DNA of 64,000 nucleotides, from NCBI RefSeq assembly GCF_001715975.1, contig NZ_MARB01000007.1, positions 1 through 64,000 on the forward strand. Direction: 5' to 3'. Below are positions 1-64,000 of the stretch, one piece after another. The notes beneath the pieces are model-generated. The model worked only from the letters and a program-made list of their open reading frames with translations, did not search any database and was not told the DNA's origin. The stretch is from Candidatus Thiodiazotropha endolucinida (GTDB taxonomy: Bacteria; Pseudomonadota; Gammaproteobacteria; Chromatiales; Chromatiaceae). A program made the position numbers and the translations under genes. Position 1 is the stretch's first letter. Every line of letters begins with the position of its first letter.

Positions 1-91
1 GCGCCCCGAAGGAAGTGCCCTTGGGGTGCGCCTTGATTGGCGCTTTTTCAGGCACAACAGGGCGTATTGGATTAGTGTTAACAGGCCCTAG
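1..91. repeat. MITE-like element, right part (cut by window edge)
   Basis: The first 91 bases match the right part of the complete copy at 6405-6636 almost base for base, ending GGATTAGTGTTAACAGGCCC followed by TAG. The left part lies outside the window. It carries no gene and lies 111 bases upstream of the SGNH hydrolase start. Confidence 0.85.
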
Positions 92-202
92 TCTGAGATT
101 CTATTGCTACACTGCCTCTTTGAGTGATCTTGAGGCAGCGGATATAAAAAGCCTGTTGCTACATCTCGTTAATTTCAACATTACAGGAAAGTTTTTTTAT
201 CC

Positions 203-925
203 ATGAAACATCCCATTTCTTTGTATTTGGCGCTTTTTGTATTTTCAATCGCAACTTACGCAGGTCCGGTTTTGTCGGATAAAGCAAGCGATCAACCTGG
301 TTCACAACAGATCGTAATGATAGGCGCATCCTATTTGCAAGGCTGGCCATTAAATGAAGTGGCATGTCTACCGGTTGTCAATAAAGGCATATCCGGTGAG
401 ACCTCAACTCAGGTTCGCGGACGCTTTGAATCCGATGCCATCTCCAACAATCCTGCAGCGGTTATTATCTGGGGCCATATCAACGATTTCTCGAATGCGC
501 CAATGGAACTGGAAGCACAGACACGCCAAACAGCAATTGAGAATCTGAAATACATGATAGACCGCACTAAAGAAGCGGGAATCATACCGATCATCGCAAC
601 TGAGGTAACTTTCGGTATGCCGTCAGACATAAAAACTTCCGTCATGCAGTTTATCGGAAAAATATTGGGAAAACGTAGTTTCCAGGATTACATCAGTTCG
701 AACGTTTTAGCGGTCAATGACTGGATCAGAAACTATGCGAATGAGCAAGGAGTCAGTGTCTTGGAGATAGAACGGTTGATGACCGATTCACAGGGAAACC
801 GTAAGGAAGGCTATTACACCGAGGATTTGTCACACATCACTAAATTGGCATATCAGGACTTGCAAGCCTTTGCTCAACCGTTTTTACAGCAGGCGCTAAT
901 CGAAAAGCATGGCTTGTGCAATTAG
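203..925 (+). CDS. Secreted SGNH/GDSL-type hydrolase (esterase/lysophospholipase-like)
   Basis: A 240-residue protein with a hydrophobic N-terminal signal (about residues 5-20, ending ATYA-G), so probably exported. The SGNH blocks are visible in order: GAS with the nucleophile candidate Ser43 (a degenerate GDSL block), an NKGISGE block II (Gly62), GHIND (block III, Asn94), and DLSH near the C-terminus (Asp208, His211) completing the triad. The family hydrolyses esters of lipids, acylated sugars or thioesters; the substrate cannot be deduced here. The ATG start has an AGGAAAG tract upstream at longer than ideal spacing. It stands alone, facing the convergent leucine-rich-repeat gene. Confidence 0.82.
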   Translation: MKHPISLYLALFVFSIATYAGPVLSDKASDQPGSQQIVMIGASYLQGWPLNEVACLPVVNKGISGETSTQVRGRFESDAISNNPAAVIIWGHINDFSNAPMELEAQTRQTAIENLKYMIDRTKEAGIIPIIATEVTFGMPSDIKTSVMQFIGKILGKRSFQDYISSNVLAVNDWIRNYANEQGVSVLEIERLMTDSQGNRKEGYYTEDLSHITKLAYQDLQAFAQPFLQQALIEKHGLCN

Positions 926-940
926 ACGGAATACTCTGAT

Positions 941-1702
941 TCAGAACTCGATATCCCCTCCAACCCTGATGTTGCCGGGCAAACGCTTGATTCGCGTACC
1001 CGCCAGGTAGAGATCGCCGCCCACCTGAAGATCCTTGGGCAATTTTTTGATATCAACGGCCCGAAGGTCAAGCCATTCGCCCACGCTAAGCCCTTTGGGA
1101 AGGCACTTTATGGAAGTCCCGACCAGGTTCAACCAGCCGCCGATCTTCAGGCCATTCGGCAACTCCTTGACGGGTGTCGCGGACAGGTCCAATCCTCCAC
1201 CCAGTTTGAGGTTTGCGGGAAGTCCGGTCAGCTCAGAATTGCCCAGATAGAGATCCCCTCCCACGCTGAGATTTTTAGGTAAGCTTTCTATCAGAGTACC
1301 GGAAAGCTCCAGATCTCCCGGCACCACCAGACCCTTGGGCAACTTCATGATTCTGCTTGCCCGCAGATCGAGTCCGGCGCCGAGTCTGATGCCTTTGGGA
1401 AGCGCATGAATCCTTGTGCTGAATAGACTGAGGTCACCATCGACACGAAGCCTGGGAGGCAACTCCTCGATCATCGTATCCGACATATCAAGGTTTCCGG
1501 CGACATGCAGACGCTTGGGCAAGCGAACGTTATGACTCCCTGAAAGGTCCAGATTACCATTAACAAACAGGGTCTTAGGTAACTTGATATCCTGGGCTTC
1601 ATGAAGATCGAGATCACCCTCGAACTGCTTGCCTATCTGTGTATCACTCACTGGTTTTTTATACCTGCCATAATTCGACTGGATTGTTAAATTTTTACCC
1701 AT
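941..1702 (-). CDS. Leucine-rich-repeat protein with 20-residue LPX-type repeats
   Basis: A 253-residue protein made almost entirely of about eleven tandem 20-residue repeats with consensus LPxxLxVGGDLxLxxTxI, preceded by a short non-repeat N-terminus (about 30 residues). No signal peptide, membrane segment or catalytic domain is visible, so it looks like a cytoplasmic binding scaffold. The period and the leading LP resemble the LPX repeats of bacterial effector-type LRR proteins (IpaH/YopM style), with Thr or Ser often replacing the Asn of the canonical LRR. At the DNA level the gene is a 60-bp-period tandem repeat. It is convergent with the SGNH gene, with 15 bases between the stops. The ligand is unknown. 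Confidence 0.75.
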   Translation of the reverse strand: MGKNLTIQSNYGRYKKPVSDTQIGKQFEGDLDLHEAQDIKLPKTLFVNGNLDLSGSHNVRLPKRLHVAGNLDMSDTMIEELPPRLRVDGDLSLFSTRIHALPKGIRLGAGLDLRASRIMKLPKGLVVPGDLELSGTLIESLPKNLSVGGDLYLGNSELTGLPANLKLGGGLDLSATPVKELPNGLKIGGWLNLVGTSIKCLPKGLSVGEWLDLRAVDIKKLPKDLQVGGDLYLAGTRIKRLPGNIRVGGDIEF

Positions 1703-1872
1703 TGCACCGGCAACCGGAATATCAATTCTGATAGAATCTAAATTCCAAGTTGAAATATATTACAGATTGTTGGCCACAAGCTTAAAAACGAGATCATCTC
1801 TGCCATGCAGTGACATTGTAACTGGACCCACCTAATTCTGGAATCACAGATGGAGTACAAGGGGAAAGGAGA

Positions 1873-2547
1873 TTGAAAATCACGATTTTTCTGATCATCG
1901 TCGCTGTCATTCTCATTGCCGCATGGTATTTCGAGAACCACCGCCGTGATGCACTTGCGAAAGCGGCCCAACGCATCGGTCTCACGCTTGATCCCGGCCA
2001 ACAGAGACTGCCCCAATTCGTTGATGATGCTGATTTCTATCTTTTCAACCAGGGTCAGCCACTGATTCAGAACATGATGCGAGGCGGACGTATCGGAGAC
2101 CGTATTTTGGTTTTCAATTACACCTTCGAAGCCACTCAGGGATTTGAGGGCAGACGTGAAATCCCCAGTTTGACCGACGAGGGGGTAATCCTGACACATA
2201 TGCAAACAGTGGTTGCCTTCCACGAAATCACCCCCCTGCCACACTTCGATCTGAGTCCGAATGACAAGTCTAAACGCACTCTGAATACAGACTTCAGAAC
2301 AGTGGCTTTTGATGAGACCCCGAACTTTACTCAAAACTACCGTCTGGCCGCCCGTGAAGAGGCTAAAGTGAGATCGTTATTCAATAATGACCTGCTGACC
2401 CATTTCGCCAACAATCCCGGCTGGGTGGTTGAGAGCCGGGGCGATCGAGTGATCTTTTACCAGAAAGACAGGCGAGTTGACCCTGAACTGATAACAGAAT
2501 TCATCGATCAGGCCCACTCCCTGCTCGACCTTTTACGTAGTAAATAA
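1873..2547 (+). CDS. Membrane-anchored protein of unknown function
   Basis: A 224-residue protein with one N-terminal membrane segment (about residues 2-18, very rich in Ile/Val) and a soluble remainder of mixed alpha/beta character. I do not recognise the family. The start is TTG, preceded by an AAGGGGAAAGGAG purine tract; no ATG lies near the beginning of the frame. The C-terminal part contains an NPGWVVESRG segment and a charged helix. It probably faces the periplasm or cytoplasm as a single-pass protein. It is not closely linked to its neighbours, and the next gene is 240 bases downstream. Confidence 0.65.
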   Translation: MKITIFLIIVAVILIAAWYFENHRRDALAKAAQRIGLTLDPGQQRLPQFVDDADFYLFNQGQPLIQNMMRGGRIGDRILVFNYTFEATQGFEGRREIPSLTDEGVILTHMQTVVAFHEITPLPHFDLSPNDKSKRTLNTDFRTVAFDETPNFTQNYRLAAREEAKVRSLFNNDLLTHFANNPGWVVESRGDRVIFYQKDRRVDPELITEFIDQAHSLLDLLRSK

Positions 2548-2787
2548 AGCCGGCAAGCAGATCCACCCTGTAAACTTCCGGATAACAGTAACCCGACAAC
2601 TCAATAGATTGCCGATTGAATCACTCTGCAGGGTGAGGCGTTGCCATACAGAAGGATGTCTATTGCATAAACTTTTATAAAATTGCCCATAATTCAGGTA
2701 GTGCACAGTTCGTGAAGCACTGCAGTACAGCAATTTAACGGCTATCTCCCGAACCATCATCATAAGGACTGACAGCTGTAAACTACG

Positions 2788-4113
2788 ATGATCAGACGCT
2801 TCGCCATTCACAACCATGTAAAAAACATGGTCAATATCAACCCGGGTGAATATGGTGCGGTAATCTGGTCCTTTGTCTATTTTTTCTCGTTGCTCAGCAG
2901 TTACTACATAATGCGCCCGATCCGCGACGAGATGGGAGTGATAGCGGGGGTAGATAAATTGCAATGGCTGTTCACAGCCACCTTTATCGTCATGCTGCTG
3001 GCAGTGCCACTGTTTGGTTATGTGACATCACATCTGCAACGCAAACTATTTCTACCCTACATCTACTATTTTTTTATCGTCAATATTCTACTCTTCTATC
3101 TGCTTTTCGAATCCGGTTTTTCACAGATACTTACTGCCCGGATCTTTTTCGTCTGGTTGAGTGTCTTTAATCTGTTTGTTGTCTCGGTCTTCTGGAGCTT
3201 TATGACCGATCTGTTCAAAAATGAACAGGCAAGGCGGTTGTTTGCCGTAATCGCCACAGGAGGAACTATCGGCGCGATTACGGGACCACTCTTGACAACC
3301 TTGCTGGTTCAATCTATCGGCAATGCATCAATGCTATTGATATCGGCCGGACTGCTTGGTCTATCTATCATCAGCATTTATCGGCTGATCGCCTGGCAAC
3401 GTACTCAGCATGAAATCTATGAACCTCATCGACACGATGACAAGCCGCTGGGAGGAGCAATACTGGACGGCATTCGCCTTGCTCTCTCCTCCCCCTACTT
3501 GTTGGGAATCTGCCTGTTGATGCTTTTGTTTACGCTGCTCTCCACATTTCTCTATTTTCAACAGGCACAGATCGTCAAAGATGCATTTTCCGACTCGGAA
3601 ACACGTACATCTGTTTTTGCTGCGATCGATCTCAGCGTGAATCTGCTTACTCTATTGTTACAGACCTTTGTGACTTCACGCCTGGTGAAGGGGGTTGGCC
3701 TGGGTATTACATTGGCTTTGATCCCTCTGCTACTTGCTTTCGGCTTTCTATTGTTGGGATTCTATCCGACACTACCGGTTTTGATCGCTGTTCAAGTAAT
3801 GAGGCGGGCGGGAAATTACGCCATTATGCGACCGGCACGCGAGATGCTGTATGTAGTCCTTAGTCGGGAAGAGAAATATAAGGCAAAGAATTTTATCGAT
3901 ACCGTAGTCTATCGCGGTGGGGATGCCGTCAGCTCCTGGCTCTATGCAGGTCTTAAATCGGTCGGCTTCACGCTCTCCAGCATCGCCTGGATCGCTGTAC
4001 CGATATCCCTGTTTTGGGCATGGATTGCATACAGATTGGGTCGGCGGCAAACTATTATGGCGAATGGACAACACGCAACTTCTGCAGGAGGAGGCTATGA
4101 ATGGATCAGATAA
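2788..4113 (+). CDS. Multipass transporter resembling NTP/NDP antiporter (MFS-like)
   Basis: A 441-residue integral membrane protein with roughly 12 hydrophobic segments. The N-terminal pattern (YYIMRPIRDEMG, then an 'LFAVIATGGTIGAITGP' helix) is that of the bacterial MFS-like proteins grouped with ATP:ADP antiporters (TlcC/AAA family). In free-living bacteria these homologues have no assigned substrate, so nucleotide exchange is only a possibility. Its last 17 bases overlap the start of the aldo/keto reductase, whose Shine-Dalgarno AGGAGGAGG lies inside this gene, so the two are translationally linked. Confidence 0.72.
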   Translation: MIRRFAIHNHVKNMVNINPGEYGAVIWSFVYFFSLLSSYYIMRPIRDEMGVIAGVDKLQWLFTATFIVMLLAVPLFGYVTSHLQRKLFLPYIYYFFIVNILLFYLLFESGFSQILTARIFFVWLSVFNLFVVSVFWSFMTDLFKNEQARRLFAVIATGGTIGAITGPLLTTLLVQSIGNASMLLISAGLLGLSIISIYRLIAWQRTQHEIYEPHRHDDKPLGGAILDGIRLALSSPYLLGICLLMLLFTLLSTFLYFQQAQIVKDAFSDSETRTSVFAAIDLSVNLLTLLLQTFVTSRLVKGVGLGITLALIPLLLAFGFLLLGFYPTLPVLIAVQVMRRAGNYAIMRPAREMLYVVLSREEKYKAKNFIDTVVYRGGDAVSSWLYAGLKSVGFTLSSIAWIAVPISLFWAWIAYRLGRRQTIMANGQHATSAGGGYEWIR

Positions 4114-5038
4114 TCCGATTGGACGTAGGGCACTGCTCAAAATGATTGCCGCTATGGCTGGCAGTTGTTGGCTTACTCCCAGCTTGATTCAGGCTGTAGA
4201 ACGAACAGCAATCAAAAAAACGATACCTGTCAGCAATGAGACATTACCCGTAATTGGAATGGGCACCTCACGCACCTTTGATTCTGCCGGAAACAGTGAA
4301 AGGATAGCCAATCTCGGCAAGGTATTGGAGCAGTTTTTTAGTATGGGAGGATCACTGATCGATTCATCCCCCATGTACGGCTCCGCTGAACATGTACTCG
4401 GCACCCTGTTAAAACGTACCCAACCGGGATCACTGTTTGCAGCCACCAAGGTCTGGACAGACGGAAAAGAGCATGGTGTCACTCAGATGGAACTCTCAAG
4501 GAAGCTGTGGGGCGTCGAACGTTTCGATCTCATGCAGATACACAATCTGAGAGACTGGCAAGTACATCTTGAGACACTGAAGAGGATGAAAGCGGAGGGT
4601 AAAATCCGATATATCGGCATTACGACATCTCATGGCCGTGATCATGATGAGTTGTACCGGGTTCTCTCGAACAATCCTTTCGACTTTGTTCAACTGAGTT
4701 ACAATATCAGAGACCGGGCGGTAGAAAGCAGACTGTTACCCTTGGCGATGGACAGGGGGATCGCTGTGATCGCAAATCGTCCCTTTGCGCGGGGCAGCCT
4801 GTTCAGACAGGTGAAAGAGAAACCTTTGCCGGAATGGGTGGATGAATTCGACTGCAACAGTTGGGCGCAGTTCTTCCTTAAATATATCGTCTCCCATCCA
4901 GCCATCACCTGTGCCATACCTGCAACCTCAAAGGTACACCATGTACTTGATAATATGAGCGCAGGTTTTGGAAAAATGCCTGATAGCGCGATGCGCGGAG
5001 AGATGGAAAGAACCTTTGAGAAAATACCTCAAGCCTGA
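4097..5038 (+). CDS. Tat-exported aldo/keto reductase
   Basis: A 313-residue protein starting at ATG 4097, chosen because AGGAGGAGG sits 3-10 bases upstream and the twin-arginine signal (RRALLKMIAAMAG) then falls at the N-terminus; the frame stays open upstream to 3917 but that stretch lies inside the transporter gene. The aldo/keto reductase fold is recognisable with the catalytic tetrad: Asp and Tyr in LIDSSPMYG, Lys in AATKVW, His in MQIHNL. Family members reduce carbonyls with NAD(P)H; a Tat signal suggests folding with cofactor before export. The gene overlaps the upstream transporter by 17 bases. The substrate is unknown. Confidence 0.85.
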   Translation: MNGSDNPIGRRALLKMIAAMAGSCWLTPSLIQAVERTAIKKTIPVSNETLPVIGMGTSRTFDSAGNSERIANLGKVLEQFFSMGGSLIDSSPMYGSAEHVLGTLLKRTQPGSLFAATKVWTDGKEHGVTQMELSRKLWGVERFDLMQIHNLRDWQVHLETLKRMKAEGKIRYIGITTSHGRDHDELYRVLSNNPFDFVQLSYNIRDRAVESRLLPLAMDRGIAVIANRPFARGSLFRQVKEKPLPEWVDEFDCNSWAQFFLKYIVSHPAITCAIPATSKVHHVLDNMSAGFGKMPDSAMRGEMERTFEKIPQA

Positions 5039-5040
5039 CC

Positions 5041-5071
5041 TTTCAGGATATTGTTAATTACGATCCTGAAA
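5041..5071. terminator. Possible terminator hairpin after the aldo/keto reductase
   Basis: TTTCAGGAT (5041-5049) and ATCCTGAAA (5063-5071) form a 9-bp perfect stem just after the stop codon. It is followed by an A-rich stretch, not a clear U-tract, so the assignment is tentative. Confidence 0.4.
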
Positions 5072-5092
5072 ACAAACTATTCAGATGCCGGG

Positions 5093-5115
5093 TTAGGGCC
5101 TGTTAACACTAATCC
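5093..5115. repeat. Solo end of the MITE-like element
   Basis: TTAGGGCCTGTTAACACTAATCC matches the left end of the complete copies, but the element stops there. Sequence after 5115 is unrelated to the element interior, so this is a remnant or truncated copy between two convergent genes. Confidence 0.75.
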
Positions 5116-5118
5116 ATA

Positions 5119-5152
5119 TTGATTTGAATCCTTTGAAAGGGATTCAAATCAA
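5119..5152. terminator. Perfect hairpin at the 3' end of the diguanylate cyclase gene
   Basis: A 13-bp perfect inverted repeat (TTGATTTGAATCC, 5119-5131, against GGATTCAAATCAA, 5140-5152) with an 8-base loop. It overlaps the stop codon of the leftward GGDEF gene (5149-5151). It lacks a T-run on either side, so it may be a transcript-stabilising or bidirectional terminator-like hairpin. Confidence 0.4.
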
Positions 5153-6204
5153 TCCGCCAGTGTCACCCGATTTCTGCCCAGTGATTTAGAGCGGTAGAGC
5201 GCCTGATCACAGCGGTTGAGAAAATCTTCGCAGGATTCCCCCATACGGAATGCAGCCACACCGATCGATCCCGAAATGCCGCCGACGACACTCCCGGTAT
5301 TCGGTCGTTTGAGTACGATCTTCTCGATAACGGTACGGAAATGCTCGGCCAGGTTCCGCGCATTGCTGGAACCGATATCCGGCAGCAGGATGGCGAACTC
5401 ATCACCGCCAAAACGCGCACAGGCGTCTTTTCCCTTGGTGTGACGATTTAACAACTCCGCCACTGCGCGCAGCACCTTATCTCCCAGCAGATGACCATGA
5501 TTGTCGTTGACCTCCTTGAAATGATCAATGTCTATGAGCACCAAGCAGAAATTAGCAGCATGCTGCTCCTCTACCTCACTGATCATCGAGGCGAGTGTCT
5601 GATCGAATCCTCGTCGATTCATCACCCCCGTCAGCGGGTCCAGCATCGCTTCCTGCCTGGCATAACTCAGCTCCTCCTTGAGTTTCTCAACCTCGTCGGT
5701 TGAATTGAGCAGTTGTGTCTCAAACTGATTCGTCTCGGTAACCAATGAGCGGGTCTCCGATATGATCGAAGAGACCGCCTGCATGACACTTTCAATCCTG
5801 TTACTTTCCGCCAAGGTATCGATATGCGTTTTAATCTTTTCATTGGTTATCGATGTCTTGCCGGTCAGATCGATCATGGTCCCCAAGGTATGGGCGACGA
5901 TATCCATCAGTTCGTCTCTCAGATTCCTCAGCACCGCTTCATCACAATTGCAGACATAGTGTCTGAACAGCTTCTCTACAGTTTCTTCCTGCCAACCCTT
6001 ATCACTCTTCAGCAGCTCGTCCAAGCGTGCATTTAGAGCGGGATCCTCACCGAGGACATAGTGGTATGCAATACTGAAATTGACAGGATTGATAATGAGT
6101 TCATGTTTCGCCAGAAAGGCGACTGTCAAACGGAAGATCTCACCGGCTTTTTCTCGAGATTTTGGGTATGCGCCCATTGTTCTTCTCTCAGGCTTTTTTT
6201 TCAT
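5149..6204 (-). CDS. Diguanylate cyclase (GGDEF) with N-terminal helical sensor region
   Basis: The C-terminal 165 residues form a GGDEF domain with intact RFGGDEF active site and the metal-site DIDHFKEVND motif, so it should make c-di-GMP from two GTP. The position of the inhibitory I-site reads KGKD rather than RxxD, suggesting weak or absent product inhibition. The N-terminal 180 residues are helical and soluble, with a coiled coil before the GGDEF domain; no membrane segment. The start is uncertain: ATG 6204 is used here (GAAG upstream); a TTG at 6258 (AAGG upstream) and an ATG at 6177 (GAGAGAAG upstream) are alternatives. Monocistronic. Confidence 0.85.
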   Translation of the reverse strand: MKKKPERRTMGAYPKSREKAGEIFRLTVAFLAKHELIINPVNFSIAYHYVLGEDPALNARLDELLKSDKGWQEETVEKLFRHYVCNCDEAVLRNLRDELMDIVAHTLGTMIDLTGKTSITNEKIKTHIDTLAESNRIESVMQAVSSIISETRSLVTETNQFETQLLNSTDEVEKLKEELSYARQEAMLDPLTGVMNRRGFDQTLASMISEVEEQHAANFCLVLIDIDHFKEVNDNHGHLLGDKVLRAVAELLNRHTKGKDACARFGGDEFAILLPDIGSSNARNLAEHFRTVIEKIVLKRPNTGSVVGGISGSIGVAAFRMGESCEDFLNRCDQALYRSKSLGRNRVTLAD

Positions 6205-6404
6205 ATCGACTTCAATCAATTCTCTTTTTTTAGTTACCTTTAAGAGGTTCTCAGCCAAAATACCTTAATTTTATCAGGTTTAATTTTCACATCAGGTAAG
6301 GCCTGGACAATTAACTGGGGTTTGGAAATCATGTGGTCATTTAGTTGTTTTGATTTCACCCATAATTATATACACAGCGTTTCGTTAATTCTCGCAAATA
6401 TTAG

Positions 6405-6636
6405 CTAGGGCCTGTTAACACTAATCCAATACGCCCTGCTGGGGCTGTTTTTGTGCCCAGCAAGGCAGAATGAGCGAGGTGTAGTCATTCTACATGAGCG
6501 AATGATAACGCAGCTGGGGGCGAAAACAGCCCCAGCCCTTGGGGTGCGCCCCGAAGGAAGTGCCCTTGGGGTGCGCCTTGATTGGCGCTTTTTCAGGCAC
6601 AACAGGGCGCATTGGATTAGTGTTAACAGGCCCTAG
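6405..6636. repeat. Complete MITE-like element (copy B)
   Basis: A 232-bp element with inverted ends: CTA then GGGCCTGTTAACACTAATCC on the left and its exact reverse complement followed by TAG on the right. Inner inverted stretches extend the match (ATACGCCCTG against CAGGGCGCAT). It encodes no plausible protein. The flanks read C-TA-GGGCC...GGCCC-TA-G, consistent with insertion at CTAG with a TA duplication, as for IS630/Tc1-like or some IS5-group transposons; no transposase lies in the window. The 600-base gap between the diguanylate cyclase and the NUDIX gene is filled by this element and an AT-rich stretch (6637-6805). Confidence 0.85.
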
Positions 6637-6728
6637 CGAACCTATCAGTTTCGGGTATGCAATGAGTGCCTACTTGCATCCCGATATTGTAATGGGTTGT
6701 GAACGGCCGGATAAATAATTAACTGCAT

Positions 6729-6772
6729 TAATAATGATTGATAGCAATGCTTTTTCTAATCAATGATTATTA
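6729..6772. promoter_or_regulatory. AT-rich dyad upstream of the NUDIX/GAK gene run
   Basis: TAATAATGATTGAT (6729-6742) and ATCAATGATTATTA (6759-6772) are inverted repeats matching at 13 of 14 positions, separated by 16 bases, ending 33 bases before the first gene of the run. The spacing and symmetry suit an operator for a dimeric regulator, or a promoter-associated structure. No clear sigma70 boxes could be fixed with confidence. Confidence 0.4.
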
Positions 6773-6805
6773 CAATGAGCACAAAGGTGGCTACTCAACT
6801 GCCCA

Positions 6806-7294
6806 ATGAATGACCAACCACAAAAAAAAGGGCTCGAACCGAACATCCGTAATGCCGTGCGCGCTGTGATCGTACGTGATCATGCGGTATTGATGCAGAA
6901 GAAATGGGCGCAACAGCGCGGTACCTGGTACACCCTTCCCGGTGGAGGTCAGGATGTGCACGAGACCCTGGTCCAGGCACTGGTGCGTGAATGCGAGGAG
7001 GAGATCGGCGCCACCGTGGAGATCGAGAGCCTGCTCGCCATTGCCGATTTCTACAAACAGCGCGATACTGCCTACCCTTCGGTGCGGCATCTGGTTGAGT
7101 TTCTGTTCGGCTGCTCCCTGCCGGCAAGCTATCAACCCGCATCGGGTCACCATCCCGACAAACATCAGATCGATGTGGTGTGGGTGCCCTTTGCCGATAT
7201 CCTCAACCATGAGATCTTCCCCAAAGGATTGGCACCCCATCTACCCGGTCTAGCGCAAGCGACGACACCGACATATCTGGGAGTCATCGACTGA
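6806..7294 (+). CDS. NUDIX hydrolase
   Basis: A 162-residue single-domain protein. The Nudix box is complete (GGGQDVHETLVQALVRECEE followed by EIGA: GxxxxxE, then REcEEeiG). The family cleaves nucleoside diphosphate-X or other pyrophosphate bonds with Mg2+; the AVRAVIVRDHAVLMQKK start is typical of ADP-ribose/NTP pyrophosphatase-like members, but no substrate can be named. It is the first gene of a tightly packed run: the next ATG starts one base after its stop. The ATG at 6806 has only a weak, distant AAAGGTGG upstream. Its position suggests it acts on the same small molecule as the kinases and phosphatases that follow. Confidence 0.88.
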   Translation: MNDQPQKKGLEPNIRNAVRAVIVRDHAVLMQKKWAQQRGTWYTLPGGGQDVHETLVQALVRECEEEIGATVEIESLLAIADFYKQRDTAYPSVRHLVEFLFGCSLPASYQPASGHHPDKHQIDVVWVPFADILNHEIFPKGLAPHLPGLAQATTPTYLGVID

Positions 7295-7295
7295 C

Positions 7296-8933
7296 ATGCC
7301 CCTCGCCAAAAGCATCCAGGAAAACCTTCATTTTCTGCTAACCGAGACCACCACCCACCTCTCCCTGCTGGAGGATTATCTGACCCTGCCTACGGTAACC
7401 ATCCCCAGCCGGCTGCTGGACCGTCAGGGGTATGTGGAAAATCTGAAGCTGAGCATCCATAACCACTGTTTGCGGGAGATGTCTTCATCCCGCGGACAAG
7501 ATGCTGATTACCAGTTATTGAGATCGGTGGAGGTGATCGCCAGCCAGCTGGAGCGGGTTGTGGAGCTTTGCCGGGATGCGGTGATGCAGAGCGCCCATGT
7601 TCAACATCGGGGTATGCTGAGGGTGAAGGATTTCCTTAAAATGATCGACCGGGTCAGCAATGGGCTGGAGTTGATCGAACCCGCTTTGTCGGCAAAGGAT
7701 ACCCGCCAGGCCCTGAAGATCGGCAAGGTGGAACGACACCTGGTCGATGCCTACCAAAAACAGCTCAAACGATACTCGAGGCTGCTGAAAAAGGAGAAAC
7801 ATCCAGCGGACCGGATTTCGCTCGTCATGTTGGCGCATATTATCGAGCAGATGGGCAATGCCATGTTGCGGGTCAGCGAGGCGATCATCTCTGCGTCGAT
7901 GGGGCAGCATTTCAGTACCGACCGTTACCATGCATTCAATGCCTCGGTGACAGAGCTCAAGACGGTGAACGACATCGATAAACTGGCGTTCAAACCGATC
8001 GCAGAGACCAAATCGGGCAGCGCCATCAACGCGCTCAGCAGCGATGAAGAGGGCAGCGGCTACCACGCCATCTTCAAGGATGGCCGCAAGCGTAAGCTGA
8101 AGGAGGAGAAGCAGCGGGTCAATGATTGGCACGACATCTTTCCCGGACTGGCGCCGAAGATCCTCGCCTATCAGAAACAGGGCGATTCCGCGGCCCTGTT
8201 GATTGAGCACCTGGCGGGGCAGACCTTCGAACAGATCCTGCTTGACGGTTCGGATGCGCTGCTTCAGCAGGCCCTGAACCATCTGACCAAGACCCTGACA
8301 CAGGTATGGCTTGAGACCAAGACCAAGAAGCCTGTCTCCGCCGGGTATATGAAACAGCTGGCGAAGCGCATGGGGGATGTGTATGCCATCCATCCCGAAT
8401 TCAGACAGCCGGCGGTTAATATCGGAGGCGCAGCGTTTCCCGCATTCGATGAACTCCTGAAGCGGATGCAACGCTTCGAGTCTGACGTCAAGGCGCCGTT
8501 TTCCGTCTACATCCACGGTGATTTCAACGTCGATAACATCATCTTCGACCCGCGGGAGAAACGTATCAATTTCATCGATCTGCACCGATCCAGCTATATG
8601 GACTATCTACAGGATGTCAGCGTCTTCATGGTCTCCAACTATCGACTGCGGGTGTTCGATCCCCGGGTCAGGCGGCGGATCATGGATCTCTGCCACGCCT
8701 TCTATCGCTTCGCCAGGGCCTTTGCCCGCAAACAGGGGGATGAGAGCTTCGAGCTGCGACTGGCGATGGGCCTGATCCGCTCCTTTGCCACATCAACCCG
8801 TTTTATTCTTGATAAATCCCTGTCGGAGCGCATGTTCTCGCGCGCCACCTACCTGATGGAGAGACTGCTCGAGAGCGAATCCAAATCCAAGCGCCCGTTT
8901 GTGGTGCCCGTAAAGGAGATATTCATTGGCTAA
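7296..8933 (+). CDS. PhoU-like helical domain fused to APH-fold phosphotransferase
   Basis: A 545-residue protein. Residues about 1-230 are all-helical with heptad-like character resembling PhoU/CHAD-type helical bundles (resemblance only). Residues about 250-530 carry an aminoglycoside-phosphotransferase-type kinase fold: Brenner motif HGDFNVDNI near residue 407 with the catalytic Asp, and the metal-binding Asp in NFIDLH near 426. It should transfer phosphate from ATP to a small molecule. Its stop overlaps the TTG start of the ATP-grasp gene by 8 bases, and the preceding NUDIX gene ends one base upstream, so it is part of one transcript. I recall genes of this type beside GAK-system loci, with no biochemical assignment. 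Confidence 0.75.
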   Translation: MPLAKSIQENLHFLLTETTTHLSLLEDYLTLPTVTIPSRLLDRQGYVENLKLSIHNHCLREMSSSRGQDADYQLLRSVEVIASQLERVVELCRDAVMQSAHVQHRGMLRVKDFLKMIDRVSNGLELIEPALSAKDTRQALKIGKVERHLVDAYQKQLKRYSRLLKKEKHPADRISLVMLAHIIEQMGNAMLRVSEAIISASMGQHFSTDRYHAFNASVTELKTVNDIDKLAFKPIAETKSGSAINALSSDEEGSGYHAIFKDGRKRKLKEEKQRVNDWHDIFPGLAPKILAYQKQGDSAALLIEHLAGQTFEQILLDGSDALLQQALNHLTKTLTQVWLETKTKKPVSAGYMKQLAKRMGDVYAIHPEFRQPAVNIGGAAFPAFDELLKRMQRFESDVKAPFSVYIHGDFNVDNIIFDPREKRINFIDLHRSSYMDYLQDVSVFMVSNYRLRVFDPRVRRRIMDLCHAFYRFARAFARKQGDESFELRLAMGLIRSFATSTRFILDKSLSERMFSRATYLMERLLESESKSKRPFVVPVKEIFIG

Positions 8934-9816
8934 ACCGAAGATCGGGGTGGTCGGCATCCCTGGAAAATGGTCCACGGAGGCCCTGGCGGACGCGGTGGAG
9001 GCGGCCACAGGCTTTCGCCTGGTGATCGACATGGCCGAGGTTTGTGCCGAACTCGACAGCGGCAGACTCGTCTATCGGGAGCATGATCTGACCCGTCTCG
9101 ATGGGATCGTGGTGAAAAAGATCAGCGAAGAGTACAGTCCCCATGTCCTGGACAGACTGGAGATGTTGCGCCAGTTGCAGCGTGCCGGGGTGCGGGTGTT
9201 CAGCAAGGTAGAGCGTATCATTCGCCTGATCGACCGTCTCAGCTGCACCCTGTCACTCTACAATGCAGATATTCCTATGCCCCCAACCCGCATCACCGAG
9301 AGCGCTGCCATCGCTGCCGATACGGTCACTGCATTTGGATCGGCTGTCTTCAAACCGCTCTATTCCACCAAGGCCAGAGGGATGACGTTGATCGATGCCG
9401 ATCAGGATCCGCAACAGCTGTGGCAACAGATCGAGGCCTTTCGGGTGGACAATCCGGTGATGTACATCCAGAAAAAGCTCGCGCTACCGGGCAGGGATCT
9501 GGGAATGGTGTTTCTCGATGGGGAATATCTCGGTAGCTACGCCCGGGTGGGGAAATCGGGGACCTGGAACACCACCATCAGGAGCGGCGGTCACTACGAG
9601 GGTTATCAGGCCGACGAGGCGTTGGTGACGCTTGCCCGCAAGGCGCAGGCAATCTTCGGTCTTGACTTTACCACTGTCGATGTGGCGGAGACCGAACAGG
9701 GGCCGGTGGTCTTCGAGGTCTCCGCATTCGGTGGTTTTCGTGGAGCGAAAGAGGGTATGGGCATCGATGTGCCATCCCGCTATGTGGCCTATATACTGGA
9801 GGAACTCGACGTATGA
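8926..9816 (+). CDS. ATP-grasp enzyme of the GAK (grasp-and-kinase) type
   Basis: A 296-residue RimK-like ATP-grasp protein. Visible features: nucleotide-binding KPLYSTKARGM, YIQKKLALPGRDLG with the conserved Arg, and a C-terminal Mg2+-site strand reading FEVSAFGGF, where most ATP-grasp ligases have ExN; Ser replaces Asn. ATP-grasp enzymes make acyl-phosphate intermediates for ligation or phosphorylate polyols, as in inositol phosphate kinases. The start is TTG at 8926, supported by AAGGAGAT five bases upstream inside the preceding gene. Its stop overlaps the next ATG (ATGA-type junction at 9813-9816). The pairing with an HprK-related kinase matches the TIGRFAM/NCBI 'GAK system' as I remember it; function unknown. 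Confidence 0.78.
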   Translation: MAKPKIGVVGIPGKWSTEALADAVEAATGFRLVIDMAEVCAELDSGRLVYREHDLTRLDGIVVKKISEEYSPHVLDRLEMLRQLQRAGVRVFSKVERIIRLIDRLSCTLSLYNADIPMPPTRITESAAIAADTVTAFGSAVFKPLYSTKARGMTLIDADQDPQQLWQQIEAFRVDNPVMYIQKKLALPGRDLGMVFLDGEYLGSYARVGKSGTWNTTIRSGGHYEGYQADEALVTLARKAQAIFGLDFTTVDVAETEQGPVVFEVSAFGGFRGAKEGMGIDVPSRYVAYILEELDV

Positions 9817-10943
9817 ACACGCCTGCTGAATGGATTGGTGTCAGCAGTGCCGGGGATGCGGCCAAGCTGCTTATGCAAAAGGTGCAACTGTGCGGGGAGC
9901 CGTTGCAGCTGAACATAGGTGATTGTGTCCTGGTGATTCGTTCCAACAGTCAGTCGCTGCTGGATCGGTTGGCAAGTTATTTTCATCATCTGCCCAAGAC
10001 CAGGGGTCTGGCGACCATCGAAGTCACTGCGATCGAGAGCGATAAGCTCGAGACCGGTCTGCCGTTTATCGACTGGCGCCGCGAAGCGGGCAAAAGTGGA
10101 CGCAAGGATGCCTATGTGGAACTGACAGATGGCCGCCTGGTGCTCAAGGTGCGCACCGGCATGCTGTTTCTGCAGAGCGAGCAGTGGCGCATCGCGGTCG
10201 GGCCTTGTGAGGAATATGACAACCAGCTGATCAATTTCATCAATTCGCAGGTAATGAACTGGCTGCAGCAGCGGGAGTGGTTGATCTGTCACGCCGCCGG
10301 CTTGATCCTGAATAATCATGCGATCGCCATGGCCGGATTTTCCGGGGGTGGCAAGTCGACCCTGATGCTGCATCTGATGGAACACCCGAAGAGTCGCTAT
10401 CTGACCAATGACCGGCTCTTCCTGCGACGTCGGGACGTCGGGGTGGAGGCGGTGGGCATCCCCAAGCTTCCCCGTATCAATCCAGGCACCGTGGTGAACA
10501 GTCCACGGCTTTCACCGCTGATCGATGAACAGAGAAGGGAACAGCTGCTGAGGTTGCCGCACCAGGAGCTATGGGAGCTTGAAGAGAAGTTCGATGTGGA
10601 TGTAGAACGGCTGTATGGCCGCGATCGTATCGATACCTCGACACCTGTATCCTTTGCGGCGATGGTGATCCTGAACTGGAGCAGGGGTGAGCGTGCACCG
10701 GTTAAGATGACAAAGGTCGACATTGCGCAACGCAGTGAATTGCTGAATGCGGTGATGAAATCTCCAGGGCCATTCTTTCAGGATAGCCTAGGTGAGTTTA
10801 TAAGGGATGATGAACCGCTTCAGCCCGCACCTTATCTGGACCTGCTGAAGCGTGTCCCAATCTATGAGGTGACAGGTAAAATAGATTTTACCGGGTTGAA
10901 AGAGTTGTGTTTGAAACTATGGATGAGTGTTGACAGGCCCTAG
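9813..10943 (+). CDS. HprK-related kinase (GAK system, type B)
   Basis: A 376-residue protein with a P-loop GFSGGGKST (about residues 175-183) preceded by a CHAAGLIL strand. This layout is that of HPr kinase/phosphorylase-related proteins, where the loop sits at the start of a His-containing strand. The N-terminal 150 residues form an unassigned alpha/beta domain; the C-terminal third is charged. Homologues are called HprK-related kinase B and occur beside the ATP-grasp partner; no HPr or PTS gene is seen here, so a different substrate is likely. The final codons and TAG stop come from a solo MITE end (10921-10943), so the native C-terminus may have been altered. Confidence 0.78.
   Translation: MNTPAEWIGVSSAGDAAKLLMQKVQLCGEPLQLNIGDCVLVIRSNSQSLLDRLASYFHHLPKTRGLATIEVTAIESDKLETGLPFIDWRREAGKSGRKDAYVELTDGRLVLKVRTGMLFLQSEQWRIAVGPCEEYDNQLINFINSQVMNWLQQREWLICHAAGLILNNHAIAMAGFSGGGKSTLMLHLMEHPKSRYLTNDRLFLRRRDVGVEAVGIPKLPRINPGTVVNSPRLSPLIDEQRREQLLRLPHQELWELEEKFDVDVERLYGRDRIDTSTPVSFAAMVILNWSRGERAPVKMTKVDIAQRSELLNAVMKSPGPFFQDSLGEFIRDDEPLQPAPYLDLLKRVPIYEVTGKIDFTGLKELCLKLWMSVDRP
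10921..10943. repeat. Solo MITE end forming the 3' end of the HprK-like gene
   Basis: These 23 bases match the right end of the complete element at 21 positions (GGATGAGTGTTGACAGGCCC then TAG). The TAG is the stop codon of the HprK-related kinase. There is no matching left end or interior nearby. Confidence 0.65.
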
Positions 10944-10988
10944 CAAACAGACACCCAGCAACTAAGAACTGTATGAGGCAGACAGACA

Positions 10989-11954
10989 ATGACTAGAGAA
11001 TTGATGTTGCTCAGACACGGGAAGTCCGATTGGAGTCAACAGTTAGAGGATTTCAAGCGCCCGCTAAAGGATCGCGGCAAACGTGGCGCCCAACGCATGG
11101 GGGTGTGGTTGCTGCAGCAGCAGTTACAGCCCGATTATGTCATCAGTTCACCCGCAGAGCGTGCCATCGTGACTGCTCAGAAGACGGTGAAGGCCATGGG
11201 TGGCGATGCCGATGCCATCGTACAGGATCGGCGCATCTATGCCGCCAATGTGGGTGAGTTGTTGCGGGTACTCTCGGATGTGCCACCTGACGGCAAGCGG
11301 GTCATGTTGGTGGGACACAACCCGGGATTGGAGATGCTGACAGAGTATCTGCACGGTGAGCGCATCCCTCTGCCCAGTGACGGCAAACTGATTCCCACCG
11401 CAACTTTGGCGCATATTGAAATGCCGGATGACTGGATTGATCTGAAGGCAGGGGACGGTGAGCTGCTGTCCATCGCTCGCCCGAGCAGTATGGACAAGAA
11501 ATTCCCGTATCCCGATGAACATGGCACTGAGATGCGGGATCGGCCGGCCTACTACTACAAACAATCCTCGGTGATTCCTTATCGGATAGAGGAGGGCGAG
11601 GTTGAAATCCTGGTGGTCATGTCGAGTAAGCGGAAGCATTGGGTATTGCCGAAAGGGATCAGCGAACCCGCATTGAGTCTGCAGGATTCGGCAGCAAAAG
11701 AGGCCTTGGAGGAGGCAGGTGTCGAGGGCGAGGTTGCTGAAGCGCCCATAGGCGCCTATTCCTATGAAAAATGGGGCGCTGAATGCACGGTGAGTGTCTA
11801 CCCGATGAAGGTTACCCGTGAATTGCCGGAAAAAGAGTGGGAGGAGCGCCATCGCGGACGCGAGTGGCTGGCGCCTAAACAGGCGATGAAACGGGTCAAG
11901 CAGGTTGAATTGAAACCGATGATACAAGCCCTGGCCAAACAATTGAAAGGGTAG
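10989..11954 (+). CDS. SixA-type histidine phosphatase fused to a NUDIX domain
   Basis: A 321-residue fusion. Residues 1-155 are a SixA-like histidine phosphatase: LLRHGKSDW with the catalytic His, and the second His in LVGHNPGLE. Residues about 190-321 are a NUDIX domain (HWVLPKGISE, then KEALEEAGV); Lys replaces the Arg of the REUXEE core and Leu occupies the upstream Glu position. The spaced WVLPKG form resembles the diphosphoinositol/diadenosine-polyphosphate hydrolase branch. Mycobacterial MutT1 joins the same two domains in reverse order. The likely role is stepwise hydrolysis of a pyrophosphate and then a phosphate ester, or two regulatory phosphatases in one chain. Starts at ATG 10989, 45 bases after the kinase stop. 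Confidence 0.85.
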   Translation: MTRELMLLRHGKSDWSQQLEDFKRPLKDRGKRGAQRMGVWLLQQQLQPDYVISSPAERAIVTAQKTVKAMGGDADAIVQDRRIYAANVGELLRVLSDVPPDGKRVMLVGHNPGLEMLTEYLHGERIPLPSDGKLIPTATLAHIEMPDDWIDLKAGDGELLSIARPSSMDKKFPYPDEHGTEMRDRPAYYYKQSSVIPYRIEEGEVEILVVMSSKRKHWVLPKGISEPALSLQDSAAKEALEEAGVEGEVAEAPIGAYSYEKWGAECTVSVYPMKVTRELPEKEWEERHRGREWLAPKQAMKRVKQVELKPMIQALAKQLKG

Positions 11955-12012
11955 GTCGTCAAACGCATGGTCTTGCTCAACGAACACCCTCTGTCTTGTA
12001 TGGCGCTGAGTC

Positions 12013-12717
12013 GTGGCTAGATTGATAGCCGCCATATTGCGTCATGGCGAGTATCATCAACTGCCTGATACCCCGAGTGCACTGCAACCCTATCCCTTGA
12101 CGGGGGTTGGGGCAGAGCAGGCAGAGCGCTCGGTAACCCTGATTCAGGGTGTCCTCGAAATGTTCAAATGGCGGCTGCATCCGGTAATCGACAGTTCGCG
12201 CTTGTTGCGTGGTTGGCAGACCGCTGAAATGATTCGCAAGGGATTGCAGATTGCAAGTCAGGATAGATTGCAAATCGAATCATACGATGCACTGGCCGAG
12301 CGTTCCCTGGGTTCAGCGGCCAACCTGTCGTTGCAACAGATAGAGTCGGTATTGCGGGACGATCCCCGATTTTCTCCGCCGCCGGCCGGTTGGAAGTCCG
12401 ACAGCCACTATCGACTACCGCTTCAGGGAGCGGAATCGCTCATGGATGCCGGCCAACGGGTGGCGGAGCACATGCAGCAGCGGCTTGTCGAACTGCAATC
12501 GCAGGTAAAGTCGGATACCGTGAAGTTGTTTGTCGGTCATGGTGCTGCCTTTCGTCATGCCGCCCACCATCTCGGTGTATTGCCATTTGATCAGATTGCG
12601 GCACTGAGTATGTATCATTGCCGGCCGGTTTTTCTCGAATGTGTGCCGGATGGACCATGGCAGCATCTGACTGGAGAGTGGAAGATCCGCTCGAAAGGTG
12701 AATCATTTGACGACTAA
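12013..12717 (+). CDS. Histidine phosphatase family protein (phosphoglycerate-mutase-like)
   Basis: A 234-residue protein with the RHG catalytic motif close to the N-terminus (ILRHGEY, His11), a mid-domain ERSLG block and the second catalytic His in FVGHGAAFRH. The fold is the branch-1 histidine phosphatase (phosphoglycerate mutase/cobalamin phosphatase type). The start is GTG 12013, as no ATG in frame exists near the RHG motif; the Shine-Dalgarno is weak. It lies 58 bases after the SixA-NUDIX gene and overlaps the next gene by 20 bases, so it belongs to the same transcript. It is the second histidine phosphatase of the cluster; the substrate is unknown but probably shared with its neighbours. 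Confidence 0.82.
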   Translation: MARLIAAILRHGEYHQLPDTPSALQPYPLTGVGAEQAERSVTLIQGVLEMFKWRLHPVIDSSRLLRGWQTAEMIRKGLQIASQDRLQIESYDALAERSLGSAANLSLQQIESVLRDDPRFSPPPAGWKSDSHYRLPLQGAESLMDAGQRVAEHMQQRLVELQSQVKSDTVKLFVGHGAAFRHAAHHLGVLPFDQIAALSMYHCRPVFLECVPDGPWQHLTGEWKIRSKGESFDD

Positions 12718-14053
12718 GAACAAAAACAGTATCGAACGTCACACCCGGTATCTGCCGGAATACAAGGGCCGGAAATGGCTTGATGTGGAATTACCCACAA
12801 ACAGTCAGCCGTGGCTCTTGGGCAGACAGCGTTCGGTTGTCAAAGAGAGGGGGCAGCGCAGTTCAACGGCGGGTCTGTTGAGAGAAGTGGTGAAACGAGG
12901 TAAATGGCAGTGGCCAAAACGCAAGCTCTACTTCTTTTCCGACCTGCATGCCGACGCGGATGCCTTGATCGCCTCTCTGGTGGCATCGGGTGGGGTGAAA
13001 AAGACAGGGAGTAAACAGCATGCGTTGAAGCTGACCTCACATGGCAAAGATGCCATTTTCGTCATCGGCGGGGACTGTTTCGACAAGGGGCCAAGCAACC
13101 TAAAACTGTTACGGTCGATACAGCAGCTGAAACAGCTGGGAGCCAAGGTAGTGCTGCTGGCGGGTAATCACGATCTGCGCATCAAGTTGGGTATTGCATC
13201 GGTGGGCATGGATCCCGATCCTCGCCACGACCACTTCTTTATACGTATGGGCAGTAAGGTCATACCCATGTTGCGTGAAATCGTCGATGAGTATCTTCAG
13301 GAGAAGGATGCATTGAAGGGTGTGCCGCCCACCCGCACCTGCCGACGCATACTCTACCCGCCGAAGCGCTGGTTTAAGGAGTTTCCGAAAATGGCGAGTT
13401 GGGTGATGCCTGATAAACGTATGGCCAGGGAGCTGAAACGTCTCAAGGAGAAGATAGACGACTTTGAATCGGACTGCGAGGCGGTAGGTCTCTCATTGCG
13501 CCATGTATATGCCGCTGTGATGAAATGGCAACAGCTGTTTATCAAGCCGAAGGGAGAATTCAGTTGGTTCTTCAAGCAAATGCAACTGGTCTACCGACAA
13601 GGCTCTTTTCTTTTTGTCCACGCAGGTATAGATGACAGGATGGCGAAACTGATCGAGCGTAAAGGCATCAAGTACATCAACATGGAGTTCAGGGACAGTG
13701 TCGAAGATGAGATTTTTGAATTTTACTATGGACCAATGGCCAATCTGATTCGTACAAAATACCGGGACGTGGATATGCCGCTGACACGCAAAGGGAGCGA
13801 CTTGATGCACGATGCGGGCATCCACACCATAGTCCATGGCCATGCCAACCGTCATTACGGACAAAGGATCATGCTGCGCAAGGGGATGATCCACTTTGAA
13901 TGCGACGCCACTATCGATCGCTATACTCGCATTAAGGAAGGGCTCAAAGGAAAGGGTGCCGCAGTGACCATCTTTCACCCAAAACAGCTTGTGATGGGTA
14001 TCAGTACTGACTATCCGCATATCAAGGTGTTCGATTATAAATCATTTACATAG
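12698..14053 (+). CDS. Calcineurin-like metallophosphoesterase
   Basis: A 451-residue protein with the full set of metallophosphoesterase motifs: FSDLHAD (about residue 81), GGDCFDKG (about 124), LAGNHD (about 155), VHAG (about 307) and VHGHAN (about 378), giving a dinuclear metal site. A long helical insert lies between GNHD and the last two His motifs. It resembles serine/threonine-phosphatase or Ap4A-hydrolase-like enzymes more than nucleases. The start is either GTG 12698 (used) or TTG 12707, the latter having AAAGGTG at good spacing. It overlaps the preceding gene. It is another hydrolase in a cluster dominated by phosphate-transfer and phosphate-removal enzymes. Confidence 0.82.
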   Translation: MNHLTTKNKNSIERHTRYLPEYKGRKWLDVELPTNSQPWLLGRQRSVVKERGQRSSTAGLLREVVKRGKWQWPKRKLYFFSDLHADADALIASLVASGGVKKTGSKQHALKLTSHGKDAIFVIGGDCFDKGPSNLKLLRSIQQLKQLGAKVVLLAGNHDLRIKLGIASVGMDPDPRHDHFFIRMGSKVIPMLREIVDEYLQEKDALKGVPPTRTCRRILYPPKRWFKEFPKMASWVMPDKRMARELKRLKEKIDDFESDCEAVGLSLRHVYAAVMKWQQLFIKPKGEFSWFFKQMQLVYRQGSFLFVHAGIDDRMAKLIERKGIKYINMEFRDSVEDEIFEFYYGPMANLIRTKYRDVDMPLTRKGSDLMHDAGIHTIVHGHANRHYGQRIMLRKGMIHFECDATIDRYTRIKEGLKGKGAAVTIFHPKQLVMGISTDYPHIKVFDYKSFT

Positions 14054-14103
14054 GTAATCTCTGAGCCGCCTATGCTTAATCGATGTAGAGTTGGGAAATA
14101 ATC

Positions 14104-14379
14104 ATGAGACAGGGTAAGAAAAACTTCCGTCATGAATCGTTGCAGGATAAAGAGTCGATTCAGGCGCTTCTAAAGGCGATCTCTCAAGGGATTGCAAAAG
14201 GTAAACTGACCCTCAGCGATGAGGATGGCGAGATGGTTATGCAGCCAAATGGACTGCTGCAGTTGAAAGTCGCCGCCACTCAGGATGAGGAACGGCATCG
14301 CATTAATCTACGCATTACCTGGCAGGTCGAAACGGACAGGCCGAAAAAGAGCAAGAATTTAAAGGTCAAAGTGAAATAG
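14104..14379 (+). CDS. amphi-Trp domain protein
   Basis: A 91-residue protein opening with FRHESLQDKESI and containing IAKGKLTLSDEDGEM and LRITW, the pattern I recall for the amphi-Trp domain (small amphipathic domain ending in Trp), a family repeatedly found with GAK-system genes. No catalytic residues are evident. It has a basic, lysine-rich C-terminal tail (KKSKNLKVKVK) and could bind nucleic acid or an anionic polymer such as polyphosphate; that is conjecture. Its stop is directly followed by the pncC start codon with no gap, and it begins 50 bases after the metallophosphoesterase. Confidence 0.8.
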   Translation: MRQGKKNFRHESLQDKESIQALLKAISQGIAKGKLTLSDEDGEMVMQPNGLLQLKVAATQDEERHRINLRITWQVETDRPKKSKNLKVKVK

Positions 14380-14895
14380 ATGGATACTGCATCGGCTCAA
14401 GCCGTTGAAGAGCTGACTGAAGTATGTGCCGGCAGGCTGCGCCAACAGGGTTATCGTTTGGTTGTCGCCGAGTCCTGCACCGGTGGATGGCTTGCCAAGA
14501 TATTGACCGATCTGCCCGGGAGCAGCGATTGGTTCGACCGCGGATTTGTGACCTACAGCAATCAGTCGAAACAGACAATGTTGGGCGTCTCGTCCACAAC
14601 CCTGCAACAATCCGGTGCGGTAAGCGAAGCCTGTGTCCTGGAGATGACGCAAGGAGCATTGACTGAAAGCGGTGCCGACGTGGCAGTGGCAATCAGCGGG
14701 ATTGCCGGGCCCGGTGGCGGCAGCAAGGAAAAGCCGGTGGGAACCGTCTGCTTCGCCTGGCAGGTCAAGGGTAGCGAGGGGATGGCCCAGCGGCACTGTT
14801 TCAATGGTGATCGCAACCAGGTGCGTTGGCAGGCGGTGGTCTACGCTTTACAACAACTTGAGGGAATACTGAGTGCGTCTCGCACCTCCATTTGA
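14380..14895 (+). CDS. pncC: Nicotinamide-nucleotide amidohydrolase PncC (CinA C-terminal family)
   Basis: A 171-residue stand-alone CinA C-terminal domain. Typical motifs are VAESCTGGWLA near the N-terminus (with the nucleophilic Ser), then GFVTYSNQSK, SGIAGPGGGSKEKPVGTV. The family deamidates nicotinamide mononucleotide to nicotinate mononucleotide in NAD salvage. The length matches E. coli PncC rather than full CinA. It abuts the amphi-Trp gene directly, so it may be transcribed with the phosphate-enzyme run, although pncC followed by thpR is a common housekeeping arrangement, often continuing with recA (not present here). Confidence 0.93.
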   Translation: MDTASAQAVEELTEVCAGRLRQQGYRLVVAESCTGGWLAKILTDLPGSSDWFDRGFVTYSNQSKQTMLGVSSTTLQQSGAVSEACVLEMTQGALTESGADVAVAISGIAGPGGGSKEKPVGTVCFAWQVKGSEGMAQRHCFNGDRNQVRWQAVVYALQQLEGILSASRTSI

Positions 14896-15045
14896 TTACT
14901 TTGGTGGGGCTCTGTTTCAACCATCACGGCTAATAAGGAGAGTCACTCTAAAGCTCGAGTATATAGCTAGCGGCATCTCTATCGTTTCGTGACTGAATGG
15001 AGCATGGATTCAATAGCAGAGTGAGCGAGGTAATCAGACTGAGTG

Positions 15046-15567
15046 ATGAGTGAGGAGCGTTATTTCTTTGCCCTATGGCCGGACGAGACGGTACGGTATC
15101 GCCTGAGTACCCTGGCGCATACATCCGAGCCGGGAGAAGGGCGCCGTCATAATGCAAAAGATCTGCATATGACCCTGGTCTTTCTCGGTCAGATAGCGCC
15201 ATCCCAAAAGCGCTGTATCGAAGATGTTGCCGATGGTATCAGGGGGGCGCCGATCGAGTTGTCGATTGATCGTACCGGCTATTGGTCGAGACCCAGGATA
15301 TTCTGGGCCTCACCGGGAGAGACGCCCCCAGCGCTCAGCCAACTGGTTGTGGATTTGAACAATGGCCTGACCGGTTGTGGACACGAACCGGAGGAACGTA
15401 GTTATAAACCCCATGTCACCCTTTACAGGAAGGCGCGCCGGGTTGTCCCGCAACAACTGGCGGAGCCTATTGTCTGGCAGGTGAACGAGTTTGTCTTGGC
15501 GTCTTCGGCGAACCCGGGTTCATCCGGGACACGTTATCAGGTGTTGCGGCGCTGGGCACTGGGATAG
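15046..15567 (+). CDS. thpR: RNA 2',3'-cyclic phosphodiesterase
   Basis: A 173-residue 2H-phosphoesterase. Both HxT motifs are present: HMTLVFLG about residue 42 and HVTLYRKA about residue 123. It opens cyclic phosphates at RNA ends and belongs to the LigT/ThpR group. The frame also has a GTG immediately before (15043), but ATG 15046 gives the usual family N-terminus (RYFFALWPD). It follows pncC after a 150-base gap with no recognised signal. Confidence 0.92.
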   Translation: MSEERYFFALWPDETVRYRLSTLAHTSEPGEGRRHNAKDLHMTLVFLGQIAPSQKRCIEDVADGIRGAPIELSIDRTGYWSRPRIFWASPGETPPALSQLVVDLNNGLTGCGHEPEERSYKPHVTLYRKARRVVPQQLAEPIVWQVNEFVLASSANPGSSGTRYQVLRRWALG

Positions 15568-15588
15568 GCCTGGGCATGCCACGTAAAC

Positions 15589-15697
15589 AATATGATGTGA
15601 CAAGTAGGGTGCGGTTTGCCGCACCGAACCATTAACAGAACCATCCCAGCGTGGTAATCGGTAGATGGTGCGGCAAGCCGCACCCTACATCTGTTTT
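15589..15697. repeat. Palindromic repeat family 2, copy 1
   Basis: About 109 bp with two 22-bp inverted arms (15604-15625 and 15667-15688, one mismatch), each arm itself nearly palindromic (GGTGCGGCAAGCCGCACC). A nearly identical copy in the same orientation is at 17053-17165. RNA from either strand could form a strong cruciform-like hairpin, and it may act as terminator for thpR and the convergent LpxR gene. Confidence 0.8.
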
Positions 15698-15738
15698 TAA
15701 GTCCCCCGTGGAAATGAGAAAAATGGGAATAGAAGAGA

Positions 15739-16854
15739 TCAATAGGTCTTGCTGATAATCAGTCCACTCCAGAAAGGGTCATCCTTGCCGCTGTTCTCGA
15801 TCTCATTGTTCTGCTTGCGCATAACAAAGCTGATACCCATTCCGTTGCTGAATGTTTTGGTGATACCCAGCCATCCATTCAGAATCACAGATTCCAATTC
15901 ATCCCGGTTGAATGTCACTGCACTGTTGCGAAACTGGCCTTGCAGTATGGCGTTGTAAAAACGGTATTTCAGGTTCAATCCCCCCCAGATAAAGAACTCC
16001 GGTCGAGTGTGCCCATGATCGGTTGTATGTCCGAATGTTTGTCCAAAGCTGATGTATTCGGATTGATGAGGGGTAAATTGCCACCAAGGCGTATTGAGTT
16101 TCCCCAGCCGAAAACTGATTGCGCCGTTGATGTCCGTCGTATAACCGATACCGGCTTCAAGCCCGACTCTGACATCATACGAAAGGTTTCCCTGACGACT
16201 CTGCAGCAACTTCTGAATAGAGATTGAGTATTTGGCCGTCAACTCACCACCGTCAGAGATCTGATTGCTCCATCCCCTAGGTTGGTCGGAGTCGGTCAGG
16301 TTGTGCATCGCCTTTTGCACTTCCTCACCTACATCCGTGCCCAGGACTCCCAGCAGCAGCGTCGACTGAAAAAGCAATCCACGTGAGGGGTAGACACGAC
16401 TCTGGCTGTTGGAAATAAACAGCATGTTGGCATAGGGGTGATCGTTCTCAATGGGATCTGATTCAGCGAGATCATCGGGGGTAAAAATGGTTAGGCCGAA
16501 TTCGATGGCATGTCTGTGGATGCCATTGTCCCCTGTCTGGTTTCTGCCGAAGCCGCTCAGTCGATCCAGACTATTGAGCCATGGGTCGAGAGAGAACCAG
16601 TAATCGGCGGCACGCTTACCTGTTAAAGTGAGTGCAAGGCCTCCCGTATAATTTCGATCCTTTTCGTCGTTGAAGGAGATGTCATTATCGAAATAGATCT
16701 GCCAGCCTGTGTCATATGATTCATTCTTAACACGCATATCCTTATCCCAGTCGCTCTCTGCATGATCTATCTGGGCCACCGTCAAGATTAATGCCTGGAA
16801 TAAACCAAACGGGAAGAATCCAAAATAAGAGTTGCGTTGATGGTTGTATGACAT
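15739..16854 (-). CDS. LpxR-like lipid A deacylase (outer-membrane barrel)
   Basis: A 371-residue outer-membrane protein with an N-terminal signal peptide and the LpxR-family signature DNDISFNDEKDRNYTGG near the start of the mature protein, then alternating beta-strand pattern through to an aromatic C-terminus (ISKTY). LpxR removes the 3'-acyloxyacyl group of lipid A using Ca2+, with Asn-Asp and a His as active-site residues. The ATG at 16854 is preferred (AAGGAAAG upstream); the frame extends to a GTG at 16893 that would place extra residues before the signal peptide. The gene is bracketed by two direct copies of repeat family 2 (15589-15697, 17053-17165), as if it were an exchangeable cassette. 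Confidence 0.78.
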   Translation of the reverse strand: MSYNHQRNSYFGFFPFGLFQALILTVAQIDHAESDWDKDMRVKNESYDTGWQIYFDNDISFNDEKDRNYTGGLALTLTGKRAADYWFSLDPWLNSLDRLSGFGRNQTGDNGIHRHAIEFGLTIFTPDDLAESDPIENDHPYANMLFISNSQSRVYPSRGLLFQSTLLLGVLGTDVGEEVQKAMHNLTDSDQPRGWSNQISDGGELTAKYSISIQKLLQSRQGNLSYDVRVGLEAGIGYTTDINGAISFRLGKLNTPWWQFTPHQSEYISFGQTFGHTTDHGHTRPEFFIWGGLNLKYRFYNAILQGQFRNSAVTFNRDELESVILNGWLGITKTFSNGMGISFVMRKQNNEIENSGKDDPFWSGLIISKTY

Positions 16855-17022
16855 AGAGATTATATCTTTCCTTACCACTACCTGGTAATCCACTTTACTC
16901 AGCCACTACAAAAAAATGATGTTAAAAAAGTTTCAGTGTTGAGTTTATTTGAGTGGATGGTTATTTTTCAACGGTCTGGCATGGGAACCATATTGCATAT
17001 TACTAACCTACCTACTGTATAT

Positions 17023-17046
17023 GTTCCCACGCTGGAGCATGGGAAC
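17023..17046. repeat. Short inverted repeat GTTCCCA...TGGGAAC
   Basis: GTTCCCACGCTGGAGCATGG followed by GAAC forms a 7-bp stem around a partly self-complementary loop, a REP-like motif seen interspersed in many proteobacteria. A related GGTTCC...GGAACC pair is at 17166-17191. Together with repeat family 2 these fill the 518-base gap between the LpxR-like and ABC transporter genes; no gene is visible there. Confidence 0.5.
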
Positions 17047-17052
17047 GAGCAA

Positions 17053-17165
17053 AATATGATGTGACAAGTAGGGTGCGGCTTGCCGCACCGAACCGTTATC
17101 AGAACCATCCCAAGCGTGATAACTGGTAGATGGTGCGGCAAGCCGCACCCTACATCTGTTTTTTT
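17053..17165. repeat. Palindromic repeat family 2, copy 2
   Basis: A 113-bp copy in the same orientation as 15589-15697, with arms 17068-17089 and 17132-17153 that are exact reverse complements. Both copies start AATATGATGTGACAAG and end CTACATCTGTTTTT, which defines the element ends. Confidence 0.82.
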
Positions 17166-17372
17166 GGTTCCCACAGTCCCCCGTAGGAACCCATGTGTCT
17201 CCCTGTTGCTTTCTGCACTCTGTATTTACATCAGGGATGGATGAGCATGTGAAACCGACAGAAACCTGTTATTCAACGATACGTATAAGATAATCAAAGG
17301 GTTTCATCCACCGCATTCCTGGTTCGGAGCGGCTTAGGCAGTAAATCTTGATAGGCGAGTGCTCCAATATAC

Positions 17373-19202
17373 CTAACGCTGCGGCTCCTGCCGACCGTAC
17401 AGGCTGGTATAGAGGCCGTTGTTTTCCAACAATTCCTCATGACGACCCTCTTCAACGACCTGCCCATCTTCAAATACAAGCACCCGGTCAGCCTGTTTTA
17501 CAGCGCTTAGTCTATGCGCAATGATTATCGTAGTTCGTCCCTTGAGAAAGCTCTGCAGGGCAGCATGGAGGTCGCCTTCCGTTGTGGTATCGAGGGCGGA
17601 GGTGGCTTCATCGAGAATCACCACCTTGGGGTCGGTCAACACCATGCGTGCAATAGCAAGCCGTTGCCTCTGACCGCCGGACAGGCGGACGCCGAAACGG
17701 CCGATCAGGGTCTCCAGACCATGTTCCATGGCTTGCACGGTTTCCTGTAACTGTGCGATCTCCAGGGCCTGCCACAATTTATCATCCGCAATCTCGCGTC
17801 CCAGGGTGAGATTGATCCTGACACTGTCATTGAGCAGGGCCGGGTGTTGAAGAACGGTGGCGACATGGTCCCGTACTACATCCATACCGATCTCATCTAC
17901 GGCAATCTCGTCAAACAGAACACGCCCGGCCTTGACAGGATAGAGACCCAGTATGATTTGTACCAGTGTGGTCTTTCCACCGCCGCTGGCCCCGACGAAA
18001 GCAACCTTTTCACCGGCTTTGACCTCTAGGTTGACACCGTTCAATACAGACGAGCCATCGCCATAGGCAAAGTGGATATCCTCAAGACGAAGACCGACAG
18101 TGGGTTTGCCGAGAAAGGGATTGTGGTTGTGCGGATAGGTCGGCTCAAGGTCGACGCTCAACATCTCGTTTATGCGGCCGAGCGCTGCCTGCGCGCCATT
18201 GTAGGCATACTGGATATTCAATACTTCCTGCACCGGCCCCATCATGAACCAGAGATAGGCGTAGACGCCTAACATTTCCCCAATCGTCAGATCGGACCAG
18301 AGTACCATGAACATGCTGACAGTGCGGAAGATATCAAAACCGAAGAGGAAGATCATGAAGGAGAGACGATTGGCCGCATCGCTCTTCCAGGTGAACGCCG
18401 CCGAGTGATGACGGATATTATCGGCCTTGTCGATAATGCGTCTTATATAGTGCCGCTCCCGGTTGCTGGCGCGAATTTGTTGAATGGCATCCAGGGTCTC
18501 CTCGAGAGACTCCTGAAACAACTGGAAGGCTGAGTTTTCCCTCTTTTTGAGCTGTTTGACCTTGCGCCCGAATATCGTGGTGAAATAGATCACCAAGGGA
18601 TTGAGAAAAAGAATGAACAAGGCCAGGGCCCAGTTGATCCAGAGCAATACGATCGCGGTTCCGATGATACTCAACGCAGCCACCAGGAACTTGCTGGTAG
18701 TGACGCTGACGAAGCTGTCCACGGCTTCCAGATCGGTAACCAGATGGGAAGCGACGGTGCCGCTGCCCATGGTCTCGTAGGCGGACATGGAGACGCATTC
18801 AAGTCGGAGCAGCAGATCCCGCCGGATATGAAAAATGACATCCTTGGCGATCCGCGTGAACTGCCATGTCTGCCATACACCGAAGATAAGCGCGAGAAGG
18901 CGCAGGATGAGGGTGAGAACCAGAACCGCGAGAATGTACAGCACCGGTCCATGCCAGGCCTGTGGAAACAGGGCATTCATGGCGGCAATCGCCTTCCCGG
19001 GTTGGTCGAGCAACACTTCGTCCACCAACAACGGAATCAACAGGGGGACGGGTACGGCGGCGATGGCGCCCAGAACGGCGATCAGATTGGCGGCAACCAG
19101 CTCACGCCGGTGATGCAGCACCATCTGGATCAGCTCATTCCAGCGATACTCCCCTTCGCGCAAGCCGGATTTGGACAACGGGTATGCGGCATCACTACTC
19201 AT
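17373..19202 (-). CDS. ABC exporter, fused permease and ATPase (MsbA/HlyB-like)
   Basis: A 609-residue half-transporter: six membrane segments in residues about 35-310, then an ATPase domain with Walker A GASGGGKTTL (about 395), signature LSGGQRQRLAIAR (about 504), Walker B VVILDEATSA and the switch His in IIAHRLS. All catalytic residues are intact, so it should work as a homodimer exporting a lipid, peptide or drug. No peptidase domain is visible at the N-terminus. It overlaps the upstream exported hypothetical gene by 8 bases, suggesting co-expression. The substrate cannot be inferred; MsbA itself is usually found next to lpxK, which is absent here. Confidence 0.88.
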   Translation of the reverse strand: MSSDAAYPLSKSGLREGEYRWNELIQMVLHHRRELVAANLIAVLGAIAAVPVPLLIPLLVDEVLLDQPGKAIAAMNALFPQAWHGPVLYILAVLVLTLILRLLALIFGVWQTWQFTRIAKDVIFHIRRDLLLRLECVSMSAYETMGSGTVASHLVTDLEAVDSFVSVTTSKFLVAALSIIGTAIVLLWINWALALFILFLNPLVIYFTTIFGRKVKQLKKRENSAFQLFQESLEETLDAIQQIRASNRERHYIRRIIDKADNIRHHSAAFTWKSDAANRLSFMIFLFGFDIFRTVSMFMVLWSDLTIGEMLGVYAYLWFMMGPVQEVLNIQYAYNGAQAALGRINEMLSVDLEPTYPHNHNPFLGKPTVGLRLEDIHFAYGDGSSVLNGVNLEVKAGEKVAFVGASGGGKTTLVQIILGLYPVKAGRVLFDEIAVDEIGMDVVRDHVATVLQHPALLNDSVRINLTLGREIADDKLWQALEIAQLQETVQAMEHGLETLIGRFGVRLSGGQRQRLAIARMVLTDPKVVILDEATSALDTTTEGDLHAALQSFLKGRTTIIIAHRLSAVKQADRVLVFEDGQVVEEGRHEELLENNGLYTSLYGRQEPQR

Positions 19203-19575
19203 GACATCGAAGGTTGGCCTTCATCCGCCGAAGAGCCTCGATTCGGCTCTGGTTATGATGAAGACGATCATTCTCTCGATATTCGGCAATGGCGGAATAA
19301 CCCAGATAGCTCAGGGCGCCTGGCACCCAAAGGGAACCGATCCAGATGGACGCTCCGGTATAGGGGTCTTCATAGAATCCGGGTTTGGTACTGTAGGATT
19401 GGCTTTCGAGGTGTGACAATCGCTGTTCCAGCTGCCTGCAGCTGAGTTGCTCGTCCCCTTCCTCATAGAGGGGTTCGACAGGTCTCGGATAAGCTCTGGC
19501 CTCATCAGCCGATATGGCAGGTGTTGAAACCAGCACCAGTAGCAGTGGCAGGGTGTATCGTTGCAGTTGCATCAT
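19195..19575 (-). CDS. Exported small protein of unknown function
   Basis: A 126-residue protein with a clear signal peptide (LLLVLVSTPAISA-DEA) followed by a helical segment with one Cys (SCRQLEQRLSHLE), a hydrophobic patch (IWIGSLWVPGALSYLGY) and a charged C-terminal helix ending in a second Cys. I do not recognise the family. It is upstream of the ABC exporter and overlaps its start by 8 bases, so it may be a periplasmic or membrane partner of the transporter. Confidence 0.65.
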   Translation of the reverse strand: MMQLQRYTLPLLLVLVSTPAISADEARAYPRPVEPLYEEGDEQLSCRQLEQRLSHLESQSYSTKPGFYEDPYTGASIWIGSLWVPGALSYLGYSAIAEYRENDRLHHNQSRIEALRRMKANLRCHE

Positions 19576-19633
19576 AATACGGCTCCCTAATCCCCCGGCG
19601 AGTCAATGTCAGTAACCCGGATGGGGGAATGCT

Positions 19634-22096
19634 TCAGAGTACGGACTCGTTAAAATCGTAGATCAGGTTGCTTTCCGGCCGCTGTACGAAATTCCCCTGT
19701 ACGTAATCGGTACCGCTGCTCCACAAAGTGGCGATGCTGCGTGGATCCTCCACTTGCGGAGCTATGACTTTGATACCTTTTTTGTGGGCAAGTTCGATGA
19801 GCTGCTTGAGTCCTTGCTCGGGATCCTGTAACAGGTTGAAATCGAGCTTTAGATATTGAATGGGCAGGTGCTCGATGACTCGCTCGGTTTCCGGTGTAAG
19901 TGTGGCGCGGGTCAGCAGGGACGAGATGCCGATCTTGCCCAGGATGTCGAAGCAGATCTTCGCGGATTTGAGGTTTTTTGCCACTTCGTTGATATTGAAC
20001 TCGAAGGTCAGCGATCCTTTCTGTACCTGACCCTGGCGGTATTTTTCGCGCAGCCAGGTAAGACGCTCCATGTTTTCCAGCAGATCGGTGGATTGGGAAA
20101 CGAACAGATGGATCTCATTCCCTTGCAGCTTATGTTCATTGATGACATGGACTGCCCGTCTTGTAGTCCATTGATCCACCTTGCTGATCAATCCCAGCTC
20201 CTCGGCCGCGGGGATGAACTCCGCGGCACGATGCAGTTTGCCATCGGGTTCCTGAAGTCGAAGCAGGGTCTGGTAATGGGCCTGGGTGCTGCCCTGTAAG
20301 GCCACAATGGGTTGGAAGTAGATGTCGAAATAGTCCTTCTCGATGGCGCTTTCGATCAATGTACCCATGTCTACCGCAGCACCTTCACCTACCTGTGCCT
20401 GGGGTGGTTTCTCCGCTTCAACGAATGTGATTTGATTACCGCCTGCTTCAAGGGCCTGGCGACTGGCGATCTGAGCATGGGCGATGATTGAGCGAGAATC
20501 ATGATTATTCCTCTCGACCGGATAGATGCCGATGCTGAGAGTGACCCCGACAGTGGTATTTTCGACCTCGATGATCTGCTTGGATATCGACTGACATAGC
20601 GTTTCACCCAGAGACTGCAGATCATCCCTTGATGGACGCAAGGCAAGCAGGCTCAGGCTGTTGTCGCCAAAGCGGGTCAGTATATCCTGGCTCTGCAGGT
20701 GCTGTTTCAGATGATCGGCAACCATCGCGAGTACCGCATCAAGGCCGCCGATACCCACCGACTTGATGAGTTCTTCCGGATTGTCTATCTGCAGAAAGAA
20801 GATCCCTGTGATTTCATCGATGGGTGACTCCGATTGCAATAGGGCGTCAAGACGTTCAAGCAGATAGTTGCGTGAGTGAAGGCCGGTCTCTTTTTCACCC
20901 CGGGTATGGCCGTGCAGACGGTGACTGAGTTGGCGTGCGCGTCGGATGCGGTTGGTGACGGTGGTAATGAGATGTTTGGGTGCGATCGGTTTGGAGAGAA
21001 AGTCCTCGCCGCCAAAACTGAGCGCACTCAGCTGTTTGTCAAGATCCTGCTCACCGGAGAGAAACACGATCGGTACGTCGAGGAACTCATTGTCTTCCCG
21101 GATGACAGTTGTCAGTTCAGTGCCGCTGGCTTCCGGCATATAGAGATCCATCAGGATCAAGTCCGGTTTTAAATCCTGCAGGACATCCATGACCTGCAGC
21201 GGATCTGTCACGCACCGGCAATCAAAATTAGCCTTGCTTAAAATGGCATCGGCAAAATCGGCCTGTGCCGGGTCATCCTCGACGATCAGAACACGATAGG
21301 CGGTGTGCGAATGGGTGGAAGAGAGTTCGCGGATGCGTTTTGCCGCCAGGTAGGGATCGACCGGTTTCACCCAATAGGCACTGGCATCCACGCGCATGGC
21401 GGAGAGTCGGGTCTTAAGGTCCGGGCTGTCCGCGATGAAGGCTACGGGCATGCCGGGGAGCGCATTATTCTTGTTCCACAGACCACCATTTTTCGATTCA
21501 GGGAAGAGTTTGCCCAGCAAATCCACATGGCTGATCAGTAAGCTGGTATCATCCGGATTGATCTCATAGTAGCGTATGATCTCTTCCGCGTCAGTGAGAT
21601 ACTCGACGTCGAATTGGTTGGCTTGCAGGTGTCGGGTCAGATTCGCCGCCAGCGCTTCATCGATACCTAGGATAAATATTTTCTGTTCAGCGGAGAATTC
21701 CGATTCATCCTTGTCGGCTTCCGCAGGTTTACTGGCGAGCAGTTCCGCCTGCTGGTTACAGGCCTGAATAGCAGCGTCCTTGAAGGCGTGAACCAGGCCG
21801 TCCAGGGCAACGACGTCGTCATGCTGGGGCTTCAGGCCGGTGCCGTGGTAGTCGCCAAGATGAGAAATCAAAGATCTCCCGCTCTGTGCAATTTGTGGTA
21901 CGCCGAATTTTGTTCCTGATTCGTTCAACGTTGTGATTCGTTCGATAAGGGTATCCAGGTGGTTGCCTTTCCAATCGCTATGGACCAACTGGTGCCAATT
22001 CTCCAAAATCGCGGAGACCCTACCGGGGACTTGATTCAGAAACGTCTGTACCAGGTCGGGTTTCGCGATATGTTTGACGGGTTTGTCGTTACTCAT
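19634..22096 (-). CDS. REC-REC-GGDEF-EAL protein with degenerate catalytic sites
   Basis: An 820-residue cytoplasmic signalling protein: a helical N-terminal region (about 1-110), a receiver-like domain without the phosphoacceptor Asp (about 137-258), a canonical receiver (about 268-385: VEDD, LMDLYMP, FLSG, SKP), a GGDEF domain whose signature reads RFGDNSLS (about 395-555) and an EAL domain whose motif reads QTL (about 570-815). Neither synthesis nor hydrolysis of c-di-GMP is expected; it more likely binds c-di-GMP or partner proteins, in the manner of FimX. It could therefore couple a histidine kinase to pili or envelope processes. Monocistronic; no kinase gene is adjacent. Confidence 0.85.
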   Translation of the reverse strand: MSNDKPVKHIAKPDLVQTFLNQVPGRVSAILENWHQLVHSDWKGNHLDTLIERITTLNESGTKFGVPQIAQSGRSLISHLGDYHGTGLKPQHDDVVALDGLVHAFKDAAIQACNQQAELLASKPAEADKDESEFSAEQKIFILGIDEALAANLTRHLQANQFDVEYLTDAEEIIRYYEINPDDTSLLISHVDLLGKLFPESKNGGLWNKNNALPGMPVAFIADSPDLKTRLSAMRVDASAYWVKPVDPYLAAKRIRELSSTHSHTAYRVLIVEDDPAQADFADAILSKANFDCRCVTDPLQVMDVLQDLKPDLILMDLYMPEASGTELTTVIREDNEFLDVPIVFLSGEQDLDKQLSALSFGGEDFLSKPIAPKHLITTVTNRIRRARQLSHRLHGHTRGEKETGLHSRNYLLERLDALLQSESPIDEITGIFFLQIDNPEELIKSVGIGGLDAVLAMVADHLKQHLQSQDILTRFGDNSLSLLALRPSRDDLQSLGETLCQSISKQIIEVENTTVGVTLSIGIYPVERNNHDSRSIIAHAQIASRQALEAGGNQITFVEAEKPPQAQVGEGAAVDMGTLIESAIEKDYFDIYFQPIVALQGSTQAHYQTLLRLQEPDGKLHRAAEFIPAAEELGLISKVDQWTTRRAVHVINEHKLQGNEIHLFVSQSTDLLENMERLTWLREKYRQGQVQKGSLTFEFNINEVAKNLKSAKICFDILGKIGISSLLTRATLTPETERVIEHLPIQYLKLDFNLLQDPEQGLKQLIELAHKKGIKVIAPQVEDPRSIATLWSSGTDYVQGNFVQRPESNLIYDFNESVL

Positions 22097-22311
22097 CAGG
22101 GATTTGGGTTTATTTTTTTACCAATTCGGCGTATCTGCACGAGACGCTGGGACAGCATATCAATGCACGACATTTGCTTCAGCTTCTAACTACTTGTCCG
22201 ATCAGGGAATGATAGCGGTTTGTTAGGCCAACAGGAAGCACTCTTTGAAGAAATGGGCAGATACAACAAAGATCCGCGTGCGGGGAGAAATGAGGTCCCG
22301 CTGACAGCTCG

Positions 22312-23034
22312 TCACTCGGCAGAGATCTCCTCGATCGATTGCAGCTCGATGACATGAAAAGTCCCCCCATTAACCTCCCAACGAATATTGAAATCGTGCA
22401 GGCGCATACCGAAACGGCTCCTTCTGCTTTCATCCAGGTAAGCGGGGCGCGGGTCATTTTGCAGGACGCGCAGTATCAGCTGCCGCAGTTTATGGGCCTC
22501 TGCAGGCGGCAGACGATTGAGAACCATTTCCGCCGCTGATGAGTAGCTCAATTCGATCGCCTTTCCTGGCGCATCGGCGGCGTACCCGCTGTTTGCGTCC
22601 GGAATGGCATCTACATAGGGTAGGTAGGGTTTGATATCAAGCACTGGTGTGCCGTCCAACAGGTCGACACCCCCCAAATGCAGATTGACACAGTTGTGTG
22701 ACAATTCGAGGTCGAGCAGATCGACCACAGAGAGACCGATGGGATTGGGGCGTATGGGACTGCGCGAGGCAAATACCCCCACCCGTTGGTTTCCGCCCAA
22801 TCGGGGAGGGCGAACGGTAGGTTTCCACCCGCCAGTTGCAGAAGCATGAAATACGAACACAACCCAGAGATGGGAGTAATCGGCCAATTCGCGAAAAGCC
22901 TCCGCCCGGTTGTAGGGAGGGAGGATCTCCAGCCGAGCCTCAGCTTCGGGTATCAGACGCGACTGCCTGGGAATGCCGAATTTCTCTTTGAAACAGGAGT
23001 GAATGATGCCGATTGGTTGGAACTCGAAATACAT
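22312..23034 (-). CDS. trmO: tRNA (N6-threonylcarbamoyladenosine37-N6)-methyltransferase TrmO
   Basis: A 240-residue TsaA/TrmO-family protein. The family pattern is clear: FQPIGIIHSCFKEKFGIPRQ at the N-terminus, LWVVFVFH, then RVGVFASRSPIRPNPIGLS and a DLLDGTPVLDIKPYLPY block. TrmO uses S-adenosylmethionine to methylate t6A37 in tRNAs reading ACY codons. The length matches the E. coli protein. The ATG is two bases after the stop of the upstream SDR gene, so the two are co-transcribed. Confidence 0.92.
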   Translation of the reverse strand: MYFEFQPIGIIHSCFKEKFGIPRQSRLIPEAEARLEILPPYNRAEAFRELADYSHLWVVFVFHASATGGWKPTVRPPRLGGNQRVGVFASRSPIRPNPIGLSVVDLLDLELSHNCVNLHLGGVDLLDGTPVLDIKPYLPYVDAIPDANSGYAADAPGKAIELSYSSAAEMVLNRLPPAEAHKLRQLILRVLQNDPRPAYLDESRRSRFGMRLHDFNIRWEVNGGTFHVIELQSIEEISAE

Positions 23035-23036
23035 AT

Positions 23037-23759
23037 TTAGTTTTTAAACTGAATTACCTTTTTCAGAGGATTGAGGTTGATTTCATCAAACACCGTGCCG
23101 GGATGAGACCTCAATACCAACATCACGGTGTCTGCAATATCTTCCGCCCGCAGTGCGTTTACCGCCAGTTCACCCGGCTTGAAATTGAGCTTGTGGTAAA
23201 AATCCGTGTCCACCATACCGGGATTGATCAGGCAGACTCTGACGCCCCTGCTGCTACATTCGCTGCGTAGGGATTGGGTAAACCCCCTTAGGGCAAATTT
23301 ACAGGCCGAATAGACAGCACCTTTGCGCCCCCCGGCCAATGCCGCCTCCGAACCGATAACTACCAGATCGCCGTGACCCGATTGCTTAAGCAAGGGAACC
23401 AGGGCACGGGCGACATAAAGATGCTGTAACAAATTGATTGCAACCAGATCGCTGATCTGCTGATATGAGAACTCCTCTATATTGCCGAATCGTCCGGATC
23501 CTGCATTCAAGATCGCACCATCCATGTCTGGGTGATCAGTTGTTATCTCCTGCAAATGTTTTGGTAAGGTATCGAGGGAAGCGAGGTCTACAATACGCTT
23601 TTCGAGACCATCTTCGTCGGACCAGCTTGCAAAGTCACGTCCAACGGCCACCACTTGATGGCCATGATTCAACAATCGACGTGTTATCGCGGCGCCGATA
23701 CCGTGACTGGCACCGGTTACCAGTAATTTTCGTGGTGACGCATGAGACTCTTTATCCAT
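23037..23759 (-). CDS. Short-chain dehydrogenase/reductase
   Basis: A 240-residue classical SDR with TGASHGIG for cofactor binding near residue 15, an NAG-type strand (LNAGSGRFG), and the catalytic Ser and YxxxK (YSACK). An Arg after the second strand (VAVGRD) suggests NADP preference. The frame also has a TTG at 23765; ATG 23759 is preferred. It is followed after two bases by trmO. The substrate is not predictable from sequence. Confidence 0.85.
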   Translation of the reverse strand: MDKESHASPRKLLVTGASHGIGAAITRRLLNHGHQVVAVGRDFASWSDEDGLEKRIVDLASLDTLPKHLQEITTDHPDMDGAILNAGSGRFGNIEEFSYQQISDLVAINLLQHLYVARALVPLLKQSGHGDLVVIGSEAALAGGRKGAVYSACKFALRGFTQSLRSECSSRGVRVCLINPGMVDTDFYHKLNFKPGELAVNALRAEDIADTVMLVLRSHPGTVFDEINLNPLKKVIQFKN

Positions 23760-23898
23760 CGGCAATTCAACTTGTCACTGTTTGTCATCTGGTGTGGAAC
23801 GGATAGGGTAACAATTGCCTGTTATAAACGGTAATCAATTTTAAAAAGGTAGCCGGAAATCCTCCCCAATCAGTATCAGCAGGAAATCGACAAACAGG

Positions 23899-24504
23899 TT
23901 ACTGAGTCAATTCGATCATTGAGCGAATCAAACCGAGTTGTTGTTGAACCAGTGTGCCCACGAATTTAGCACTGATTCCTCGTGAGTCATTGGCGGGGTT
24001 ATCCGAAACGATCTTGAAGATCTTGGCGTATTCGATCATATCGATATCATTCACGGCCTGAATGAAACCGGATGACTCCATGTCGAAGGCCATATCATCC
24101 GTATATTCGGATTGGGGCTCGGGTACGCATGTCAATGCTCCGGTCGTCCTGGTAATCAAGTGTTTAATTGTTAGTGGCCACTCCATGCCGCTTTGCCGAT
24201 CGATAACGCGGTTGATCAAGAGCGGTGTGCCGACAGCGAGAGATCCATGACCGCAGATACCAAAATTGATCCATTGTGCAGTAGAACAGGATTTGATCGA
24301 CTGTATATAGCGCACCCCCCGGGCGGATGCTGTCGCTCCCGGCCCGGTTATGACTAACTGGATCCCGTTACCATGGTAAACAGGTATTTTCATGTTTACC
24401 TGATCACGTTGTAATTTTAGTAAGTTAATTAATGGCCTCGCCTCGGCAGGAAGCGCTATGACGAGGTTGGTAAACTTGCTGTCCCGTTGTCGCATCTGCC
24501 TCAT
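23899..24504 (-). CDS. Phosphorylase-superfamily (nucleosidase-like) protein
   Basis: A 201-residue protein of the purine-nucleoside phosphorylase/MTA-SAH nucleosidase fold: LVIALPAEARPL at the N-terminus, FGICGHGSLAVGT as the glycine-rich phosphate/ribose loop, FDMESSGF (the Met-Glu ribose-binding signature) and KIVSDNPAN with the catalytic Asp. Family members cleave N-glycosidic bonds; some act in hopanoid side-chain synthesis, but no squalene-hopene genes are here. The ATG overlaps the stop of the upstream glycosyltransferase (ATGA), so the two are translationally coupled. Confidence 0.78.
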   Translation of the reverse strand: MRQMRQRDSKFTNLVIALPAEARPLINLLKLQRDQVNMKIPVYHGNGIQLVITGPGATASARGVRYIQSIKSCSTAQWINFGICGHGSLAVGTPLLINRVIDRQSGMEWPLTIKHLITRTTGALTCVPEPQSEYTDDMAFDMESSGFIQAVNDIDMIEYAKIFKIVSDNPANDSRGISAKFVGTLVQQQLGLIRSMIELTQ

Positions 24505-25325
24505 TCCATCGTATAACGCCGCTGAATTGCCCGATAATACTCCGCACGTTCGTATTGACCACGCTTCTCTGCGCCCTGGGCCAGGATTCCGCTTTTTTTC
24601 ACCAATGTATTCACGGCGGCAATCCGGTCATTCCTATCAAGCCGACTATTTTCGAGCAACTTGATTAAGGCATGGACACGAAATCTGTCCATGCCCCAAT
24701 GGCGTTGTGACAACTGGTCTGCATGACCGCCATATTTTTCTATCAGGGGTTTGTCGATAAACAGGACCTCTTCTGTGGCACAGATCCTCAGCCACAGATC
24801 ATAATCCTCACAGGCCGGCAGTTCGGTATCGAACAGACCGAAATCGTCAAATAATGTACGGTGCAATATAGCCGATGAGGGAGAGATGACACACAGCGGT
24901 AGGCAGCGCTGGAAGATCATGCCACCGCTTTTCTCATGTTTTCGCAATTGGTTGACCCTGACGCCTTTGCGTATCCACAATTCGTTGCTGTGGCAAAGAC
25001 GATAGTGCGGTGAATCGGTCAATGACTCGAGCTGTAGCTGGAGTTTATCCGGTAACCAGCGATCGTCTGAGTCGAGCAAGGCGATCCATTCACCGCGGGC
25101 CTTCTTGATTCCCAGATTTCGTGCACTGCTGACACCTTGGTTGGATTGGTATTGATAGTCGCACTGGCTATATCGATCTGTCATCAGCCGCGCTGTATCG
25201 TCATCTGAACCGTCGTCGACGACAATGATCTCCAGCGGCGGACGGGTCTGTGACAATACCGAATCTATCGCTCTCGGCAGTGTATGGGCGCGATTGTAGG
25301 TTGGAATGATAACTGAGACCGACAT
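24501..25325 (-). CDS. Family 2 glycosyltransferase
   Basis: A 274-residue GT-A fold glycosyltransferase: VSVIIPTYNRAHTLPRAIDS, VVDDGSDDDT, and ALLDSDDRW as the metal-binding DxD, with an ACEDYDLWLRI acceptor-site motif (ED) near residue 170. It probably transfers a sugar from a nucleotide sugar to a surface polysaccharide or lipid; the acceptor is unknown. Its TGA overlaps the phosphorylase-family gene ATG. A lone GT2 with a nucleosidase-like partner is unusual, and no capsule or O-antigen cluster surrounds it. Confidence 0.88.
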   Translation of the reverse strand: MSVSVIIPTYNRAHTLPRAIDSVLSQTRPPLEIIVVDDGSDDDTARLMTDRYSQCDYQYQSNQGVSSARNLGIKKARGEWIALLDSDDRWLPDKLQLQLESLTDSPHYRLCHSNELWIRKGVRVNQLRKHEKSGGMIFQRCLPLCVISPSSAILHRTLFDDFGLFDTELPACEDYDLWLRICATEEVLFIDKPLIEKYGGHADQLSQRHWGMDRFRVHALIKLLENSRLDRNDRIAAVNTLVKKSGILAQGAEKRGQYERAEYYRAIQRRYTME

Positions 25326-25589
25326 ATGTCAAGGTTGGACTTGGTGATGTGAAAACGGGTTTGAGGCGGTGAATTCAGTATCCGGTCAATCGTAACGGTT
25401 ATTGCGGGCGGCAAGAGGGTTGTTTATAGCACATTACCAATAACCGAAATATGGGGTGGTGGTTTGAATTCATCTTAATAACCTGGAAAACAAGTGTTTT
25501 TTTGTGAAATTGTTTGAGCCGCTTGTCAAAAAACAGGCAAAAAACCCCGTATGCTTTATAATTGTCAACGAAACTGTGCACCGTAACCT

Positions 25590-26474
25590 ATGGACGGATT
25601 CTTGAAAATGAGTGCCTGGCAAGGGATTTTGCACATTCCAGCAACCTACCTGAGAGGAGGGTTTCTCCTCGGAGCCAATGCTGAAGTGAGATCGAGAAGA
25701 TTTGATACCGATGCTGTGCTTGAGAAGATATTACAGCACGATAAGGAGGGTTTTACCTCCTTCTATGAGCGATACCGAGGACGTGTCTATCGCTTTATAG
25801 TCAGGCAATATGGCACCGGCGAATATGGCAAGGCAGCCTACTATTCGGCATGGCGCCACCTGGTGGTTTCCGGGCTAACCATCAAAACCCCAAAAGATCT
25901 CAAGCGCTCATTTTATTCATATCTCGGCAAGTCGGTGCAAAATCCAGGCATTTCTCAGGGCACTGATATGCCGAGTAACTATCTACCCCGCGATATCGAG
26001 GAAGACGGTAATTGGAGCTTGGTCCTTATGGAGCACTTCAAACAACTGTCTGTTGAGAAGAAGCGCTATTTTCTCTTCAAACATGAGATCGGTATCAGTG
26101 AAACGGCCATTTCCAGGACATTGAATGTCAGCAGGAAAGACGTTGAGAAAGGATTGCGGGAAGCCGAGTCGGAGCTCCGCGAGGCAATGGAGGATTCAGG
26201 CTGTCCAAAGAAACGCTCATTGGAGAGGCTCTATCGTGAGAGCAGGGTGGTGAAGCCACCTGCTTCGTGGGATCAGGAGATCATTGATTCATTCAATATG
26301 TGGCTCAGACAGACGGAGCAACCGAGTCAGCCTGAGGAGGCCCCTGTAAAATCGGACGCTTCCACAGGTATCGCTGGAAAGTTGGGTCATTTCAAAGACC
26401 AGGTCAGATCCAGATTTTCGAATCTAGGCAAACGAACCCACCAGAAAGGGAACCGGGTACGCAAACTCTCTTAG
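25590..26474 (+). CDS. Orphan divergent sigma70/ECF-like protein
   Basis: A 294-residue protein. Residues about 45-95 (GFTSFYERYRGRVYRFIVRQ) look like a sigma region 2 helix set, and residues about 160-205 (FLFKHEIGISETAISRTLNV, then VEKGLREAESELREA) like a region 4 helix-turn-helix. The C-terminal 80 residues are basic and disordered. There is no recognisable anti-sigma gene beside it. The start may be ATG 25590 or 25608. The TAG stop lies inside a MITE-end-like sequence. It could be an ECF-type sigma factor or a DNA-binding protein derived from one; the assignment is tentative. Confidence 0.55.
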   Translation: MDGFLKMSAWQGILHIPATYLRGGFLLGANAEVRSRRFDTDAVLEKILQHDKEGFTSFYERYRGRVYRFIVRQYGTGEYGKAAYYSAWRHLVVSGLTIKTPKDLKRSFYSYLGKSVQNPGISQGTDMPSNYLPRDIEEDGNWSLVLMEHFKQLSVEKKRYFLFKHEIGISETAISRTLNVSRKDVEKGLREAESELREAMEDSGCPKKRSLERLYRESRVVKPPASWDQEIIDSFNMWLRQTEQPSQPEEAPVKSDASTGIAGKLGHFKDQVRSRFSNLGKRTHQKGNRVRKLS

Positions 26475-26490
26475 GGCCTGTTGAGACTGA
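26471..26490. repeat. Solo MITE-like end at the stop of the sigma-like gene
   Basis: TTAGGGCCTGTTGAGACTGA matches the left end of the complete elements at 16 of 20 positions. Its TAG is the stop codon of the gene ending at 26474. Confidence 0.5.
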
Positions 26491-26608
26491 GACAATCGGC
26501 TCTATGGGACCATTTTCAACCTTTTTTTGATGACAAGTGCAGGGCTAGAGGTTTCTGCGCACAGGTAGGTAGTGTAGAATTCCCGCTTTTTCCCAAGCCG
26601 GTATTGCC

Positions 26609-27707
26609 ATGCAAGATATTAATCCTATTAGCCAAACCATTGCTGATTTGAAGGGACGGGCCACCTCCCTGAGGGGGTATCTTTGACTATGAAGGCAAGC
26701 AGGAACGCCTGACCGAAGTTCTTCGCGAACTGGAAGATCCCACGATATGGAATAATCAGGAACGGGCTCAGGCCCTGGGCCGTGAGCGCGCCACCCTTGA
26801 AACGGTGGTACTCACGCTTGACGATCTCACCAATGGCCTGGCTGATGCAGACGAGCTGTTGGAGATGGCGGTCGAGGAGGAGGATGAGGCTGCAGTCGAG
26901 GCCATCCAGGAGGAGCTTGCGGATTTTGGTAAAAAGGTCTCGGATCTGGAGTTCAGGCGCATGTTCTCCGGCGAGACCGACCACTGTAACGCATTCCTCG
27001 ATATCCAGGCCGGCTCGGGCGGTACCGAGGCACAGGACTGGGCAGAGATGTTGCTGCGTATGTATCTGCGATGGGGCGAACATCGCGGTTTCAAGACAGA
27101 GCTCATCGAAGTGTCCGCGGGCGAGGTGGCCGGTATCAAGAGTGCCACGGTGAGGTACGAGGGAGAATATGCCTTCGGCTGGTTACGCACTGAAATCGGT
27201 GTGCATCGTCTGGTACGAAAATCGCCGTTCGATTCCGGCAACCGGCGTCATACCTCGTTTGCCGCTGTCTTCGTCTCCCCGGAGATCGATGATTCCATCG
27301 AGGTCGATATCAATCCCGCCGATCTGCGAATCGATGTCTACCGTGCCAGCGGTGCGGGGGGACAGCACGTCAACCGCACTGAATCGGCGGTGAGAATCAC
27401 CCACAACCCGACCGGGATTGTGGTTCAGTGCCAGAACGATCGCTCGCAGCACAAGAACAAGGCAACGGCCATGAAGCAACTCAAGGCCAAGTTGTACGAA
27501 TTCGAGGTGCAGAAGCGAAATGCCTCGCAACAGGAGCTGGAGGAGAGCAAATCCGACATAGGCTGGGGCAGCCAGATTCGCAGTTATGTGCTCGATGCCT
27601 CACGGATCAAGGATCTGCGCACCGGAGTTGAGACCGGAAACACCCAGGCCGTGCTCGACGGCGGAATCGATATGTTTATCGAGGCGAGTCTTAAAAGCGG
27701 TGTTTGA
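26609..27707 (+). CDS. prfB: Peptide chain release factor 2 (programmed +1 frameshift)
   Basis: RF2 recognises UGA and UAA and hydrolyses peptidyl-tRNA. Translation starts at ATG 26609, reads 25 codons to an in-frame TGA (26684-26686), shifts +1 and continues from GAC 26685 to 27707, giving 365 residues, the same as the E. coli protein. The GGQ catalytic motif ([20 protein letters not shown] region) is present, and the stop-recognition tripeptide region should lie upstream. The frameshift autoregulates RF2 level. lysS follows 83 bases downstream, the usual prfB-lysS pair. Confidence 0.96.
26672..26687 (+). promoter_or_regulatory. prfB programmed frameshift site
   Basis: AGGGGGTATCTTTGAC: an internal Shine-Dalgarno-like AGGGGG, then the slippery CTT and the TGA stop followed by C, the classical conserved recoding signal. 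Low RF2 lets the ribosome slip +1 at CTT TGA. Confidence 0.96.
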
Positions 27708-27790
27708 CCCGCTTGCCAATACCATGCGGATGGCGCCGGACAGGTTCAAGCAATGATTGAAATTATTGAATATTTTGAGTTGAACAGACC

Positions 27791-29296
27791 ATGAATGACG
27801 AGACCCAGGACGAAAACAAACTCATCGCCCAACGCCGCGAGAAGCTGCAGCAGATGCGCGATAACGGGAACGCATTTCCGAACGATTTTCGCCGCAACAG
27901 CATGGCCGGCGAGTTGCATGCCGAATATGGGGAGAAGTCGGGTGAAGAGCTTGAAGCTTTGGGGCTCAGGGTCAGACTGGCCGGACGCATGATGAGCCGG
28001 CGGGTGATGGGCAAGGCGAGCTTTGCCCATCTGCAGGATATGTCGGGACGGATGCAGCTCTTTGTGCAACGGGACGCACTTGATGAGGGTGTCTATAACA
28101 CTCAATTCAAGAAGTGGGATATCGGAGACATCATCGGAGCCGAAGGTATTCTGTTCAAGACAAAAACCGGCGAACTGTCCGTCAAAGTCGACAGTCTCCG
28201 CTTATTGACCAAGGCGCTACGGCCCCTTCCCGAGAAATTTCACGGTCTCTCCGACCAGGAGATTCGCTATCGTCAACGCTATGTCGATCTGATCATGAAC
28301 GAGGCGTCGCGCAACACCTTTCGACTACGTACCCGGATAGTGCAGTTTATTCGCAATTACCTCGATCAGCGCGGTTTCCTGGAAGTGGAGACACCCATGA
28401 TGCAGGTGATACCCGGCGGCGCCACAGCACGTCCCTTTGCTACCCGCCATAATGCCCTCGACATGGACATGTTTCTGCGCATCGCCCCGGAACTCTATCT
28501 GAAGCGGCTTGTGGTAGGAGGGTTTGAAAGGGTCTATGAGATCAACCGTAATTTCCGTAACGAAGGGCTCTCCACCCGCCACAATCCTGAATTCACCATG
28601 CTGGAATTTTATGAGGCCTATGCGGACTACAACGATCTGATGGATCTTACCGAGGCGATGTTGCGGGGTCTATGTCAGGAGGTCCTGGGTGGCACGGAAG
28701 TGTCCTATCAGGGTGAGCGCTATGATTTCGGCAGCCCCTTCCAGCGCATGACCGTCAAGGAGTCCATCTGCCATTTCAATCCCGACATCACCGCGGAGAT
28801 GCTGGATGACGAGGCACAGGCCCGGGCCATTGCCGAACGGATGGAGATTCCCCTCAAGCCGAGCTATGGGCTCGGTAAGATTCAGATCGAGATATTTGAG
28901 AAAAGTGTGGAGCATCGCCTGATGAATCCCACTTTCATCACTGCCTATCCCACCGAGGTTTCACCCCTGGCGAGACGCAACGACGACGATCCGTTCGTGA
29001 CCGATCGATTTGAATTTTTCGTCGGCGGACGTGAGATTGCGAATGGTTTCTCCGAACTCAATGACGCCGAAGACCAGGCGGAACGTTTTCGCAGACAGGT
29101 GGAGGAGAAGGAGGCGGGGGATGATGAGGCGATGCATTACGATGCCGACTATGTGCGTGCACTGGAGCATGGCATGCCGCCTACCGCAGGCGAGGGGATA
29201 GGGATTGATCGTCTGGTGATGCTGCTTACCGACTCGCCCTCGATTCGCGACGTGCTGCTGTTTCCACACATGCGGCCGGAGTTGGCGGGGTCTTAA
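27791..29296 (+). CDS. lysS: Lysyl-tRNA synthetase (class II)
   Basis: A 501-residue class II synthetase with an N-terminal OB-fold anticodon-binding domain (about 60-160) and a catalytic domain with the three class II motifs: motif 1 near [10 protein letters not shown], motif 2 [18 protein letters not shown] and motif 3 [15 protein letters not shown]. It charges tRNA-Lys with lysine. The last codons end in TAA (29294-29296), which interlocks with the stop codon of the convergent antiporter gene (29293-29295). Confidence 0.97.
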
Positions 29297-31275
29297 AGAC
29301 CATACAACAGCAGACCCTCTGCATGTTCCAGATGGTGCGCGGTTCCGGCCAGTACCAGGACATCTCCCGCTTGCAGGCGGGTCTCGGGGGCCGGCGCCTC
29401 GCCCCTGATGCCGCCCCGACGCACCGCGGTGATACTGACATCCCAATCCCATAGGTGCAGGTCTTCTATGGTATGTCCGACGGCGAATGCACGATCGGGC
29501 AGGGTGACGGTATGCAGGCGTTCCTGAAAGCCCTCTTCGTGATCGAGATCGATGGCTTCCTCCCCATGGTAAAAATCGCGTAGCAGTTTGTAGTGATTCT
29601 CGCGAATTTCGCGCATGATCTTGAGGATACGGGAACCCGGCACCTTCAATAGCAGCAGAAGCTGTCCACCCATCATTAGGCTGGCTTCAACCGCCTCCGG
29701 CATGACCTCAGCCGCACCTGCCGCTTCCAGCTCCTCCAGATGCGAGTCGTCTTTGGTTCGTACCAGGACGGGCACTTGCGGCGCCACCTTGCGGATGTGG
29801 TGGAGGATCTGTAATGCAATGGTGTGGCCTTCGAAAGTGACCACCACCACACCGGCACGCTCGATACCGGCCGCATGCATAATCTCATGGCGAGTGGCAT
29901 CGCCGAAATGAACCGGTTCACCAGCCTCGTGGGCCTCCCTGACCACCGAGGGATCGAGATCGAGGGCAACATAGGGAAAACCTTCATGATCGAGGAGTCG
30001 GCCCAGGTTTTGGCCAATACGACCATAACCGCAAATGATGACATGCTGCTCCATTCCCTCTGCCTCATGCTCCAGGTCCTGAGGGATGGCATAATCCTGG
30101 TCCGAAGGACGCAATTGACAGAATATTTCTGTCAGCTTGCTATTGTAGCGAATCAGAAAAGGGGAGATCGCCATGCTGATTATTATCGCCGCAAACAGCA
30201 GTTGCCCTGCCTCACCGGGTATCAGGGAAGATTGCAGGGAGAGGTCCAGCAACACAAAACCGAACTCACCGCCTTGCGCCAACAACAGTCCTGAACGAAA
30301 TGCGGTTGCGGAAGATTGCTTGGTCTGACGCACCAACAGCAGAATGATCGCCGCTTTAACCACGATGAGGGCGGCGGCGACAAGAAATACCCACTGCAGT
30401 TGAGGCAGCAGTGACAAGAGGTCGACACGCATTCCCACAGTGATGAAGAAGAGCCCGAGCAGAACATCCTGAAAAGGGCGGATATCGGCCTCGATCTGAT
30501 GGCGATACTCGGTCTCCCCCAGCATCATGCCGGCCAGAAAGGCGCCCAAGGCCAGGGAGAGCCCCGCTTCATGGGTCAACCAGGCAGCGGCAAGGGATAC
30601 CAGGAGTACAGTCAGCGTGAACAATTCAGCCGATCGGGCGCGTGCGATCTCATGAAACAGCGGACGCAGTGCCCAGTGACCAATCGCCATGATTACCGTG
30701 AACACCACCGCGGCCTTGATCAAGGCCCAGGAGAGCGGTATCAGCAAGCCCTGCTCCGCATCGCTGACAAGTATGGGAATCACCACCAGTAACGGGATTA
30801 CCGCCAGGTCCTGGAATAGCAGAATACTGACCCCGACACGGCCATGCGCCGTATTCAGCTCAACCTGCTCTATTAACTGTTTAATCACGATAGCGGTCGA
30901 GGAGAGCGCCAGAATGGCGCCGATAACGAATGCTGCAGCCAACTCGAGTCCCAACAACCAGGCAATGCCACCGGCGATAATACCGGTGATCAATACCTGG
31001 CTGCCGCCGAGACCGAATACGGCGCCTTTCATGGCGATCATCTGCGGCAGGGAGAACTCCAGCCCAATCGCAAAAAGCAGAAATACAACCCCGAATTCGG
31101 CCAGGAAGCGGGTCTCTTCATTGGATGCGATCACACCTGTGCCGAACGGGCCGACCAGGATACCGACGATCAGATAACCGAGTATGGGCGGCAGGTGAAA
31201 TCGTTTGAACAGCGTCACTGTCAAAACGGCAACAGCGAGTAATATGAGGATGATCTGTAACGTGTGAATGTTCAT
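29293..31275 (-). CDS. CPA2-family cation:proton antiporter with RCK domains (KefB/YbaL-like)
   Basis: A 660-residue membrane protein. Residues about 1-385 form roughly 12-13 helices of the CPA2 exchanger, including [20 protein letters not shown]. Residues about 410-530 are a TrkA-N/RCK NAD-binding domain ([16 protein letters not shown]), and residues about 570-655 a TrkA-C domain. The domain order is that of KefB/KefC/YbaL, mediating K+/H+ exchange gated by nucleotide or glutathione adducts; the ligand here is unknown. It is monocistronic and runs head to tail into lysS with overlapping stop codons, leaving no room for a conventional terminator between them. Confidence 0.88.
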
Positions 31276-31424
31276 TTCGGGTCAAGCCGGGCCGATAGTG
31301 CAACAAGTTTGATGATATCGATGAAATAAATCCAATCCCAATTGAGATAGGATGGGATAAGTCATGGGGTATTAATCGGTTAAATGTTAAAATCCTTTTT
31401 TTCAGCAAACAAATAAGACAAAAC

Positions 31425-33788
31425 GTGGCAAACAGAAAAAAGAGCAGACGATCCAGCGTGAAGGATCCGCACCATGCACGCGAGGCACGTAAATACCAGA
31501 ATCCCATCCCAAGCCGGGAGTTCATCATGGAGACCCTGGAAAGAGAGGGTGTCCCGATGGACATGCTCTCTCTGGCGGATCGTCTTGAACTCGTTTCGGA
31601 AGATCAATTCGAAGCACTGCGTCGACGCCTGCGCGCCATGCAGCGTGACGGACAGCTGGTCTGTAATCGTAATGACAACTACTGTCTGGTCAATAAGCGC
31701 GACTTGATCGTCGGGCGGATTATCGGACATGCGGATGGTTTCGGTTTTCTCAGGCCCGATGATGGGGGTGACGATCTCTATCTCTCCTTCAAAGAGATGC
31801 GTTCCGTATTTCATGACGACAGGGCCGTTGTGAGGGTGACCGGGATGGATCGCCGCAACCGTCTGGAAGGGGCGGTCGTTGAGGTATTGGAGCGTAATAC
31901 ACGTAATGTCGCCGGTCGTCTCTACATGGAGACTGGTGTGGGCTTTGTGGTGCCCGATTCCAAGCGGCTCAGTAAGGATGTGATTATCCCGAGCAGCGAG
32001 ATCGGTGTCGCCAGACAGGGACAGATGGTGGTTGCAGAGATTCTGGATCAACCCACCAAGCGCACACCTCCCATCGGCCGTATCACAGAGATCTTGGGAG
32101 ATCATCTGGGACCGGGTATGGAGACCGATATCGCCATTCGCACCCACAGTATACCGGTCGACTGGCCGGATGAAGTGGAGCATCAGATCAAGGCCGTCAA
32201 ATCCGAAGTGGCCGAACCGGACAAAAAGGGCAGGGTCGATTTGCGCCATCTCCCGCTGGTGACCATCGATGGTGCGGATGCCAGGGATTTCGATGATGCC
32301 GTCTACTGCGAACCCAAACCGAAAGGCTGGCGCCTGCTGGTCTGTATCGCCGATGTTTCTCACTATGTCGAACCGGGCAGTGCCCTGGACAGTGAGGCGC
32401 GGAACAGGGGCAACTCGGTCTATTTTCCGGACCGGGTGGTACCCATGCTGCCGGAAAAACTCTCGAATGGCCTTTGCTCCATCAACCCACGGGTCGACCG
32501 CCTCTGCATGACCTGTGAACTCTATATCGACAAAAGCGGCAAGGTGACGAGATCGAAATTCTTTCCCGCCGTGATGCGATCCCATGCGAGATTGATCTAT
32601 GACGACGTGGCGGCAATGCTTGAAGGCGATCCCGAATTATGTAAAAAACACGCCAAGCTGTTGCCTCATCTGCACCATCTCTATCAACTCTACCAGGTGT
32701 TGCTGGAACAGCGGTCGACAAGGGGTGCCATCGATTTCGATACCACCGAGACCCGGATAGAATTCAATGAGCTGAAGCGAGTTGAACGGATTATACCGGT
32801 AGAACGGAACGATGCGCACCGCCTGATCGAAGAGTGTATGTTGGCTGCGAATGTGGCGACAGCACGCTTCCTGCTGCGAAATAAGCAACCCGCGCTCTAT
32901 CGCATCCATGAGGGACCAGCGGATGAAAAACTGACCGATTTGAGGGAGTTCCTGGGTGAACTGGGGCTGAGTCTGCCTGGGGGTAAGAAACCCAAGGCCT
33001 CCGATTATGCGATACTGCTGGAACAGATCAAAGAACGTGCCGACAGACACCTGATCCAGACTGTTCTATTGCGTTCTCTTTCTCAAGCACTCTACAGTTC
33101 GGACAATGTGGGCCATTTCGGTCTCTCATATCAGGCCTATACCCACTTCACCTCACCGATACGACGTTATCCCGATCTGATTGTCCATCGAGCCATCAAA
33201 CATGCAATCAATCAGGGTAGTGCAGATGACTTCGAATATACCAAGGCAGAGCTTCAAGCCCTGGGCGAACACTGCTCAAGCACCGAAAGGAAAGCCGATG
33301 AGGCAACTCGGGATGCCCTCGATTGGCTGAAGTGTGAATATATGCAGGATAAGGTTGGTGAGACCTTCAACGGGATTATCACCAGTGTCAATTCATTTGG
33401 CGTATTTGTCGAACTCGACGAAATCTATGTCGATGGCCTGGTGCATATTTCAGCACTCCATAACGATTACTATCACTACGATCCGGTGGGGCATCGCCTA
33501 ACCGGGGAGCGTACCGGTAAGGTACTGCGCCTGGGTGATCCGTTGAGCATAGTCGTGGCCAGCGTTAACCTGGACGATCGTAAGATCGATTTTGTGCCTG
33601 CCAAGGAGGTGGAACAGGCAACGGACGCAAAAAGAAAATCACGCCGTACCCGGAAACGTACCCCTGGCAGAACTGAGCCTGGAAAACCGAAAAGGACTGA
33701 AAAAGAAAAAACCTCCGGCAAAGACAAAAAGTCAGGTAAGAAGAAGACACGGAAAAGACGACCCAAAACAGGTACGAAGAAGAGCTGA
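31425..33788 (+). CDS. rnr: Ribonuclease R
   Basis: A 787-residue 3'-5' exoribonuclease: N-terminal winged-helix, cold-shock OB domains (about 80-230), the RNB catalytic domain with TIDGADARDFDDAV giving the metal-binding Asp residues, an S1 domain near residues 640-725, and a lysine/arginine-rich disordered tail of about 60 residues. It degrades structured RNA and rRNA in quality control. The start is GTG 31425 (MANRKKSRR); the Shine-Dalgarno is weak. Its TGA overlaps the rlmB ATG (TGATG), the common rnr-rlmB operon. Confidence 0.96.
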   Translation: MANRKKSRRSSVKDPHHAREARKYQNPIPSREFIMETLEREGVPMDMLSLADRLELVSEDQFEALRRRLRAMQRDGQLVCNRNDNYCLVNKRDLIVGRIIGHADGFGFLRPDDGGDDLYLSFKEMRSVFHDDRAVVRVTGMDRRNRLEGAVVEVLERNTRNVAGRLYMETGVGFVVPDSKRLSKDVIIPSSEIGVARQGQMVVAEILDQPTKRTPPIGRITEILGDHLGPGMETDIAIRTHSIPVDWPDEVEHQIKAVKSEVAEPDKKGRVDLRHLPLVTIDGADARDFDDAVYCEPKPKGWRLLVCIADVSHYVEPGSALDSEARNRGNSVYFPDRVVPMLPEKLSNGLCSINPRVDRLCMTCELYIDKSGKVTRSKFFPAVMRSHARLIYDDVAAMLEGDPELCKKHAKLLPHLHHLYQLYQVLLEQRSTRGAIDFDTTETRIEFNELKRVERIIPVERNDAHRLIEECMLAANVATARFLLRNKQPALYRIHEGPADEKLTDLREFLGELGLSLPGGKKPKASDYAILLEQIKERADRHLIQTVLLRSLSQALYSSDNVGHFGLSYQAYTHFTSPIRRYPDLIVHRAIKHAINQGSADDFEYTKAELQALGEHCSSTERKADEATRDALDWLKCEYMQDKVGETFNGIITSVNSFGVFVELDEIYVDGLVHISALHNDYYHYDPVGHRLTGERTGKVLRLGDPLSIVVASVNLDDRKIDFVPAKEVEQATDAKRKSRRTRKRTPGRTEPGKPKRTEKEKTSGKDKKSGKKKTRKRRPKTGTKKS

Positions 33789-34534
33789 TGTCGGATAACC
33801 ATGCATGGGTAATGGGCCTGCATGCGGTGAAATCAGCACTGCAGCAATCGGAGGGGGTTGAAGAGCTGCTGGTCGACAGCAAGCGACGGGATGATCGTAT
33901 TAAAGAGATCGTTGGGCTTGCCGAAACAGCGGGTATCCCATGCCACCGAATACCGGGCAAGGTGTTGGACCAGAGGGTCCATGTGGAAAATCATCAGGGT
34001 GTGGCGCTGCGCGTCAAGCAACGGCAGACACAGGATGAACCCTATCTCAGGGCACTGTTGAAACGGCTTGAGAAGCCTCCGTTTCTGCTCATACTCGATG
34101 GCGTTCAGGACCCACACAATTTAGGGGCGTGTCTAAGAAGTGCCGATGGCGCGGGTGTACATGCGGTTGTTGCGTCCCGGGATCGATCGGTGTCATTGAC
34201 GCCGACGGTCAGAAAGGTAGCGAGCGGGGCGGCGGAGACGGTGCCCTTCATTCAGGTTTCCAATCTGGCTCGAACCCTGAAGTGGTTGAAAGGGGAGGGC
34301 GTATGGCTTATCGGCACCGCGGGTGAGGCGACTCAAACGCTGTATGAAACCGATCTGTGTGGCGCCTTGGCGATTGTCATGGGGGGAGAGGGCAAGGGAT
34401 TGCGCAGACTGACGAGAGAACAGTGTGATCTGCTGGTGAAGCTGCCAATGGCGGGAAATGTGGAGAGCCTCAATGTTTCGGTAGCCAGCGGTATCGCTCT
34501 CTATGAAGCGGTTCGTCAGCGTGGTAGCTTTTAG
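33788..34534 (+). CDS. rlmB: 23S rRNA (guanosine-2251-2'-O)-methyltransferase
   Basis: A 248-residue SpoU/TrmH-family SPOUT methyltransferase with the N-terminal L30e-like substrate-binding domain and the knotted SAM-binding C-terminus: LILDGVQDPHNLGACLRSAD (motif 1), VMGGEGKGLRRLTRE (motif 2), PMAGNVESLNVSVASGIALY (motif 3). It methylates Gm2251 in the peptidyl-transferase P loop. It is translationally coupled to rnr. Confidence 0.95.
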   Translation: MSDNHAWVMGLHAVKSALQQSEGVEELLVDSKRRDDRIKEIVGLAETAGIPCHRIPGKVLDQRVHVENHQGVALRVKQRQTQDEPYLRALLKRLEKPPFLLILDGVQDPHNLGACLRSADGAGVHAVVASRDRSVSLTPTVRKVASGAAETVPFIQVSNLARTLKWLKGEGVWLIGTAGEATQTLYETDLCGALAIVMGGEGKGLRRLTREQCDLLVKLPMAGNVESLNVSVASGIALYEAVRQRGSF

Positions 34535-34616
34535 TTTTTACGAGGGAATGACAGCCGAGAGGCTATATCCAGGGCCTATCATCAGTGTTATCGGGCTCTA
34601 AGTTGAGGAGAGCGTT

Positions 34617-35366
34617 GTGATCAGAAAACTAACCTGCATATCTTTGCTTGCCGGCTTGATGGTTACGCCCGTCTATGCCGACACGGTGCTGGGTATGACT
34701 GCCGATGTGGATTTTTGGAACATGGAGTCGTCAGGTTCCTTCGCAGATAGCAGCGATCTGCAATCTTTCGACCTCGACAGCGAACGCAACGCCATCCTGA
34801 CACTCGCATTCGAGCACCCGTTGCCACTGGTGCCGAATTTAAAGATCAGAACCAATGATCTCAGCTCTTCGGGTGATCAGCGTCTGTCGGACGACTTCAG
34901 CTTTTCGGATACCGATTTTCCGGCAGATCTCGATGTGAATGTGGATTTCGAGGCGCAAAACACCGATTTTATCTTCTATTACGAGATCTTCGATAACGAC
35001 ACGATCTCTTTCGACCTGGGATTGAATGTCAAATATCTGGATGGCGATATCGAGGTTGAGAGTAATGGTCTGCGGGCCAGTGAGACCTTCGACGGTTATG
35101 TGCCGATGTTTCATGGGGCCGTTGAGGTGGGTGTGCCCGCCACGCGTCTTTCGTTTTTTGGTGACCTTAACCTATTGAGTGTGGGCGATCACACCCTGCA
35201 GGACTATACCGCAGGGGTCGCCTTCAAACTGGTGGAAAGCCTGGCTGTCGATATCAGCCTCAGGGGCGGTTATCATCGCATCTCCCTGGAGCTTGATGAC
35301 CTGGATGGCATCTACACGGATTGGGATTTCGATGGTGCCTTCCTCGGGGTACAGGCAGATTTCTGA
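34617..35366 (+). CDS. Outer-membrane beta-barrel protein (TIGR04219-like)
   Basis: A 249-residue exported protein with a signal peptide ending YA-DTVLGMTADVDFW and amphipathic strands throughout, ending with aromatic Phe, as in outer-membrane barrels. The start motif and the alternating Asp-rich strands fit the TIGR04219-type barrel proteins of gammaproteobacteria, of unknown function. The start is GTG 34617 with GAGGAGAG at good spacing. It lies between rlmB and rpsF but is separated from rpsF by a 213-base leader. Confidence 0.78.
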   Translation: MIRKLTCISLLAGLMVTPVYADTVLGMTADVDFWNMESSGSFADSSDLQSFDLDSERNAILTLAFEHPLPLVPNLKIRTNDLSSSGDQRLSDDFSFSDTDFPADLDVNVDFEAQNTDFIFYYEIFDNDTISFDLGLNVKYLDGDIEVESNGLRASETFDGYVPMFHGAVEVGVPATRLSFFGDLNLLSVGDHTLQDYTAGVAFKLVESLAVDISLRGGYHRISLELDDLDGIYTDWDFDGAFLGVQADF

Positions 35367-35579
35367 GCCGGTTCCCGCATTATTGACTGAATAGGGGGGA
35401 TCTATACAGATCCCGCCTCTACAAGTTGCAGATTTCCCCGCAACTCGGTAGAATCCGCCGCTTCCCGGTGCCCGACTGCCGCTGGTGGCGTCTCGTAAGG
35501 ACGGCATGGCGACTGGACCGGGCATCACTCCTTGCCTTACCGCATTTGCGGGAGGCTGCCTAACCCGAAAGGAGAGACA
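35367..35579 (+). promoter_or_regulatory. Leader region of the rpsF operon
   Basis: This 213-base untranslated stretch before rpsF contains a GC-rich inverted segment and, near 35536-35563, CTTACCGCATTTGCGGGAGG, a short stem with an exposed ACCG. The S6:S18 autoregulatory leader described in many bacteria uses a (C)ACCG bulge, so this is a candidate; I could not fold it fully. Confidence 0.35.
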
Positions 35580-36017
35580 ATGAGGCACTATGAAGTCGTG
35601 TTCCTGGTCCATCCCGACCAGAGTGAACAGGTACCCGCTATGATCGAGCGTTATCGTTCGGGTATCGAAACCAAGGGTGGTGCGATCCATCGCCTGGAAG
35701 ATTGGGGCCGCCGTCAGCTGGCCTATCCCATCAATAAGATCCACAAGGCACACTATGTTTTGATGAACATCGAGTGTGATGCCGAGGCATTGTCCGAACT
35801 GGAGAGTGCCTTTCGCTTCAACGATGCCGTGATTCGTAACCTGGTCATTCGTCGCGACGAAGCAGTCAGCGAAATCTCTCAACTGGCCAAGTCCCAGGAA
35901 GAGGAAGAGAGAGAAGGCGCATCTTCGCGTAACCGCGATGATGATGCTGTCACAGCGGATGATGATGAAGCTTCCGATGAGCCCGAAGAAGAAACCGAAC
36001 CTTCGGACGAAGATTAA
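35580..36017 (+). CDS. rpsF: 30S ribosomal protein S6
   Basis: A 145-residue S6 protein starting at ATG 35580, behind AAAGGAGAGACA; the open frame upstream to 35532 is part of the leader. The core ([20 protein letters not shown]) is typical, and the acidic C-terminal tail after residue 105 (EEEEREGAS..., [12 protein letters not shown]) is an extended version of the E. coli glutamate tail. S6 binds the central domain of 16S rRNA with S18. First gene of the rpsF-rpsR-DUF2232-rplI-dnaB-alr-radA run. Confidence 0.97.
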
Positions 36018-36042
36018 TCGAGTGGATTGAGAGGTACTATAC

Positions 36043-36267
36043 ATGGCACGTTTTTTCCGACGTAAGAAATACTGCCGCTTTACTGCGGAGGGTATCAACG
36101 AGATCGATTACAAGGATTTGAATCTGCTCAAGGCGTATATCAGTGAGAGTGGCAAGATCGTTCCAAGCCGCATCACCGGTACCAAGGCAAAGTATCAACG
36201 TCAGCTTGCCACTGCTATCAAGCGGGCACGCTACTTGGCGCTTCTGCCATACACTGATCAGCATTAA
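36043..36267 (+). CDS. rpsR: 30S ribosomal protein S18
   Basis: A 74-residue S18 with [15 protein letters not shown] at the N-terminus and [20 protein letters not shown] in the C-terminal half. It pairs with S6 on 16S rRNA. It lies 25 bases after rpsF, with GAGAGG upstream. Confidence 0.98.
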
Positions 36268-36298
36268 AGGAGGTATTTACCTTCCGGAGTAACGGAGC

Positions 36299-37210
36299 AT
36301 GAAAGCATTGGCATCCTTTGTGATGCGCGGGACGTCCCAGTCAGCAATGGCTACGACGGGCCTGACCATGCTGTCTCTGGTATTTCCGTTTATCGGCATT
36401 TTAGGCAGTGCCTGCGCAGGGTTGGTTTTCCTTCGTCAAGGGATGTCAGCCGGGATTAAAACCTTACTTCTGTCGACATTGGCCATTGCCCTGTTGATGT
36501 GGGTAATAATCGGTAATCCACTACCTGCAGTTGGAATTTTGCTGGTATTTTGGCTGCCGGTCGCCTTACTCGGCATGCTGTTGCGGAACACCATGTCACT
36601 GGCATTCACGACACAAGTGGCCATTGGGTTTGGCCTGCTGGTTGTGTTGGTACAGTACATCGTACTGAGTGATCCTGCGGCATTCTGGCAGGAGTATCTG
36701 CAACCACTGGGACAGCGCTTTGTGGATACCGGATTGCTGGATCAGTCGCAAAGCCAGCAACTGGTTGAACAGATATCAGTAGTGATGTGCGGTGTGGTTG
36801 CTGTGGTGTATATGCTGCAGTTGGTATCCAGCCTCTATCTGGCCCGCTGGTGGCAGGCAGTGTTGTACAACCCGGGTGGGTTCGCCAAGGAGTTCCATCA
36901 ACTGCGTGTGCACCGGGTGGTGGGAGTGGTTGGAGTATTGGCATTGCTGTTCCTGTTGATGCCAGGTGAGCGTATACCCGTTACCCTCAACTGCATGGGA
37001 GCCGTTTTTCTGGGCGTGCCGTTTTTGCAGGGGCTGGCTGTTGCCCACGGTGTGTTCAATGGAATGAAGTCGGTGCAGCTCTGGTTGGTATTGGTCTACC
37101 TGTTGCTGATTGTGTTCATGCCACAGATGGTGATGGCTTTAACCGTTATCGGTCTGATGGATGTGTGGATAGATTTTCGAGCTCGCTTCAGACAGCGTCA
37201 AAGCGGGTAA
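36299..37210 (+). CDS. DUF2232 membrane protein
   Basis: A 303-residue integral membrane protein with about 8 hydrophobic helices; gene context (between rpsR and rplI) and pattern match the DUF2232/YybS-like family of unknown function. AAAGGAGG lies upstream of the ATG. The family is conserved in this operon in many gammaproteobacteria, but its function is not known. Confidence 0.85.
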   Translation: MKALASFVMRGTSQSAMATTGLTMLSLVFPFIGILGSACAGLVFLRQGMSAGIKTLLLSTLAIALLMWVIIGNPLPAVGILLVFWLPVALLGMLLRNTMSLAFTTQVAIGFGLLVVLVQYIVLSDPAAFWQEYLQPLGQRFVDTGLLDQSQSQQLVEQISVVMCGVVAVVYMLQLVSSLYLARWWQAVLYNPGGFAKEFHQLRVHRVVGVVGVLALLFLLMPGERIPVTLNCMGAVFLGVPFLQGLAVAHGVFNGMKSVQLWLVLVYLLLIVFMPQMVMALTVIGLMDVWIDFRARFRQRQSG

Positions 37211-37280
37211 GAGCGGGTTACTGGAAGGCTGTAAATAGGGCTCGGTAACCTATGAATTGACCTATATGAAGGTGGTTACA

Positions 37281-37730
37281 ATGGAAATAATTCTATTGCA
37301 AAAAGTGGATAACCTGGGTGATCTGGGTGAGAAGGTTAATGTAAAGAGCGGCTTTGGCCGTAATTTTCTGATTCCTTCAGGTAAAGCCGTACCGGCGACA
37401 GAAGAGAACGTGAAGATCTTCGAAGAGCGTCGTGCGGAACTCGAGAAGGAGGCTGCGGAAAAACTGCAGGCAGCCGAGGCGCGTAAAGCGAAAATTGACG
37501 GAATGGAGATCTCCATCACCTGCAAGGCAGGTGATGAAGGGCGCCTGTTTGGTTCAGTCGGTACCGCTGATATTACAAAAGCCGTCACTGACAACGGTGT
37601 GGAACTTGCCAAGAAAGAGGTGTTGCTACCCAATGGTGCATTCCGTGTCGCGGGTGAGTATGAGGTCAACCTGCATCTGCATGCTGACGTGAATGCCACC
37701 ATCAAACTGACGATCGTGCCGGAAGCATAA
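37281..37730 (+). CDS. rplI: 50S ribosomal protein L9
   Basis: A 149-residue L9 starting at ATG 37281, where AAGGTGG lies upstream and the family N-terminus [19 protein letters not shown] is reached; the frame is open back to 37257. The N-terminal domain ([13 protein letters not shown]), long connecting helix and C-terminal domain are complete. L9 bridges 23S rRNA toward the neighbouring ribosome and limits slippage. Confidence 0.97.
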
Positions 37731-37750
37731 GCGGTTGAGCTTCAAGTTCG

Positions 37751-37900
37751 GTAGAGACAAGTGTGCGGCTTGCCGCATTGCTGATCCGATGAACCACCGA
37801 ACCACGAATGCACATTCAAAAAGAGGAGGCGAGGTGCGGTAAACCGTATCTTACCTCCTCATTTGCGTTCTTTTGCGGTGATTCGCGTCCATTTGCGGGC
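37751..37900. repeat. Degenerate repeats in the rplI-dnaB gap
   Basis: The 310-base gap has no gene. It holds a decayed copy of repeat family 2 (GTGCGGCTTGCCGCA near 37762-37778 and GGTGCGGTAAACCG near 37833-37846), an ACCACCGAACCACGAATGCA stretch, and at 37872-37898 a copy of repeat family 3 (TTTGCGGTGATTCGCGTCCA). Confidence 0.55.
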
Positions 37901-38040
37901 GATGAGCTCATTTTTTCGAATTTGACCACCGAAGCGTGGTTCCCTCCCATGGTCAACCAGCTTTCCTAGGCCAGCGCAATCCCGTATCCTTACAGGTCGA
38001 TTCGGCAACTTCGCACCACCGCCTCAACAGACCAAAATTG

Positions 38041-39447
38041 ATGTCAGAAAGCGCCTATCCAGAAGAGATACCACCCTACCCGGATCTCGATACACGTGCC
38101 ATCAAGGTGCCGCCGCACTCGATTCAGGCCGAGCAGTCGGTGTTGGGCGGTCTGATGCTGGATAATGCCAGTTGGGACAAGATCGCGGACCTGGTGGTAG
38201 AGGGTGATTTCTATCGCAAGGAACACCGTCTGATCTTCAACGCCATCGCAGCCCAGGCCGAGGAGAGTCAGCCGTTCGATGTAGTAACGCTGGCAGAACA
38301 CCTGGAACGCAAGGAGGTTCTGGAGGATGGCGGAGGATTGCCCTATCTGGTGCGACTGGCGGAAGAGACACCGAGTGCAGCCAACATCAAATCCTACGCC
38401 GGCATAGTCCGTGAGTACTCGGTGATGCGGCAACTGATATCAGTGGGCACGGATATCTCGGACAGCGCTTTTCATCCCCAAGGCAGGAAGGCCGAAGAAC
38501 TGCTCGACAACGCGGAGCGTAAGGTCTTCGAAATTGCCGAGCAGACGATGAAGGGAAAGGGGGGATTCGCTCCGATCAAGGCCTTGCTGACCAAGGCGGT
38601 GGACAGGATCGAGACCCTTTTCCAGCAGGATGAACCGATCACGGGCATCAGCACAGGTTTTACCGACTTCGACCAGATGACCTCCGGCCTGCAGCATGCG
38701 GACCTGATTATCGTCGCTGGCCGCCCATCAATGGGTAAAACCACTTTCGCCATGAATATCGCTGAGAATGTGGCCATTCAAGGAGGCAAGAGTGTGGCGG
38801 TATTCAGTATGGAAATGCCGGGTGATGCCTTGGCGATGCGTATGATGTCCTCTCTGGGGCGTATCGATCAGCTTCGGGTGCGTACCGGCAAACTGGATGA
38901 TGATGAGTGGCCACGACTCTCATCCGCGGTCAGTATGCTGGCTGAGACCAGTCTCTACATCGATGATACACCGGCACTGTCACCTACCGAGGTGCGTGCC
39001 CGCGCGCGACGACTCAAGCGTGAGAATAAAGACCTGGGCCTGATCGTGATTGATTATCTGCAATTGATGCAGGCTCCGGGCGAAGGGGAGAATCGTACCA
39101 CTGAGATCTCCGCCATCTCCCGTTCCTTGAAGGCCCTGGCCAAAGAATTGGATGTTCCGGTGATTGCCCTCTCCCAGCTCAACCGGAGCCTGGAGCAGCG
39201 TACCAACAAGCGTCCCATCATGTCTGACCTGCGTGAGTCGGGCGCCATCGAGCAGGATGCCGACCTGATCGTCTTTATCTATCGCGATGAGGTATACAAC
39301 GAAGACAGTCCGGATAAGGGCATTGCGGAAATTATCATCGGTAAGCAACGTAACGGTCCGATTGGTACGACCCGTCTGACTTTTCTTGGTAAATATACAA
39401 AATTCGAAAACTACACCGACGAGATTTACGGTGATGAGGGCTATTGA
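38041..39447 (+). CDS. dnaB: Replicative DNA helicase DnaB
   Basis: A 468-residue DnaB with the N-terminal primase-interacting domain (PPHSIQAEQSVLGGLMLD) and the RecA-like C-terminal ATPase (GRPSMGKTTFAMN Walker A; LIVIDYLQLM Walker B). ATG 38041 is used because the family N-terminus begins here; the open frame from 37936 has no homology. The replicative helicase unwinds DNA at the fork. It ends TTGATGG, the TGA overlapping the alr ATG. Confidence 0.97.
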   Translation: MSESAYPEEIPPYPDLDTRAIKVPPHSIQAEQSVLGGLMLDNASWDKIADLVVEGDFYRKEHRLIFNAIAAQAEESQPFDVVTLAEHLERKEVLEDGGGLPYLVRLAEETPSAANIKSYAGIVREYSVMRQLISVGTDISDSAFHPQGRKAEELLDNAERKVFEIAEQTMKGKGGFAPIKALLTKAVDRIETLFQQDEPITGISTGFTDFDQMTSGLQHADLIIVAGRPSMGKTTFAMNIAENVAIQGGKSVAVFSMEMPGDALAMRMMSSLGRIDQLRVRTGKLDDDEWPRLSSAVSMLAETSLYIDDTPALSPTEVRARARRLKRENKDLGLIVIDYLQLMQAPGEGENRTTEISAISRSLKALAKELDVPVIALSQLNRSLEQRTNKRPIMSDLRESGAIEQDADLIVFIYRDEVYNEDSPDKGIAEIIIGKQRNGPIGTTRLTFLGKYTKFENYTDEIYGDEGY

Positions 39448-40541
39448 TGGGCTATGCCCCGCAGGCCATTATCGACCATGCGGCGCTTCGTCATAACCTG
39501 AAGCGTGCAAAGGAGGCCGCAAAAGGTCGCAAAGTATGGGCTGTGATCAAGGCGGATGGTTATGGTCACGGTATGTTGTGTGTTGCCGATACGCTCGTTG
39601 AGGCTGATGGGTTGGCTGTCGCAAGACTCGATGAGGCTATAGGCCTGCGGGATGCGGGGGTTACCCAGCCTGTTCTGGTCCTGGGTGGCTGTTATTGCGA
39701 GGATGATTTCAAAAAGGCAGCTGAGGCGTCGTTTGAGATCGTGCTCCATCATGGATCGCAGTTAGATCTACTGACTAAGACGCGCCTTAAACCGCAATCG
39801 TTGAAGCTTTGGATCAAGTTTGATACAGGCATGCACAGGTTGGGATTCGAGGATCAAGAACTCTCCGGGTCAGTTGCGGCACTGCGAGCAAATCCGGCGA
39901 TCGCAGCGCTTAACCTGATGACCCATTTGGCTAATGCGGATGACAGGCGTGATCCGCTCACCAAGACCCAATGCGCCTTGTTCGAGTCCATCGATCATAC
40001 CCCTTTCGATGCCTGTTCCATCGCCAACTCAGCTGGTCTTCTCGGACATCCGGCGTCGCTCGCGGATTGGGTGCGCCCGGGGATCATGTTGTATGGTGTA
40101 TCCCCGTTCATCGATTCCAGTGCCGCCGCCGAAGGCCTATTGCCGGCCATGACTCTGCAGAGTCGGGTGATTGCTGTTAAAGATTGCCGCAAAGGCGAGC
40201 GAATCGGCTATGGCGGCACCTTCACTTGCCCCGAGGCGATGCGAGTGGCAGTCATCGCCATCGGATACGGTGACGGCTATCCACGCCACGCCCCCAGCGG
40301 TACCCCCGTATTGGTGTCGGGAAAACGTCTGCCCCTGATAGGCCGGGTATCCATGGACATGATCAGTGTCGACGCGCGGGGTCTGCCCGGCGTGAAGGTG
40401 GGTGACGAAGCAGTGCTGTGGGGCAGGGAATTGCCGGTGGAGGAAATTGCGAAAGCGGCAGGGACCATTGCATACGAACTGCTCTGTGGCGTCAAAAAGC
40501 GTGTCGAGTTTCTCGACGTCAATCGGGATAGGGAGGGTTGA
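39447..40541 (+). CDS. alr: Alanine racemase
   Basis: A 364-residue PLP enzyme that interconverts L- and D-alanine for peptidoglycan. Lys35 in WAVIKADGYGHG is the PLP-binding lysine, and Tyr in ERIGYGGTF (about 254) the second catalytic residue; the C-terminal domain contains the RVSMDMISVD motif. ATG 39447 overlaps the dnaB stop (a TTG one codon earlier is possible), and its TGA overlaps the radA ATG. Confidence 0.97.
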   Translation: MGYAPQAIIDHAALRHNLKRAKEAAKGRKVWAVIKADGYGHGMLCVADTLVEADGLAVARLDEAIGLRDAGVTQPVLVLGGCYCEDDFKKAAEASFEIVLHHGSQLDLLTKTRLKPQSLKLWIKFDTGMHRLGFEDQELSGSVAALRANPAIAALNLMTHLANADDRRDPLTKTQCALFESIDHTPFDACSIANSAGLLGHPASLADWVRPGIMLYGVSPFIDSSAAAEGLLPAMTLQSRVIAVKDCRKGERIGYGGTFTCPEAMRVAVIAIGYGDGYPRHAPSGTPVLVSGKRLPLIGRVSMDMISVDARGLPGVKVGDEAVLWGRELPVEEIAKAAGTIAYELLCGVKKRVEFLDVNRDREG

Positions 40542-41917
40542 TGGCACAAGGTGGTAAGCGTCAGGTGAAATCGCTCTATGTCTGCCGTGAGTGTGGCGCC
40601 AGCTTTCCCAAGTGGGCCGGGCAGTGCTCTGAGTGTCAAGCCTGGAACGCCTTGGAGGAGAGTCTTGCTGCCCCGGTCTCCGGCACGAACAGTCGCTATA
40701 GCGGCTACGCGGGAGCGACATCCCCGCAGATCATCAACCTGACTGATGTGGAAAGTGAGCGGGAGGTACGCTCCTCAACCGGAAGCCCCGAGCTGGATCG
40801 GGTTTTGGGGGGCGGGCTTGTCGAGGGTTCGGTTGTTCTGATCGGTGGTGACCCGGGTATCGGGAAATCGACCCTGTTGATTCAAACCCTGGCACGCCTT
40901 TCCGATTCCCAGCACACGCTCTATGTTTCGGGTGAAGAGTCACCTCGTCAGCTATCATTACGCGCCAGGCGCCTGGGGCTTCCCACCGACAAACTGCAGC
41001 TGTTACCCGAAACCTGTGTCGAGAGGATCATCGCCGCTGCAGATCGGGAACGTCCACAGGTGTTGGTGGTTGATTCAATCCAGACCATGTATACAGAGCT
41101 GTTGCAGTCCGCCCCCGGTTCTGTCTCCCAAGTGAGAGAGGCCGCAGCACAACTGGTGCATTTTGCCAAACGTCGCGCCACGGCGGTTTTTCTCGTCGGG
41201 CATGTGACCAAGGAGGGTAGCCTGGCCGGCCCCCGGGTATTGGAGCATATGGTGGATAGTGTGCTCTATTTCGAAGGTGAAGCCGGCAGCCAGTTCCGCC
41301 TCATTCGCACCATCAAAAACCGGTATGGTGCCGTCAATGAATTGGGTGTCTTTGCAATGACGGATAAAGGACTGAAGGAGGTCAGCAATCCTTCTGCAAT
41401 CTTTCTTTCCCGTCAGGCCGAAACGGTGCCGGGAAGCATCATTCTGGTCACCCGCGAGGGAACACGCCCACTGTTGGTGGAAGTCCAGGTATTGGTGGAT
41501 GAAAGTCCCCTGGCAAATCCACGCCGGGTTACCCTTGGCCTGGAACAAAACAGGCTCTCCATGTTACTTGCGGTTCTACACCGTCATTGCGGCATCGGGA
41601 TGTTTGATCAGGATGTCTATGTCAATGTGGTTGGTGGAGTGCGTATAACAGAGACGGCTTCAGACTTGGCTGTCTTGATGGCGGCGCTCTCCAGTTTTCG
41701 CGATCGGCCGATCGATCTGGGCTTGATTGTTTTTGGTGAAGTGGGATTGACGGGAGAGATCAGGCCGGTACCGAATGGCCAGGAACGTCTGCGTGAAGCA
41801 GCCAAGCATGGTTTTAAACGGGCTGTCGTTCCACGCCTGAATCTACCCAAGCAGCCGATACAGGGACTGCAGGTGACAGGCGTGGATAAATTATCCGATG
41901 TGTTGGAGATTTGTTAA
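40541..41917 (+). CDS. radA: DNA repair protein RadA (Sms)
   Basis: A 458-residue protein: N-terminal C4 zinc finger (CRECGASFPKWAGQCSEC), RecA-like ATPase with Walker A GGDPGIGKST, the RadA-specific KNRYG motif (usual form KNRFG) and a C-terminal Lon-protease-like domain (NVVGGVRITETASDLA). It helps branch migration in recombination. ATG 40541 overlaps the alr stop. Ends the rpsF-to-radA run; the next gene starts 57 bases later. Confidence 0.96.
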   Translation: MAQGGKRQVKSLYVCRECGASFPKWAGQCSECQAWNALEESLAAPVSGTNSRYSGYAGATSPQIINLTDVESEREVRSSTGSPELDRVLGGGLVEGSVVLIGGDPGIGKSTLLIQTLARLSDSQHTLYVSGEESPRQLSLRARRLGLPTDKLQLLPETCVERIIAAADRERPQVLVVDSIQTMYTELLQSAPGSVSQVREAAAQLVHFAKRRATAVFLVGHVTKEGSLAGPRVLEHMVDSVLYFEGEAGSQFRLIRTIKNRYGAVNELGVFAMTDKGLKEVSNPSAIFLSRQAETVPGSIILVTREGTRPLLVEVQVLVDESPLANPRRVTLGLEQNRLSMLLAVLHRHCGIGMFDQDVYVNVVGGVRITETASDLAVLMAALSSFRDRPIDLGLIVFGEVGLTGEIRPVPNGQERLREAAKHGFKRAVVPRLNLPKQPIQGLQVTGVDKLSDVLEIC

Positions 41918-41973
41918 CATTTTCAGTTGCATGGGGTACTCTTACCTCTCCTTGCCAAGGTGATCGGGACGTC

Positions 41974-43176
41974 ATGTCGGGATTATCAAACAAAAAGATC
42001 CTATTAGGGGTGACCGGTGGTATTGCCTGTTATAAGAGTGCAGTGCTGCTGCGGGCCCTACAAACAGCCGGGGCTGAAGTGCGCGTGGTCATGACTCCGG
42101 CGGCCCGGGCATTTGTCACACCGTTGACCTTTCAGGCCCTTTCAGGCCATGCGGTCTATACCGAGCTTCTCGATCCAGCCCAGGAAGCGGCAATGGATCA
42201 TATCTCTCTAGCCCGCTGGGCCGACCTGGTATTGATTGCACCGGCGACAGCGGATTTTATTGCCCGCGCTGCGACGGGACAGGCGGATGATCTTCTGTCT
42301 ACACTCTGTCTGGCCACCGAGGTGCAAATTGCGCTGGCACCCGCAATGAACCGGCAGATGTGGCTGAATCCGGTAACCCAGGAGAATCTGCAGAGACTGA
42401 TGATAAGGGGTTATCTCTGCTGGGGGCCCGATGATGGTGCGCAGGCCTGTGGTGAAACCGGGCCGGGGAGAATGCTGGAACCCGAGGTCCTGTGTCAAAT
42501 GGCCGAGAGCCATTTCAGTCCGGGTATTCTGGAAGGTGTCAGAGTACTGATGACTGCGGGTGCAACCCGGGAGGCTATCGATCCCGTCCGCTTCGTGGGC
42601 AATCGCAGTTCGGGTAAGATGGGGTATGCGCTGGCGCAATCGATGCGGGATTTAGGTGCGGAAGTGACGCTGGTAAGCGGCCCTACATCACTTGCCATAC
42701 CTTCGAATATTACAACTATCCATGTGGAAACAGCGCTTGAGATGTATTCCTCAGTCATGGAGCATGTTGAGGATTGTGATATTTTTATCGCAGTTGCGGC
42801 AGTCGCTGATTATCGTCCGATACAAATCGCCACTGATAAGATCAAGAAAAACAAAGAGAAACAAACACTGGAACTTGTCAGGAATCCCGATATACTCGCT
42901 GAAGTGGCTGCAACAGAAAGCCCGCCGTTCACAGTAGGGTTTGCCGCTGAGACCGAAAAGGTCGAGCAGCATGCAGATGAAAAACGTCGCCGCAAGCAGC
43001 TGGATATCATAGCTGCGAATAAGGTCGGTACTGATGAAGGAGGATTTGAGTCCGACCGGAATGCACTACTATTGTTGTGGCAGGATGGTCGGGAAGAGTT
43101 ACCGATGATGACAAAATCGGTACTGGCTCACCGGCTGGCCGAGAGGATCGCTGCGCAATATCGTGCCCGCATCTGA
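41974..43176 (+). CDS. coaBC: Phosphopantothenoylcysteine decarboxylase/synthase CoaBC
   Basis: A 400-residue bifunctional coenzyme A enzyme: N-terminal flavin-dependent decarboxylase (VTGGIACYKSAVLLRAL; PAMNRQMW) and C-terminal phosphopantothenate-cysteine ligase (TAGATREAIDPVRFVGNRSS; KIKKNKEK CTP-binding Lys region). The ATG at 41974 matches the family start; the open frame from 41911 overlaps radA. In many gammaproteobacteria dut follows directly, but here the next 72 bases lead into a MITE. Confidence 0.95.
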   Translation: MSGLSNKKILLGVTGGIACYKSAVLLRALQTAGAEVRVVMTPAARAFVTPLTFQALSGHAVYTELLDPAQEAAMDHISLARWADLVLIAPATADFIARAATGQADDLLSTLCLATEVQIALAPAMNRQMWLNPVTQENLQRLMIRGYLCWGPDDGAQACGETGPGRMLEPEVLCQMAESHFSPGILEGVRVLMTAGATREAIDPVRFVGNRSSGKMGYALAQSMRDLGAEVTLVSGPTSLAIPSNITTIHVETALEMYSSVMEHVEDCDIFIAVAAVADYRPIQIATDKIKKNKEKQTLELVRNPDILAEVAATESPPFTVGFAAETEKVEQHADEKRRRKQLDIIAANKVGTDEGGFESDRNALLLLWQDGREELPMMTKSVLAHRLAERIAAQYRARI

Positions 43177-43248
43177 AGGGTAAGTATTCTGTCGCTGCCG
43201 GGGATACAACAATACACTACCTGGTTGCGGTATTTCGGGGTCGGCAGA

Positions 43249-43518
43249 CTAGGGCCTGTTAACACTAATCCAATGCGCCCTGTTGTGCCTGAAAAAGCGC
43301 CAATCAAGGCGCGAGGAGAGAAGTTTGGTTATTCCAAATGAACGACGAGCAACGCCGAGTGGCGCTTTTTCAGGCGCAACCCGAAGGGCTGGGGCTGTTT
43401 TCGCCCCCAGCGGCGTTATCTTCGCTCATGTAGAATAACTACACTACGCTCATTCTGCCTTGCTGGGCACGAAAACAGCCCCAGCAGGGCGCATTGGATT
43501 AGTGTTAACAGGCCCTAG
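43249..43518. repeat. Complete MITE-like element (copy C, inverted relative to copy B)
   Basis: A 270-bp element with ends identical to those of copy B (GGGCCTGTTAACACTAATCC and its reverse complement, flanked by CTA and TAG). The interior matches the reverse complement of copy B (GCTCATTCTGCCTTGCTGGG) plus about 45 extra bases (43313-43360). It sits between coaBC and algC. The rest of the gap, 43519-43723, shows no gene or recognised signal apart from the algC Shine-Dalgarno. Confidence 0.85.
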
Positions 43519-43723
43519 GGTCTATGGATTATGCTGGATAGATATCGATCTCGAGCCAGTATGGTATTTCGAGTTGTTCGATATAGGGATCATTCGAATG
43601 GTTCGAACTCTATGAGCAGCAGTCCTGGAACAAGAAGAACGTTTGTAAAGCAGTTTATAATTTTAGCCAACATGGTTGTTGCTGAATGGCTTTCAGTGCA
43701 CCCAGCATGATCCAGGAATTGAT

Positions 43724-46201
43724 ATGGGGTTTTTAAAACGCAGCGGAGAGACAAATAAACAACAGGGTGGTGGTCGCACCATCCGTGGCTATTGGCTGCT
43801 GGGGGTGTTCGGGTTATTGATACTGACACTGGCGGCCTGGTCCTATCTTATCTATCAGAATCATGGAGCGACTCAGGCAAACCATAAGCAACAGGTCAAG
43901 TCCGTAGCCCAGATGCTTGCCGGCTCCATCTCCAAAATCCTGCAACAACATTCAGTATTGATTCAGGGTCTTGCCCGGCAACCCGCCATGGCGGACTTAT
44001 TCATCGGTTTCGATGAGGTCGGATTGGCCAGTGAGCAAGCCAGACTTACTCGCCTTGTACCCGAAGCATTGCGGGTAAGGCTGTTACCCACAGGTTTCAA
44101 TGAGCCGGACACCAGTGAGATACCGAATATGGGCTACGCATCGTTGCTGCTGTTGAGAAAGGCGGAGAAGAGCGATGCTTTACTGCCCGCAGAGCTACAT
44201 CAGTTCGGTACGCCACATCAGCATATCGCTATTGCCAGTAGTATTGCTTCTGATAATGGCGGACAAGCTGCCGGTGTGATACACGTCGCCTATTCCATTG
44301 AAATGCTGAAAAAACTCCTGAGTGGTGTTGATAATCTCCATAGCCGCATCGAGGTTCAACAAACTCTTTCAGCCAAAGACCCGCTGGCGATTATCGGCAT
44401 GGGAGACAAGCCTGCTGACGGGGTTAAGCCGGATGGTGTGATTCCTGTCAAAGGATCGATCTGGCAGGTTGCCTATTGGGGCGGTAGTGGCTTCAAGTTT
44501 GATTTGATGGGCAACCTGCTGTTGGTGGTACCGGGTTTGCTGCTGTTTTTACTGACAGCCCTTTTACTGCTTCGCCTCAGCCAACAGATGATGAACGCCC
44601 TCAAGCGGGATCAACAGTCGATCCTCTCCTTGGTGGAGGCACTGGTCGTAGGTCGTCCGCCCAAAGCCCAACCGGCGCAATTGGGCGATCTGCAATCGAC
44701 CCTGGAGGTGATGGAGCATCAGATCAGGGAATACCGCTCTACTCAGGCAGAGAAGGGTAAATCCAAGCGGGCCATAACCACCAGCGATGGCGGATTGGGA
44801 ATCAATCTCGACGAGGTAGCGGTGCAACCGCAGGAAGAGACAGCGATAGAGATCGTCACCAATATTGAAATTCCCGCCGAGATCTACAGGGCTTACGATA
44901 TTCGCGGCGTTGTAGGTGAAAGCCTGAATGAAGAGATTGTTGCTCTGCTGGGTCAGGGAATTGGCAGTGACATATTCGAGAAAGGTCATCAGTCAATAGT
45001 CGTTGCACGCGATACCCGTAATTCCAGCGAACGCCTGCAAAGTGCTTTGATACAGGGCCTGCAGGCAAGCGGCCGCGATGTGATCGACATCGGTATAGTA
45101 CCTACACCACTGCTTTATTATGCCGTGCACGAGTTGGATATGGAGTGCGGTGTCATGGTAACCGGTAGTCACAATCCGCTGCAGTACAACGGGCTTAAAC
45201 TGGTTGTCGGTGGTGACAGTCCAACCCAGGATGAGATTCAGGATCTGCGACGACTCATCGATGCAGGTCAACTGCTGCAGGGGGATGGCTCCTTCGATTC
45301 TCAAGAGATCATCAATGACTATATTGATCGAGTGATTTCCGATACCCGGCTTGGGCAGCCGCTCAAGGTTGTGGTCGATTGCGGCAATGGTGCTGCATCC
45401 GTGGTTGCACCGGAACTCTATCGACAGCTGGGGTGTGAGGTTGTAGAACTCTTCTGCACTCCCGATGGTAATTTTCCCAATCATCATCCGGATCCCGGCG
45501 ATCCGAAAAACATGCAGGATCTGCAAAAGGCTGTGGTGCAACATCAAGCCGCCTTGGGAATCGCCTTCGATGGGGATGGCGACCGCATCGGCATCGTTGA
45601 CTCTTCCGGCAAACTGATTTGGCCGGATCGATTGTTAATGTATTTGGCCATTGACATACTGACCCGTGAACCTGGCGGCGATATCATCTACGATGTTAAA
45701 TGTTCGCGTCATCTCGCGAATATCGTGCTCTCCAATGGCGGGCGCCCGCTGATGTGGAAGAGCGGACATTCCATGTTGAAATCGAAGATGAAAGAGACTC
45801 ATGCGCTGCTGGCGGGCGAATTCAGCGGTCATATTCTGTTTGCTGAGCGATGGTATGGTTTCGATGACGGCATCTATGCCGGTGCACGCTTACTTGAAAT
45901 CCTCTCGCTCGATTACAGGACGAGTGCGGAAGTGTTCGCAGAACTGCCCGAGAGCCTTTCAACCCCGGAGTATGCCTTGGAGATGGAGGAGGGGCGGGCG
46001 AAAGAGGTGATGGCGGCTATCGAAAAATTACCGGATCTGCCAGGCGCCAGAATGGTCAAGATCGATGGTCTCCGAGCAGAATTTGAACAGGGTTGGGGAC
46101 TGGTGCGAGCATCCAACACCGTTCCTGCGCTCCTGTTTCGCTTTGAAGCGAACAGCGAACAGCGAAGAGGATTTGGCTCATGTCCAGTCGATATTTCGTG
46201 A
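43724..46201 (+). CDS. algC: Membrane-anchored phosphomannomutase/phosphoglucomutase, C-terminus frameshifted
   Basis: An 825-residue AlgC-type protein: a membrane helix (about residues 22-46) and extracytoplasmic/coiled region (to about 275) precede the alpha-phosphohexomutase domain. Active-site loops are intact: TGSHNP with phospho-Ser (about 480), DGDGDR metal loop (about 616), GEFSGH (about 698), RASNT phosphate loop (about 795). It interconverts hexose 1- and 6-phosphates for polysaccharide synthesis. After FRFEANSE the frame changes at a GCGAACA/GCGAACA/GCGAAGA tandem (46148-46168); without one unit the protein would read on as EDLAHVQSIFRDMLAKIDPN to a stop at 46244. ATG 43724 follows AGGA at good spacing. 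Confidence 0.85.
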   Translation: MGFLKRSGETNKQQGGGRTIRGYWLLGVFGLLILTLAAWSYLIYQNHGATQANHKQQVKSVAQMLAGSISKILQQHSVLIQGLARQPAMADLFIGFDEVGLASEQARLTRLVPEALRVRLLPTGFNEPDTSEIPNMGYASLLLLRKAEKSDALLPAELHQFGTPHQHIAIASSIASDNGGQAAGVIHVAYSIEMLKKLLSGVDNLHSRIEVQQTLSAKDPLAIIGMGDKPADGVKPDGVIPVKGSIWQVAYWGGSGFKFDLMGNLLLVVPGLLLFLLTALLLLRLSQQMMNALKRDQQSILSLVEALVVGRPPKAQPAQLGDLQSTLEVMEHQIREYRSTQAEKGKSKRAITTSDGGLGINLDEVAVQPQEETAIEIVTNIEIPAEIYRAYDIRGVVGESLNEEIVALLGQGIGSDIFEKGHQSIVVARDTRNSSERLQSALIQGLQASGRDVIDIGIVPTPLLYYAVHELDMECGVMVTGSHNPLQYNGLKLVVGGDSPTQDEIQDLRRLIDAGQLLQGDGSFDSQEIINDYIDRVISDTRLGQPLKVVVDCGNGAASVVAPELYRQLGCEVVELFCTPDGNFPNHHPDPGDPKNMQDLQKAVVQHQAALGIAFDGDGDRIGIVDSSGKLIWPDRLLMYLAIDILTREPGGDIIYDVKCSRHLANIVLSNGGRPLMWKSGHSMLKSKMKETHALLAGEFSGHILFAERWYGFDDGIYAGARLLEILSLDYRTSAEVFAELPESLSTPEYALEMEEGRAKEVMAAIEKLPDLPGARMVKIDGLRAEFEQGWGLVRASNTVPALLFRFEANSEQRRGFGSCPVDIS
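46148..46168 (+). repeat. 7-bp tandem repeat in the 3' end of algC
   Basis: GCGAACA, GCGAACA, GCGAAGA in tandem. Seven is not a multiple of three, so gain or loss of one unit shifts the algC frame. Removing one unit restores an algC-like C-terminus ending at 46244. Confidence 0.75.
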
Positions 46202-46251
46202 TATGCTTGCGAAAATAGATCCAAATCTGCAACCGCCGTTCTGAGATGCCG

Positions 46252-46272
46252 GGATTAGTGTTAACAGGCCCT
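46252..46272. repeat. Solo MITE end between algC and argB
   Basis: GGATTAGTGTTAACAGGCCC followed by T is an exact match to the right end of the complete elements, then sequence diverges (GAG rather than AG). It lies just after the frame-restored algC stop at 46244. Confidence 0.7.
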
Positions 46273-46301
46273 GAGTTAACCGACCAGTTTTAAATAGTTA
46301 G

Positions 46302-47215
<914 letters not shown>

Positions 47216-47216
<1 letters not shown>

Positions 47217-47821
47217 TGGCAGCGGATAAGCCATCCCGTCGTCAGGTGATACTGGAAGCGCTGGCAAGTGAGCTGGAACAGAATCCGGGTAGTCGTATCA
47301 CCACCGCATCCTTGGGTAAGGCGGTAGGTGTCTCCGAAGCTGCACTCTATCGCCATTTCGCCAGCAAAGCCAAGATGTTTGAAGGCTTGATCGACTTCGC
47401 GGAAGAGAGTGTCTTCGCGCGGGTGAATCAGATTCTTAAGGAACAATCTCAGGTCGAACCCCGTTGCGCCCAGCTGCTCTATCTGATACTGGCCTTTTCA
47501 GAACGAAATCCAGGCATTACACGGGTGTTGCTGGGTGATGCCCTGGTGGGCGAGACAGAACGCCTGATGGTACGCGTCGGGCAGTTTTTCGATCGGGTTG
47601 AGACCCAGCTAAAGCAGATACTCAGGGAAGCGGAAATGCGTCGAGAGATCGTGCTATCTGCCGACAGTACCGTAGCGGCAAACTTGATGACCGGTTTTGT
47701 AGAAGGGCTGATGCATCAATATCTACGCAGCCGGTTCAGAATATCACCACTGCAGCAATGGGATGAGCAGTGGCGACTGTTGTCGATCGCACTCTTCTCC
47801 GTGCCTGACTCATCCACTTGA
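47216..47821 (+). CDS. slmA: Nucleoid occlusion factor SlmA (TetR family)
   Basis: A 201-residue TetR-fold protein with the helix-turn-helix LGKAVGVSEAALYRHFASKA and a ligand/FtsZ-interacting helical domain. SlmA binds chromosomal sites and blocks FtsZ assembly over the nucleoid. Coupling to argB and the proximity of pyrE reproduce the familiar gammaproteobacterial argB-slmA(ttk)-pyrE order. Confidence 0.92.
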
Positions 47822-47985
47822 GCGCTTCACCTGATCAATAGTGACTCAAGACAACATTGCATTGTTTAGATTCTAGTGTAGGGGCGTTACACTGATCCAT
47901 CACTGATCAAATACCCGTGAACCACCTTTCAAATATATTGAAGGGTGTCTGTAAATTTGAATCGGTATATCTTACCTACCCTATT

Positions 47986-48987
47986 TCAGGGCAGGGATTG
48001 GGATAGATCACCGGCTTTCGCAAGCTCATTGCGGAATCCCTGCTTTATACGATTTATAGCCTCACCGTTTGCACAGAGCCTCTTTTGCAGCGAAATGATC
48101 TTGCACTGAAGATCCATAAAAATCACTAAGGAGCCTCGTTTGGGATCATCGATACGGGAAACCGAGATACTGATATCGTCATCCTCCATCGGTTCACCCG
48201 TGATCACGATATTGTCACCTTCAATTTTAACGGGGGTAGTGGAGTGGGCCTTGAGATAGGCCTTAGCCCTTTGCCAGGGGCCTTCGCAATTATCACCGCT
48301 TTGGCAGTGATAGACATTCTGCAGGGCATGGTCGAAGGAATCCCTGGCCTTCTGTATCGGGTCATCGGATTGCTCCAGCTTTTTCAGCTCCCGGAAACGC
48401 TTCAGATCCCGGGCAAAGGATTGACGAATGCGGTTTTTGTCATGCTCCCTCTCGATGATGGAACTATAGGCGTCTTCGAGGGCTTGTCGTTTGATTTCGA
48501 TATCCTGAAGCATTCTTTTTGACACGCTGCGTCCACGTAACTCTCTTTTAGCCGCATCTTGCTGCATCTCCTCAAGCGTCGTTTTGAGGCGTCTTATGTT
48601 CGCCTGGGTGACACGTACCGATGTATCCACTGCCTGAAGCTGACCGTCTCGGGTCATCAGAATGTCGTCCGCACTTCTGAAGGTGCGCAACAGGACACGA
48701 TCCTGGGCCTGCTGCTGTTCAACCAGGCGCTGCTGTTCCTGGCGCAGCCTTTTCTGCTCCGCTTCCTGCTGTAGTTCCTCCTCGGTCTTGGCGGCATCCA
48801 CCTCTTTGACAACAATTCCGTGCTCATCCAGGTGGGAGCGTGCACGATGGGCATCCGTGGGGGGGAGGGTCTGAGTGTAGTGGGTCTGACCCTTATCATC
48901 GACCCACTTGTAGAGCTTGCCGGCCAAGGCGGTAGGCGGCAGAAAAAGTATGAATAAGATGATCGGGGTTATGATTCTCGGACGCAT
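47986..48987 (-). CDS. DUF4124 exported coiled-coil protein
   Basis: A 333-residue protein with a signal peptide (PPTALAGK) followed by the DUF4124 motif LYKWVDDKGQTHYTQTLPP, and then a long Gln/Glu/Arg-rich coiled coil (about 65-260). The last 70 residues are beta-like with two conserved-looking Cys. Envelope location is likely; function unknown. Monocistronic, convergent with slmA. Confidence 0.8.
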   Translation of the reverse strand: MRPRIITPIILFILFLPPTALAGKLYKWVDDKGQTHYTQTLPPTDAHRARSHLDEHGIVVKEVDAAKTEEELQQEAEQKRLRQEQQRLVEQQQAQDRVLLRTFRSADDILMTRDGQLQAVDTSVRVTQANIRRLKTTLEEMQQDAAKRELRGRSVSKRMLQDIEIKRQALEDAYSSIIEREHDKNRIRQSFARDLKRFRELKKLEQSDDPIQKARDSFDHALQNVYHCQSGDNCEGPWQRAKAYLKAHSTTPVKIEGDNIVITGEPMEDDDISISVSRIDDPKRGSLVIFMDLQCKIISLQKRLCANGEAINRIKQGFRNELAKAGDLSQSLP

Positions 48988-49070
48988 ACAGGCTAAATTC
49001 TCTGTTTCTAAGTCAAAAGGGCTCAGAGATAGATTATACTTCGTGGCTTACATCATAAGATAGCTGCTTT

Positions 49071-49817
49071 GTGGAACAGTTCACCCTTTTCGTGATTTCT
49101 CTTCTGGCTAACCTCTTTTCAGCCTTCTCTGGAGGTGGGGCCGGACTGGTTCAATTGCCGGCCCTGATCTTTCTCGGATTACCCTTTGGGGTGGCTCTCG
49201 CGACACATAAAGTGGCCTCAGTGGCCCTCGGCATAGGGGCAACGGTCCGCCATCTGCGTGAGGGTGGGCTGGAGCGCCAGTTTGTGATTTTTATGCTGCT
49301 CACGGGGTTGCCGGGTGTGGTGATAGGTGCCAGCCTGATTCTTCAGGTGGCGGACAGGCATGCTGAAATCGCCCTGGGCGTGTTGACTTTAGGGCTGGGG
49401 ATCTATTCCTACCTGAGTCCGAAGCTCGGCATCGAATATCAGGCGATCCACAGGGACAGAAACGGTTTTCTGATCGGCGGAGCCGGGTTGTTTCTGATCG
49501 GTATCCTGAATGGCTCTCTCACATCGGGGACGGGACTCTTCGTCACCCTCTGGCTGGTACGCTGGTTCGGTCTCGACTATCGACGGGCGGTAGCCCACAC
49601 ACTGGTCCTGGTCGGGGTCTTTTGGAACGGCAGTGGTGCCCTCACCCTAGGTATCCTCGGCGACATACATTGGGCGTGGATACCGGTACTCCTCATCGGT
49701 TCGCTGCTTGGCGGCTATCTGGGAGCACACCTCTCCATCGCCAAGGGCAATCGCTGGATCAAACGGGGATTTGAGGTGGTCACCCTATTGATTGGAACCA
49801 AATTGGTTCTGGGCTGA
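49071..49817 (+). CDS. TauE/SafE-family sulfite/organosulfonate exporter-like protein
   Basis: A 248-residue membrane protein with about 8 helices. FSAFSGGGAGLVQLPALIFL near the N-terminus and GSLTSGTGLFVTL in the second half are the paired TauE motifs. The family exports sulfite or other small anions. The start is GTG 49071. It lies divergent from the DUF4124 gene and convergent with pyrE (24 bases between the stop codons). Confidence 0.85.
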   Translation: MEQFTLFVISLLANLFSAFSGGGAGLVQLPALIFLGLPFGVALATHKVASVALGIGATVRHLREGGLERQFVIFMLLTGLPGVVIGASLILQVADRHAEIALGVLTLGLGIYSYLSPKLGIEYQAIHRDRNGFLIGGAGLFLIGILNGSLTSGTGLFVTLWLVRWFGLDYRRAVAHTLVLVGVFWNGSGALTLGILGDIHWAWIPVLLIGSLLGGYLGAHLSIAKGNRWIKRGFEVVTLLIGTKLVLG

Positions 49818-49841
49818 GGCAGCCGATAGCGTCGCTACAAC

Positions 49842-50486
49842 TCAAATCACGCCATATTGATCCCGATAAGCCTGAATGCGTTGCAACGACTCTCCGCTAT
49901 CGTCACTCTCCTGCAGATATTCGATCAACTGCTCAAGCCGCACAATGGCGCTGACAGGTATGCCGTAATCGCTTTCTACCTCCTGGATTGCCGATCGCTC
50001 CCCCTGACCCCGCTCCTGACGGTCGAGGGCGATGACAACACCAGCGGGAATTGCCTGGAGAGATTGAATGATATCGACGGATTCCCGGACCGAGGTGCCC
50101 GCGGAAATGACATCGTCGATAATCAAGACTCTTCCTTCCAGCGCATGGCCGACAATGACACCGCCTTCGCCGTGATCCTTTGCCTCTTTACGGTTGAAGG
50201 CATAGGGTATATCGATGTCGTGCTGATCGTAGAGTGCCGCTGCGGTCACGGCCGCCAGCGGTATACCCTTGTAAGCGGGGCCGTAGAGTACATCGAAGGT
50301 TATGCCCGAAGCGACGATAGCCTGGGCATAATAGCGTCCGAGCCGGGCCAGGTTGGCACCGCTGTTGAATAGCCCGGCATTGAAAAAGTACGGGCTGACG
50401 CGCCCGGATTTCAGGGTGAATTCACCGAATCGCAATACACCGACATCGAGGGCAAAGTTTAAAAATTCGCGTTGATAATCCTGCAT
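49842..50486 (-). CDS. pyrE: Orotate phosphoribosyltransferase
   Basis: A 214-residue type I phosphoribosyltransferase: [24 protein letters not shown] (orotate side) and the PRPP loop [14 protein letters not shown]. It joins orotate and PRPP to orotidine monophosphate in pyrimidine synthesis. It faces opposite to slmA and algC, unlike the co-directional arrangement in Pseudomonas. Confidence 0.97.
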
Positions 50487-50605
50487 CTATGAATACCTAT
50501 TAAAACCGATCGCGCATTGTACCCTTTTTGAGAGGACGCTTTCATCAAAATGCCTGCTTATAAGATCAGACTGAATGCTTCGATTTTGGGAAATAAAAAG
50601 ATGAA

Positions 50606-50749
50606 GCCGCAAATGGACGCGAATCAACGCTAATGATGTGTCTGTTGCGTAGTAGCCACAACTCTCTTTTTGATTACAGTGAACGATTCGATTCTGAAAA
50701 TTGTATGTTTTATTGCGTTTTTTGCAGTGATTCGCATCCATTTGCAGCC
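50606..50749. repeat. Repeat family 3, inverted pair in the pyrE-ampG gap
   Basis: GCCGCAAATGGACGCGAATC (50606-50625) and GATTCGCATCCATTTGCAGC (50729-50748) are near-perfect inverted arms enclosing about 100 bases. A further copy of the arm is at 37872-37898. The gap between pyrE and ampG (376 bases) has no other recognisable content besides a TATAAT at 50831-50836 ahead of ampG. Confidence 0.6.
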
Positions 50750-50862
50750 TGCATTTCTTCCATTGATATTCACCTGATTGAGAGCGGAGCCATTTTATAA
50801 GGGATAGGGGACTTAGGCTCCATTGGCCCTTATAATAATGCTTTTTTACTTCAGAGGTGTGC

Positions 50863-52266
50863 GTGAATTCAGCCAGCAGGTTTTCCGACTGGTTCGAGAC
50901 GTTGAAGGTCTATTGGCAGCCTGGAGCCCGTAGTATGTTGTTTCTCGGCTTTTCCGCCGGACTGCCCTTGTTATTGGTCTTCGGCACCCTGTCGTACTGG
51001 CTGAGAGAGGCGGGCATCGCGCGGTCTACCATTGGATTCCTCAGTTGGGTGGCGCTTGCATACGGTTTCAAATGGGTTTGGGCGCCACTGGTCGATCGGC
51101 TGAAACTCCCGTGGTTGACTGCCAGGCTGGGACGCCGCCGTGCCTGGATGTTGCTGGCGCAACTATCGGTGATTACCGGACTCTGCGGACTCGCATTCTC
51201 CGATCCTCTGCAGGGACTGCGCAGCTTTGCCTTATTGGCACTGCTGGTGGCCTTCTCATCAGCGACCCAGGACATCGTCATCGACGCCTATCGAATTGAG
51301 AGGGCAGCCGTCAGATTGCAAGGTGTCATGGCCGCCAACTACATGATTGGATACCGCATAGCAATGATTGTGAGCGGGGGTGGCGCGCTGGCGATCGCAC
51401 AATGGGCAAGCCCGACTGAAAGTGGCTACTATCTCAACGCATGGATGGTCGCCTATCTAAGCATGGCGGCCTTGATGCTGGTGGGAGTGATTACAGTTTT
51501 AGTGATCCGGGAACCCGATGTCCATCCAACCAGGGCAACCCTGGAGCAGGAGGCGGCGGTAGACAGCATCATTGAACGTCAAGAATGGCTGCCGGGGCTG
51601 TTTCGCGCCTTAAGCGAGTGGTTCTACGGTGCGGTGATCAGTCCGTTCGCCGATTTTGTCCGGCGTTATCGTTGGCATGCAATCTTGATCCTGGCCTTGA
51701 TTGCCACCTACCGGATCTCGGACGTGGTATTGGGGGTGATATCAAATGTCTTTTATGTCGATCTGGGATTCAGTAAACGTGAGGTTGCGGTCGTTGCCAA
51801 TCTGCTCGGGGTGATCATGACCCTGCTTGGGGCAGTCATTGGGGGAATGTTGGTGACCCGGGTGGGGGTGATGCGTATCCTGTTATTGGGGGGTATTTTG
51901 GCCGCATCCACCAACCTGCTGTTTGCATGGTTGGCCGGCATCGGTCATAACCTGGCCATGCTGACGCTGGTGATATCAGCGGACAATCTTAGTGCCGGTC
52001 TCGCTACTTCGGCATTTGTGGCCTATCTATCCAGTCTTACCAACATATCCTATTCGGCCACGCAATACGCACTTTTCAGCTCGGTAATGCTTTTGCTGCC
52101 TAAGTTTGTCGGTGGCTTTTCCGGTGTCATGGTCGACGGCTTGGGTTATGTGAATTTCTTTCTCATAACCGCGTCTATGGGTATACCTGTATTGATCCTG
52201 ATTCTGCTGGCAATGCGCCATCTGCCTCCGAGCCAGTTGCCCGATCATGAAGGGGCGGTCACTTGA
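50863..52266 (+). CDS. ampG: AmpG-type muropeptide permease
   Basis: A 467-residue MFS transporter with about 12-14 helices: GFSAGLPLLLVFGTLSYWLR, GFKWVWAPLVDR and LVAFSSATQDIVIDAYRIE are the AmpG signature blocks. It imports 1,6-anhydro-muropeptides for peptidoglycan recycling and can feed AmpC induction. The start is GTG 50863 (GAGG upstream); GTG 50857 is in frame but has no ribosome-binding site. Confidence 0.9.
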   Translation: MNSASRFSDWFETLKVYWQPGARSMLFLGFSAGLPLLLVFGTLSYWLREAGIARSTIGFLSWVALAYGFKWVWAPLVDRLKLPWLTARLGRRRAWMLLAQLSVITGLCGLAFSDPLQGLRSFALLALLVAFSSATQDIVIDAYRIERAAVRLQGVMAANYMIGYRIAMIVSGGGALAIAQWASPTESGYYLNAWMVAYLSMAALMLVGVITVLVIREPDVHPTRATLEQEAAVDSIIERQEWLPGLFRALSEWFYGAVISPFADFVRRYRWHAILILALIATYRISDVVLGVISNVFYVDLGFSKREVAVVANLLGVIMTLLGAVIGGMLVTRVGVMRILLLGGILAASTNLLFAWLAGIGHNLAMLTLVISADNLSAGLATSAFVAYLSSLTNISYSATQYALFSSVMLLLPKFVGGFSGVMVDGLGYVNFFLITASMGIPVLILILLAMRHLPPSQLPDHEGAVT

Positions 52267-52305
52267 TACTCCACTATGCAACAAACTGCCGCTGAGGATG
52301 TGTGA

Positions 52306-52986
52306 ATGATTGAACAAAGCAGTTATCTGGCCGCTTTTGTCGTTGGATTGCTTGGTGGCGGGCACTGTGTCGGTATGTGCGGGGGAATTGTAGGCGCACT
52401 CACTTTTGGTCTTCCCGCCTCGGTGCAGAGCCGCTTGCTCAATACCTTCCCCTATCAGTTGGGCTATAACCTTGGACGTATCACCAGTTATGTGTTCGCT
52501 GGCGCTATCATGGGCGGACTGGGTGTTTTGTTGACACAGGCAGTGCCTGTCTATGTCGCACAACGGGTGTTGTTGGTGATTGCGGGTGCTTTTATGATCC
52601 TGCTTGGTCTCTATCTGGGTGGATGGTGGACAGGGTTAGCCAGAATCGAGCGTGCGGGAAACCTGTTATGGACGAAGATTGAACCCTTCGCCCGTAAATT
52701 ATTACCTGTAAAGTCACCTGGTCAGGCTTGGATTCTGGGATTGGTATGGGGTTGGATTCCCTGCGGATTGGTGTACAGCATGCTGGTGTGGACAGTGTCG
52801 GCCGGGAGTGTGGCGAAAGGGGCGGGGCTGATGCTTGCCTTCGGACTCGGTACGCTGCCCAATCTCTTCGTCATGGATATCTTGGCAGGCAGCCTTGCAC
52901 GGTGGTTCAAGGATATCCGTGTCAGGCGAGCCGCCGGATTAATTGTCATTCTATTTGGAATTGTAACCCTTGCGAGGGCCTTGTGA
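52306..52986 (+). CDS. DsbD_2/TauE-like membrane protein with HxxCxxMCGG motif
   Basis: A 226-residue membrane protein with six or so helices and the motif GGGHCVGMCGG at about residue 18, plus the matching WGWIPCGLVYSML in the second half. The pair of Cys in helices 1 and 4 is characteristic of the CcdA/DsbD-related family (PF13386), often near cbb3-oxidase or copper genes and thought to move reducing power or metal. No such genes are adjacent here. It lies 39 bases after ampG, so co-transcription is likely. Confidence 0.82.
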   Translation: MIEQSSYLAAFVVGLLGGGHCVGMCGGIVGALTFGLPASVQSRLLNTFPYQLGYNLGRITSYVFAGAIMGGLGVLLTQAVPVYVAQRVLLVIAGAFMILLGLYLGGWWTGLARIERAGNLLWTKIEPFARKLLPVKSPGQAWILGLVWGWIPCGLVYSMLVWTVSAGSVAKGAGLMLAFGLGTLPNLFVMDILAGSLARWFKDIRVRRAAGLIVILFGIVTLARAL

Positions 52987-53100
52987 TGGTATCGAACCGG
53001 TCTCCTGCTTGGACTGCATTATCAACACGACAAACTTGGTCGCCGGGTCAATAACGCTCAGTCCATATCAGGAGAATCCAACAAAGCCTGTCGATTGAGA

Positions 53101-53544
53101 TTAGTCGATGAAAAACTCCTGTGACAACTTTGCCGTGTAGTAGCGGGTTTCACCTTTTGGTTGAACCTGGATCTCAAAGTTGAGTTTCTCCTGGTCAGCG
53201 ATACGGAATTCTCCAATGTAGTAGACAGCATCGCCTTCGGTGATTTTTCGCATCGGAATACTGATCAATTGTCCGCGTATATTATTGGCCTTGGCCAATA
53301 CGACGGCTTCTGAGGATTCACCAGTTGTTCCCTCTACAGACTTGATGACACTGACATTCAACATACCCCGGTATTTACTCCGCTGAATGCCGTATTGCCT
53401 CGCGATTGAGGGCTCCAATAAGGCGCTGGGGATGGCATTGTGGTGAATGGTGAATCCGGGTATCGCGGTACTGTTTTCTGCCCAGCAGGTGGCGGTCACA
53501 AGGAAAAACGAAAGGAAAACAAAAACTTTTTTGGTACAAAACAT
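53101..53544 (-). CDS. DUF4426 exported protein
   Basis: A 147-residue protein with a signal peptide (FVFLSFFLVTATCWA) and a beta-rich mature part, recognised as DUF4426 by the MLNVSVIKS region and its usual position near yggT/proC. ATG 53544 has AGGAGGGG upstream; a TTG at 53550 is also in frame. In Pseudomonas the family gene follows metX-metW in this neighbourhood; those genes are missing here. Confidence 0.78.
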   Translation of the reverse strand: MFCTKKVFVFLSFFLVTATCWAENSTAIPGFTIHHNAIPSALLEPSIARQYGIQRSKYRGMLNVSVIKSVEGTTGESSEAVVLAKANNIRGQLISIPMRKITEGDAVYYIGEFRIADQEKLNFEIQVQPKGETRYYTAKLSQEFFID

Positions 53545-53788
53545 AAACAAACCCCTCCTGATATGATGCCGGTCTGGGTGGCCGGTCTTTGTTGTAGTCT
53601 CAGTGTAGTCGATCAGTGTGCATGGGTGAAGTGGCCGATGAGTATGCAGGTAAAGGTCTAGAATCAGTGACCCACACAGCTCAATTCAATCCAGCGCATC
53701 CACTTCCAAAAAGTATATCCTTACGTAAAACAGCGTGGTGACTGTGAATCATAAGAATCTACATTATAGTTTTCCGCAGAGGTCGTCC

Positions 53789-55765
53789 TCAGGAGACATT
53801 CTGCTTTACCAGTTTGGGTTTCTGGCGTTGACTGTGATGCAGTGGACGGTTGTTACTGATCCGGTTGGACATGTTACGCAAGGAAGTTAACTGGCGAGCC
53901 AGTTCTGTATACTGCTCCTGCAACTCGAGGATACGGTATTGCAGGGTATTGCGTGATTGTCCAATCTTCTGCAGGTTGTTGAGACGTTTCTCCATCATCT
54001 CCTTGTGATCTTTTATCTGCATCACCAGGGGCTCGAGGGCGCTCACGATCCATTGATTGATTTCGGAATCAGCACGCTGGAAGATGTCGCGTGCACGTTT
54101 TACAAGTGCGGAGAAGAAGCGCTTAACGACAAAGTTCTGTTCCATCATGGCAGTAACCGGGCTGTTGCGAAAGATCTCTGCCTCCTGATGCAGCAGTTCC
54201 AGTTCAACCCGGTATTTTACAATTGAGAACATTTTTGGTTGCACGACTGCAAAGCCATGTTCGTTTTGAAATTTACGATAGATGGCGCGGATCAGCTTTC
54301 GGGTCTGTTCACTTTGTGTGACCACTTGGAGCATGGTGCGGCGTGTCTCCTCAAAAAGATTTTTCATTGAGGTCTTCATACCGCTTGTGGTCCAGCTGTT
54401 GGTCATCTCCTTTCTGCATTTAGTGATGGTTTCATCGAGCTGATTGAGACTGAGAATCTCTGACAATAGGCCGGCTTGCTGTTTAAGTTGCTTGCGACTC
54501 TGTTGGAATGTGTCCACATCGCGCAGGTACTGGGCCTGTTCGCTACGGGTCTTTTCCATCAGGTTATTGATGACATCGTCACTCTTGTCGCTCAGCTCCT
54601 CCAGTTCTTCGAGTTGATATTTTGTCTCGTTAAGTTTGCCCGACAGCATACTGCGACTGTTGTCCAGCATCTGGCCGACATCGGAACTGATGGTGTCGAG
54701 AACAATCTGTTGCTTGATGTTCAGTACGTCCTGGCCCAGATAGTTTTCCAGATCCAGCAGCCCGCTCTTATCCAGTAGTTCCGGTTCATTTTTGATCTTG
54801 GCCAGCAGTCCCTTTTGCGCAGAGATGGGAAAGACCGCTTTGGATTCCACTCCCAACATCGCGGCCGTGTCACTTTGCTGGCTTTGGATGGCATCATGGA
54901 TATCCTCGTGCTCACGCAGGTCGTCCCACAAGGTATCGATCTTGTTCAGCACCACCATCAATCCTCGTTGGCGACCACTCTGGAAACCCTTCACGTGGTG
55001 TTGCCAGATCTCCATGTCACTGCGGGTCACGCCTGTATCGGCGCCAAGCACAAAAAGCACCGCCTGGGCGGCGGGCAGCATGTTCAAGGTCAGTTCTGGC
55101 TCTGTTCCCAGTGCGTTTAAGCCGGGGGTATCGAGTATGGTCAGTCCCTTTTTCAGCATATCGTGCGGGAAGCTGATCATGGCATGGCGCCATTTGGGTA
55201 TCTCTACGGTTTCCGGAGGCTCGTCCTGATGGGGATGCAGCTCCTGACTGTAGAGACCCAGATGCTTGGCTTCCTCCAGGGTAACCGTCTTGGTCTGGAT
55301 GACTTCATTCAGGGCGGCCTGCATCTGTTCAACCGAGTCGATTTCCAGGGGGTAGTGGACCCACTGCTTGGTATCGTGCCGCAACTGACTCAGTGTACTG
55401 TCCTGCAGACGTGTCTCGATAGGCAGCAGGCGCACATAGGCTTCATGACGCACGTCATCGTAGAAAATCTCGGTGGGGCACATGGTTGTGCGGCCGGCAT
55501 CGGATGGGAGCAGGCGCCTGCCGTAATCGGCAAAAAAGATGGCATTGATCAGTTCGGTTTTGCCACGGGAAAATTCGGCGACAAAGGCGATAGTCAGCTT
55601 GTCACCCCTGAGGGTGGTCAAGGTTTCTTCGATACGCTGCTCGATGTCGGCGGAGGACATTCCGTTCTCTTCCAGCCAGGGACCATACTCCTCGATGGTG
55701 TTGATGACATCCGTCTTCCACTGTTCGTAAGCCTTTAACTGTTCTTGAAATCTTACCTTTTCCAT
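53789..55765 (-). CDS. Dynamin-family GTPase
   Basis: A 658-residue bacterial dynamin-like protein. G1 reads AEFSRGKT (about 63-70; the usual leading Gly is Ala), G2 contains TTMCPTE, G3 LDTPGLN, G4 LNKID. The C-terminal 350 residues are long helices with coiled-coil segments. Such proteins bind membranes and act in membrane remodelling, stress or phage defence; this one has no predicted membrane segment. ATG 55765 follows GGGG at suitable spacing; the frame extends 14 codons further. It is inserted between DUF4426 and yggU, away from usual partners. Confidence 0.85.
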   Translation of the reverse strand: MEKVRFQEQLKAYEQWKTDVINTIEEYGPWLEENGMSSADIEQRIEETLTTLRGDKLTIAFVAEFSRGKTELINAIFFADYGRRLLPSDAGRTTMCPTEIFYDDVRHEAYVRLLPIETRLQDSTLSQLRHDTKQWVHYPLEIDSVEQMQAALNEVIQTKTVTLEEAKHLGLYSQELHPHQDEPPETVEIPKWRHAMISFPHDMLKKGLTILDTPGLNALGTEPELTLNMLPAAQAVLFVLGADTGVTRSDMEIWQHHVKGFQSGRQRGLMVVLNKIDTLWDDLREHEDIHDAIQSQQSDTAAMLGVESKAVFPISAQKGLLAKIKNEPELLDKSGLLDLENYLGQDVLNIKQQIVLDTISSDVGQMLDNSRSMLSGKLNETKYQLEELEELSDKSDDVINNLMEKTRSEQAQYLRDVDTFQQSRKQLKQQAGLLSEILSLNQLDETITKCRKEMTNSWTTSGMKTSMKNLFEETRRTMLQVVTQSEQTRKLIRAIYRKFQNEHGFAVVQPKMFSIVKYRVELELLHQEAEIFRNSPVTAMMEQNFVVKRFFSALVKRARDIFQRADSEINQWIVSALEPLVMQIKDHKEMMEKRLNNLQKIGQSRNTLQYRILELQEQYTELARQLTSLRNMSNRISNNRPLHHSQRQKPKLVKQNVS

Positions 55766-55865
55766 GCCATTGCCCCAATAATTTAAGCCGGAACAGACCC
55801 TTATCAACTTTTTAGCTAAACGTCATGATACGCGAGGAGTGCCCGGGACGCCATATCCGGATAGC

Positions 55866-56150
55866 TTAATCTTCAAATTCTATCGGCAGTCGGGAGGGGG
55901 ACTTTAACCGCACAGTCTTGCTGCGGGAGCTTTTTCCGCCGATCAGTTCGACCCGGGAGGCGGGAAGACCGAATGCCTTGGCGAGGAGCTTCAGCAAGTG
56001 ACGGTTAGCCTTACCGTCAACAGGTGGTGCCGTGATGGCGATTTTGTACTCATTTTCACCGTAGGGGCCGATAAAGGTATCCCGGGACGCCTTGGGCTGA
56101 ACACGCAGATGGAGGATCAGATCCTTCTGATCCCAGCGATACCAGGTCAC
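55866..56150 (-). CDS. yggU: DUF167 family protein (YggU-like)
   Basis: A 94-residue DUF167 protein: LHLRVQPKASRDTF at the N-terminus, and VDGKANRHLLKLLAKAFGL then GGKSSRSKTVRL in the C-terminal half. Function unknown; the family is strongly conserved next to yggT. The start overlaps the yggT stop by 4 bases. Confidence 0.92.
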   Translation of the reverse strand: MTWYRWDQKDLILHLRVQPKASRDTFIGPYGENEYKIAITAPPVDGKANRHLLKLLAKAFGLPASRVELIGGKSSRSKTVRLKSPSRLPIEFED

Positions 56151-56725
56151 AGAAAAGGACTGCTCGTGATCTGGCGGAGTGGGGGCAACAGCAGCATTTT
56201 CAGCAATATAAGGCCAATCATGACCAGCATAGGTGAGAGATCGATGCCACCCATCGGGGGAAGAATCTTCTGTGCCGGCCGCATCAGAGGACCAGTCAAG
56301 CTGTACAGCAAGGCCGTGGCCGGGTTATAGCTGCCTGGGTTCACCCAGCTGAGGATAACCTGAATCAATATCCCAAACAGATAGATATTGATGAATAATT
56401 CCACCAACTCAGGAATGGCCCAGATGAAGGGGGCAATCAGGTTGATACCGGTTCCGGCAAGACTAATGATGAGAAACAGCTCGATGGCCTTAAGCAGCCA
56501 GGCGAGTATGAGTGAGGAGAGGTCTATACCGCCAACACCTGGAATTATCCGGCGAAAAATTTTCAATGGAGGGTTGGTCACTTTCACTAGAAATTGGGAA
56601 ATCGGGTTGTAGAAATCCGCTCTTACCAGTTGCAGCAGGAAACGCAGCAACACTGCCAGGATGTAGAGCCCGAACAGTGTCTGTATCAGAAAAACGACGG
56701 GATCGGTAAGGTAACTGCCACCCAT
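56147..56725 (-). CDS. yggT: YggT-family membrane protein
   Basis: A 192-residue membrane protein with about four to five helices and paired YggT repeats (LLQLVRADFYNPISQFLVKV and LSWVNPGSYNPATALLYSLT). The family is linked to osmotic stress and cell-shape/division functions; mechanism unknown. Its ATG overlaps the proC stop (TAATG), so the yggU-yggT-proC run is tightly coupled. Confidence 0.93.
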   Translation of the reverse strand: MGGSYLTDPVVFLIQTLFGLYILAVLLRFLLQLVRADFYNPISQFLVKVTNPPLKIFRRIIPGVGGIDLSSLILAWLLKAIELFLIISLAGTGINLIAPFIWAIPELVELFINIYLFGILIQVILSWVNPGSYNPATALLYSLTGPLMRPAQKILPPMGGIDLSPMLVMIGLILLKMLLLPPLRQITSSPFL

Positions 56726-57552
56726 TATTGCTCTCCCAGCATTTCTGAGAGCTCGACTGAGCGCTCTTGGGCCCCATGTAAGGCCATATCGATCAGGGTT
56801 CGTATCTTACCCTCCTCGAGGATATCCAGAGCACGTTCTGTCGTACCACCCGGAGAGGTGACCTTTTGTCTCAAGACTGCAGGTGAATCACTGCTCTCCA
56901 GGGCCATGCGGGCGGCGCCCAAGGCCGTCTGCAGGGTGAGCAGGCGGGCTGTATCCTCATCCAAACCCATCTGCCGGGCGGAGGACTCGATCGCCTCCAT
57001 GATGAGAAAGAAGTAGGCGGGGCCACTGCCGGAGACCGCTGTGACAGCGTCCATCATCGACTCCTCCTCAACCCAGCGCGTAAGTCCCACTGCCCGCAGT
57101 ATGCTCTCGGCCTGGTTACGCTGTGCCTCGCTCACCCCCGGGCCGGCATGAAGACCTGTCGCCCCGGACTGAATCATGGCTGGGGTGTTCGGCATACTGC
57201 GTACCAGGGCCACTTCACCTCCCAGCCAATTTCGCAAGCTGGACTCCTTGACGCCGGCCGCGATGGATATCACCAGCGGTTTGACCTGCTGTATGGCTGC
57301 TGCCAGGTCCTGGGCCACTGATTTGAGCACTTGCGGTTTGACCGCCAATACGACCACCTCGGCGTTACTGATAGCGCTGTTATTGTCTGATTGAGTATGA
57401 ACGCCGCAACGGGCAGCCAGCTGGGCGAGCTTCTCAGCGTCGGGGTCGCTGACCGTGATACGCTGCTTCTCGTAGCCGTCGGCAATCAAGCCGTTTATCA
57501 GGCTGGTGGCCATGTTGCCGCCACCAATGAATGTAATGTTGTTGTTACTCAT
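56725..57552 (-). CDS. proC: Pyrroline-5-carboxylate reductase
   Basis: A 275-residue reductase for the last step of proline synthesis: ITFIGGGNMATSLINGL NAD(P)-binding N-terminus, VLAVKPQVL, RSMPNTPAMI, AVSGSGPAYFF and TSPGGTTERAL near the C-terminus. ATG 57552 matches the family start; the open frame upstream to 57657 overlaps yggS. It is 37 bases after yggS. Confidence 0.96.
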   Translation of the reverse strand: MSNNNITFIGGGNMATSLINGLIADGYEKQRITVSDPDAEKLAQLAARCGVHTQSDNNSAISNAEVVVLAVKPQVLKSVAQDLAAAIQQVKPLVISIAAGVKESSLRNWLGGEVALVRSMPNTPAMIQSGATGLHAGPGVSEAQRNQAESILRAVGLTRWVEEESMMDAVTAVSGSGPAYFFLIMEAIESSARQMGLDEDTARLLTLQTALGAARMALESSDSPAVLRQKVTSPGGTTERALDILEEGKIRTLIDMALHGAQERSVELSEMLGEQ

Positions 57553-57589
57553 GCCGTTGCTGTTGACTAATGTTGAATGGGTGCAAATG

Positions 57590-58297
57590 TTATTGATTAT
57601 ACTGCCGCGGGCCGAAAATTGCGGTGCCGATTCTGACGATTGTAGTACCTTCGGCAATGGCGGCTTCGAGATCGTCGGACATACCCATGGATAGGGTGTC
57701 CAGCGGTATTTTCGCGCTCTTCAGCTCATCACGCAGTAATCTTAACCGCTTTAGGGGGGTGTGTTTAGCGGCTTCATCGGCTGCGGGCGCGGGGATCGTC
57801 ATCAGACCCCTGATGCGTACATTGGGGAGTGCGGTACAGGCCTCGAACTGTTCTCTCAATCTCTCCTCGCTGTAACCATCCTTGCTCGATTCGCCGCTGC
57901 TATTGACCTGAAGACAGATATTCAAAGGCGGCAGATCGGAGGGGCGCTGGTCACTCAATCGAGTGGCGTGTTTCAGACTTGCAACACTGTGGACCCAAGT
58001 GAAATTTTCAGCGATCGCTCGGGTCTTGTTGCTCTGAATACGACCGATAAAATGCCATTCCAGCCCTTTGCCCCGTAACTGCTCGATCTTTGTCAGCGCC
58101 TCCTGAAGATAGTTCTCTCCGAAACGTTGATGCCCGAGATCCGCCAGCAAACCGATCTCTTCGGCACTCCTGGTTTTACTGACAGCGAGTAGCTTAACGC
58201 TACCCGGTGTTCGCTTAGCTGCTTTTTCCGCTTGATGAATCCGATTCAACACCCTTTGATAGTGCTGCAGGAGGCTGTTTCTTGTCTGATCTGTCAC
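57590..58297 (-). CDS. yggS: YggS-family PLP-binding protein
   Basis: A 235-residue alanine-racemase-like fold III protein that binds PLP through Lys41 (LLAVSKTR), and continues with FGENYLQEAL and WHFIGRIQSNK. YggS (PLPHP) maintains PLP homeostasis. GTG 58297 gives the family length; the open frame upstream to 58366 has no support. It is divergent from pilT, with a 287-base gap. Confidence 0.93.
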   Translation of the reverse strand: MTDQTRNSLLQHYQRVLNRIHQAEKAAKRTPGSVKLLAVSKTRSAEEIGLLADLGHQRFGENYLQEALTKIEQLRGKGLEWHFIGRIQSNKTRAIAENFTWVHSVASLKHATRLSDQRPSDLPPLNICLQVNSSGESSKDGYSEERLREQFEACTALPNVRIRGLMTIPAPAADEAAKHTPLKRLRLLRDELKSAKIPLDTLSMGMSDDLEAAIAEGTTIVRIGTAIFGPRQYNQ

Positions 58298-58584
58298 GCT
58301 TGATACGCCATTAAAAAATTGTGCGGATGGCCTGGTTGTTCGGTTGAATTTGATACTATGCTGCAAAATGAGGCCTGGTTAATGTCATTTCAAGTAAAAG
58401 CGCCCTGGATTTTAAAGCGCTTTCTTAATTTTTAACCTCAACACGGCTAAACTAATCTACTTTTAGGACGATAGCTATGAAAAGCGCAAATCCAGGGATT
58501 GATAGATGCCATCATCGCGGAACATCGCTACAGTGTCTATATAGCGTCTCGTCATGTGTCTTAAGATTTCTAATGGGGGAATGA

Positions 58585-59619
58585 ATGGATATCGCTGAAC
58601 TTCTGGCCTTCAGTGTCAAGCATAACGCATCAGATTTGCATATATCTGCCGGTTTGCCGCCCATGATTCGTGTGGATGGCGACATCAGGCGCATCAATGT
58701 CCCCGCACTTGAACACAAGGTCGTGCACGCGCTTGTGTATGACATCATGAATGATAAGCAGCGCAAGGACTTCGAGGAATTCCTTGAAAACGACTTTTCC
58801 TTCGAGATTCCCGGATTGGCGAGATTTCGTGTCAATGCCTTCAATCAGGCACGCGGAGCCTCGGCTGTTTTTCGCACCATCCCATCCAAGGTGTTGACGC
58901 TGGAAGAGCTCGGTTGTCCTCAAACCTTCAAGGATATCGTGGATGTACCCCGGGGACTGGTGTTGGTGACCGGACCGACCGGTTCCGGTAAGTCGACCAC
59001 GCTTGCCGCCATGATGGATTACAAAAACGACAATGACTACTCCCATATCCTCACCATCGAGGATCCGATCGAGTTTGTTCACTCCAGTAAGAAGTGCCTG
59101 ATCAACCAGCGCGAAGTGCATCGTGACACACTGGGGTTTTCCGAGGCGCTGCGTTCCGCATTGCGTGAAGACCCGGATATCATACTGGTCGGCGAGCTGC
59201 GTGATCTGGAAACCATCCGCCTGGCGCTGACTGCCGCCGAGACCGGCCACTTGGTATTCGGTACCCTGCACACCAGTTCGGCGGCCAAGACGATCGACCG
59301 TATCATTGACGTATTTCCGGCGGGGGAGAAGTCGATGGTGCGCTCGATGCTCTCCGAATCGCTGCGATCCGTCATTGCGCAAACCCTGCTGAAAAAGATC
59401 GGCGGCGGACGAATTGCGGCATGGGAGATCATGATCGGCACGCCCGCGATACGTAACCTGATCCGTGAGGACAAGGTTGCCCAGATGTATTCCGCGATTC
59501 AGACCGGCCAGGCGGCGGGTATGCAGACCATGGACCAGGCACTGAAGGAGTTGGTGCAGCGCGGTGTTGTAAGCCGTCTTGATGCAAAGGCCAAGGCACA
59601 AAATAAGGATCAGTTCTAA
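58585..59619 (+). CDS. pilT: Type IV pilus retraction ATPase PilT
   Basis: A 344-residue secretion-type ATPase: N-terminal PAS-like half, Walker A GPTGSGKST (residues 130-138), Asp box ILTIEDPIEFVH, Walker B IILVGELRD and His box GHLVFGTLHTSSAAKT. It powers pilus retraction and twitching. An ATG with GGGGGAATGA context precedes it. pilU follows 114 bases later. Confidence 0.96.
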   Translation: MDIAELLAFSVKHNASDLHISAGLPPMIRVDGDIRRINVPALEHKVVHALVYDIMNDKQRKDFEEFLENDFSFEIPGLARFRVNAFNQARGASAVFRTIPSKVLTLEELGCPQTFKDIVDVPRGLVLVTGPTGSGKSTTLAAMMDYKNDNDYSHILTIEDPIEFVHSSKKCLINQREVHRDTLGFSEALRSALREDPDIILVGELRDLETIRLALTAAETGHLVFGTLHTSSAAKTIDRIIDVFPAGEKSMVRSMLSESLRSVIAQTLLKKIGGGRIAAWEIMIGTPAIRNLIREDKVAQMYSAIQTGQAAGMQTMDQALKELVQRGVVSRLDAKAKAQNKDQF

Positions 59620-59733
59620 ACTATAGTTATCTTCCGGGTGTATGATGGCACCCGTTCGGCCCTGAAAGCGGTTGCTGCACGCTGCCATTTGTTTACTGCT
59701 ACAGGTTGGTATGTGAATGAAGAGGATAAGATT

Positions 59734-60858
59734 ATGGATTTGAACGTACTCCTGTCCGTGGTCGTCAAAAACAAGGCGTCCGATCTGTTCATCACCGCCG
59801 GGCGGGAACCCTCTATCAAGGTAGATGGAAAGATCCATCCGATCAACAAGACCCCTCTGACACCCAGGCAGACCAAGGAGATGGTCTACAGCATCATGAC
59901 TGATGCGCAACAGAAGGAGTTCGACGAAACCAAAGAGTGCAATTTCGCCATCAGTGCGAAAACACTGGGGCGTTTCCGTGTCAGCAGCTTCTTTCAGCGC
60001 GATACCGTGGGCATGGTGTTGCGTCGCATCGAAACCAAGATACCCAGCCTGGAGTCACTCTACCTGCCCTCCATTCTGCAGGACCTCTCCATGGTGAAGC
60101 GTGGACTGGTGATCTTCGTGGGCGCCACCGGTACCGGCAAGTCGACCTCTCTGGCCGCCATGATCGGCTATCGGAACACCAGGGGCGAGGGCCATATCGT
60201 CAGTATCGAGGACCCCATCGAGTATATGCATGATCACGACAAGTGCATCATTACCCAGCGTGAAGTGGGCATAGATACCGAGTCCTATGAGGTTGCGCTG
60301 AAGAACACCCTGCGCCAGGCACCCGATGTGATCCTGATCGGTGAGATACGTACCCGTAAAACCATGGAACATGCGATAGCCTTTGCCGAGACCGGCCATC
60401 TCTGCCTATCGACCTTGCATGCCAACAACGCCAACCAGGCGCTCGATCGTATCATTCACTTCTTTCCGGAGGATGCCAGAGACCAGATCTTCATGGATCT
60501 CTCCCTGAATCTGAAGGCAATCGTGGCTCAACAACTGATCCCGCGTGTGGACGGTAATGGTCGACGGGCTGCCGTCGAGGTGATGCTGAATACGCCGTTG
60601 GCCGCAGAACTGATTCGCAAGGGCGAAATCCACAAGCTCAAAGAGCTGATGAAGCGTTCCACGGAACACGGCATGATCACCTTTGATCAGCATCTCTTCC
60701 AGCTCTATGAAGAGGGCGTCATCAGCTATGAGAATGCCTTGGCCCATGCCGATTCCGCCAATGATGTACGCTTGATGATCAAACTGGGCGCTTCACATAC
60801 CAGCGACTCGCTCATCGATGAACTGGATGGGATCACCCTGTCGGATGATAAACGCTGA
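59734..60858 (+). CDS. pilU: Type IV pilus ATPase PilU
   Basis: A 374-residue PilT paralogue. Walker A is GATGTGKST (130-138), the Asp box SIEDPIEYMH, Walker B VILIGEIRT, and the His box LCLSTLHANNANQ. PilU assists PilT-dependent retraction. ATG 59734 is used because homology starts there; the frame is open upstream to 59638. The next gene is convergent, 19 bases away. Confidence 0.95.
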   Translation: MDLNVLLSVVVKNKASDLFITAGREPSIKVDGKIHPINKTPLTPRQTKEMVYSIMTDAQQKEFDETKECNFAISAKTLGRFRVSSFFQRDTVGMVLRRIETKIPSLESLYLPSILQDLSMVKRGLVIFVGATGTGKSTSLAAMIGYRNTRGEGHIVSIEDPIEYMHDHDKCIITQREVGIDTESYEVALKNTLRQAPDVILIGEIRTRKTMEHAIAFAETGHLCLSTLHANNANQALDRIIHFFPEDARDQIFMDLSLNLKAIVAQQLIPRVDGNGRRAAVEVMLNTPLAAELIRKGEIHKLKELMKRSTEHGMITFDQHLFQLYEEGVISYENALAHADSANDVRLMIKLGASHTSDSLIDELDGITLSDDKR

Positions 60859-60877
60859 ACCCATTTTAGAGGCGATG

Positions 60878-61342
60878 TTACTGTTCTAAACCTTCGAGAT
60901 AGCGTCCAGTCATCTGATACTGTTTTTCCGACTCGTTTGCGATACCGCCGTCATCGTTCAAAATCATCTCGCAATTTTTCGCCATTCGGGCCTGCATGGC
61001 CGCTTTCCACGCCCCACGGGCGCCGCTCTGATCATCGCTTGAGAGGGAGGCTGCCGCGGCCGCTGCGACGAAATGCTCGGCCTGTGCCGCCCAATCGGCA
61101 TCACTACCACAGGCGGTGTAGGTTTGCGTCGCAAATGCCTTCACTGTCTTATGGATCTGCTCCAACTCCGCCGGTGAAATATCCGGGTCAATAGCCGCAT
61201 CTATCGCACGGCTGATACGCGGGTCTTGGCTCAAATGGCCTACATTGGCAACAAACTGACCACCCAGAGCACGCTGCTCTACAGGTGAAAGTCCACTGAT
61301 GGCTTCTCGAAGATCATGGTCATTGGTGATGGTTTGGGGCAT
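60878..61342 (-). CDS. Hypothetical helical cytoplasmic protein
   Basis: A 154-residue soluble, acidic, mainly helical protein without recognised motifs (AAAAAASLSSDD linker, two Cys). I do not recognise the family. ATG 61342 has AGGAGGGATC at good spacing; the frame extends nine codons further. Convergent with pilU. Confidence 0.62.
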   Translation of the reverse strand: MPQTITNDHDLREAISGLSPVEQRALGGQFVANVGHLSQDPRISRAIDAAIDPDISPAELEQIHKTVKAFATQTYTACGSDADWAAQAEHFVAAAAAASLSSDDQSGARGAWKAAMQARMAKNCEMILNDDGGIANESEKQYQMTGRYLEGLEQ

Positions 61343-61496
61343 GAGAGATCCCTCCTGAGAAACACTCAATCACAGATAGGAGCATCTGATTAAATATCAT
61401 AGATTTGGCGTGCTGCGGGGGTGATGATCCAGATCAGTTAATTAGCATATTCTGGTAAAACAAAGCACAATTCAGTATGAATCGTCTGGGGACAGG

Positions 61497-62087
61497 TTAT
61501 TCCAGTAGCGAGACTATCTCCTGAAACTGATTCTGCCGGGCCCAATCCAGGGCCCGCTTTCCGCTAAAATCGCTAATCTCTCGATCTGCCGGGTATCTCA
61601 ACAGGTGCTCCACGGCCTCTCTGTGACCGCGTTTTGCTGCCCAGATCAAAGCAGTCCATCCTTGCGTCATCTCGACTTGATTGATATCGGCGCCCGCCTT
61701 GATCAACAGATCGATGATAGCCGGGTGATTGTTCGACGCAGCCAGCATCAGGGATGAATAACCCCCTTTGTCCTTCCGATTGATGTCCGCGCCGGCCAGA
61801 ATCAGGCGCTCAACCACTTTGGTGTGGCCGTTCAACGCGGCCTTCATCAGGGGTGTCCAGAAACAGGCATCCTTGACGTCGATGACTGCATCATTACCTT
61901 CGATCAGCCTGGAGAGGGTAGGGAGGTCACCGTTTTCAGCTGCAATCAGCAATGCCGGGGCCGGCGTCTCATCCTTGTTGGCCTCTTCCGGCGTATCGTT
62001 GCTGCAGCCGTGCAAGCTCAGCGCAAGCGGCAACAGCCAAATGAAGAGGCGCGTGGGAGTGGTATGAATGGTTCTTATTCTCTCCAT
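61497..62087 (-). CDS. Ankyrin-repeat lipoprotein
   Basis: A 196-residue protein with a lipoprotein signal (LALSLHGC, lipobox Cys near residue 28) followed by about five ankyrin repeats (TPLMKAALNGHTKVVERLIL; SLMLAASNNHPAIIDLLIKA; TALIWAAKRGHREAVEHLL). Ankyrin repeats mediate protein binding; placed on the envelope, it is a likely adaptor or inhibitor-type protein, partner unknown. ATG 62087 places the signal at the N-terminus; the frame extends to 62126. Confidence 0.82.
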   Translation of the reverse strand: MERIRTIHTTPTRLFIWLLPLALSLHGCSNDTPEEANKDETPAPALLIAAENGDLPTLSRLIEGNDAVIDVKDACFWTPLMKAALNGHTKVVERLILAGADINRKDKGGYSSLMLAASNNHPAIIDLLIKAGADINQVEMTQGWTALIWAAKRGHREAVEHLLRYPADREISDFSGKRALDWARQNQFQEIVSLLE

Positions 62088-62148
62088 TCTCTCCAGCTCG
62101 AAGAAAGGCACAATGCGGATTCGCAATCAGCGCCAAAATTTCAGGCGT

Positions 62149-62484
62149 CTATTTCTCGGGCGTCTTCTTGGGATCGAACAGGTGATTGGGAAAGGGTGTG
62201 ATATTCGAATTGGAGTCTATCTCAATGATTTTGCCGGGCCCATGTTCCTTCTTCTCCACTTCATCGATACGAATCACCGCATGGATGGGTATCCGCGTCC
62301 GGTGAACACCGGAGAACTCCTCTTTCAGCTTTTCGGCAGAAGGATCGACGACTACCGAGCTGGTCTCCTGAAATATCAGGTCCTCGATCTCGACAAATCC
62401 ATAGAGTTCACCCTGACGCACGGTTCTGGCGAAGATTTCGTAGACCTTTCCCTGGTTCAGAAAGACAACTTTATATATGCGCAT
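62149..62484 (-). CDS. DUF1820 family protein
   Basis: A 111-residue protein with the DUF1820 pattern YKVVFLNQGKVYEIFARTV and LYGFVEIEDLIF. Small cytoplasmic family of gammaproteobacteria; function unknown. It lies 61 bases upstream of the ankyrin lipoprotein gene on the same strand and 133 bases downstream of the cyclase-TIR gene. Confidence 0.85.
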   Translation of the reverse strand: MRIYKVVFLNQGKVYEIFARTVRQGELYGFVEIEDLIFQETSSVVVDPSAEKLKEEFSGVHRTRIPIHAVIRIDEVEKKEHGPGKIIEIDSNSNITPFPNHLFDPKKTPEK

Positions 62485-62617
62485 GGCTGACTCTACATTT
62501 CAGGATTGAATCGTTGTATTACCAGAATCCGCATACTCGAATTCCACTGTTTCCCTGTAGCGGCATGGTACAAAGGATGATTTAGAGGTTTCGTCACAGG
62601 GATAAAACAATTGTACA

Positions 62618-64000
62618 TCAAGTAGGGTCGAGTTTGGAAAAACGGTCGGCAAGTATCTTTTCAGCATCCGGGCTACTCGGAAGGTCAATGGCCTGCATTG
62701 CGGCAAGATAGTCGTTGACATCGCCTGGAGATGTGTCGTCAATTATGATTGGGATGATACGATTATCCAGGTGTCCGGAAGCAACGCCGAGATCAATTTC
62801 ACGCCGGACCCATTTCGATTGGGCGGAATTCCTGGAGACAATAACCGCCATCCAGTTTGATTCGGAAATCGCCTTGCGAATTTCGGCAGTCCAAAGTGCT
62901 CCTTTGGGAATATCCGCTGTAGAATACCAGGTACGGATTCCTCTTTTCTTCAGTGGTTCGAGAAGCTTTTTCTCAATAAAATGACTATCTTCGTGGCTGT
63001 GGCTGAGAAATACAGAAACACTCTTGTCCGAATCCAGTTCGCGGATGTTGTAGCACTTGTACTTAACACCGACATCCTGGCCGGGTTTTTGTAGCAGGAA
63101 ATCTACTGCATCATCGGCCGCTACAATGATGTCTTTCGCATTGCGATAGGTGACTTGATCACATAAGATTCGTTTCCCATTGCGGGCATTGCTTTCAAAT
63201 GCGGCGCTAAGATTCACTGCAGTGCCGATTGCTGTATAGTCCCGCATGTCTCCACTGCCAATCCCCCCCAATATCACCTGATCGGTAACTATGCCCACTC
63301 CCAGATCAAGAAAATCGAGCTGTTGATTGCTTTCTTCATTCCAACGCCCTTTCATCAGCTCAAATTCCCGCACCATGTAAAATGAACACTTCACGGCCCT
63401 CTCGCTGCAATCTTTCCCCTGAAACAGTGCCATTACTCCATCACCCAGAACCTTATTTACTATCCCGTCGTGATCGAGTACGGCATGACTGAGAATCGTA
63501 ATAAACTCGCTCAGTCGCTCTTGTACAATTCCAGGATCGAGTAATGATTGACAAAGTTGGGTAAAACCTCGCATGTCGGCAAACAGTACCGATAAGGTTT
63601 CTGAATGAGCTTCTTGCTCGAGTTCATTCATTCGCGCGATCAACTTGTCGGTTTGGCGTGATGACCCGTAAAGACCGCTATGGGCAAGAAGACTTTCGAC
63701 CAACCGTGCGTTACGGATAGCGACACTGGCTTGATCGGCAAAATATTCCAGAATAATGCGATCCCGCTCGCTATAGTCGCCATCGATTTTATTTAGGACC
63801 TGCATCACTCCCAGACGACTGTCGCCGACTACCAATGGCACGCATACCATACTCTTGGTGATCTTGTTCGTCTCATCGTCCACTCCGCCGAAATGATCCT
63901 TGACAATGTTCTCAACCATCGAAATGCCGGACTTGTACACTTCACCTGCTTTACTTCCGTCGATGGGTACCTGCTGGTCCGAGTGGAGTCCAAATGAACT
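62618..64000 (-). CDS. GAF-class III nucleotidyl cyclase-TIR fusion (5' end outside window)
   Basis: The frame is open to the window edge, so the N-terminus is missing. In order: part of a GAF domain, a class III cyclase domain with metal-site Asp residues in VLFADMRGFT and LGDGVMALF and the adenine-type Lys in NKVLGDG, then a TIR domain (VFLSHSHEDS, ADIPKGALW, SKWVRREID with the NADase-type Glu codon at 62798-62800). The Arg expected four residues after the Asn of AVN (canonical AVNxAxR) is Ala here (codon 63200-63202), so cyclase activity is doubtful. It may be a signal-gated NAD-cleaving effector or a TIR-based signalling hub. No partner gene is visible downstream. Confidence 0.85.
   Translation of the reverse strand, partial: SSFGLHSDQQVPIDGSKAGEVYKSGISMVENIVKDHFGGVDDETNKITKSMVCVPLVVGDSRLGVMQVLNKIDGDYSERDRIILEYFADQASVAIRNARLVESLLAHSGLYGSSRQTDKLIARMNELEQEAHSETLSVLFADMRGFTQLCQSLLDPGIVQERLSEFITILSHAVLDHDGIVNKVLGDGVMALFQGKDCSERAVKCSFYMVREFELMKGRWNEESNQQLDFLDLGVGIVTDQVILGGIGSGDMRDYTAIGTAVNLSAAFESNARNGKRILCDQVTYRNAKDIIVAADDAVDFLLQKPGQDVGVKYKCYNIRELDSDKSVSVFLSHSHEDSHFIEKKLLEPLKKRGIRTWYSTADIPKGALWTAEIRKAISESNWMAVIVSRNSAQSKWVRREIDLGVASGHLDNRIIPIIIDDTSPGDVNDYLAAMQAIDLPSSPDAEKILADRFSKLDPT

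Follow-up and report, generated by a model that had tools for sequence, protein, structure and literature searches.

What is the dense run of phosphate-handling genes at positions 6806 to 14379 of the window (the whole 64,000-nucleotide stretch of DNA analyzed here) from the clam symbiont Candidatus Thiodiazotropha endolucinida, and what might it do? The locus is a real cluster, a tightly conserved GAK operon of eight genes on one strand (Table 1). An initial reading of the sequence only had counted nine genes; eight are found within the span, while the single strand and the overlapping of genes held up, with overlaps at three gene junctions on the predicted start codons. Every domain listed in that reading was recovered in Pfam and NCBIfam searches, and its tally of two kinase folds and four phosphate-removing enzymes is correct as a matter of domain calls. 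Downstream of the operon in the window lie a pncC gene and then a 2',3'-CPDase (thpR) gene. Among the 81 mapped loci (from the best 80 of at least 493), a pncC-like gene adjoins GAK solely in Thiodiazotropha-type loci, to which ThpR and DAGK neighbors are likewise confined.

Table 1. Genes of the GAK operon and the gene that follows it, with positions in the window.
Gene product	Position	Strand	Basis and remarks
NUDIX hydrolase, 162 aa	6806..7294	+	first gene of the operon; PF00293, E 1.4e-16
PhoU-APH kinase, 545 aa	7296..8933	+	PF01636, E 1.1e-11; PhoU by profile
GAK ATP-grasp enzyme, 296 aa, RimK/LysX-like	8926..9816	+	TIGR04356, 433 bits (cut-off 300)
HprK-related kinase B, 376 aa	9813..10943	+	TIGR04355, 331 bits (cut-off 200)
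Fusion of SixA-like phosphohistidine phosphatase domain and NUDIX domain, 321 aa	10989..11954	+	sixA, E 4.9e-14 (below curated cut-off); NUDIX, E 4e-7
Histidine phosphatase superfamily branch 1, 234 aa	12013..12717	+	PF00300, E 6.7e-13
PPP/ApaH-type metallophosphoesterase, 451 aa	12698..14053 (start approximate)	+	PF00149, E 2.3e-8
Amphi-Trp protein, 91 aa	14104..14379	+	TIGR04354, 68.6 bits (cut-off 31)
pncC-like gene	14380-14895	same as operon	begins one base past the end of the GAK span

The assignment to the GAK system, already made in the sequence-only reading, was confirmed by HMM search, with the ATP-grasp enzyme, HprK-related kinase B and the amphi-Trp protein all passing the curated NCBIfam GAK cut-offs within one operon. 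The locus differs from the NCBIfam system in that it also holds the PhoU-APH kinase, the histidine phosphatase, the PPP-type phosphatase, the SixA-NUDIX fusion and the NUDIX hydrolase, and in that the CofD-like member (TIGR04357; 534 bits against a cut-off of 340) lies outside the operon in the window's genome, on contig C40 and unlinked to GAK. The same contig carries cytochrome-oxidase genes. NCBIfam types the ATP-grasp, HprK_rel_B and CofD_rel_GAK models as hypothetical equivalogs, with names that give no function; the XXXCH protein is another GAK family name. A literature search by system and family names found no GAK function in print.

In a phylum sample, HprK_rel_B scored over its cut-off in 14 of 398 genomes. 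The APH, ATP-grasp and HprK genes stand in a row in 12 of the 13 that are not the window's, and in the thirteenth (L026) the contig begins just before HprK. In a species-level genome collection the GAK ATP-grasp was confirmed in at least 493 stretches, and the best 80 of these, from Gamma- and Alphaproteobacteria and two planctomycetes, were compared; because the loci are the best 80 of at least 493, near relatives are over-represented, and 15 of the 80 (L053-L067) are Thiodiazotropha or close kin. Flanks sufficient for presence counts were available for 44 of the 81 mapped loci, 11 of the 44 being Thiodiazotropha-type kin or the window. Each of the eight operon genes recurs in 35-44 of these 44 loci: amphi-Trp is nearly constant (42), SixA-NUDIX (39) is missing from some lineages and NUDIX (35) is optional. 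The order NUDIX-APH-GRASP-HPRK-SIXN-HP-MPE-AMPHI was observed in 34 of the 81 loci, many of the others stopping at contig ends, and the APH kinase and ATP-grasp genes are adjacent in all 81 ordered loci from this best-80 set. Versions of GAK that lack SixA-NUDIX are borne on Rhodobacterales plasmids, and none of 30 pattern matches on viral contigs was a relative. Scattered homologues had been named as an outcome that would count against a system; instead, the neighborhood is conserved, and so are the catalytic motifs in the family alignments of the GAK enzymes.

The second gene product joins a PhoU domain (approximately residues 17-221) to an APH-type kinase (approximately 228-464). The single protein scored 23.0 bits for PhoU in Pfam, just under the gathering score of 23.5, but the domain is firmly assigned by the family profile, which matched a solved PhoU at E 3.4e-12, with profile positions 17-221 corresponding to full-length PhoU. 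The APH motif HGDFNxDN, accompanied by D428, was present in 76 of 76 sequences.

HprK-related kinase B displays a Walker A sequence, GFSGGGKST, together with invariant H160 and D200 (73 sequences), which we take to correspond to the Walker A and catalytic Asp and His of HPr kinase. Its profile matched no HprK in the PDB, the significant matches being to ABC-type P-loops, none with an E value better than 0.0045. The amphi-Trp protein carries an N-terminal motif, F-x-H-x-S-L-Q-D, in the GAK-linked rows (F8 in 70/70, H10 in 67/70 and S12 in 68/70; 67 distinct sequences). By eye the motif was absent from eight GAK-unlinked sequences and, on comparison with those eight, it appears to be GAK-specific; the protein is a candidate substrate or surface protein. 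An HprK-type P-loop kinase encoded in one operon with a small protein of 91 residues with a conserved Ser and His is reminiscent of HPr kinase/HPr and of SixA/NPr. Note, however, that HprK_rel_B gave no HprK structure match by sequence, that amphi-Trp is likened to HPr purely by analogy, and that Ser12 is not universal, being replaced by Ala in two genomes (G194 and G210) that both keep HprK. By Pfam and NCBIfam matches, none of the eight operon genes encodes a PTS component. SixA is described as dephosphorylating NPr (PMC7948535), and the SixA residues of the fusion protein are conserved at about 0.9 (62 sequences). A reading in which the SixA domain acts on amphi-Trp His10 is weakened because the plasmid copies without SixA-NUDIX retain His10.

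The suggestion of polyphosphate handling, also made in the sequence-only reading, is supported indirectly by the PhoU domain and by CHAD, CHAD-ParA and Na/Pi genes lying nearby in several lineages. CHAD is reported to bind polyphosphate and to localize to granules, and stand-alone CHAD genes are said there to lie often within polyphosphate operons (PMC6537752). Among the best 80 of at least 493 loci, fetched regardless of CHAD, a CHAD gene was located within 3 kb of GAK in eight, six of which have it adjoining a ParA ATPase gene; the CHAD-carrying loci are partly related, four of them (L071, L076, L081 and L102) having a common gene order. In a further genome (G168), CHAD and ParA are situated inside the cluster, between the metallophosphoesterase and amphi-Trp genes and on the same strand, and in the phylum sample 2 of 14 GAK genomes have CHAD no more than 7 kb away from GAK. 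Under a rate model with 0.65 CHAD copies per genome (an estimate) and with loci assumed to be independent, although they are not, at least 10 CHAD-near loci in 90 would arise by chance with a probability of ~ 2e-11; the loci really examined numbered 89, and two of the 10 (L175 and L176) had been fetched on account of a CHAD gene already noted near GAK. Adjacent CHAD-ParA pairs, matched by reading two listings, were present in 4/14 genomes with GAK vs 3/384 without (p = 3e-5, listed places only), and in 2/12 vs 3/384 (p = 0.008) once the two genomes that had suggested the test were removed. The place of CHAD is not listed for six GAK-negative genomes (G056, G083, G129, G161, G245 and G360), and if all six had pairs the values would be p = 6e-4 and 0.04. 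The mere presence of CHAD in a genome is not enriched with GAK (8/14 vs 188/384, p = 0.37), so co-occurrence by presence was rejected and the link between CHAD and GAK rests on position. No CHAD gene was observed in 72 of the best 80 of at least 493 loci within the DNA examined, in which many contigs are cut. Unlike the CHAD-protein polyphosphate operons, the window's contig (C7) carries no CHAD gene; a CHAD-ParA pair is present on a separate contig (C13) of the same genome. Na/Pi cotransporter genes lie near GAK in 12 of the best 80 of at least 493 loci, and in the flanks examined around the plasmid copies without SixA-NUDIX there was neither a CHAD gene nor a ParA of the CHAD-linked type nor a Na/Pi gene. 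A Pho-box scan gave no clear signal (mean 9.34 of 14 matches vs 8.93 expected, with 3 of 71 loci reaching 12), and a whole-word search of PMC9239181 did not return ParA.

For the remaining flanks a census was drawn up with one ORF from each cluster, 248 in total, all of them 170 aa or longer and no more than 7 kb from the core. It covered loci other than the window and those of Thiodiazotropha type, and clusters other than CHAD, Na/Pi, CNNM and the core itself. Of its 232 ORFs of up to 650 aa, 209 (114 + 95) were scanned with Pfam, and among the 25 families that head each of the two lists none matched more than three members. No polyphosphate kinase was present among the first 25 of 186 and the first 25 of 138 flank families. 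A LysR regulator, GGDEF/EAL proteins and an ABC transporter recur in the flanks, each cluster being identified from one or two members.

The ATP-grasp profile matched 11 distinct PDB sequences, with E 9e-19 to 3e-9 for solved RimK, LysX and relatives. Ten are of the RimK/LysX/ArgX type, a naming that is partly our assumption, the name ArgX included, and one is a weak match annotated 'ATP-grasp domain-containing protein'. By these matches the GAK enzyme is RimK/LysX-like and not inositol-kinase-like. After its own model, the best scores were for MptN (141.5 bits) and the RimK family (92.2 bits, E 3.4e-26, curated cut-off 143.4), both below cut-off. The enzyme differs from the RimK/LysX/ArgX/MptN ligases in a glycine loop bearing Lys and Arg (KPLYSTKARGM) and in reading EVS, with Ser266 in 81 of 81 GAK sequences (from the best 80 of at least 493), where the 15 other RimK-type proteins compared all have Asn (EVN/EIN). 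We take this E-x-N to be the metal motif of the RimK family.

One interpretation of these data is a small-molecule pathway, in which the CofD-like transferase, the two kinases and a RimK/MptN/CofF-like ligase would make a metabolite or cofactor that carries phosphate and an amino-acid tail, the latter added much as in F420 or tetrahydromethanopterin, and the phosphatases would process or recycle the product. The MptN and RimK scores favor it, as do the co-occurrence of CofD_rel_GAK with GAK (5/14 vs 1/384 genomes, p = 1.5e-7; 17 of the 44 well-flanked loci, mostly divergent and upstream) and the pairing of APH and ATP-grasp genes in two loci where no other core gene was observed, one of them (L125) well flanked. 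We nevertheless consider it rather unlikely: 27 of the 44 loci are without the CofD-like gene, which is unlinked in the window's genome, the metal-site Asn has become Ser, and PhoU, the CHAD-ParA and Na/Pi neighbors and the near-constant amphi-Trp would go unexplained. The domain mix also resembles PPIP5K plus DIPP, and the sequence-only reading had drawn the parallel with inositol-pyrophosphate metabolism. There the ATP-grasp enzyme itself would be the phosphate-adding kinase, with the histidine phosphatase and NUDIX as erasers, and NUDIX and ApaH-like enzymes are reported to include polyphosphatases (PMC8220851, PMC6522730). This parallel is not supported, and such a cycle is very unlikely: the profile matched RimK/LysX/ArgX-type ligases and no inositol-phosphate kinase among the 11 PDB sequences, and both NUDIX and SixA-NUDIX are dispensable.

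The candidate erasers are themselves well conserved, in the Nudix-box residues of the NUDIX hydrolase (54 sequences), in R10, H11 and H176 of the histidine phosphatase (68 of 68 sequences) and in the metal-motif residues of the metallophosphoesterase, which are invariant (57 sequences; GGDCFDKGP). The last of these resembles ALPHs, such as the yeast endopolyphosphatase Ppn2, in its PPP-type motifs, in a Lys within motif 2 and in a best PDB match to ApaH, which is weak (E 9e-4). In ALPHs, however, a neutral residue is described as replacing the second Asp of motif 2 (PMC8220851), an Asp that the GAK enzyme keeps in 57 of 57 sequences. Housekeeping clean-up of damaged or signaling nucleotides (oxidized NTPs, ApnA, capped RNA) by the NUDIX, ApaH-like and histidine phosphatases would suit these domains and the pncC and 2',3'-CPDase genes downstream in the window, but it is very unlikely, as it makes the ligase, HprK and amphi-Trp superfluous, those neighbors are, among the 81 mapped loci, peculiar to the Thiodiazotropha type and GAK has a patchy distribution (14 of 398 genomes).

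Our own reading, a tentative one, is of a GAK system present here in full and working as a portable module that writes and erases, tied to inorganic phosphate and, most probably, to stores of polyphosphate. The loci themselves show the gene content, the conserved order, the catalytic motifs, the PhoU domain, the affinity of the ligase and the CHAD/ParA/Na-Pi neighborhood; phosphate or polyphosphate is the physiological setting that we infer, and the order of steps, with amphi-Trp Ser12 as phosphorylation site, is a guess. The PhoU domain would sense phosphate status or relay it to the fused APH-type kinase, and this kinase and the RimK-like ligase could work on a single target, one after the other. 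HprK-related kinase B may phosphorylate a protein hydroxyl, the candidate, by analogy with HprK/HPr, being Ser12 of amphi-Trp. Phosphates would be stripped by the histidine phosphatase and the PPP-type metallophosphatase, together with SixA-NUDIX and NUDIX where these are present, and CHAD-ParA partners, where co-encoded, might tie the machinery to polyphosphate granules. In its boldest form, which is unlikely to be right as it stands, GAK would be an uncharacterized control of polyphosphate granules: marks on amphi-Trp would be written by a phosphate-gated kinase, an HPr-type kinase and an ATP-grasp ligase whose metal site is altered, and erased by two to four phosphatases, and amphi-Trp would, together with CHAD and the ParA ATPase, control how granules are used or where they lie.

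Given the CHAD-ParA and phosphate-transport neighborhood, a role of GAK in polyphosphate handling can now be put to the test, and cultured carriers usable for genetics are at hand in Thalassospira, Halomonas, Roseibium and Marinobacterium.

Gene calling resolved a cluster of eight genes on one strand, which, by Pfam and NCBIfam assignment, encode the proteins listed in the table. The sequence-only reading had counted nine genes in a same-strand GAK cluster; the cluster is real, and the ninth gene (pncC-like) falls away because it starts at 14380, beyond the span proposed. The GAK identity was upheld, as three NCBIfam GAK models scored over their cut-offs. The cut-off of the fourth, CofD_rel_GAK, was passed by a gene on another contig of the same genome (C40), in a region that also has cytochrome oxidase genes.

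Positions of the operon, its surroundings and features in other loci (L handles)
Feature	Location	Remarks
GAK operon	window 6806-14379	NUDIX, PhoU-APH kinase, ATP-grasp, HprK-related kinase B, SixA-NUDIX, histidine phosphatase, metallophosphoesterase, amphi-Trp
pncC-like amidase and 2',3'-cyclic phosphodiesterase genes	window 14380-15567	operon's strand, directly downstream
MFS-type transporter	window 2788-4113	TLC ATP/ADP transporter family a weaker match
Inverted-arm element, 240 bases	window 6401-6640	just upstream of operon
Inverted-arm element, second copy	window 43249-43518 (-)	
ParA/MinD-type subfamily beside CHAD	L175 14376-15134	
ParA/MinD-type subfamily beside CHAD	L176 2446-3321	
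ParA/MinD-type subfamily beside CHAD	L071 2689-3474	
ParA/MinD-type subfamily beside CHAD	L181 8363-9166	
Family of about 190 aa	L093 14254-14823	also in L092, L112, L120

The element upstream of the operon has inverted arms of 66 nt that are 80% complementary. A search of the window's own genome produced 219 candidates, of which 40 were scored, yielding 147 matches; since many of these cover at least half its length, the element resembles a MITE-type repeat.

The GAK ATP-grasp scored over its cut-off in 23 of 56 relatives and, within the genus, in 21 of 22 genomes with the window's own counted. HprK_rel_B (HprK-related kinase B) did so in 14 of 398 genomes of the phylum. The ATP-grasp was confirmed in at least 493 stretches of genome_contigs, the best 80 of which were kept for mapping with the window. 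Gene presence was scored, using profiles built from the loci themselves, where the flanks of the ATP-grasp gene extend for at least 5 kb on its left and 7 kb on its right. This holds for 44 of the 81 loci, the window being counted, and 11 of the 44 are Thiodiazotropha-type loci or the window. The PhoU-APH kinase was found in all 44, as was the ATP-grasp, which was the query, followed by HprK (43), histidine phosphatase and amphi-Trp (42 each), metallophosphoesterase (41), SixA-NUDIX (39), NUDIX (35) and the CofD-like protein (17). The window's exact gene order was the commonest arrangement (34/81). The pncC-like and phosphodiesterase neighbours were confined to Thiodiazotropha-type loci among the 81. 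Versions that run from APH through amphi-Trp but lack SixA-NUDIX are present on plasmids of Qingshengfaniella, Tritonibacter and Pseudooceanicola; the first adds NUDIX, and the first and third a CofD-like gene. The Rhodobacterales plasmids with GAK operons (L138, L139, L140) are predicted to be non-mobilizable. A search of viral contigs yielded no relative.

Some GAK loci also encode a protein family, roughly 190 aa in length, that matched neither Pfam nor NCBIfam at E 0.001, and in L092, L093 and L112 the HprK gene follows the gene for this protein instead of the ATP-grasp gene. In one phylum-sample genome (G060, locus L135), CofD_rel_GAK was over its cut-off and HprK_rel_B was not, possibly representing a remnant or a separate use. 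Locus L071 is labelled as a Halobacteria archaeon; it is probably a mis-binned contig, because its ATP-grasp is 66% identical to that of the window and its gene order is gammaproteobacterial.

The sequence-only reading had also drawn a parallel between the domain mix, with its ATP-grasp enzyme, and eukaryotic inositol-pyrophosphate metabolism. The ATP-grasp family does not support this: the 11 distinct PDB matches to the family profile were RimK, LysX and kindred ligases, together with one further, weakly matching ATP-grasp protein, and by sequence the enzyme is a relative of ligases and not of inositol kinases. It departs from RimK/LysX-type ligases at the E-x-N motif, which reads EVS in 81/81 GAK proteins, whereas EVN or EIN stands there in 15/15 relatives outside GAK, drawn from the same genomes or related ones. 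In its glycine-rich loop a Lys is invariant and an Arg nearly so (0.98).

Alignments of 54-81 sequences per family showed that residues which we take to be catalytic are kept, namely HGDFNxDN and D428 in APH, K143 and E264 in ATP-grasp, and Walker A, H160 and D200 in HprK. The histidine phosphatase likewise keeps R10-H11 and H176, the metallophosphoesterase its metal motifs and the NUDIX protein its Nudix box. The SixA half of SixA-NUDIX is more loosely conserved (about 0.9). Judged by this conservation, the operon enzymes look active. Positions 17-221 of the APH family profile matched PhoU proteins of known structure (E 3.4e-12); the profile also matched APH(3') kinases (E 1e-4).

In a phylum sample of 299 genomes, amphi-Trp was over its cut-off in 19, with 12 matches at GAK loci and seven genomes having a copy elsewhere, as assigned by place. 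The 70 GAK-linked rows aligned (67 distinct) share F8 (70), H10 (67), S12 (68), G33 (70) and W73 (69); the GAK copies of amphi-Trp in G194 and G210 have Ala at position 12. By eye, F-x-H-x-S was absent from eight unlinked sequences, including one below the cut-off that reads FRHDG.

Genes for CHAD, a polyphosphate-binding domain, were present in 8/80 loci (L071, L076, L081, L082, L093, L102 and the planctomycete loci L105 and L132, the last detected by our own profile only), and no CHAD was found in the available DNA of the other 72. In seven of the eight, CHAD lies 0.1-3 kb from the nearest GAK gene; in L132 its frame extends to the NUDIX frame. Two further loci, L175 (genome G168) and L176 (G208), were fetched from outside the 80 for CHAD seen nearby. 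A ParA/MinD-type ATPase gene adjoins CHAD in 8/10 loci, Pfam-confirmed in four. The pair lies inside the cluster in G168, between metallophosphoesterase and amphi-Trp, and 106 bases after amphi-Trp in L082; the window's own genome has one on contig C13. CHAD alone was not enriched in GAK genomes (p = 0.37). Among the matches listed, adjacent CHAD-ParA pairs occurred in 7/398 genomes, four of them GAK-positive (p = 3e-5; p = 0.008 without the two seed genomes). Counting every GAK-negative genome with CHAD of unlisted place as having a pair puts these values at 6e-4 and 0.04, respectively. The ATPases beside CHAD form a distinct subfamily, found in GAK and non-GAK genomes, and could possibly be a positioning system for polyphosphate granules. 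Sodium/phosphate cotransporter genes lie within 6 kb in 12/80 loci, against a comparison rate of about two per genome in the window's genus, and also adjoin GAK in genome G068; CNNM/CorC-type genes were found in 10/80. Together, the neighbours point to phosphate; the missing enrichment of CHAD on its own and the 72/80 loci in which no CHAD was found speak against this.

One tentative interpretation of these data, the one we favour, is that GAK is a phosphate-linked write/erase module, in which the kinases and ligase would write and the phosphatases erase, with polyphosphate as the likely setting. A PhoU-gated APH kinase and then the RimK-like ligase would act in succession, and the HprK-type kinase would phosphorylate a protein hydroxyl. 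By analogy with HprK and HPr, and because of its GAK-specific motif and near-constant presence, amphi-Trp might be guessed to be the substrate. The best of the rival explanations, a small-molecule pathway, seems unlikely; the MptN-like character of the ligase speaks for it, as does the CofD-like partner, present in 5/14 GAK-positive versus 1/384 GAK-negative genomes. The locus itself is an unexceptional, full-length example of a catalogued, uncharacterised system, already named without an assigned function. The present analysis adds to it the system's composition, an altered motif in the ligase, a motif in amphi-Trp and the neighbourhood with CHAD-ParA and phosphate genes.
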